A DNA stretch of 35,286 nt from Microcaldota archaeon (GCA_023270055.1 JAGDYB010000015.1:1-35286); one strand, 5' to 3'; counted from the stretch's first letter, positions 1-35,286 are shown. Notes: generated by a model from the letters alone, not told the origin. A program made the numbers and translations.

Positions 1-1189
1 GCAGAAGCTTACCAGAAAGGTACTGTATAAGCGCGCCACCCGCCGTGCTCACATGGTCTATCCAGTTTGCTATTTTTAACCTCTGCATGGCTGTGGAAAG
101 GTGGCCACCGCTGACAATGCTTGTTGCAGAACTCTTTGCAACAGAAAGGAGCAGTTCCTCGGTTCCCAGCTCAAACCCCTTTATCTCGAAGGCACTAGGT
201 GGGCCACTTATAAATACAGTCCCGCTTCCCTTGATTATCCTTGAATACCTTTTGATTGTTTTCTCTCCAATATCGAGCACCCTAGCCCCCTTTGGAACGC
301 CTTTTACTTCTGCTTCCTTTCTCTGGCCATCGGCGCCCATATAAGCAAGGTCATGTGGCATTTCTATTACTGATGGATATTCGTCCAGCAGGTACCTGGC
401 TGCTGCAAGATACCTTGTTTCCTCATCAGAAAGCTGCTGGCTGAGTTTTCCTGCGGCATTTAAAAAAAGCAGCCCCAGCCTACCAGTTGTAAGCACCTTG
501 TCGGCTTTGCCATTTTTTATCAGTGCCGTCATTGTCCAGGGGTTTTTTGCAAATTTTCTTATTGTTATAGTGTTACCTTTCTGTGAGATAGGGTAAAGGG
601 TAGCATTGACTCTCGATCCGTCAGGAAGTTCAGCATCCATCAGCGGCGCAAGTACAGTTATCTGCCTTCCTATTCTTCTGCCTATCTGTTCAGCATCATC
701 GTAAATTATATCCTCGTTTTCAATTCTCACAGTAGTCTTGCACCAGCCATATTTCTTGTGGAATACCCATATAGGTTCCTTTGAATTGTTGACCGCGATC
801 TCCTCAAGATTCTCATCAGCAAGCGGCGCCTCGAGGTCGCCAAGGCCAAGCATTACGTTTATTATGTACGCTATAAGTATTTTCTTTGTGGTTGGGTTTG
901 TTCCCGGAAGATATTTATCTATTATCAGGTTGGATGCATCTATATATCTGTTAGTGAGCTGATTCATGTATTCTTCATCTTCTATGCGGTTCGGGTCGAT
1001 AGGTACCATAGCAAGAAGATCCTGCCTAAGGGAAAGCAGAAGCAGCTTTGTTGCGTCGCCAAGCCCTGGTATTGTAACCTCGTATATTGGTACAAAATCT
1101 CCGCGGTCAACGATTCTAATGTTAACCTTGAGCCCGTGTGCATCAAGCTCGTAGCTTGCATATACATTTTCTTTTTCCTCTCCAGCCAT
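1..1189 (-). CDS. Partial ORF (3' end outside window): N-terminal half of a GspE/FlaI-type type II/IV secretion ATPase joined in frame to the C-terminal half of phosphoglycerate kinase
   Basis: Translated by hand from ATG at 1189 (MAGEEKENVYASYELDAHGLKVNIRIVDRG...); absent from the ORF track because it has no stop in the window. Residues LADENLEEIAVNNSKEPIWVFHKKYGWCKTTVR...LDAELPDGSRVNATL-like text and GNTITIRKFAKNPWTMTALI match the secretion ATPase N-domain. From about 515 downward, KADKVLTTGRLGLLFLNAAG...GARVLDIGEKTIKRYSRIIKGSGTVFISGP...FELGTEELL...ISHVSTGGGA-like IDHVSTAGGALIQYLSGKLL matches the PGK C-domain. Confidence 0.8.
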   Translation of the reverse strand, partial: MAGEEKENVYASYELDAHGLKVNIRIVDRGDFVPIYEVTIPGLGDATKLLLLSLRQDLLAMVPIDPNRIEDEEYMNQLTNRYIDASNLIIDKYLPGTNPTTKKILIAYIINVMLGLGDLEAPLADENLEEIAVNNSKEPIWVFHKKYGWCKTTVRIENEDIIYDDAEQIGRRIGRQITVLAPLMDAELPDGSRVNATLYPISQKGNTITIRKFAKNPWTMTALIKNGKADKVLTTGRLGLLFLNAAGKLSQQLSDEETRYLAAARYLLDEYPSVIEMPHDLAYMGADGQRKEAEVKGVPKGARVLDIGEKTIKRYSRIIKGSGTVFISGPPSAFEIKGFELGTEELLLSVAKSSATSIVSGGHLSTAMQRLKIANWIDHVSTAGGALIQYLSGKLL

Positions 1190-1195
1190 AAAACA

Positions 1196-2392
1196 TCACT
1201 TCTTATTTTTGTCATCAGTAACAGAGCTTACCGCCGATTTATAGTCCTCTCTAAGTTCTTCTGTTTTTTTGCTGATTGCCTGGCTTTTCTTTTCAGCTGA
1301 ATTTATCGCTTCAACTTTTTTCTCGGTGCTTTGCATAGTTGTCATTAAAGCAAGCTCTTTGCGCAACTCTTCTATGTCCTTCTCTATCTGTGTTTTCTTG
1401 TTCATCATATCGGCAATTTTTCCTTCGAGTTCAGACATTCTTTCATTCATTGTTGCAACGCTGCCGTAAGTGTTTTTCATCTCTTCAAGGTTTTTTCTTA
1501 TCTCTTCTACTCTCTTCGTTGCAACATCCATATACTTATCCATATCCACTTTTGCTTTTTCCGTAGTGTCAAGCAGCATCTTTTTGTCACTGTCAAGTTT
1601 CCTTGACATCTTAGAAGAGTTGATACTGTATTCAACCTGCATCCTCTTTATCTCGTCAAGTTCTTCCTTTTCCTTGGCAACAACTTTCTTTATAGCCTGT
1701 GTTTCTTTGCTTATGCTTTCGTACAACGCATTGAGTTCTATCCTATATTCATCTACAAGCGTTTCGTATCTATTCTGGAAGGATTTGATTACTCCATCTA
1801 TCCCTTTAATCTTCTCATTCACGTCATTTATCGCCTTTTCGATATCCTGCTCTCCCAAATTGAAGTTCTGGATTACCTTGAGCTGCTCCCGCAGCGCCAC
1901 CATCTCTTTCTCGCTGTTCTGTGCTATCTTGTCAACACTTTCCTTCTTGCTTTTTATCTCAGCGTACCTCTTGTCCGTTTCCTTTCTTATCTTTTCAATT
2001 TCATCAAGTTCCTTCTTTATGTTAGGTGCTTTCTCTTTGAATGCTTGTTCTGCATTCTTGATTGAAGCGGAAAATTCGTCTATCTTCTTCGATATGTCGT
2101 TCACTAGAGAAGCCTGAATGTTAATTTCTTCCTCAAGCGCACCCCTTTGGGTCTCGACCTTTTTTGCAAGAGTTTCCTTTGCGCCCTCGGATATATTGAC
2201 TGGCTCAATATACATCTTTCCTACTTTATAATTGATCTTTACTATGTTTGCCTTTTCGAGTATGTCTGCCCAGCTTTCAATCACCTTCTCGCTGGTCTTG
2301 AGTTCTGTAGCTAGGGTACTTTCACTGCTTTCCCCGTTCTTTCTTATATATTCTAAAAGCGCGTCTATTCCTGTCTTCGTTACGTCCTCCAT
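1196..2392 (-). CDS. N-terminal winged-helix plus long coiled-coil protein
   Basis: 398-aa ORF; HTH-like N-terminus (LLEYIRKNGESSESTLATELKTSEKVIESWADILEKANIVKI), then heptad-rich coiled coil to the C-terminus; 6 bp upstream of the secretion-ATPase ORF. Confidence 0.8.
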   Translation of the reverse strand: MEDVTKTGIDALLEYIRKNGESSESTLATELKTSEKVIESWADILEKANIVKINYKVGKMYIEPVNISEGAKETLAKKVETQRGALEEEINIQASLVNDISKKIDEFSASIKNAEQAFKEKAPNIKKELDEIEKIRKETDKRYAEIKSKKESVDKIAQNSEKEMVALREQLKVIQNFNLGEQDIEKAINDVNEKIKGIDGVIKSFQNRYETLVDEYRIELNALYESISKETQAIKKVVAKEKEELDEIKRMQVEYSINSSKMSRKLDSDKKMLLDTTEKAKVDMDKYMDVATKRVEEIRKNLEEMKNTYGSVATMNERMSELEGKIADMMNKKTQIEKDIEELRKELALMTTMQSTEKKVEAINSAEKKSQAISKKTEELREDYKSAVSSVTDDKNKK

Positions 2393-2434
2393 CCTATCAG
2401 TTTTTCTTTAAATTTTAAATATTTTAAATCTATG

Positions 2435-3157
2435 TTAAAATCTGCTCGTAATGAATTTCCCTATCTCGCTGCCAGCGACACTTTCCGCTATTATCAAACT
2501 GTCACTTCCGGCTCTTTTCATCCTTGGGATATCCTCTAAGGTTTTAATCCTCGCCACTACCTTTACGTTGCTGTTTGCCTTTTTGCTTTCTATCACTATG
2601 GCCGTGTTTTCCACGTCGTCATTTCCGCACACCGCAACTGCAGCCGCTTTATCGATGCCTGCTTTAATGAGGTCCGCACTGTCTGTCGGATCTCCTCTTA
2701 TTGCAAGTATCCCCTCGTCAAGTAGGCTCCTGACCTTGGCTGCGTCTTTGTCAAGTACAACATAACCGATGCCATTGCGTTTTGCAAGTTTTGCTGCTTC
2801 TATCGCTATCTGATTGGCTGGTGTAAGCAGCATGTGCCCTCTCATTCTGTTTATTTTTGTGCTAAGCATTTTGCCACGTATATCTATCCTGCCAAGCAGC
2901 TCAAAGAACAGCGAAATCAGCAATATTGTTACTGCTATGTTACCAATAATGTCAATTATTTGGAGTGCTAGCACCCCAGCGTTTTGTGCATCAACAATCT
3001 TCATGGTTGGAGGAAAGCTGGCACCAAGAATATTTGATGTAACCCATATCAACGATATGACCGGGGGATAACCAATGTAGGTTATGCCAAACACGGAGGT
3101 AATGAATACAACTATGACAAGGATTATAAGTATTATTTGCACCATTTTTATTATCAT
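2435..3157 (-). CDS. Membrane-anchored TrkA-N/RCK-domain protein
   Basis: N-terminal TM segments followed by a Rossmann RCK domain (RGHMLLTPANQIAIEAAKLAKRNGIGYVVLDKD...LAIRGDPTDSADLIKAGIDKAAAVAV). Confidence 0.8.
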   Translation of the reverse strand: MIIKMVQIILIILVIVVFITSVFGITYIGYPPVISLIWVTSNILGASFPPTMKIVDAQNAGVLALQIIDIIGNIAVTILLISLFFELLGRIDIRGKMLSTKINRMRGHMLLTPANQIAIEAAKLAKRNGIGYVVLDKDAAKVRSLLDEGILAIRGDPTDSADLIKAGIDKAAAVAVCGNDDVENTAIVIESKKANSNVKVVARIKTLEDIPRMKRAGSDSLIIAESVAGSEIGKFITSRF

Positions 3158-3933
3158 CTTGCATCACCCTTGAAACTCCTTGCTATCGCTTCCCCGATCT
3201 CTATCCCTGAGAGATATTCGGGCAAAACGCACATGTCCACACCCACCCTGTACATTTTGGTTCTAGTTTCTTCCCTGCCTACCCGCGTTATCACAGTCGC
3301 GTCCTTGTTAAGCCTTTTCGCTGATATTGCTCCTAGAAGGTTGTCCAGATCATCCTCAGAGGCGAATATTATAGCTTTTGCACTCCATATGTTTGCAGCT
3401 TTTAACGTTGCTTCACTAGTAAAATCCCCCTCTAAGGCTATTATACCCCTGTTCATGAGTTCGAGCACTTCATTCTTGCTCTTCACAATCATTATAATAC
3501 GTGAGTTGTTCTTTAGCTTGTCTATTACGGCCTGCGACAGGTTGTTGTAGCCGCATATTACCAAATGTCCTCTCCTTCTCATAGCCCTGAGCCTGTTTAT
3601 CCTGTTTTCTATGTCAGCATAAGCCACCATGTCTATTACAGCTGCCAATATAAAACTCATTATCACAATTCTGCTTATGTTGTCTACCACGAATATGATG
3701 AAAACAGGATAAAAGTCTGTATTGAAATTGCTCATAGTAAGGCCAGCAACTACGGTATCAGCATTTACATTACTAGCATCAAAGAAAGTCTGGAAAACAT
3801 AATACGTAGCTAAGTATGCATTGTGAAAAAGTAGAAAAATTACGAGAACTGATATGACGCCAAGGATAAGAACGATTATTACTGATGCGAGCAATATATT
3901 AGATACGCCAGCACCCTTGTCATTTGTATCCAT
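3154..3933 (-). CDS. Membrane-anchored TrkA-N/RCK-domain protein (paralog)
   Basis: TM segments then RRRGHLVICGYNNLSQAVIDKLK...GIIALEGDFTSEATLKAANIWSAKAIIFAS; 4-bp overlap with the next gene. Confidence 0.8.
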   Translation of the reverse strand: MDTNDKGAGVSNILLASVIIVLILGVISVLVIFLLFHNAYLATYYVFQTFFDASNVNADTVVAGLTMSNFNTDFYPVFIIFVVDNISRIVIMSFILAAVIDMVAYADIENRINRLRAMRRRGHLVICGYNNLSQAVIDKLKNNSRIIMIVKSKNEVLELMNRGIIALEGDFTSEATLKAANIWSAKAIIFASEDDLDNLLGAISAKRLNKDATVITRVGREETRTKMYRVGVDMCVLPEYLSGIEIGEAIARSFKGDAR

Positions 3934-3946
3934 TCAATCCTTTCCC

Positions 3947-4375
3947 TTATTTTACAATTTTTCTGATTTCATTGAAAATTTCTTCCCCAGCTGATATGTT
4001 TGGCGTTGCTATAAAGTTAGTGCCTATTTCGGAGAGCTTCTCCTTTATCACGTTGCTGTTGGCACGCGTAGCAATCAGAACCTTGTTGTTTAAGCTTCTT
4101 GCAGTTATGCTCGCAAAAAGGTTCTTTGCGTCACTATCCATAACTATAGCTATCGCCTTCGCCTCCAATATGCCTGCATCCTTAAGCACCTTTGAGGATG
4201 TTGCATCGCCATATATGACATCTATCCCCTTTTCCCTGAGCGCCTCTACCTTGTCTGGATTGTTTTCTATTACCACAAAAGGTATGTTTCGCTCGGATAT
4301 TATCTCGGCAACCTTCTCGCCAACAAGACCATAGCCGCATATGATTACATGGTTTTTAAGCTCTTTGCCCGCCAT
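3947..4375 (-). CDS. Soluble TrkA-N (RCK) domain protein
   Basis: KNHVIICGYGLVGEKVAEIISERNIPFVVIENNPDKVEALREKGIDVIYGDATSSKVLKDAGI: GxGxxG Rossmann fold typical of TrkA-N. Confidence 0.85.
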   Translation of the reverse strand: MAGKELKNHVIICGYGLVGEKVAEIISERNIPFVVIENNPDKVEALREKGIDVIYGDATSSKVLKDAGILEAKAIAIVMDSDAKNLFASITARSLNNKVLIATRANSNVIKEKLSEIGTNFIATPNISAGEEIFNEIRKIVK

Positions 4376-4601
4376 TGCATCCCTAAATAATGAGTGCGTT
4401 TATAAATTATAAACCTTATTGATGCTTTGCCTCTCCCTTGAAGTGTTGCAGATATTACACGACACGCGCAATAGCGCACAATAAAGTCGTTGAGAGGTTA
4501 ATATTTAAAAGAATTCTACTGGCTCCGACGCAGTTGCAAAGTAAAAGCAGTTTACAGAAACGCGCTTTATGATATATCCAAAAAGCGCAGATTGATTGGA
4601 T

Positions 4602-4673
4602 AGCTCCAGCCAGATTCGAACTGGCGTCAACGGGTCCAGAGCCCGCCGTCCTTGACCACTAGACTATGGAGCT
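4602..4673 (-). tRNA. tRNA-Gln (anticodon CUG), no encoded CCA
   Basis: Reverse complement AGCTCCA-TA-GTC TAGTGGTCAA GGAC-G-GCGGG CTCTGGA CCCGT-TGAC-GCCAG TTCGAAT CTGGC-TGGAGCT folds as a cloverleaf; anticodon loop CTCTGGA. Confidence 0.9.
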
Positions 4674-4730
4674 ATATAATACATATCCGCATCTCTGTTT
4701 TATATATTTTTTCTTGAAAAACTATTTAGC

Positions 4731-5462
4731 ATGTTCAGGGAAAACATTCTATTTTCTAGAGAAGTAGAAGAATTGCTAGTGGCAGACATAGCATTATCCT
4801 TAGCATTTGCGCTGATATTTGCGGATTTCACATCAAGCTATGCGAGCCTTGCGTACTTTCTTCCTATAGCCTTCATAGTCGTCCCGCTTACGTTCGTGCT
4901 GCATGAACTTATGCACAAATTTGTCGCTCAGCATTACGGCGCCATAGCTGCGTTCAGGTATTCGCCAATAGGCCTGGTAATAACACTTGCTAGTAGCATG
5001 TTTGGCTTCCTGATAGGGTTGCCAGGCGCAACGGTGATATACACAAACAGGTTCACAAGGAGGGAAGACGGCATTGTGTCCCTTGCCGGGCCACTTACCA
5101 ACTTTGCGATATTTGCCATATTCTTCATAGCAGGAATGCTTCTCTACAAGGGCTTTCTTGGAAACGTGCTCGTTACATTCAGCCCATATTTCACCAACTA
5201 TTCCTATCTTCACAATTTCATAAACGTCGTGCTTTTCATCAGCCTTTGGCTTGCTTTCTTCAACATGCTCCCAATAATGCCTCTGGATGGCAGCAAGGTG
5301 CTGAGATGGAACAAGGGCATATATGCGGCTACAATGCTAGTCATATTTATCCTGCTCTACCTAATAGTGCCTCTGTACTCAATACTCTTCTCGCTGGTAT
5401 TCATACTGGTGTTCGCCTTAATATTTTCAATGATATACAAAGGCATGATGTTCAGGCTATGA
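4731..5462 (+). CDS. M50 / site-2-protease-family membrane metalloprotease
   Basis: HELMH (HExxH) within a TM segment and FFNMLPIMPLDGSKVL (NxxPxxPLDG) motif; multiple TM segments. Confidence 0.85.
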   Translation: MFRENILFSREVEELLVADIALSLAFALIFADFTSSYASLAYFLPIAFIVVPLTFVLHELMHKFVAQHYGAIAAFRYSPIGLVITLASSMFGFLIGLPGATVIYTNRFTRREDGIVSLAGPLTNFAIFAIFFIAGMLLYKGFLGNVLVTFSPYFTNYSYLHNFINVVLFISLWLAFFNMLPIMPLDGSKVLRWNKGIYAATMLVIFILLYLIVPLYSILFSLVFILVFALIFSMIYKGMMFRL

Positions 5463-5516
5463 AAAGATCGCAGGCCGCAGAAGTGCTTGCCGGTGTGTCA
5501 CGCCATTGATAGTAGG

Positions 5517-5536
5517 GTATTTAAAATTTTAAATAC
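5517..5536. promoter_or_regulatory. Perfect 20-bp AT palindrome GTATTTAAAATTTTAAATAC (symmetric TATA-like element)
   Basis: Read directly; lies between the M50 gene and the CDC48 gene. Confidence 0.5.
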
Positions 5537-5648
5537 AAAACAAATATAGACAATTTGTTGGCTTGCCGCGCATTAGGTGTTGCAAGCGTCGGCATGCGCA
5601 AGATTTTATAATTCCAACATGCAATATTTGTTTCAATTGGTGCTTAAG

Positions 5649-7805
5649 ATGGTAAACGGAATAGAGCTCACAGTTGCAGATGCTATAGTTACCGATACCG
5701 GCAGGAGCATTGCAAGAGTAGACTCAAAATCAAGGAAGCTGCTCGACGTCGTATCGGGGGACATAATAGAGATAAAAGGAAAGTCCAAATCCACGGCAGC
5801 GCTGGTATGGCAGGCGCATCCCAGCGACGAGGGGCTTGGCTTCATAAGAATAGACGGTTATCTCAGACAGAGCATTGGAGTTGGCATAGGGGACAAGGTT
5901 TTTGTTACAAAAGCCACGGTGCAGGATGCGGAACGCGTTGTAATAGCTCCGCCTCCAGGCCAGAGACCGCCGCTTTCTCCAAATTTTGCTGAATATGCCA
6001 AACGCAAGCTTGAAAGCAAGCCCGTATCGAAGAACGATGTAATACCTATACCTATGCTTGGCTTGGTATTCAATTTTATCGTTGTTCAGACCGTTCCGCA
6101 CGGCATAGTCAGAATAACAAAGGACACGAACTTCGTAGTAAAAGAGGAGCCGCTTTCTGAATACTCTATAAAATTCGGGGACGTGCATTATGAGGATATA
6201 GGCGGTCTCAAGAACGAGATAAAGAAGATAAGGGAGATGGTTGAGCTCCCGATAAGGTACCCGCAGCTTTTCGAGAGGCTTGGCATAGAACCTCCTAAAG
6301 GCGTCCTTCTTTACGGCCCGCCTGGCACAGGCAAAACATTGCTTGCAAAGGCGGTTTCAAACGAGAGCGATGCACATTTCATATCGATATCGGGCCCTGA
6401 GCTTGTAAGCAAATTCGTAGGGGAAAGCGAGGAAAAGCTAAGGCAGATATTCAAGGAGGCAAATGAGAAGGCGCCTACAATAATATTCATGGACGAGATA
6501 GACGCGATAGCCCCGAAGCGCGAGGAGGCAACCAACGAAGTTGAAAGAAGGATGGTATCGCAGCTTCTCAGCCTGATGGACGGAATGCCTCCGAGAGGGC
6601 AGGTCATAGTGCTTGCGGCCACAAACAGGCCCGATGCAATCGATTCAGCGCTCAGGAGGCCTGGCAGGTTCGACAGAGAGATAGAAATAGGAGTCCCAAA
6701 CAGGGACGCAAGGAAGGAAATACTGCAAATACACACAAGGAATATGCCTCTAGCACCTGATGTTAGCATTGACGAGCTCGCCGACATAACGCACGGCTAT
6801 ACTGGCGCCGACATAAGCGCATTGGTCAGGGAAGCGGCAATGTCTAAGCTGAGGTCAATATTACCGATGATTATAGACCAGCAGTCAATACCAAACGACT
6901 TGCTTGTGAACCTTACCGTGTCAAAGGAAAACTTCCTTGACGCACTTAAGAGCATACAGCCCAGCGCACTCAGAGAGGTGTTTGTCGAGAGACCTAATGT
7001 GCACTGGAGCGATGTTGGAGGCCTTGAAGACGTAAAAAGGGAGCTCAAGGAAGCTGTAGAGCTGCCGCTCAAGAATCCAGAGGCGTTTGAGAAAATGGGC
7101 ATAAGGCCAGTCAAGGGCGTGCTCATTGTTGGTCCGCCGGGCACCGGCAAAACTATGCTCGCAAAAGCGGTAGCTACAGAAAGAGAAGCAAACTTCATAT
7201 CTATAAAAGGCCCAGAAGTGCTAAGCAAGTGGGTAGGGGAAAGCGAGAAGACGGTAAGGGAGCTTTTCAGGAAGGCAAGGATGGCTGCGCCATGCATAAT
7301 ATTTATAGACGAGATAGACGCGATAGCGCAGGCGAGGGGCGAGGGCGAGCCAGATTCAAAGGTGACTGAGCGCGTGGTTGACACCTTGTTGACTGAGCTC
7401 GATGGCCTGCAGGAGCTCAAGAACGTGGTTGTGCTTGCGGCCACAAACAGGCCAGAACTGATTGATACTGCTTTGCTCAGGCCTGGCAGGTTCGACAAGA
7501 TAATAAACATACCTATGCCGGATCAGGAGGCGCGCTTGGCAATATTAAAAATACATACCAAACGCATGCCACTTGACAAGAGCGTTGTGCTAGAGGAAGT
7601 GGCTGCAGAGACGGAAAACTACACCGGCGCTGAGCTCGAGAATCTTTGCAGGGAAGCAGGCATGAATGCGATACGAAACAACAGGGATATCGTGAAGAAG
7701 GAAGATTTTGAGAAGGCGTTCGAAGAGGTAAAGCCTGCAATACCGAAGGAGCTCGCAGACAGGATAAAGCGGTTCAAGGACGAGCCCACAAGCATGTACA
7801 GGTGA
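5649..7805 (+). CDS. CDC48/VCP-like AAA+ ATPase with two AAA domains
   Basis: Two Walker A (GPPGTGKTLLAKAV, GPPGTGKTMLAKAV), two Walker B (IIFMDEIDAIAP, IIFIDEIDAIAQ) and double-psi N-domain (MVNGIELTVADAIVTDTGRSIARVD). ORF track starts at 5577; ATG at 5649 fits the family N-terminus better. Confidence 0.95.
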   Translation: MVNGIELTVADAIVTDTGRSIARVDSKSRKLLDVVSGDIIEIKGKSKSTAALVWQAHPSDEGLGFIRIDGYLRQSIGVGIGDKVFVTKATVQDAERVVIAPPPGQRPPLSPNFAEYAKRKLESKPVSKNDVIPIPMLGLVFNFIVVQTVPHGIVRITKDTNFVVKEEPLSEYSIKFGDVHYEDIGGLKNEIKKIREMVELPIRYPQLFERLGIEPPKGVLLYGPPGTGKTLLAKAVSNESDAHFISISGPELVSKFVGESEEKLRQIFKEANEKAPTIIFMDEIDAIAPKREEATNEVERRMVSQLLSLMDGMPPRGQVIVLAATNRPDAIDSALRRPGRFDREIEIGVPNRDARKEILQIHTRNMPLAPDVSIDELADITHGYTGADISALVREAAMSKLRSILPMIIDQQSIPNDLLVNLTVSKENFLDALKSIQPSALREVFVERPNVHWSDVGGLEDVKRELKEAVELPLKNPEAFEKMGIRPVKGVLIVGPPGTGKTMLAKAVATEREANFISIKGPEVLSKWVGESEKTVRELFRKARMAAPCIIFIDEIDAIAQARGEGEPDSKVTERVVDTLLTELDGLQELKNVVVLAATNRPELIDTALLRPGRFDKIINIPMPDQEARLAILKIHTKRMPLDKSVVLEEVAAETENYTGAELENLCREAGMNAIRNNRDIVKKEDFEKAFEEVKPAIPKELADRIKRFKDEPTSMYR

Positions 7806-7832
7806 GCAAGGCAATTATGCTTAGGTGATATT

Positions 7833-8216
7833 TTGAAGATAGTATATTCTGACAAGAAAACCGGAAAGACTGCACAAGCAGAAGTTTTGAAAGATCGCGA
7901 AGCTATGCTGATTGGGAAAAGGATAGGAGACGAAGTTGATGGCAGCGCAATCGATCTTCCTGGCTTCAAGCTGAAGATAACAGGTATGAGCGACAAGAGC
8001 GGTATACCTTCAAGGCCCGAGATTGAAGGCACGGCGAAGAGGTACATACTGGCTGCAAAGTCGAAGCTGAAAAGCAACAGGGGTATGAGAGTTAGGCGCC
8101 TGGTGCGCGGCAACGCGATAAGTGCCGATACCGAGCAAGTCAATACTGTAATAACAGAATATGGCCAGAAGCCGCTTGAGGAGTTGTTCAAGCCAAAGGA
8201 AAAGAAGGCGGAATGA
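7833..8216 (+). CDS. rps6e: 30S ribosomal protein S6e
   Basis: MKIVYSDKKTGKTAQAEV...IGDEVDGSAIDLPGFKLKITGMSDKSGIPSRPEI...RGMRVRRLVRGNAIS; TTG start. Confidence 0.93.
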   Translation: MKIVYSDKKTGKTAQAEVLKDREAMLIGKRIGDEVDGSAIDLPGFKLKITGMSDKSGIPSRPEIEGTAKRYILAAKSKLKSNRGMRVRRLVRGNAISADTEQVNTVITEYGQKPLEELFKPKEKKAE

Positions 8217-8234
8217 TTGTAATCGGATGAATTA

Positions 8235-9476
8235 ATGTCAAATAACGAAAGCATGTTCAAGCAGAGCCAGCTAAACATAGGCACGCTGGGTCATGTAGAC
8301 CACGGCAAGACCACGCTTACACGTGCAATAACTGGCGTGTGGACCGACAAGCACAGCGAAAGTATAAAGAGAAGCATGACAATAAAGCTGGGTTATGCCG
8401 ATGCATTCATTAAAAAATGCAGTGGCTGCAAGGAACCGGAGGCTTATACAGTTGGCGATGCCTGCGAGGGCTGCAACGGAAAACCCGAAATAGTTAGAAG
8501 GATATCAATATTAGATGCGCCGGGCCACGAAACGCTCATGGCGACAGCTATTGCAGGTTCTAACATAATAGATGCGGTGCTTTTTGTAATATCGGCAAGC
8601 GAACCATGTCCGATGCCGCAGACAAAAGAACATCTAATGTTGATAAACGCACTGGGCATAAAAAACGTAATAATAGTGCAGACAAAAATAGATATAGTCG
8701 GCAAGGAGGCATCAAAGGCACATTATCAGCAGATAAAGAATTTTGTCAAGGGCTCTGTAGCAGAAAACGCTCCAATAATACCGGTCATAGCAAGCAAGAA
8801 CATAAACATTGACGCACTTCTACAGCAGATCATGAACATACCAGTGCCCGAGCGTGACACTTCAAGCGAGCCTCTGATGTACATTGCGCGCTCTTTTGAC
8901 ATAAATAAGCCAGGCGCAAAGATAAAAGACTTAGTCGGCGGCGTAATAGGCGGCTCGGTAATAAGAGGCACGTTCAAGCTCGGCGACGAGATAGAGATAA
9001 GGCCCGGAGTGCCAAAAAGCAGCGACAAGTCAAAAAAAGCGGTTTACGAGCCATTGATAACCGAAATAAGGTCGCTGAGCACCGGCACCAGTTCTGGCGA
9101 GCTGGAGCAGGTAATAGCTGGCGGTCTGGTGGCCATAGGCACCTCCCTAGACCCTTCTCTTACGAAAGCAGACAACTTGGTAGGTAGCGTTGTTGGGCAC
9201 GTAGGCAAGCTTCCAGACATGCTTGACGAGATAGCTGTAAACTATGTTGACATACAGAGAAACGACATACCCAAGCAATCATTAAGGGTTGACGAACCGC
9301 TCATACTCAGCGTTGGCACCGCCACAACGATAGGATATGTGAAATCGGTGAAGAAGAAAAAAGTCGAAATCGAACTCAAGAGGCCCATGTGCATCGATAC
9401 TTCTGCAAAAATATCAATAATGCGCAATTTTTCGCAACGCTGGAGGCTTTGCGGCTATGCAACACTTATACAATAG
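8235..9476 (+). CDS. eif2g: Translation initiation factor aIF2 subunit gamma
   Basis: NIGTLGHVDHGKTTLTRAITGVWTDKHSESIKRSMTIKLGYAD, zinc knuckle CxxC...CxxC, DAPGHE, TKID. Confidence 0.95.
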   Translation: MSNNESMFKQSQLNIGTLGHVDHGKTTLTRAITGVWTDKHSESIKRSMTIKLGYADAFIKKCSGCKEPEAYTVGDACEGCNGKPEIVRRISILDAPGHETLMATAIAGSNIIDAVLFVISASEPCPMPQTKEHLMLINALGIKNVIIVQTKIDIVGKEASKAHYQQIKNFVKGSVAENAPIIPVIASKNINIDALLQQIMNIPVPERDTSSEPLMYIARSFDINKPGAKIKDLVGGVIGGSVIRGTFKLGDEIEIRPGVPKSSDKSKKAVYEPLITEIRSLSTGTSSGELEQVIAGGLVAIGTSLDPSLTKADNLVGSVVGHVGKLPDMLDEIAVNYVDIQRNDIPKQSLRVDEPLILSVGTATTIGYVKSVKKKKVEIELKRPMCIDTSAKISIMRNFSQRWRLCGYATLIQ

Positions 9477-9507
9477 AATGCAATAGAATGCAATATAATG
9501 CAGTAGA
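9471..9507. repeat. Short tandem repeat, about 3.5 copies of a 10-bp unit caatagaatg
   Basis: caatagaatg caatagaatg caatataatg cagtaga; the first copy contains the aIF2-gamma stop codon. Confidence 0.8.
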
Positions 9508-9509
9508 GG

Positions 9510-10502
9510 CTATTGCGCGCATTTTGTGATTGCATCCTCTATTTTTTCAATCAGCATTTCCCTTGCCTTTTTATCCAATCTACCTTGTAATTTTTCCGAC
9601 AATGAGAAGCCTGCAGCATGCGGGTGCCCTCCTCCGCCAAAAAGCTTCGCGATGCAGGCCACGTTTCCGTTAACACTTCGCATGTGCACCTTACCTGTGT
9701 CCGTGTCTACAAACATGCCTATATCCATTCCGCTTTTCCTGATTATCTCCCCGCATGCGTATGTAGCTTGCACCGTTCGGGAAAATCCGATTGCGAAGCC
9801 ATTTCCTACATGAAGTGACGAAATCATTTTTTTGACTCTGGCTTTGTTGAGTTTTTCGAACGTTCTTGCGCTTCTTTTAATCATTTCGTTCTCTATCTTG
9901 CCTTCGCTTACCAATTTTACCAATTCGACAAGATTTCTGTTCTGTTCTGGAAACCTATGTGTCATATTAAAATACGCTATGCCAAGCGCGTAGTTCTTTA
10001 TGATTCTTGCGTATCTTTTGTTCTTTGGCATTATGTTGAAGTCGCTGAAATGGGTTATTTTGGCAAGCTCAGTCTCGAATGGCTTGCTCAATCCAAGGAA
10101 ACTTCTTACTATTTCCGTAGCACAAGCCTTCTTGTTCTCACCCACTATGGCAATATCGCATTTGCGTGCCAACGCCTCCAATTCATGCGCATTCCATTCG
10201 TGATGATCAAGCCAAATGACTGCGGCGCCCTTTTTTTTCAAGCCTGCAATAATGTTCTTGAATATTGGCGTTGTCTGCTCGTTTGGTCCAGTATCTGTTA
10301 TAAAAAGATATTTTACGTCTATTTTCTTGATCATATCTGCTATGCTTTGCACTGTACGCTTGCTATAGTTCGTGAAAAATAAGTTGGAAAGAGGCACACC
10401 AAACCTTATCTTAATCAGTGCTGCGCTGGCTATTCCATCCAAGTCGTCGGCGTGCGAAATGACTGCAATCTGCCTTCCTTCTATTTTCTCTCCTAGGTCC
10501 AC
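9510..10502 (-). CDS. DHH/DHHA1-family phosphoesterase (RecJ/NrnA-like)
   Basis: SHADDLDGIASAALIK, VIWLDHHEW and C-terminal FGGGGHPHAAGFSL. Confidence 0.88.
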   Translation of the reverse strand: MDLGEKIEGRQIAVISHADDLDGIASAALIKIRFGVPLSNLFFTNYSKRTVQSIADMIKKIDVKYLFITDTGPNEQTTPIFKNIIAGLKKKGAAVIWLDHHEWNAHELEALARKCDIAIVGENKKACATEIVRSFLGLSKPFETELAKITHFSDFNIMPKNKRYARIIKNYALGIAYFNMTHRFPEQNRNLVELVKLVSEGKIENEMIKRSARTFEKLNKARVKKMISSLHVGNGFAIGFSRTVQATYACGEIIRKSGMDIGMFVDTDTGKVHMRSVNGNVACIAKLFGGGGHPHAAGFSLSEKLQGRLDKKAREMLIEKIEDAITKCAQ

Positions 10503-10597
10503 GCTATCATTTTTGAGTATTTTCTATATATTCTATACTCTGCTTTATTAACTTTTTGCCTTGGGTTGCTTGCTCCTTCAGAAAGAAGAAATAGTTT

Positions 10598-10623
10598 GGG
10601 CCTGCCTGGGGAGAGGCAGGCCC
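10598..10623 (-). terminator. Perfect 10-bp hairpin gggcctgcct-ggggag-aggcaggccc
   Basis: Inverted repeat read directly; located just 3' of the wHTH gene ending at 10631. Terminator function not proven. Confidence 0.45.
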
Positions 10624-10630
10624 GTTCCCT

Positions 10631-11149
10631 TTACTGTGGAGGTGATATAATAAGTGTGTTGGTCGCCTTGCCAGCATCATATCGGTAATAAACTTTGTGA
10701 CCTAATTGAATCTTGTCAAGCATGCCCTCCTTGTGCAGCTTGTTGAGCCTTGCACATGCAGCATTCTTGCCCTTGTAATTCATCTCTTTCTGTATATCCT
10801 CAGCACATACCATGCCTTTTGTTTGAACTAGCTCAAGTATTTTTGCGTCAAGTGAAGAAAGCGGTATCTCTTTGTTGCTTATGCCCTCCCTTACCTCATA
10901 TTCGGTGCTGGCTTCAGGTGCATCGGTAGCAGATTCAAGCCTCTTCTCGAGATCTGCAATCTTTTCAAGCATGCCAGCTATCATCCGGTTTGTTCTCTCT
11001 CTTTCTTCTATCATGCTTCTCATGAGCACCTTTATGCTGTCCTCGTTGGTAGCACCATCCTCAACATTAATTCTATCATTAGCAATCTTTTCGATCTTGC
11101 TTTTGATTTCTTGAATTTCCTTTATAAGCTGTTTGTCCCCCTGCTTCAT
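10631..11149 (-). CDS. Coiled-coil protein with C-terminal winged-helix domain, probable transcription regulator
   Basis: SSLDAKILELVQTKGMVCAEDIQKEMNYKGKNAACARLNKLHKEGMLDKIQLGHKVYYRY is a wHTH pattern. Confidence 0.7.
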   Translation of the reverse strand: MKQGDKQLIKEIQEIKSKIEKIANDRINVEDGATNEDSIKVLMRSMIEERERTNRMIAGMLEKIADLEKRLESATDAPEASTEYEVREGISNKEIPLSSLDAKILELVQTKGMVCAEDIQKEMNYKGKNAACARLNKLHKEGMLDKIQLGHKVYYRYDAGKATNTLIISPPQ

Positions 11150-11177
11150 GAAAACACTTTTATATTTTGACTCCTAT

Positions 11178-11218
11178 ATCACGATTGGAGCATGTTTGGT
11201 TCATGATTGAATCGTGAT
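11178..11218. promoter_or_regulatory. Inverted repeat ATCACGATT-N23-AATCGTGAT, candidate operator
   Basis: Perfect 9-bp arms with an additional near-copy (TCATGATT) inside; about 30-70 bp upstream of the wHTH gene start at 11149. Confidence 0.45.
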
Positions 11219-11467
11219 TCTTTCACAATTATTAAGCATAGTTAAGTATTTAAATATTGTGCTTGTGCCGTATACTTCCACTGTTTGTTTTTTCCGCTCT
11301 GCCGTGTCATCGTTTCCGCAAGTGGCTGCCTTGGCGTGCCATTTTTACGACGAACAAAGTTGAAGGTTAACAGAGAAAGTTATAAATTAGTTAAGAGCAA
11401 ATACTACTCATATTATGCAGTCGATAGGCGCTACGTGTTTTCGCGCCTTCGGCGGAAAAATACCTAA

Positions 11468-11989
11468 ATGATCAGCATGCAACAATTGCTAATACCAGTG
11501 GCAAGGGCGCAAATCCTGCAAAAAGATCCAAAAAAGATCGCAGAAATAGAGAAAGTGCTGAAATGCAGGCTGGAGCTGAAGGAGGAAAACATTTTGGAAA
11601 TATCTGGAGAGCCATACGACGAATACAATGCAAGAAACGTCCTAAGTGCATATGGTAGAGGTTTTAGCATTGAAGAGTCATATAAGCTGCTTGATGACAG
11701 CTATGTATTTTCCTCTATAAATCTGAAAGAAATTTTCGGCAACGAATCACAGATACACAGGTTCAAAAGCAGGATAATCGGCACCGAAGGCCGGACCAAA
11801 AAATACATAGAGAGCGTCAGCGGCGCACACATGTGCGTGTACGGCAATTCCGTGAGTCTTATAGGAACACTGGAAGAATTGAAAATTGCCAATGCAGCAA
11901 TAAATGTTCTGCTTGAAGGTGGCACGCACAAGAAGGCATACCGTTTGATGGAGCTTGAGCGGCGAAGGCAAAATAACATTAGTATGTAG
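11468..11989 (+). CDS. KH-domain RNA-binding protein (archaeal Dim2/Pno1-like)
   Basis: FKSRIIGTEGRTKKYIESVSGAHMCVYGNSVSLIGTLEELKIANAAINVLLEGGTHKKAYRLME. Confidence 0.85.
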   Translation: MISMQQLLIPVARAQILQKDPKKIAEIEKVLKCRLELKEENILEISGEPYDEYNARNVLSAYGRGFSIEESYKLLDDSYVFSSINLKEIFGNESQIHRFKSRIIGTEGRTKKYIESVSGAHMCVYGNSVSLIGTLEELKIANAAINVLLEGGTHKKAYRLMELERRRQNNISM

Positions 11990-11997
11990 TGTTTATC

Positions 11998-13614
11998 ATG
12001 GATGACAAAAGCGAGAAAAAAGATGGTGCGAAATTTTCTGCTGACGAGATTTTCAAGGAGTTTAAGGAGCATTCGATATCTGAGTTTTTCAAGAAAAACA
12101 GGCAGATGCTGGGCTATTCCGGCAAGGTCAGATCGCTTACAACAATCGTTCACGAATATGTGACCAATTCTATCGATGCATGCGAGGAGGCAGGCATACT
12201 CCCTGATTTGTATGTTGAGATAAAGGAGGTCGGCGAGGACAGATATATGGTAAAGGTTTCAGATAATGGCCCAGGTATACCAAAAAAGCTTATTGGCAAA
12301 GCGCTCGCTTCGATATTGTCTGGAACTAAATTCCACCGCTATATGCAACAGAGAGGTCAGCAGGGAATAGGTGCTTCAGGTTGCACGCTCTTCTCACAAA
12401 TAACTACTGGCAAGCCCATACATGTCGAATCGCGTACGTCGAAGGAGAGCTATGCATGCGACATATCAATAGACATAAAGACCAACAAGCCAATCGTTTC
12501 GAATCTTTCTGAAATAGGTCCTAGCACTTCTACTGGATTGACTGTAAGTGGAGAGTTTGGCTATTCAAAATTCGAGAACAGCGATCACGGCGTCATAGAA
12601 TATCTGAAAAGAACGGTAATTGCGAATCCACACACTAGCATAAGGCTTAGAGTCAATGCGGAGCCAGAGATAATATTTCCAAGGTCAACAAATGTAGTTC
12701 CAGCGCACAACAAAGTTATAAAGCCGCACCCACTTGGGCTCGAAATAAACGATCTGTTGGACTATGCCCATGCATCTGATTCAAGGAAACTATCCTCATT
12801 TTTGACTGAGTCCTTCTCAAGGTTCTCGCAAGATAAAGTGAACGAACTCAAGCAGATTCTTCCGAATATAGATTTTTCCAAAGATCCAAAGACGCTTTCA
12901 TGGGGCGAGGCCGAACAACTAATAAGTGCATTCAAGAAGGTGAAATGGATTTCGCCTGAGCTTGATTCCGTATCTACAATAGGTGCGGAACAGATCAAGG
13001 TATCAATAAAGAACATACTAAATCCTGATTTCATATCAGTGATAGAGCGAAGGCCAAAAGTATACAGAGGTGGCATCCCATTTGTTGTGGAGGCCGCAGT
13101 AGCGTACGGCGGCGGCGCCGGAAAGGCGGTCGAGGGTGGCTCCGCAGGTAACATAATGAGATTTGCAAATAGGGTGCCATTGCTTTTCGACAGTGCATCA
13201 TGTGCAATAACAATCGCGGTGCGTGACATACAATGGAAGCGATACGGCATAGGAGATTTCGATTCTGAGCCCATAACAGTAATGGTTAACGTGTCGTCTG
13301 TTTACGTGCCATATTCAGGCGTAGGGAAAGAGGCTATAGCAGAGGAAGACGAGATAATCGATGAGATAAAACTTGCTGTAATGGATGCGGCACGCAACCT
13401 CCAAAGATACATCGGCGGGGTAAGAAGCAAATCTGAGCAGGAAACGAAATACAAGGCAATAATGAGATACGTGAATCAGCTTTCCATAGACCTAAGCGAG
13501 CTCACGGGAGAAGACAAAGAAAGCATACATAGAAAGCTGAAGCAGATCATAGAAAAACGCTATAAAAAACTTTTTGAGGATGCAAGCCAGAGCGAAATTC
13601 AGAGCGAAAGCTGA
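11998..13614 (+). CDS. top6B: DNA topoisomerase VI subunit B
   Basis: GHKL motifs VHEYVTNSIDACEEAGILPDLYVEI, DNGPGIP, SGTKFHRYMQQRGQQGIGASGCTLFSQ. ORF track start 11989; MDDK start at 11998 preferred. Confidence 0.95.
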   Translation: MDDKSEKKDGAKFSADEIFKEFKEHSISEFFKKNRQMLGYSGKVRSLTTIVHEYVTNSIDACEEAGILPDLYVEIKEVGEDRYMVKVSDNGPGIPKKLIGKALASILSGTKFHRYMQQRGQQGIGASGCTLFSQITTGKPIHVESRTSKESYACDISIDIKTNKPIVSNLSEIGPSTSTGLTVSGEFGYSKFENSDHGVIEYLKRTVIANPHTSIRLRVNAEPEIIFPRSTNVVPAHNKVIKPHPLGLEINDLLDYAHASDSRKLSSFLTESFSRFSQDKVNELKQILPNIDFSKDPKTLSWGEAEQLISAFKKVKWISPELDSVSTIGAEQIKVSIKNILNPDFISVIERRPKVYRGGIPFVVEAAVAYGGGAGKAVEGGSAGNIMRFANRVPLLFDSASCAITIAVRDIQWKRYGIGDFDSEPITVMVNVSSVYVPYSGVGKEAIAEEDEIIDEIKLAVMDAARNLQRYIGGVRSKSEQETKYKAIMRYVNQLSIDLSELTGEDKESIHRKLKQIIEKRYKKLFEDASQSEIQSES

Positions 13615-15980
13615 TTAAGATTGTATGTGTCTATGAGCTTTACATATCCATTCGATATACTCATTCTGAGCAGTTCAGCTTGGTCGCCATATGACAAATA
13701 AAGCTTCTCTGTAAACTCGGTTTTCTTAAGCTCATCAGCAAACACTATAAAAGTCTTTACACTGCTGTCAACAATTATATCCTTAATCTGCGTGTTATCC
13801 ACATATATTATTATTCTTGCCTGCACCCCGCCTTTGGTTATTACCATGTCTGCATTTTCGCTTTTGCCAAGCTCGGTAAACATTATACCATGCGTTATAC
13901 AGTAATCCCTGAGCTTCCTGAATATTGCAAGGTAAGCTACGCTGTATCCTGAATCAGTGGTCCATTTTACTGGCGCATAGTATCCTATGTACGTCTGTAG
14001 ATTTCCACTTGCTACAAGCTTGTTGAGTATGTTCATGGCGTTCTGCGTTGTTATCGATATTGGCATGTTATTATATCTAAGATTTGTGCTTATTCCCATC
14101 TTTACCTCATCTACGGTTAGTGGCATGTATCTCCAATGGTTGTAATAGTTTACTTTGTCAAATACGTTCAGTATCTCATCCCTGCCAACGGTCACCTCCT
14201 CTTTCTTCGTTGGTATGCTTTCAGCCACATCTATGTAATATTCATCGCGGTTTGGCGGCTTGACAATCAAGTTCAGCAGCACTATCGCAACAAGCACAAC
14301 TATAACTTCTATGTATATTATAGGTATGTGAAATATTTTTTGTACATAATTTGTAGAATATGTGTAGTTTTCGCCGAACAGCGTGAATACGAATACATGC
14401 TTGCCATATCCCACAACCGTGCCTTTTGGAAGCGCGTATACTATGGTGCCGTTTGTCACCGTTCCAGTTTCCTTGTAGCCGCCATCAAGCATCACAGTAT
14501 AAGTGGTATTAGTTATGCTGTAATTGTCGCTTTCGGCGGAAAATACGAATGTACCATTCTTGAAGTTCATTGATATGGGCTCCAATGATGTATTCCCTAT
14601 TGTAAACACAGCGCTAGAGTAGTATCTGTTGTAGAAATTGCGCAATATGCCTATATATTGCCCGCTTTTTATGCTGAAACTATACTGCTTTATCACATTT
14701 ATATCGGTCGACGTGTTAAAGAACCCTACAGGTATAGTCATGACATAATTCATTGTAGAAGTAAAAATATCAATATGTGGCGATACTGTTATAGGTTTTG
14801 TTGTATTCACATTCATCTCAACAGTTATTGGTATCATTTTAGTTTCGCTTATTATGCTCGGAAATCCAAGTGTTCCATTTTGTGAATAAGTTATGCTTAT
14901 CAGCTTGTTTTCTTCAAGCGTTTGCGTAGAATTCCTAAGCAGCAAAGTAAGGAGCGTATAAGTATTATTAAGTTCTTTGTCATTCTGCGCATAACCTATG
15001 CTTGTATCAGTTTCTGCTACCCCTAAGCTTCCAGAAGTGCTGTTGTTCGCAAGTGGCACTATCTCTGTATAGTTTGCGAGCACGTTCAGCCAAAAATGTG
15101 AATTTATGACTCTGCTTATATCGGATGCTATTGCAGTTGCGTTCTTCCATCCTGCCTTCTGGTTGTTCGAAAACGCCACTATGGTACCGTTTTCAAAATT
15201 AACATAAGTAACTGAATTGTATTTGCTTGAAACAATGCTGCCATTTTTGTTATAAAATGCGAATGTGGCATTTGAGAAAAAGAGGTTCGTGACATTCTTT
15301 GTAAGCGTATATGGTGCGGGCAAAAGTCCTAGTGCGCTCAGGTTCAGCAACGATGCTTGGGGTGTCTTAAACACTATACCTGTAGGGCCGATGCTCTCAG
15401 AAAAGTTGCCTCCTATATATACTACTGTATTTCCTCTTTTGAGAAGCTCCGTAATGGTGACATTCTGCATTGTATACTGCGTATATGGAAGCAATGCTAT
15501 TGGCATGAGCCCTGTTGGTATTATTATTATAGAGTTTGATACAGTGCCGAGGGCTGCAGCTGGTACGTAGAAAAAGTTATTGTTTATCAGATTGTACTGT
15601 TCCAGATCGTCGTATAGCTGGTCCTTGAGCGTTACTTCATTGTAGCATCTGTAACAATAGGCGCTAGCATTCAAAAGGTATATACTTGGCACAGGATTTC
15701 TAGCGTAGGTCCTCAAATCGACAGACATGTTTATGGCATTAGTTGCTGTATAATTAAACGCGGCATATGGCGATATGTTTCTTGCATTGTCATATGTGGC
15801 AAAACCCTCAGCATAAACATTAAAGCTCAATGACATGGGGCCCGGATGCGTAGGGGGCGTTATCTTAATTTTGATTATCGAAGAAAGCGAAACTCTGATA
15901 AGTACTAAAAAAATGGCAAGCACCACTATGATAATGACTGCTGCCAAAATAATCTTTTTTCTTTTTACCATACTAATCAA
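13599..15980 (-). CDS. Large membrane protein: N-terminal TM, Asn-rich extracytoplasmic region, second TM, C-terminal cytosolic domain
   Basis: 793 aa; TM near residues 8-30, many N-x-S/T sequons, second TM IIYIEVIVVLVAIVLLNLIV, then a soluble C-domain. Convergent with top6B (ends overlap). Confidence 0.75.
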   Translation of the reverse strand: MISMVKRKKIILAAVIIIVVLAIFLVLIRVSLSSIIKIKITPPTHPGPMSLSFNVYAEGFATYDNARNISPYAAFNYTATNAINMSVDLRTYARNPVPSIYLLNASAYCYRCYNEVTLKDQLYDDLEQYNLINNNFFYVPAAALGTVSNSIIIIPTGLMPIALLPYTQYTMQNVTITELLKRGNTVVYIGGNFSESIGPTGIVFKTPQASLLNLSALGLLPAPYTLTKNVTNLFFSNATFAFYNKNGSIVSSKYNSVTYVNFENGTIVAFSNNQKAGWKNATAIASDISRVINSHFWLNVLANYTEIVPLANNSTSGSLGVAETDTSIGYAQNDKELNNTYTLLTLLLRNSTQTLEENKLISITYSQNGTLGFPSIISETKMIPITVEMNVNTTKPITVSPHIDIFTSTMNYVMTIPVGFFNTSTDINVIKQYSFSIKSGQYIGILRNFYNRYYSSAVFTIGNTSLEPISMNFKNGTFVFSAESDNYSITNTTYTVMLDGGYKETGTVTNGTIVYALPKGTVVGYGKHVFVFTLFGENYTYSTNYVQKIFHIPIIYIEVIVVLVAIVLLNLIVKPPNRDEYYIDVAESIPTKKEEVTVGRDEILNVFDKVNYYNHWRYMPLTVDEVKMGISTNLRYNNMPISITTQNAMNILNKLVASGNLQTYIGYYAPVKWTTDSGYSVAYLAIFRKLRDYCITHGIMFTELGKSENADMVITKGGVQARIIIYVDNTQIKDIIVDSSVKTFIVFADELKKTEFTEKLYLSYGDQAELLRMSISNGYVKLIDTYNLNQLSL

Positions 15981-15996
15981 TTGTTATAAACTTTCT

Positions 15997-16143
15997 TCAT
16001 AAAGCTTTTTTGTAAAGATATTTGTCGACGAGTTTTTGCATAAGTCTTGATATGCTGTTTGTGTTTTCGTTGACCTTCTTGACTATTCTATAAACCTTGA
16101 CATACTCGAATTTCTTGTTGACTGTTGCGTAATATATTGTCAT
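15997..16143 (-). CDS. 48-aa small basic protein (not in ORF track)
   Basis: MTIYYATVNKKFEYVKVYRIVKKVNENTNSISRLMQKLVDKYLYKKAL; tight spacing to flanking genes (1 bp and 16 bp). Confidence 0.55.
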   Translation of the reverse strand: MTIYYATVNKKFEYVKVYRIVKKVNENTNSISRLMQKLVDKYLYKKAL

Positions 16144-16144
16144 T

Positions 16145-16885
16145 TTATCCCTTCAGTTCAAGATATCCAAGCGATACCATTTTATCAAGTATTTGCTCCA
16201 CCCTTGGTATACTTACCTTGTACGCTTGCGAGAATTCATCAAGATCTATGGAACTGTTGTGCGTTTCTATCCAGCCCTGCACTATACTCATAAGCGCCTC
16301 GTCCGAATATATTTGTAGCTTGTCAAGCTCCGCTCTGAGTTTTTTGTTTTCCTCTGAAAGCTGCGTTGCCTGGAGCGTAAGATTGCGGTTTGCAACGCTC
16401 AGTTCGCTGTTGAGTCTCCTTTGCTCACGGTATTCCGCAAGCAAATAGTCGTACCTGTTGAATAGGACACTGTAGTCCTGCGAAAGGCCGTTTATGGCAT
16501 CGTCTATTGCAGAGTCGACATACTGGAAAAACTTGACCTGGTCTATGAGAAACTGGCCCGCTATGATTGATAGTATGGATGCCATGTTTTTTATTATCGT
16601 AAGGCGCCTTATCCTTTCGCTCGTGTCTGGTGCTATCGAATAAGTGACCGTCATTCCAGAATCTCTTATGCTTACTATATAAAAAAGGAACGGCCTTTTG
16701 TGTATGTTGCGGCTTTCCACCCTGGCAATTATGAGCTCGTCCTTCTGCTGCTTGACTGAAAGAAATGGCAGCGTTGCCAGCTTGCTCGCTATATCCTCAA
16801 AGCTACCAGTAAGTTTGCCTGAGAATGCGATGGCTTCAACCTTTGGCTCTATCTCTTCATTTTTCGCTGCTTCCTCCGCTTCCAA
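16145..16885 (-). CDS. Coiled-coil protein with C-terminal winged-helix-like domain
   Basis: Heptads (EYREQRRLNSELSVANRNLTLQATQLSEENKKLRAELDKL), then DEFSQAYKVSIPRVEQILDKMVSLGYLELKG. Confidence 0.7.
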   Translation of the reverse strand: MEAEEAAKNEEIEPKVEAIAFSGKLTGSFEDIASKLATLPFLSVKQQKDELIIARVESRNIHKRPFLFYIVSIRDSGMTVTYSIAPDTSERIRRLTIIKNMASILSIIAGQFLIDQVKFFQYVDSAIDDAINGLSQDYSVLFNRYDYLLAEYREQRRLNSELSVANRNLTLQATQLSEENKKLRAELDKLQIYSDEALMSIVQGWIETHNSSIDLDEFSQAYKVSIPRVEQILDKMVSLGYLELKG

Positions 16886-16935
16886 AAAACCACTCGAGTG
16901 CTATTCCTTCTTATTCCAATTAATCTTTTTAACCA

Positions 16936-17322
16936 TTATCTTTTATTAGCATGCTTTTCATTGACATCCACCTTCAGCTTCGGCATGTATGTCAAAAGCG
17001 AGAGTGCATACAGAAACAATATGAGTATTATGTCCATAAAGAGGGTTGTGGCGCTAGGTGCAAGCACCAGGCTCATGATAGCAAACACTATGCCTAAGCC
17101 TACATAAAGTGCTTGCCTTGATTCATACCTTTTCCTCATGCTTGCATATTTTGGATAGCAGTCCTTGCATACCACGAGCCTGTTGTTTTTTTCTGTTTTC
17201 GTAACATTAGTTTTGAACCATCTTATGGAAGATAGCACGTAGTCGTCTTTGATTTCTATGCCATCCTTTTCCTCGCCGCATATTATACAATAGCTTTTTG
17301 TTTTAGCCTTCACGCCAACCAC
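16936..17322 (-). CDS. Small membrane protein with N-terminal zinc-ribbon-like CxxC pair
   Basis: YCIICGEEKDG...VVCKDCYPKY plus two predicted TM helices. Confidence 0.7.
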   Translation of the reverse strand: MVGVKAKTKSYCIICGEEKDGIEIKDDYVLSSIRWFKTNVTKTEKNNRLVVCKDCYPKYASMRKRYESRQALYVGLGIVFAIMSLVLAPSATTLFMDIILILFLYALSLLTYMPKLKVDVNEKHANKR

Positions 17323-17618
17323 TATGTAACATTAAGCTCAACTATCCTTCCGAACGTTTCCGAAATCTTCTCCTCGTCAAGCGTATTAAAAATGTTCGAT
17401 ATCGTTATGTCGTCTATGCCTATCCTTCTGAGTATGTTTGCTATATCCTCCTGCTTCAACCCTACCTTCTGCAGCATATTTGCAAATGTTATTGCGTTCA
17501 CATGCCTGTGCGCTTTGTTCAAACTTGCTTCGAACTCCTCTATGCTCTTCTCGCTGACCTGTAGCATAACAAGCATCTTTCGCAGGTTTATCCTGTTTAC
17601 TATGAATGTATTTCCCAT
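17322..17618 (-). CDS. 98-aa helical protein sharing a motif with the VirB4-like C-terminus
   Basis: VGLKQEDIANILRRIGIDDITISNIF resembles LHLSREMVANFLRGIGFSDSIISRSF at the end of the adjacent ATPase. Confidence 0.7.
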   Translation of the reverse strand: MGNTFIVNRINLRKMLVMLQVSEKSIEEFEASLNKAHRHVNAITFANMLQKVGLKQEDIANILRRIGIDDITISNIFNTLDEEKISETFGRIVELNVT

Positions 17619-17656
17619 CTAATCCCCTTTGCCCACTGTCTGTAAATCTGCCTTCT

Positions 17657-19162
17657 CTATTTCACGTACATGAAGCTTCTTGATATTATGCTGTCGCTGA
17701 AACCGATGCCTCTGAGGAAATTCGCGACCATCTCCCTGCTTAAGTGCAAATCGATCATTGCCTGCACCGCATACCTTATGTCTACCATCCTGCTTGCCTC
17801 GTCAAATTTCTTGAACAGCTCTTCTATTGTTGCAGGATCAACGCTGTTTTCTATGAGCTTGTTCCTTATGTCAAGCTTTTCGAAATAGTACTCCTTAGCC
17901 AACTTCTGGTCCGCAAGCTCCTCCTGCGTTAGTATCTCGGATATGTTTATTGTATAAACGTCGAGCGGTATCTCGCCTATAACCCTATCTATAAGGAAAA
18001 CCTCAGGAAACTGCACCGAGGTCTGGAATGACATATCAATGGCAGCCTGCCCCACACCAAACTTGCTTATCTCCTTTCTCATGAAGTCAGAGAAATTGAG
18101 CGAACCCTGCAAATAGTCCATGAATTTCTCGAATTTTATCCTGAGCATTATGGTCGTGCCAACGTTGGAGAATATGGCCTCGTTTATGTCTGTCGGGTTT
18201 TGTGATGCGACGATGAGCCCGAACTGGTATTTTCTTCCCTCCCTCACTATCATGACAGCGTCGCTCCTCTCATCTCCCGCGATCTTCCAAGCCTCGTCAA
18301 GCACAACTATAGCCTTGAGCCCCTTGCTTGCGCTCCAGCCCTCGGTCCTCATCTTTTCCTTCAGGGTTTGAAGTATGAACAACGCAGCCATGGCCCTAAA
18401 CGTCTCATCAGGCAAGCCCGAAAGATCCATGTCAACAAGCCCTGAGCTTGCCAGCTTGCCTAAATCAAGCGTGCTCTTCTTTGCGAAATAATCCTCCCCC
18501 TCCCTCGCGAACTGCCTCAGCCTGAATATTGCATTCTCAAGCTCGGCTGGGTATTCGTACGAGCCATCCTCAAGCTTCTCCGAAAGGAGCGATATTACAT
18601 CCTTCAGCGTAGGGGGCTCCTTGTTTGGGTCAGGCGCCTGCGCTATGTTGAAACCTGCATTTACATAAGCCTGCTCTATTGCCTCCATCGTGAGCCTTCT
18701 CTGCTCTGGAAAGTCTGCTATATCCGTGAGTATCTCAAGCGACCTTATTATCTGCTTGGTCCTGTCTATGGGCTTCGTTCCTGTAAGATCCATTATGTTT
18801 AAGTAGTCCCCCTTTGCAAGCGAAATAACCATGCCGCCACTTTGCTTTACCCACGCCCTATACTCTCCAGCCCAGTCTATTATAATCGCGTTGGTGTTCC
18901 ATATGTAGCTGGCCCTTGCCAGGAAGGTCTTCACAAAGAAGCTTTTGCCCGCTCCGGTTATTCCGACAACCGCTATATGCGGATTGGTTAGCGTGTTAAA
19001 AGTCCAAGCAAAAGGCGTGCTGAATATCTTGGTTATGCCTATGAAAATTGAGTTGGTAGGATCATTCGCGAGGAATTCGAACGGAGGCTCCGGCGGCCTG
19101 CTTAGAAAGTTCCTTTTTGCAAGCTCGTTGCTCATGACGCTTTGTATCCTTACCAATGTCAT
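17657..19162 (-). CDS. VirB4/TraC/CedB-like conjugation-type ATPase (ATPase domain only)
   Basis: Walker A AVVGITGAGKSFFVKTF; Walker B AIVVLDEAWKI; IIIDWAGEYRAW; VASQNPTDI: VirB4/HerA-superfamily signatures. Confidence 0.88.
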   Translation of the reverse strand: MTLVRIQSVMSNELAKRNFLSRPPEPPFEFLANDPTNSIFIGITKIFSTPFAWTFNTLTNPHIAVVGITGAGKSFFVKTFLARASYIWNTNAIIIDWAGEYRAWVKQSGGMVISLAKGDYLNIMDLTGTKPIDRTKQIIRSLEILTDIADFPEQRRLTMEAIEQAYVNAGFNIAQAPDPNKEPPTLKDVISLLSEKLEDGSYEYPAELENAIFRLRQFAREGEDYFAKKSTLDLGKLASSGLVDMDLSGLPDETFRAMAALFILQTLKEKMRTEGWSASKGLKAIVVLDEAWKIAGDERSDAVMIVREGRKYQFGLIVASQNPTDINEAIFSNVGTTIMLRIKFEKFMDYLQGSLNFSDFMRKEISKFGVGQAAIDMSFQTSVQFPEVFLIDRVIGEIPLDVYTINISEILTQEELADQKLAKEYYFEKLDIRNKLIENSVDPATIEELFKKFDEASRMVDIRYAVQAMIDLHLSREMVANFLRGIGFSDSIISRSFMYVK

Positions 19163-19188
19163 GATTACCAGTATATTGTTGAATTTTA

Positions 19189-19197
19189 ATATTTAAA
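19189..19197 (-). promoter_or_regulatory. TATA-like element (minus strand TTTAAATAT) upstream of the VirB4-like gene
   Basis: Located about 27-35 bp upstream of ATG at 19162, consistent with a leaderless archaeal transcript. Confidence 0.45.
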
Positions 19198-19203
19198 AGA
19201 ATT

Positions 19204-19222
19204 CCCTCAATTTCATTGAGGG
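19204..19222 (-). terminator. Perfect hairpin ccctcaat-ttc-attgaggg between the VirB3/B4N-like and VirB4-like genes
   Basis: 8-bp arms, 3-nt loop; located between the stop at 19315 and the TATA-like element of the next gene. Confidence 0.4.
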
Positions 19223-19314
19223 TTGTATAATACGCTTTTACTGCCTGTTTCACAACTTTTACGTAATTTGGTATAGCAAACTTGAATAGTAAATTGGACA
19301 AATACCATAATGAT

Positions 19315-20148
19315 CTACTTTTGTGAGTGGAATAGTTTTTCGATTTGCATCATGTCCGGTATAAGGATATAACCGAATTTAAACAACAAGTAAAGTTCTC
19401 TGCCGCTGACCCTAACTATACTTACATCCATAGCGTTGAAAACGGTTTGCAGCTGATTTATCTGGGCGTTGAGCGCGTCCATTGCCGCCTTTTCGCTGAC
19501 ACCCACCGCTGTCGTCTCGATATACATTATGCTCTTTACTGGTCTCTCTCCGGCTGAAAGCCTGTCTATCCTTGCCTTCAGCACGTTTATTTTCCTTTGA
19601 AGATCATCAATGGTCATCTGGCTGGGGTTTCCGCTGCTTTCCTCCTTTGACATCTGGTATTCATAGAAGCCCCTCTTCCCTTCAAGTTCATCCCTGTATG
19701 TCTGTATGTCTTGCGCTGCAGTAATAATGTTGAATTTGAACGGGAAATGTATATTCATCACTATCCTTTCCCAGTTGTCAGGCGCAGCAGCGAGCTTCAT
19801 ATCCTCGCTTTCGTCAGCCTGTTCCTGCATAAACGCATAATTGTAAATATTTGCGGTAAGATAGCCGGTAGCATAATAAAGACCATTTATATTCTTCAGC
19901 ACTGTATTTTGGCTTTTTGGTATTACGTAGTTCTTCGCAGGCACTATCGATATGCCGAATATGTAGGTGAATGCGGTGAAAATTATGAAATCTGCGAAAT
20001 TCATAATAAGTATGGCAAGTATTGTAAGTATTGCAAATATCGCAACGACAAGCTCAAGAGGGCCAAATGTTCTTATGACAAACAACACGAACAGTGCAAC
20101 CATCGAGGTTACCGCTATATACAATGTTGTTTCTTCATCCATTTTCAA
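19315..20148 (-). CDS. Two-TM protein with VirB4-N-terminal-domain-like region (VirB3/PrgI-VirB4N-like), copy B
   Basis: N-terminal TM pair, then PAKNYVIPKSQNTVLKNINGLYYATGYL...PVKSIMYIETTAVGVSEKAAMDALNAQINQLQTVFNAMDVSIVRVSG. Layout matches the VirB4/CagE N-domain. Confidence 0.6.
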   Translation of the reverse strand: MKMDEETTLYIAVTSMVALFVLFVIRTFGPLELVVAIFAILTILAILIMNFADFIIFTAFTYIFGISIVPAKNYVIPKSQNTVLKNINGLYYATGYLTANIYNYAFMQEQADESEDMKLAAAPDNWERIVMNIHFPFKFNIITAAQDIQTYRDELEGKRGFYEYQMSKEESSGNPSQMTIDDLQRKINVLKARIDRLSAGERPVKSIMYIETTAVGVSEKAAMDALNAQINQLQTVFNAMDVSIVRVSGRELYLLFKFGYILIPDMMQIEKLFHSQK

Positions 20149-20987
20149 GCCCCTCCTTTCTCAAGTGTCTTTTGCCTTATTTCCTCGTTTATAGTGGAAA
20201 ACGGTATAAGTTGTTCGGGTTGCGTAAGCAGCAAAAGTTCTTCTCCTGTGGCAAGTGCCGTGGTTATGCCTAATATTGCTCCAGCTCCAGCAGCAATTTC
20301 CTCACCGCGCTGAACCGCAAGTGTAACCGCTTCCTCTTCGTTTCCACCGATGGCAGTAACCATAATATAATTTATTATTGATGTTGATTTTGCCCTGCCT
20401 ACGCTGTCTTGCAGATTGCTCCACATTGTCACTTCCCCTCTTACCCTGTCAAGCTCCTTTGGATTTGCGTTCTTGTCATTTATCATCTGCTGGTATCTGT
20501 TTTCAGCCTCGTTTAGCTTGTCTCTGATGTTGTTTAGATACGTATCCCTGTTAACTATGTAGTATTGCGTGGTTATCTTTATTGGCGTCTTGCTTACAGA
20601 GACAAGTTTGCTGAAAAGCAGTGAGAAATCTCTCTTCTCATCATCGCTCATTTCCGTTGCGGATTTGTATATCGGCAGCTTTACAAATGTGCTGGCATAT
20701 ACATAGCTTCCTTCCCTTATCATTATTGCGTTGCCGTTAGGTGCCATCATGAACGTTTCCTCGTTGCTCAAAACAACTTTTCGCTTTTTCATTTTCAGGA
20801 GTGGGAAGAATAGGTACATATAGAAGCGCAGCGAGAATGCAACAATGTCCATCAGCAGCGCAATGAGTACTAGTACAAACTTTATTATGTAAGATATATC
20901 AAGGAATTGTATCACGAAGATCAGCGCAAAAGCTATTATCACAATGACAAAAAATACAAAGGTCTGGATCATTGCCAATTCAATCAC
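20145..20987 (-). CDS. Two-TM protein with VirB4-N-terminal-domain-like region (VirB3/PrgI-VirB4N-like), copy A
   Basis: TM pair, then MAPNGNAIMIREGSYVYASTFVKLPIYKSATEMSDDEKRDFSLLFSKLVSVSKTPIKITTQYYIVNRDTYL...IINYIMVTAIGGNEEEAVTLAVQRGEEI. Confidence 0.6.
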   Translation of the reverse strand: MIELAMIQTFVFFVIVIIAFALIFVIQFLDISYIIKFVLVLIALLMDIVAFSLRFYMYLFFPLLKMKKRKVVLSNEETFMMAPNGNAIMIREGSYVYASTFVKLPIYKSATEMSDDEKRDFSLLFSKLVSVSKTPIKITTQYYIVNRDTYLNNIRDKLNEAENRYQQMINDKNANPKELDRVRGEVTMWSNLQDSVGRAKSTSIINYIMVTAIGGNEEEAVTLAVQRGEEIAAGAGAILGITTALATGEELLLLTQPEQLIPFSTINEEIRQKTLEKGGA

Positions 20988-21067
20988 TTCTCTTTAGTTT
21001 CATAACATTCAATATTTACCTGTTGCGCTATCATCTATTTAACTAAAAAAATATAAAATAGTGCAAG

Positions 21068-22252
21068 CTAAAGTAGTTTGAGCTTGCCGCTGCTGCGCAC
21101 CATGCCTCCAATGAACTGCGCAATTGTAATTATTGAAAAATATGTTATGGCCATTATCACAACAGGGAAGAACATTATCGAAAGCCAGAAAAGACCCAGC
21201 GTGCTGTTTATGTTTTTGAGTTCGAGCACGGCTGGTGCCGTGGGTGATGCAGCATCGGTAGGATTGACATATCCGGTCGAAGTCGAAAGCCTGGCGGAAT
21301 CGCTGCTCAACTCTGTAAGCAACGTCCTATTTGTGAAGTAATAAGCTACGGAAAACAGTATGGGCATGATAAAGTAAAAGCCTATGGCTATACCTATAAA
21401 CAGGCCGCCTATGCCCCTTGTTGGAAAGATAGCTCTGAGCAGTATGCCTGGTATGAGAAACACAGGTATAGCGGCATACATCCCGAAAAGTATAAAATAG
21501 AATTCTATATGCAGCATGAGAAGCCCGTCGCTGAATAGGTCCATCACCGATCTGGCAGGCAAGAGGAACACGATGTCAATTATTGGCATCAGCACATTGC
21601 TTATCACTGCACTGAGCTTTGAAAAAGCGCTGATTTTCAATTGTATGCTTGAAACATAGGAGTAATACATGATGTTATTGTAAAGAACCCTTATTATGCT
21701 TTCAGTTGTAGTTATCGAGTTGTTTATGTAAACCAGAGAGGTATTGTATGGATCTATTGGTCCGGTGACAAACGAAGGTACAAGACCAAACATGACTGCA
21801 GCAATGAACAGGAAAAACACCGCTATAAGCGTGGTGGCAGTAGCCTCATAAAGTTCGCCTATTCCAAATTCCCTTATCCTCTGGTTTTTCACAAGTGTGC
21901 CTATCATGAATATAAGGGCGCCTATCATGAACGATACCATGATTGCCGCGGCAACCGCAGGCTCCCACGCTTTCCAGTTGTTGTACATTGCCTGGTTTAT
22001 CTGGCTGCAGTACCAAGGTGCGACCTTGCTTATGTAAGGATATGCACTTTTGCAACTGCTCACGCTGCCTGGCGGCGGCGGTGGGGGTGGTGGAGGCGGA
22101 GGCGGCGGAATGCGTAGCAAAATCGAGCTGTTCAGCAGCGTACTTTTTCCTGGCACGCCATAAACATATTGTTGGGCGTGCACAGCACCACTTTCAAGCA
22201 TTATAAATAGGAATGCAAAGGCAAGTAGCACAAAGTATTTTTTCATATCCAT
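21068..22252 (-). CDS. VirB6/CedA-like polytopic membrane protein (paralog 6), signal peptide and poly-proline tract
   Basis: Signal peptide ...SGAVHAQQ; P x13; FLIPGILLRAIFPTRGIGGLFIGIAIGFYFIMP family signature. Confidence 0.7.
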   Translation of the reverse strand: MDMKKYFVLLAFAFLFIMLESGAVHAQQYVYGVPGKSTLLNSSILLRIPPPPPPPPPPPPPGSVSSCKSAYPYISKVAPWYCSQINQAMYNNWKAWEPAVAAAIMVSFMIGALIFMIGTLVKNQRIREFGIGELYEATATTLIAVFFLFIAAVMFGLVPSFVTGPIDPYNTSLVYINNSITTTESIIRVLYNNIMYYSYVSSIQLKISAFSKLSAVISNVLMPIIDIVFLLPARSVMDLFSDGLLMLHIEFYFILFGMYAAIPVFLIPGILLRAIFPTRGIGGLFIGIAIGFYFIMPILFSVAYYFTNRTLLTELSSDSARLSTSTGYVNPTDAASPTAPAVLELKNINSTLGLFWLSIMFFPVVIMAITYFSIITIAQFIGGMVRSSGKLKLL

Positions 22253-23304
22253 TATACCATCCCCACGAGCAGGCTCATGAAGTCCAACCTTTCACCGATC
22301 ACGCTCGACATGTCAACAACAAAAGAATCTATTATAATAAAGTTTAAAAATGGTATGAACAGCGCGCCAAAAACTGCATAACCTACCATTTCGACGTACG
22401 GGGCCAAAAGGGTGAAAATTCCCTGTCCTATACCATTAGTGACTATTGCTAAAAGTGCGGAAGCCATGAGCGGTATGATGGTAAAAAACGTGTTGGAAAT
22501 GCCTGACAGGAGCAGGTTGTACATGTTGTCAATCAAGCCATAGGTTATGCTTACCATCAGCGGGAATACGAATCCAAGGCCGAGACCCAGCGCTATCATG
22601 CTGCCGCCAAAGCTTTTACTCACCCCAAAGATCCTGGCTATGAGCCCTATTGCAAGCAGTATGCCAAACAGTATGAGCGAAGCGTCAAGCAGAATCAGCT
22701 GAATTTCATTTATCAAAATTAGGCTTGAAAGCATCATTGTTTCCAGAGGGAAATATGAAGCTAGCCCGTTGACTCCGAGCGCAAGTTCACCGTCAACTCC
22801 AAGATGTGATACGCCTGGCACAGGTTGTATGTCCATGCTGACAGTTGGTGGTAGTGCCTCAAAAGCCGTGTTGATCTCAAATACTGTATAGCTTGCATAG
22901 TTGAGTACATTGTTATTGAAAGAGTAGAGGTCGCAGTCTGCCAGCTGATAAAGGTTATCAGCGTTGAGGCAGTTAATCGGCGTGCTGTTAGGCAGCAGCC
23001 CAGCACCATTGTACGCACTTACAGGATTTATCGAACACATCATAGTAGAGAAAAGGCTGAATATTGCTATCAGGAAGAGCGAGAAAAGTGCATCATATAT
23101 CTTGTTCCTTATCCATATCCTTAGGTCGCTTCTCCCTATCATCGGGCTTATTACATATACTATAGAGAGCACAAATATGACTGCGAGCACGCCTGCAGTT
23201 GCCACGCCAGTCCATGCTGTGAATCCACTCGAGAAGAAGCTCTGCAGGCTGCTTGTGCAGGAATTCTGCAAAAGCAAAGGAATTATAGGTAGTATTGGTA
23301 TCAT
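22252..23304 (-). CDS. VirB6/CedA-like polytopic membrane protein (paralog 5)
   Basis: LLAIGLIARIFGVSKSFGGSMIALGLGLGFVFP family signature; multiple TM helices. Confidence 0.68.
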   Translation of the reverse strand: MIPILPIIPLLLQNSCTSSLQSFFSSGFTAWTGVATAGVLAVIFVLSIVYVISPMIGRSDLRIWIRNKIYDALFSLFLIAIFSLFSTMMCSINPVSAYNGAGLLPNSTPINCLNADNLYQLADCDLYSFNNNVLNYASYTVFEINTAFEALPPTVSMDIQPVPGVSHLGVDGELALGVNGLASYFPLETMMLSSLILINEIQLILLDASLILFGILLAIGLIARIFGVSKSFGGSMIALGLGLGFVFPLMVSITYGLIDNMYNLLLSGISNTFFTIIPLMASALLAIVTNGIGQGIFTLLAPYVEMVGYAVFGALFIPFLNFIIIDSFVVDMSSVIGERLDFMSLLVGMV

Positions 23305-24434
23305 ATTATCTTCCTCAAAATTCCTGAACCTCTTGTTGATGGTGCGCCGAGCAGTTTTCCAAAAGCCTCAACAGAATCGAACGCTATCATGAATGCAATT
23401 ATTATTCCAACAACCTGTAGCATTGCGAATGAGATACTCGAGCCGTAGACGGCGAACAATATTGAAACATCGCCTACAGTAGTTCCGAGCACCGCAGCTA
23501 CGACAGAAACAAATGTGTCTAATCCACTGCTGCCAGCGACTTCACTATATATTCTGCTGATGGCGCTATTGCTGCTAAACAAGCTTGAAAGATTTACAGT
23601 TGTAAAGGCATAAAGGATTGCAGGAAATATTATATAAAAGCCGATGAAAAGCGCTATCATCGACCCTCCAAGCGCTCTTGTCCACGGGAACGATCTGAAA
23701 AGTATGCCAGCGAACATGAAAAGCGGAAAGAGAAAGTATATGAATGACAAGAAGAAAATAACACCTACCTCAAGGGCACCAAGGCTTGCCGAAAACGATG
23801 TATAAACACCTAAGCTTGCGATTATAATACCAAGCCCAGAATATGGATGTAGAATAATCCCAAATCCATTCGGCATTAGCTCAAGTGAGACACTCTGAAA
23901 GCCACTCAGAATGAATGAAAATCCTTGCGCATACATCACATTCAATACCTGGTTTGTCACGTCGTTGACATAATTGTTGCAAATTGAAACGTAAATGCCG
24001 TTGAGGTTATTTGCAGTTGTTGCTGTTCCTACTGAACTTGGAATTGCGGCACTCGCCAGCTGTACCATTCCGAATACTATCCCATCAAGTCCTGCAATCC
24101 CAAGACTTATGAAAGCTATTATTGCTAAGTTTGCGAATGATTCTATATATTCTGTCTTAACGAATGTCACAAACTTATCGAACTTAAAAGCGACACCCAA
24201 AGCGTAAACAATACCTAAAACCATGAGTACCATTAGCACAATGAGCAATGATATGTCAAGAATACTTGTGTAAGTTGAAGTTACCCTAAGGTTACTTATC
24301 GCACTAGGCTCGCCAGTAGGCCCATTGGAACTATATAGATTACTGCAAAATGTGCCTCCTAAATATTGGGCATTCACAGTGCCTAAGACAAGCACAGCGA
24401 CCATAGCAAGCAACAAAAGCTTCATATCAACCAA
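23301..24434 (-). CDS. VirB6/CedA-like polytopic membrane protein (paralog 4)
   Basis: Signal peptide ...GTVNAQY; MFAGILFRSFPWTRALGGSMIALFIGFYIIFP signature. Confidence 0.7.
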   Translation of the reverse strand: MVDMKLLLLAMVAVLVLGTVNAQYLGGTFCSNLYSSNGPTGEPSAISNLRVTSTYTSILDISLLIVLMVLMVLGIVYALGVAFKFDKFVTFVKTEYIESFANLAIIAFISLGIAGLDGIVFGMVQLASAAIPSSVGTATTANNLNGIYVSICNNYVNDVTNQVLNVMYAQGFSFILSGFQSVSLELMPNGFGIILHPYSGLGIIIASLGVYTSFSASLGALEVGVIFFLSFIYFLFPLFMFAGILFRSFPWTRALGGSMIALFIGFYIIFPAILYAFTTVNLSSLFSSNSAISRIYSEVAGSSGLDTFVSVVAAVLGTTVGDVSILFAVYGSSISFAMLQVVGIIIAFMIAFDSVEAFGKLLGAPSTRGSGILRKII

Positions 24435-25879
24435 CTCAATCCTGGCAGTGTGGTTTCGCCACCGAGCAACTGTGACAGCCCAAGCATTGCAGATATAAAT
24501 ATGATGAGGTTTAGCAACGGCATTATAAATCCTACCACGCTCATAACCCCATAGACGTTCATGAATGCGAATACGGTGTTTATTAGGTTAGTCTGTGTGC
24601 AATCGGTGAAGAGTGGAATAAACGTGCCTGATGGAAAGCCCCCGTAGATTATACCTTCAAGCGCAAGAGCACCTCCGTAGAAAGGTATGAGCAACGCCGC
24701 TGAATCCTTGAGCTCTTCCTCAAGCAGATTGCCATTAATAGGGTAGCACCCATAGTAATATGCGACGTATGACATGTTTGGGAACACGTAGAAGTTGAGG
24801 TCATTCGAAGTATATGTTATTGTGTTGCCAGTATGGTAGTTTGTCTCGTTTATGGTAAGCACAGGAAGCGAGTTCGCACCTATGGGCGACATGCTGGACA
24901 ATCCCCCGGAAAGCGCTGAGTACTCCATTAAAATTACCAGCGGCAATATGAATAGCGCAGCTATTGCCGCGGCAATCATCAAGCCGCCGGCTCTCCTTGT
25001 GTACAATATAGATCGCATTATTATTCCAGCACCTAGTACGTAAGGCCATGCGTAAAGGAAAATGACAATTAGAAGGTCTTGCATGAATGCTAAGTAAAAT
25101 ACAAGGTCCGCCTGCACCTCAACAGGCACAGTCACATATTTTATGCTACCATATCCTGCAAGGGGCTTGTATTCAAGGTCAAAATTGACAACGCGTGGCT
25201 CAATGGGAACCAGTGCGCAGGTCCCTCCCGCTGCACCTTCGCATATGACAGTTTTAGATGTGAGGCTTCCCAAAAATCCCATCATGCCTTCGAATGTGTA
25301 AAGCCCGTTAAGGTTCACTACCGCCTCATTGGTCACGTTGGCGGATATTATGTATGTAGCGCCAAGTGCAAAATCCAAGTTGTCTGTGGTGCTTGCCTTT
25401 CCGTTGGAGTTCAAAGTGTTTTCGACCATTGGGCATATGGTATTTGAAGGGCTGTAGGTGTTTTGCTCATTCAAGAAGTCAAGCTTAGCGTTTGTGAGAT
25501 AGTTGTTGCATATTGTTGTTATACTGTTGCCGACTGTCGACTGGGCCGTTGTCATAAGGTAGCTTATTATCCCGCCCGAGGAGGTAAGAAGCGTCACTAT
25601 TATCACAGCAATAACCACGCTGCCTATGGTCTGGATAAGCTCTTGAAATCCTCTCTCCTTGAGTTTTGCATCTTTCAGCAGCGCGCCGGCAAAGTATATG
25701 CCGGCGTCGATCATTACACCTACAAGCGCGGCTACTGTAAGTATGCCAAGCCAACTGTTGAAAGTTGAATAATGTGTTATAATGTTGCTGCTTTGGGCAT
25801 TGGCGTTGCCTGTGTAAATCAGCATGCTTGCTGCCAACAGCGCGACAAGCGCAAGCCTCAGTTCGCTTTTATTCTTCAC
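24422..25879 (-). CDS. VirB6/CedA-like polytopic membrane protein (paralog 3)
   Basis: Signal peptide ...GNANAQS; LGAGIIMRSILYTRRAGGLMIAAAIAALFILP signature. Confidence 0.7.
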   Translation of the reverse strand: MKNKSELRLALVALLAASMLIYTGNANAQSSNIITHYSTFNSWLGILTVAALVGVMIDAGIYFAGALLKDAKLKERGFQELIQTIGSVVIAVIIVTLLTSSGGIISYLMTTAQSTVGNSITTICNNYLTNAKLDFLNEQNTYSPSNTICPMVENTLNSNGKASTTDNLDFALGATYIISANVTNEAVVNLNGLYTFEGMMGFLGSLTSKTVICEGAAGGTCALVPIEPRVVNFDLEYKPLAGYGSIKYVTVPVEVQADLVFYLAFMQDLLIVIFLYAWPYVLGAGIIMRSILYTRRAGGLMIAAAIAALFILPLVILMEYSALSGGLSSMSPIGANSLPVLTINETNYHTGNTITYTSNDLNFYVFPNMSYVAYYYGCYPINGNLLEEELKDSAALLIPFYGGALALEGIIYGGFPSGTFIPLFTDCTQTNLINTVFAFMNVYGVMSVVGFIMPLLNLIIFISAMLGLSQLLGGETTLPGLSWLI

Positions 25880-27078
25880 CAGAATTCACCGCCTCTCATA
25901 AAGCTGAATGCAGCAGTCAGTCCTTTCGATAAGCTGGCTATGAATGCGATTGTTATTGCCATGTCCACCGCTATAAGTACCATGCCTTGGAACATGTATA
26001 TTGCCACATCGGTTGCGACCCCAATCAATACGCTCGGAGCCGAAAGGAGGTCAGTGAATATGTTCAAGCCCGGTATGCCAGTGCCGGCCGAAAGCACGCT
26101 GCCAAAATAGTTTACTGGCAGCGAAACGCCTCCAAAAGTGTTTGATGTAATCGTGTTCTCAGTCAGGAATCCTACCGGTCTTATCACAAACTTGCTCGGC
26201 AAATAATTCGTATATGGGTTGCATGATGTGAAGCCACCAGAGCAGTAGGTCCATTGCATTATATAATTGTCGAGCACGAAGGTCATCGGATAGATGAAAT
26301 AAAGCCCTATTGCTGCGGCAAGGAAAAGGTCAGAAGCTTCCCTAAGCCGCGGCCCCATGAAAGAAAAGCTTCTCATTATTATTGCTGCGGGCAGCACAAT
26401 GACAAGCGCTGTTGCCTTTATGAATGGTATTGCGAGCCACTGAAGCAGCAGCATTGAAAAGGTCATGACGACAAAGCTTGATAATGTCACCATTGCATCC
26501 ACATAGGAGCCGTAAACTTCTGTCATGTCCAGCGATGGCCCTATATTTATGCCAAGCTTGCTGAGACCAACGAACGATCTTGCAAGTTTACCAAAAATGC
26601 CTGCCGATCCCATTAGGGAGCTTGCGGCCCTGGTAATCGCGGATGTTGTAGCAGAAGCAGATGCACCAGAGATTGCATAGGCGACCTGCCCGTCTATGAA
26701 ATATTGTGCTGTCATTGTGTATATATCGGTCAGTATGCCAGTTCCATTTACAAATAGAAGGTCTCCAACATAGCCAGTGGCGAAGGTGAATGGATCCGTT
26801 TGCGTTAGCGAGACTGTAATGTTGCAGAAAAACGAAGCAAGCACAACAAAAATTACTATTATTATCACGCTTATGCCAAGCTCCACATACTCGAATTTTA
26901 TTACTGATTGCAGCTTGGTTTTTGTCACTGTTGGCAGGAAGTTCGAAAGTATGTAAAGCACTGCAGCAATTGCGATGCTTACCAATATCACTACACCATT
27001 TATACCTATCCAGTCGTTGGTGTTAGCTCCACCATAACTGCATGGATTAGCAGCAGCTTGCAACAAAATTGGCAACAT
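25876..27078 (-). CDS. VirB6/CedA-like polytopic membrane protein (paralog 2)
   Basis: VLPAAIIMRSFSFMGPRLREASDLFLAAAIGLYFIYP signature; N-terminal TM hairpin. Confidence 0.68.
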   Translation of the reverse strand: MLPILLQAAANPCSYGGANTNDWIGINGVVILVSIAIAAVLYILSNFLPTVTKTKLQSVIKFEYVELGISVIIIVIFVVLASFFCNITVSLTQTDPFTFATGYVGDLLFVNGTGILTDIYTMTAQYFIDGQVAYAISGASASATTSAITRAASSLMGSAGIFGKLARSFVGLSKLGINIGPSLDMTEVYGSYVDAMVTLSSFVVMTFSMLLLQWLAIPFIKATALVIVLPAAIIMRSFSFMGPRLREASDLFLAAAIGLYFIYPMTFVLDNYIMQWTYCSGGFTSCNPYTNYLPSKFVIRPVGFLTENTITSNTFGGVSLPVNYFGSVLSAGTGIPGLNIFTDLLSAPSVLIGVATDVAIYMFQGMVLIAVDMAITIAFIASLSKGLTAAFSFMRGGEFW

Positions 27079-27082
27079 AACG

Positions 27083-28255
27083 TCATCCTATCTTTATCTT
27101 ACCACCTATCTGCAACCTCAGTGTGCCGCCAAGTGCTTTGGCGATTGTATCAGCAAGCGCATACACTATGATCACGTCAAATATGAACAGGAAGAACTGC
27201 AGCAACATCATTAGCGAAAACGCAGTGATAAAATTTAGGCCCGGATATATTGTTCCAAAACTTCCAAATGCCGCTCCAACAGCATCAAACGTTGTAACAA
27301 TAGAAAGTACAAGGCTCATCCACCATGGGCCGTTGTTACTAATGTTAGTCTGTGCTGAATTCAGTTGTCCGATCGTATCCACAATTGGTTGGTTCAGCAG
27401 CACCAAGACGGCAGGATAAAGTATCGAGATTGCTATGCTCATTGCGATCAGCGTGCCTCCGATGCCGCGCAGAAACGGAAAAGCCCTAAGTACAATTCCT
27501 ATAGGCAAGAGAACAAGCAGGCCAAGCAGTATTATATCATGCATTGTTATGTACTGCACGCTTATCACTATTGACATGGGTACAACGAGAAAATTAATGA
27601 AATCGTTCACGATCGACTGGTACTTCGCTACAGTTGGTCCTGATTCAAATATGCTATTTACGTACGGTTGGAACTCGGCGCCAAATGTAAATCCCACCCA
27701 TGGTGTGGGCAACGGCAGGTAAAATCCGACAACAAGCCCCTTGAGAACCCCAAGTCCGTATGCGAATTGGGTGAGGTAATTTGCTTCTTGGCCTATGCCT
27801 GTGACGCCGCTGCCTCCGCAATACAAGCTGTACAGATAATTCGTTGCCGCATTGCCCAGCGCACCAACATACGAGCCGTAGCCGGTACCGCTCACAGAAA
27901 TGCCTCCTATGGTCGTGGCAATGTTTCCTACTATTATGATGACCGCATATATTGACGCTATAAGCATTGCCGACTTGCCTATTTCCCAGTATTCATTCCT
28001 AAGCCACGAACCTATGCCAGTTGTCGGTACCAGTTTGCTTATGATGAATCCTATAGCAACCACGGCGATCGAAACGATAAGGGCAATTACTGCTATCCCT
28101 AGCACAGGGCTTATTGTTAGGCTGCTGTAGGCGCTTGTTACTTGACCCGAGCAATATGTTATGTTATTTGCGTAAATCTGCTGCGCGCTTGCTACATTAA
28201 CTATGCTTAGCAGGGCGAAGGCTATAAGCGGAAGGTACAGGTACGGCCTATCCAT
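27083..28255 (-). CDS. VirB6/CedA-like polytopic membrane protein (paralog 1)
   Basis: Signal peptide ...VNVASAQQ; LLPIGIVLRAFPFLRGIGGTLIAMSIAISILYP signature. Confidence 0.7.
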   Translation of the reverse strand: MDRPYLYLPLIAFALLSIVNVASAQQIYANNITYCSGQVTSAYSSLTISPVLGIAVIALIVSIAVVAIGFIISKLVPTTGIGSWLRNEYWEIGKSAMLIASIYAVIIIVGNIATTIGGISVSGTGYGSYVGALGNAATNYLYSLYCGGSGVTGIGQEANYLTQFAYGLGVLKGLVVGFYLPLPTPWVGFTFGAEFQPYVNSIFESGPTVAKYQSIVNDFINFLVVPMSIVISVQYITMHDIILLGLLVLLPIGIVLRAFPFLRGIGGTLIAMSIAISILYPAVLVLLNQPIVDTIGQLNSAQTNISNNGPWWMSLVLSIVTTFDAVGAAFGSFGTIYPGLNFITAFSLMMLLQFFLFIFDVIIVYALADTIAKALGGTLRLQIGGKIKIG

Positions 28256-28336
28256 ACTCTCTATATTAGTATATCAAATCACTTTTAAATACATGCGTTA
28301 TGAACAAGTGCAAAAAGGTACGAAAATGCGCCAGAT

Positions 28337-29068
28337 TCAGTGCCTGAGTAGCGGGAACCTGTACATGTACGCCTCAGCCTGGAAAATGACAAAATAAGGC
28401 AGAACAAACAGCGTCGATATGACAAGCGAAACATAGCCAGACAGCGCGGTTCCGCCGAATACTACAGAAGCAAGATCCACGAGCGAGAGTATTACAACTA
28501 GCAGCACAATCCATTCTACAAAATATTGCGGCGCCTTGACCAACAGCTTGGTGCTGTCTACCAGCGCTCTCCAAATGCCTTTGTTGTCTATCGTTATGGC
28601 GCTAGGCGCGAAGAACAACGGAAGGAAAGCAAAGAAGCCGACTATAGGCGTGAGGATGCTGCTCATGTGCACATAGTAGCCGAGCAGGTTGACCAAAGCA
28701 ATTATGAAAGTGTAAACCAAGAAGAGCACAAAAACCTTGCCAGTATAAACCTCTATGCGCGCAAGCATGGCACGCGTGTTTTTTGTCCTAGTCCTCCTTG
28801 CCTTCACTATGAGGTTTATCGCTACGTAGGCAAAGCTCAGAAAGAGCAGGGAAATAAATATTGAGATTACTATCACCGCTATGCTATACAAATTCAGGTT
28901 GATGAATATGCTGGCGCTCCTAAGAAAGATTCCACCGACGCTGACAAACGTCGGAAGTGATACAAAAACAGGTATAAGGAACGATATGACGAACGGTATG
29001 GAAAACAGCAGCACCAGTTTGATGTTGTCTGCATATGTTCTTGCGGAACCAACCACAACATTCTCCAT
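28337..29068 (-). CDS. Conserved-type polytopic membrane protein of unknown function
   Basis: 243 aa with about six hydrophobic segments; no recognised catalytic motif. Confidence 0.7.
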   Translation of the reverse strand: MENVVVGSARTYADNIKLVLLFSIPFVISFLIPVFVSLPTFVSVGGIFLRSASIFINLNLYSIAVIVISIFISLLFLSFAYVAINLIVKARRTRTKNTRAMLARIEVYTGKVFVLFLVYTFIIALVNLLGYYVHMSSILTPIVGFFAFLPLFFAPSAITIDNKGIWRALVDSTKLLVKAPQYFVEWIVLLVVILSLVDLASVVFGGTALSGYVSLVISTLFVLPYFVIFQAEAYMYRFPLLRH

Positions 29069-29185
29069 ATTTTACCACTTTAAGCCAGCTAGCTTTTGAA
29101 ATTCAAAATAGATATGTGTTGCAATATTTATAATGTTATCTAAACATTGTTCAACATTCCAATTGTTTGCATTGTGCTACAATTA

Positions 29186-31090
29186 TTAGTTTGCAGAAGA
29201 CGCTATCCTGTAGTGGTCCATCAAATCAACGTAATCAGTCACTGGCCTGGAGAAATACACATGATTTTTGTCATATATCACTGCAGTGTAGGAAAATATG
29301 GGCCCGTTTCCCTTCCAACTTACCGGTATGGAGAAGTTGTAGCTGCCGCTTCCGTTCAGCATTATCATGTTTTTGTTGATGCATTCGCCACTTCTGCATT
29401 TTATCGGGCTGCTTATTAGGCTCTGATTTCCAAGCCCAAACAGATATTCGCTGTTGTTTTCAAGGCCAAGCAGAAACAGATATACTTTGCTTGGGGCATT
29501 GGTGTTGTAAATCAAAGTTCCCTTATACAAGGTATAATTGGCGCTGCTGTTCTGCTGAATTTGCTGGTTTACAATTTTCATGTTGAACGTTTTCTCGTAC
29601 GCGGCATGCGACATTATCACAACGCTTATCATTGCCGCAGCAACTAGCAGCGCGAGTAAAAGCATAAGGTAAGACCAGCCCCGTCCATAAAATGATTTTT
29701 TCTTGGATTTTTCCTCCTTTACATAAAAGCCGAAAAACAGGAGCGAGATAAAAGTGGCATAGTACGAAATGAGGGAATGCTGCAGGAACATGAAAGGCAC
29801 AAAGCTAAGAAGGCCAACAAGCTTTCTCTCGTTGAAATGGAACACGGCTATTGCCGCCAAGGCTATTGCAAGCAGGAACAGGGCCTGATAGCTCGATATT
29901 AGTATAGGAAAGTGCAGTGCAATCATGAATGCGAAAACTGACGAAGCGCCAGGCAGGAGCGTTCCAGTCATCGGGTCAAATACGCTAATGAAGAAGCTTG
30001 ACGGATCGTACAATATAAAGTAGCTGTTTAAAATCAAGAATACGATTATGCTGCCGAGCAGGTTGCGCATGCCGAATCTCATGCCGTAACTCCTGAACGA
30101 ATACACTATAAGCAGTACTACCGGTATCCAAAGCTCCTCCTGAAGCGCCAGCGCAAGTCCCAGAATGGCGAATGCATAAGGTTTGTCTATCTTTGCGTAG
30201 GCGGCAAATATGAGCACAAGCATGAGATATGTGTTAATTGAGGCAATGTGCGAAACGCCAACGCCTAGGAAGATAATAAGCCAGTACTGCGGCTTTGCAA
30301 TCTTCTTCCTGTCAATCACAATTGCGACAACAAAGATAAGCAATGTGAGGTACGTGCCGGCCTCAAGGCCAAGAGCAAGCTGCATACTGTTAAGCGTAAT
30401 GCTTTTGCCGTTTGAAAACAGGTAAAAAGGAAGCACTGCAAAAAGGTAAAGTGCAGGATATTGGAATCTGCCAAGTATCTCGTTGCTAGTGGTCATGCTG
30501 AAGCCAACTTTTGAAGCAAGGAGTTCAGAAGTAAAATTCATGCTGTACGGATCAAGGCCTCTTACAAAAGCGTTGACAGAAAGGTAGTTGATAAGCACCT
30601 CGTCGTTAATGCCAAGCTTGGAGTATATGAGCCCCAAAAAGTACGCGGTGGTTATTACAAACACAAGAACTACAACTGCCACATCAAATATCATCCTTGG
30701 CTTGAATTTCCGCCTCAGGTACACGTAAAAGAAAGCCATGAATATAAGAGGCATAAGGATAATAAAGTAGAAAAGGATATTCTCAAAAAGGCTTATCAGC
30801 TCAATCAGCTGCAGTCTGTTTGTATACCGATTGGCGAAGGATGCTATGAAGACTGCAACGGAAACAAAGGCGAAGGCGTTAAGAGCAAGCAGGCTGGTTT
30901 TTGTATGCCTCTTGATTACCACGTACAGGAACGTAAACGCAACATAGGAGACGGATTCGAGCAGCAGAAGGAGGTTCATGCCTGCAAATAACACCGAGTA
31001 TATATCCATCTTGAGCATAAAAAATAGAAAAATTATAGATAGCAGAACGAACTCTGCCCATAAATATTTCTTAACTTTAATGTCGCTCAT
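29186..31090 (-). CDS. Large polytopic membrane protein, possibly glycosyltransferase (GT-C/GT87-like)
   Basis: Many TM helices; VNAFVRGLDPYSMNF...LGRFQYPALYLFAVLPFYLF resembles the DPY/YPP region of GT87-type proteins. ORF track start 31132; MSDIKVKK start at 31090 preferred. Confidence 0.6.
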   Translation of the reverse strand: MSDIKVKKYLWAEFVLLSIIFLFFMLKMDIYSVLFAGMNLLLLLESVSYVAFTFLYVVIKRHTKTSLLALNAFAFVSVAVFIASFANRYTNRLQLIELISLFENILFYFIILMPLIFMAFFYVYLRRKFKPRMIFDVAVVVLVFVITTAYFLGLIYSKLGINDEVLINYLSVNAFVRGLDPYSMNFTSELLASKVGFSMTTSNEILGRFQYPALYLFAVLPFYLFSNGKSITLNSMQLALGLEAGTYLTLLIFVVAIVIDRKKIAKPQYWLIIFLGVGVSHIASINTYLMLVLIFAAYAKIDKPYAFAILGLALALQEELWIPVVLLIVYSFRSYGMRFGMRNLLGSIIVFLILNSYFILYDPSSFFISVFDPMTGTLLPGASSVFAFMIALHFPILISSYQALFLLAIALAAIAVFHFNERKLVGLLSFVPFMFLQHSLISYYATFISLLFFGFYVKEEKSKKKSFYGRGWSYLMLLLALLVAAAMISVVIMSHAAYEKTFNMKIVNQQIQQNSSANYTLYKGTLIYNTNAPSKVYLFLLGLENNSEYLFGLGNQSLISSPIKCRSGECINKNMIMLNGSGSYNFSIPVSWKGNGPIFSYTAVIYDKNHVYFSRPVTDYVDLMDHYRIASSAN

Positions 31091-31156
31091 GTGTCTAATA
31101 TTGCAACTAAAGGTTAAAAATCTTTTATGCAATCAAAGTCAAAATTGTTGCTGTAC

Positions 31157-31192
31157 TAGAGAAAATAAAGGGAAAAGAAGAAGAAAAAGAAG
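31157..31192 (-). terminator. Polypyrimidine (minus strand) tract downstream of the pilin-like gene, candidate archaeal T-rich terminator
   Basis: Plus strand agagaaaataaagggaaaagaagaagaaaaagaag; about 18 bp after the stop at 31210. Confidence 0.4.
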
Positions 31193-31209
31193 CTTTAAAA
31201 TAAAAGTAT

Positions 31210-31554
31210 TCAGCAGCTTCCCAGAGATATGCCGCTGCCAAAGCCCGCTATCGTGGTGACCACGTAAGGAGCTATGATAATTATTATGAGCCCCACAATT
31301 CCACCAACGATCATACCCATTGCCCAGCCCTGCAGGTTTCCTCTTATCTGCCCTGCAGCAGGCAAGAAGTGCGCAGCAGCGTACAGCACGCCGCCAACTA
31401 TGAACATCACCAGCGTGAACACGCCAACAACAAGCTTCACATCAGTTACTATGTTGCACAGCTGGCTCGAAACCGATATTATCGTACCGCTGGCTTGTAC
31501 CATGCCTAAGAACATCGTTGTGACAAAAGCTAACAACAAAATCGTTCCTTTCAT
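31210..31554 (-). CDS. VirB2/TrbC/CedA1-like pilin subunit
   Basis: Signal peptide MKGTILLLAFVTTMFLGMVQASG, then two-TM hairpin DVKLVVGVFTLVMFIVGGVLYAAAHFLPAAGQIRGNLQGWAMGMIVGGIVGLIIIIIAPYVV. ORF track start 31590; internal MKG start fits the upstream TATA (ATTTAAAG near 31595) better. Confidence 0.72.
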   Translation of the reverse strand: MKGTILLLAFVTTMFLGMVQASGTIISVSSQLCNIVTDVKLVVGVFTLVMFIVGGVLYAAAHFLPAAGQIRGNLQGWAMGMIVGGIVGLIIIIIAPYVVTTIAGFGSGISLGSC

Positions 31555-31861
31555 TTTTACACCATTATCCTTTTTTATATATACATACACCTTTAAATAT
31601 CTTTCTTAGAAGCCGCGGCAAAAGGTTCAACGCTTTGGTGTTGTATAAGTATTGGCTTGCCAAGGTCTACCAAACTTCAAAGAATTGCGGTGCAGCACTC
31701 TTTGCCGCAACTTATACATATAAAAACATAAACACAAACAATAGTAAGTGCAAGCCTCGCAGCAGCTTTGTGCAAAAAATGTTGAATGCATCTTCCCATA
31801 AGATTGTGAGGCAGCACCAAATACGTTATCTGAGATAAAAAGCATACACGCAGGTGGCGGA

Positions 31862-33451
31862 ATGGCAATTGACCGCAAGCGCATTGCAAACTCGCAATCC
31901 ATACCGCGTGAAGATGTTGGACATTCGCAAAGCGCAACAACCCGTTCTGCGCTGAAGGACCCGGTATTCATCGCGTGCCTTGCCATAGGAATTGTAATCC
32001 TTTCATCATGGCTCTACCTTTCGTACATGAACTATGTCGAATATGTTTATCTACCCGCAGACATCGGCCTGTCTACATACTCTTTTTATTTCAACACGCA
32101 CTTCGAGAGTCTGGCGTACGGTCTGCAGCTGCTTGTGATAGTATACAACCACATAGAGCCGCTGGAGCTTATCTTCGAGCCCATATTCTACGTATTTCCC
32201 AGCCCGCTAACCCTCATATTTCTGCAGGACTTCAGCTTCTTCCTCGCTGCGATAGTTGTGTACTTCATATCGCTTAGGATAAACCAGTCGCGCTTCGTAG
32301 CCGCAGCGCTGTTTTTCGCCTTCATGATAAACCCCGGCATAAGGGCAGCAGTGCTTTATCCGTACCATGGCGAGGCTTACTTGCCGCTGCTTGCACTTCT
32401 TGCATTCTACTTTTACACGGTGCGAAGGCCATATTTATTTGCGCTCTCTTATATTCTGCTCCTGACAACTGTTGAGACGGCGGCGGTTGTAGGTGCAATT
32501 TTCTTGGTATTTCTATTGCTCCTGGAGCGTAAGCGCCGCGGTGAAAAGTTCACCCTGCAAATAGCACTGCTAATGCTTGTCACAGCTTTGTATTACCTTT
32601 TCTGCAGCTATACAACCGCTTATCTTACCGCTGCATATGCCAGCGGCGCCTATCCTAATCTTCCCCCGTTCCTAAGGCTGATAAACTTCTACGGCTTCCA
32701 GTTCAAGAGTCTTGTCCTGCTTCCTTACCGGATAACGCAGATTAGTGCGTACAATCTGCTTAAGGGGCTTGCCGGCATAATCTTCCTCCTTTTTGGTTTC
32801 GGCACATACGTCTACCGTAAGCTAACATATGCACTCCTCATATTTTCGCCCTGGCTGTACGAGGTTTTCATACTAAACAACCCGTTTTTTGCGAGCTTTA
32901 CCGGCCCCTACTATCTATATGTTATATACGGTTCAGTGCTGCTTGCAATACTTGCGATAGGAAAGGTCGAAAAGTCGAAGGAGCAGAGGCATGTCAGGCA
33001 CATAATCACATTTTCTATAGCATTCTCCATCTCTACCTTCCTTTTCGTTTCTTCTGCGACGCTGCTGCCCTTCATATTTTCTTCCAGCCACATTTCCAAC
33101 CCTCCAGTCAACCTGCAGAGGTGCTTCTCGAACATCACCAACTACAGCGTTATGCTCGAACCTGAGCTCGAGCCGCACCTCTACGAGTTCAGGCGCATGG
33201 AGATAATCCCGGCTTATACAATAGGCGGATTCAACGGCACCGTGACATCGCGGCTAGTTCAAGGTCTCTACTACTTCAAGCCGCAGTTCATCATCACGGG
33301 AAACACCTCCCTCGAAGACATGCTCTTTGGGCCTGCTGGATTCAATGTATCAGCCTACACAGGCAAGAACTACAGCATATATGCCAGATTTGACAACATG
33401 ACTGTATATAAGCTTGATTCGCTGAACTTCAGCAAGCCGCTTGGCTGCTAG
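31862..33451 (+). CDS. DUF2079-like polytopic membrane protein
   Basis: ADIGLSTYSFYFNTHFE...PLELIFEPIFYVFPSPLTLIFLQDFSFFLAAIVVYFIS...LYPYHGEAYLPLLALLAFYF pattern of DUF2079. Confidence 0.75.
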   Translation: MAIDRKRIANSQSIPREDVGHSQSATTRSALKDPVFIACLAIGIVILSSWLYLSYMNYVEYVYLPADIGLSTYSFYFNTHFESLAYGLQLLVIVYNHIEPLELIFEPIFYVFPSPLTLIFLQDFSFFLAAIVVYFISLRINQSRFVAAALFFAFMINPGIRAAVLYPYHGEAYLPLLALLAFYFYTVRRPYLFALSYILLLTTVETAAVVGAIFLVFLLLLERKRRGEKFTLQIALLMLVTALYYLFCSYTTAYLTAAYASGAYPNLPPFLRLINFYGFQFKSLVLLPYRITQISAYNLLKGLAGIIFLLFGFGTYVYRKLTYALLIFSPWLYEVFILNNPFFASFTGPYYLYVIYGSVLLAILAIGKVEKSKEQRHVRHIITFSIAFSISTFLFVSSATLLPFIFSSSHISNPPVNLQRCFSNITNYSVMLEPELEPHLYEFRRMEIIPAYTIGGFNGTVTSRLVQGLYYFKPQFIITGNTSLEDMLFGPAGFNVSAYTGKNYSIYARFDNMTVYKLDSLNFSKPLGC

Positions 33452-34158
33452 AACTGTCTTTTCTTGCGCTTTGGCATGTTGCATCTGAGCTTGGCTATTG
33501 CACCAAGGAAGTAAAGCACGTCGCGCGGCCTTACTGTTGTCCTGCTGCTCTCCTTCCACTTTACCGGCAGCTCGTACGGGTGAACGCCAACCGCTTGTGC
33601 TCTTACGATCAGCTCAGTGTCGAAGAACCAGTGGTTGTCGGCAACCTCGTTGGCAATGCCTTTTATGAATTTGCCGTCCCAGAACTTGAATCCGCACTGG
33701 TGGTCGCTTACCCTCGAGCCGAACGCTATGTATATCAAGGTGTTGTACACCCTGCTTGATATCAGTCTTGAAAAACTCCTTCTTGCATTCGCGCCTTCAG
33801 AATACCTGGAGCCGATGACGAACTTGTGCCCACTGCTGACAAGCTTGACAGCATTGCCAATGTACGAAGCCGGCGTAGAGAGGTCTATGTCCAAGTAGCC
33901 TATTATATCTCCCTTTGCAATTTTTATTGCATCCTTCAGCGCTGCACCCCTGCCTTTTCTGCGTGCCGCGATAATTGTCCTTACTCCCTTGAGCCTGCCC
34001 AACTTCTCCACAATGCGCTTCGTGCAATCCGTTGACCCATCCTCTGCTATTATGATCTCGAAGCTGCCAAGCTTTTGCGCTTGATTGTATATGCGCCTAA
34101 AATTGTGCTGCAAGTTGCTGCAATCATTATATACGGGCAGTATTATACTCACACGCAT
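33448..34158 (-). CDS. Family 2 glycosyltransferase (dolichyl-phosphate sugar synthase-like)
   Basis: MRVSIILPVYNDCSNL...IIIAEDGSTDCTKRIVEKL...KGRGAALKDAIKIAKGDIIGYLDIDLSTP...GSRYSEGA. Confidence 0.9.
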   Translation of the reverse strand: MRVSIILPVYNDCSNLQHNFRRIYNQAQKLGSFEIIIAEDGSTDCTKRIVEKLGRLKGVRTIIAARRKGRGAALKDAIKIAKGDIIGYLDIDLSTPASYIGNAVKLVSSGHKFVIGSRYSEGANARRSFSRLISSRVYNTLIYIAFGSRVSDHQCGFKFWDGKFIKGIANEVADNHWFFDTELIVRAQAVGVHPYELPVKWKESSRTTVRPRDVLYFLGAIAKLRCNMPKRKKRQF

Positions 34159-34370
34159 GCCATCAAGAATTTATTAATATTAACTAAAGTTTTGAAATTT
34201 TAAAGTATTTGTTTTTTGTAGAAGCTTATACCATTCTTTCGAAGGCTAGCCGCTGTAGAAAGAAGGGAGAAAGGTTCTCTGCTATATGGATTACATTAAC
34301 GACTAAGAAAAGATTCATAATTTGCCAGGTCTCTAATCTTTAGCTTATCTTTAAGCTATTTAAGTAATAG

Positions 34371-35102
34371 CTAGAAATAACCTATAGCATTTAGCTTTCT
34401 GCCATTTTCTTTTAGCCATCTGGACCTTTCTTTATAATCTGGACATGCTTCTTTTACAATAGACCAGAATTTATCTGAATGGTTTGGCTCTTTAAGATGT
34501 GCCAATTCGTGCACAATAACATAATCTATTACTTCTAAAGGCGCCATAAGGGTGAGCATATTTATCCTTATTGACTTTTTTAAGGCATTGCAGCTTCCCC
34601 ATCTACCAATAGCATAGCTTATCCTTACTTCTTTTATCTCAAAGCCAAAATGTTCATTGTTTATCTTTTTTACCCTTTCTTCTAGCTCTTTTAGCATGTG
34701 CCTTGACAAGCATCTCCTTATTAATCTTACTTTCTTTTTTTCAATCTCATCGCTTTCCTTTAATCTAATTAATATGCTATTTTCATATATTTTGCATGAG
34801 CTCCTTTTCACACCTTTTCCTATTTTAAGTAAATATTCTCTGCCCAATATGCTTATCTTTTGACCATCATAAAATTTTGGATATGTAAATATGCCCCAAT
34901 AAGGATCTATTTCTAACCTTCTAGCAACTTTTTCTATCAATATTTTTGCAGTCTTTATTTTCTGAGGCCAAAAGTAGCTTTTTGGCATTTTTATTAAAAT
35001 ATTGTTTCCATCCTTGACAATCGCTTTTGCTATCCTTGAATTTACATAAACATAATTTATTGCATACTCTTTGCCGTTTATGCTTGCTTTTTCTGGAAGC
35101 AT
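34371..35102 (-). CDS. YgjP/DUF45-like zinc metallopeptidase
   Basis: VIDYVIVHELAHLKEPNHSDKFWSIVKEACPDYKERSRWLKENG and RWGSCNALKKSIRIN. Confidence 0.9.
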   Translation of the reverse strand: MLPEKASINGKEYAINYVYVNSRIAKAIVKDGNNILIKMPKSYFWPQKIKTAKILIEKVARRLEIDPYWGIFTYPKFYDGQKISILGREYLLKIGKGVKRSSCKIYENSILIRLKESDEIEKKKVRLIRRCLSRHMLKELEERVKKINNEHFGFEIKEVRISYAIGRWGSCNALKKSIRINMLTLMAPLEVIDYVIVHELAHLKEPNHSDKFWSIVKEACPDYKERSRWLKENGRKLNAIGYF

Positions 35103-35183
35103 AATCTTTTATTTTTACAAAAAAGAATTAAATCTGTTTAAGAAAACCACTACCTATTTGTAAAATTTTGCTAAACAAAATCA

Positions 35184-35286
35184 TTATGGTGGTGTATAGC
35201 CGTTCCACCAGTTGCTTGTGAAAGTAACACCGCTTGGCACGCCGTTGTTGCCGTTGCCGCTATAGTCGTTTGCATTGCCGTTCAGC
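35184..35286 (-). CDS. C-terminal fragment of a surface/LamG-like protein (5' end outside window)
   Basis: Hand translation: LNGNANDYSGNGNNGVPSGVTFTSNWWNGYTPP-stop, reminiscent of D-x-SGNGNNG motifs of concanavalin/LamG-like domains. Confidence 0.5.
   Translation of the reverse strand, partial: LNGNANDYSGNGNNGVPSGVTFTSNWWNGYTPP

Follow-up and report, generated by a model that had tools for sequence, protein, structure and literature searches.

Does the apparent lack of a large N-terminal domain in a VirB4-like ATPase of Micrarchaeota mean that the VirB4 protein is divided over several genes in these archaea, and do the two genes located immediately upstream encode the part that the ATPase lacks? 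The question arises from a window of 35,286 nucleotides (the whole stretch of DNA analyzed here), which corresponds to contig C11 in a draft assembly of 766 kb assigned to Micrarchaeota (Microcaldota in GTDB). The first-pass annotation of the window described a detached motor partnered by two divergent copies of a VirB3-VirB4N fusion, denoted here N1 and N2. All three open reading frames are found where that annotation had placed them, on the minus strand, and are transcribed in the order N1, N2, ATPase (Table 1).

Table 1. Genes of the VirB4-like locus and its surroundings, with window coordinates and the basis of each assignment
Feature	Coordinates	Strand	Basis
Cytosolic accessory gene, 3′ of the ATPase; coiled coil and wHTH-like C-terminus	16145..16885	-	Weak similarity, second locus
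ATPase of the VirB4/Ced/HerA superfamily, 501 aa, C-terminal motor domain only	17657..19162	-	Pfam/NCBIfam matches, 92 orthologues
N2, two TM helices and detached VirB4-NTD-type domain, 277 aa	19315..20148	-	AF2, Foldseek, N1 homology
N1, two TM helices and detached VirB4-NTD1 (TrsD-type) domain, 280 aa	20145..20987	-	AF2, Foldseek, TrsD profile
VirB6-like polytopic protein 1	21068..22252	-	Similarity to neighbors and to second-locus VirB6-like protein (blastp 7e-11)
VirB6-like polytopic protein 2	22252..23304	-	Paralogy
VirB6-like polytopic protein 3	23301..24434	-	Paralogy
VirB6-like polytopic protein 4	24422..25879	-	Paralogy
VirB6-like polytopic protein 5	25876..27078	-	Paralogy
VirB6-like polytopic protein 6	27083..28255	-	Paralogy
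VirB2-like pilin candidate, 126 aa; signal-like N-terminus and two hydrophobic helices	31210..31590	-	Conservation in phylum

The ATPase gene encodes a bare motor

The Walker A motif of the ATPase (GITGAGKS) starts at residue 67, in line with the initial estimate of about 70 residues, and the open frame of 511 codons opens just 10 codons 5′ of the ATG. As originally noted, no large N-terminal domain is present in this frame, and none is encoded in the 152 nt that separate N2 from the ATPase gene. The same architecture is found in 92 orthologues, in which Walker A is located at residue 67–97 and the length of the protein varies from 448 to 536 aa, with the sole exception of a 1,054-aa ORF that contains an intein-like insert. 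In the latter ORF (L214:1666-4830), the insert directly precedes the Walker B segment (VLDEAW). An N-type gene is located 5′ of the ATPase in all 92 loci, mostly within 155 nt, an adjacency that is partly conditioned on the way the loci were gathered, most of them having been fetched via N2. In the unconditioned search of the genomes of the phylum, no fused N-domain was seen either, the open frames among the ATPase matches listed being no longer than 594 aa. Thus, no orthologous ATPase examined carries the N-domain, full or otherwise, and the motor is indeed detached. The ATPase is not a VirB4 protein in the one-chain sense, that is, with the N-terminal region and the motor in the same polypeptide.

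The 92 equally short orthologues rule out a sequencing or frameshift artefact as the cause of the short ATPase. Three adjacent genes that are colinear with VirB4 could also be what remains of a formerly fused VirB4 gene that was broken by frameshifts, through assembly error or pseudogenization. The likelihood of such a breakage is, however, negligible given that the gene borders are the same in the 92 loci, which come from many genera and metagenomes, that the frames are intact, and that N1 and N2, which share a 4-nt overlap, possess a TM pair each; we rejected this explanation on the orthologue evidence.

With respect to its affinities, the ATPase matches the Pfam families DUF87, AAA_10 (E = 3.5e-13) and P-loop_TraG (E = 4e-10), as expected of a VirB4/TraG-type motor. 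Among the NCBIfam models, the matches are to CedD (1.7e-18), the CD1110 VirB4 (3.6e-17), CedB (5.9e-17) and HerA models (4e-15), every score falling short of the equivalog cut-off and that of CedD, the best, far below it. In the phylogenetic tree, the deep forks with long branches do not separate the VirB4 and HerA kin. Judging from these sequence comparisons, the ATPase can be assigned to the VirB4/CedB/CedD/HerA superfamily, but without an exact place inside it.

N1 and N2 are homologous proteins with a predicted membrane hairpin and VirB4-like fold

The description of N1 and N2 as divergent copies is borne out by profile comparison (hhalign E = 7e-10 over 223 columns) and by searches across species (phmmer E-values down to 3e-11). 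Their AF2 models, with mean pLDDT of 80 for N1 and 75 for N2, both consist of two long hydrophobic helices followed by a domain with the succession beta-beta-alpha-beta-alpha-alpha-beta-alpha. The predicted TM helices span residues 2–28 and 33–64 in N1, and residues 5–23 and 25–64 in N2. Like PrgI and VirB3, N1 and N2 are therefore predicted to place two TM helices next to a VirB4-type ATPase. This likeness rests on topology and gene order and is positional only: the TM pair has no match to the PrgI family in Pfam (PF12666), and hhalign aligns just 19 columns with PrgI (E = 0.0035). Accordingly, of the proposed VirB3-VirB4N fusion, the two TM helices and the gene order stand, whereas similarity to PrgI at the sequence level does not.

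No credible Pfam or NCBIfam family was found for N1 and N2, either with the window proteins or in Pfam searches with 29 members of each family, and a sequence search of PDB with the N-family alignments A1 and A2 yielded chance matches only. When the AF2 models were compared by Foldseek with 350,542 PDB chains, R388 TrwK/VirB4 occupied ranks 1, 2, and 4 for N1 (probability 1.00, 0.90, and 0.85; best E = 3.5e-3) and ranks 2–4 for N2 (probability 0.98, E = 0.09). The likeness to TrwK is partial, with TM-scores of 0.26 and 0.35 by query length and no E-value below 0.001; these low TM-scores imply that the match covers part of the chain. Within this partial match, the models of N1 and N2 appear to adopt the fold of the VirB4 N-terminal region.

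TrsD-like proteins connect the N family to the first lobe of the VirB4 N-terminal region

When compared alone with six divergent full-length VirB4s by hhalign, neither N1 nor N2 scored clearly above background; the connection of the N family to VirB4 goes via the fold and via TrsD-like proteins. The best plasmid match of the ATPase (Brevibacillus, CP139434) is encoded downstream of two genes, one for PrgI and one for a "hypothetical" protein of 332 aa. The same row of a small protein (often annotated as PrgI), a hypothetical protein, and the ATPase recurs in nine more Bacillota plasmids, and is also present in Vallitalea. TrsD is a remote homologue of the N-terminal part of VirB4 and accompanies VirB4 in most Patescibacteria (PMC12102498). 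We call the hypothetical proteins TrsD-like on the strength of gene position and a VirB4 profile match.

The pooled N family matches the TrsD-like proteins with a probability of 95.8 and an E-value of 6.9e-9 over 165 colinear columns; this alignment scores 69, whereas the best of 100 column-shuffled controls scores 18 and the reversed profile scores 21. The N1 profile alone gives an E-value of 7e-6, far above the shuffles, and the N2 profile alone gives 0.011, no better than the shuffles. The TrsD-like proteins, in turn, align with columns 33–234 of full-length VirB4 (E = 2.8e-6), and their partner ATPases (TrsE) match columns 272–860. Because TrsD covers the first of these regions and TrsE the rest, the TrsD-like proteins correspond to the NTD1 part of VirB4, and the domain of the N family that matches them is therefore of the NTD1 type.

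This assignment also accounts for the behavior of PF03135 (CagE_TrbE_VirB), which the first-pass annotation had proposed as the family for comparison. PF03135 maps onto residues 178–382 of TrwK, that is, NTD2; it detects nothing in the window's own genome and nothing in the members of A1 and A2, and it is silent on the N genes because their domain is NTD1. The original suggestion of a VirB4/CagE N-domain thus holds with respect to the VirB4-N-type fold and the TrsD profile, with the qualification that the lobe is NTD1 and not the one described by PF03135.

The affinity of N2 is less straightforward. In two-copy lineages, N1 could represent NTD1 and N2 could represent NTD2, such that a complete VirB4 would be rebuilt from three polypeptides, as has been proposed for CedB plus CedD, the NTDs of which can be superimposed onto distinct portions of the VirB4 NTD (PMC11868833). 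Indeed, the scores of N1 profiles are about 50 with TrsD (NTD1) and at background level (17–20) with the N-region of TrsE (NTD2), whereas N2 profiles reach about 38 with NTD2 compared with about 27 with NTD1; upon resampling, these lobe preferences were recovered in 10/10 cases for N1 and in 9/10 for N2. Nevertheless, we regard this assignment of lobes as rather unlikely, since N1 and N2 are mutually homologous and their predicted secondary structure elements follow one another in the same order, N2 displays no preference for NTD2 when compared with the six full-length VirB4s, and lineages with a single N gene would be left wholly without NTD2. We also consider unlikely a Micrarchaeota three-part VirB4 that would consist of the bare motor, N1 as NTD1 and N2 as NTD2, and would serve the exchange of DNA or protein with archaeal hosts; if true, its energy module would be uncoupled in a way that has no counterpart in the described T4SSs.

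A further alternative takes the ATPase for a HerA-type DNA translocase, with N1 and N2 as unrelated membrane partners that happen to possess a generic alpha/beta fold. The matches to HerA models and the ATPase tree, which leaves the placement between VirB4 and HerA unseparated, are in keeping with such a translocase. We consider it improbable, however, because VirB4 leads the fold matches of N1 among all PDB chains searched, the match to the TrsD profile is significant, the TrsD genes, too, directly precede a VirB4 ATPase, and the neighbors of the locus are VirB6-like and pilin-like.

Phyletic distribution and copy number of the N genes

Unconditioned genome searches detected the ATPase in 173 of the 196 genomes of the phylum and N2 likewise in 173; the absences of the two largely coincide (including families f10, f13, f15, f22, and part of f17). 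Detachment of the motor is phylum-wide (173/196 genomes). When named genome contigs were scanned with N2, 80 loci were retrieved, nearly all in records titled Micrarchaeota. A few MAG records titled "bacterium," "Marsarchaeota," or "uncultured archaeon" also carry N2; those titled "bacterium" or "Marsarchaeota" (L096, L045, L056, L106, L115) contain a typical Micrarchaeota locus, and their titles look mislabelled.

The presence of two N genes is more restricted. Most of the other families examined in the class have one N gene, which the N1 and N2 profiles match about equally; doublets were found in families f11 and f8 and in the order to which the window belongs (f1, f2). Among the 92 ATPase loci, which were mostly gathered through N2, an N pair is present in 74 and a single N gene in 18. 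In the tree of the N genes, the N2 sequences from the window's order and from family f11 group together. The N1 and N2 stems are both long in the window's order (about 1.8–1.9 changes per site), so that the placement of N1 is unsure; stems of such length would be consistent with rapid divergence after specialization. The N doublets may derive from one early doublet followed by losses, or from a later duplication.

Gene neighborhood and a second locus in the same genome

The six polytopic proteins encoded 5′ of N1 (21068-28255) are mutually similar and also resemble the polytopic protein of the second locus described below, and we infer their VirB6 identity from topology, size, and position. 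Six tandem paralogues are unusually many VirB6-like proteins for one T4SS-like locus. Neither these proteins nor the pilin candidate have a significant Pfam match; the name "VirB2-like" is putative because the pilin candidate matches Pfam TrbC/VirB2 with an E-value of just 0.59. The pilin-like gene is conserved across the phylum, with 105 of 116 genomes carrying it. The pilin-like domain also recurs in long ORFs (G064:C8:19065-20171, G069:C2, G138:C55), with four units in one 633-aa frame and others in frames of 839–1,290 aa; from their sequences, these ORFs look as if pilin-like units had been concatenated or fused to large proteins. No relaxase or coupling protein was recognized among the scanned window proteins.

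Two more genes are located on the 3′ side of the ATPase. The small gene at 17322-17618 has counterparts in two related loci (L181:4566-4862 and L183:12284-12580), whose products resemble part of the ATPase (E = 3e-4 and 9e-4), probably its C-terminal helical domain; such genes may represent a copy of this domain turned into a free-standing protein. Farther on, a 793-aa protein (13599-15980) combines a signal-like N-terminus and a large, presumably extracellular part with a charged tail and, around residue 570, a hydrophobic segment; it matches nothing in Pfam or NCBIfam.

The genome contains a second such locus (contig C16, ~41.8–46.0 kb; L212:5797-9984), which has the same gene order as the window. 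It comprises a VirB6-like gene, a single N gene (HMM E = 1.7e-25), a bare ATPase of 379 aa (E = 1.4e-27), and two accessory genes, one of which, behind the ATPase, encodes a product weakly similar to the cytosolic accessory protein of the window (E = 0.004). Since this locus, too, combines an N gene with a bare ATPase, the split between the N-region and the motor is present twice in one genome.

Comparison with known systems

Division of VirB4 among several genes has parallels in described systems. In the PrgI-TrsD-TrsE module of the MPF_FATA T4SSs (prototype pGO1), which is found on Bacillota plasmids and has TrsD homologues in Patescibacteria (PMC12102498), the N-terminal part of VirB4, homologous to the N family by the profile match described above, is likewise encoded by its own gene directly 5′ of the ATPase, and the two-TM PrgI protein occupies the same position as the N TM pair. 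However, PrgI and TrsD are encoded by separate genes, whereas in Micrarchaeota the TM pair and NTD1 belong to one protein; the TrsE-type partner ATPase of Bacillota retains about 240 residues (NTD2) ahead of the motor, which the Micrarchaeota motor gene lacks; and the window's lineage, unlike the PrgI-TrsD-TrsE module, carries the N gene in duplicate.

The Ced and Ted systems of Thermoproteota, which import DNA and include CedA, CedA1, CedB, and CedD (PMC9905601, PMC11868833), resemble the Micrarchaeota set as minimal archaeal T4SS-like assemblages of a VirB6-like protein, a VirB2-like pilin, and a VirB4/HerA ATPase with TM anchors, and, going by published descriptions of the Ced NTDs, also in the splitting of NTD roles over two proteins. 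In contrast to CedB and CedD, each of which has a partial NTD fused to its own ATPase, the NTDs of Micrarchaeota lack an ATPase and share one motor.

In the R388 VirB3-VirB4 complex (TrwM-TrwK), contacts between NTDs are all that holds the VirB4 dimers together, and VirB3 anchors the inner VirB4 subunit, around whose NTD it wraps (PMC9259494). The NTD fold and the association of a two-TM anchor with it are common to R388 and Micrarchaeota; unlike the Micrarchaeota set, R388 VirB4 is one 823-aa chain comprising NTD1, NTD2, and the motor, with VirB3 as a separate subunit. T4SS-type ATPases have also been described in other host-dependent DPANN archaea, namely the nanohaloarchaeal VirB4/TraG-like ATPases, which differ in that one has a fused PF03135 N-domain and the other belongs to a giant surface protein (PMC10266531). 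Relative to the TrsD/TrsE and CedB/CedD splits, the full detachment of the motor, the fusion of the anchor with NTD1, and the duplication are new.

Functional implications

Taken together, we consider it probable that N1 and N2 are a membrane-anchored, free-standing version of the VirB4 N-terminal region and that the ATPase is the bare motor of a minimal T4SS-like machine, which would also include the VirB6-like proteins and the pilin. The pairing of N and motor is supported by the co-occurrence of the ATPase and N2 across the phylum, and by the second locus, where the VirB6-like/N/ATPase order is repeated. Given that no NTD2 was found in single-copy lineages, this machine is not simply a VirB4 protein cut in two.

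We propose that, in each of N1 and N2, a membrane hairpin of two helices takes the position of PrgI/VirB3 and is fused to a domain of the VirB4 NTD type, and that, together with the six VirB6-like proteins, the VirB2-like pilin, and the ATPase, they would constitute a minimal T4SS-like machine of the inner membrane. Under this proposal, the machine would operate much as VirB3-VirB4 does. N1 and N2 would make a membrane collar at which the ATPase hexamer docks in trans, the collar doing the work that in classical VirB4 falls to the NTD:NTD dimer contact and to the VirB3 anchor. The motor could then power pilin handling and/or translocation of DNA or protein via the VirB6-like channel. In two-copy lineages, each N paralogue probably came to occupy its own position in the collar.

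Micrarchaeota are tiny symbiotic archaea that live on hosts. Our literature search found no paper describing a T4SS-like machine in this phylum, and the set of N, ATPase, and VirB6-like genes, previously without annotation, points to an unrecognized type IV secretion-like apparatus. Cryo-ET has revealed protein tubes at the symbiont-host contact, which were attributed to the host, and an unidentified barrel within the symbiont (PMC11329633). One candidate for a transfer machine at the contact between Micrarchaeota and their hosts is the VirB4/VirB6/pilin module, which is spread across the phylum. Furthermore, the natural separation of NTD and motor allows the role of each part in T4SSs to be tested, and could be used to probe why VirB4 dimerizes through its NTDs.
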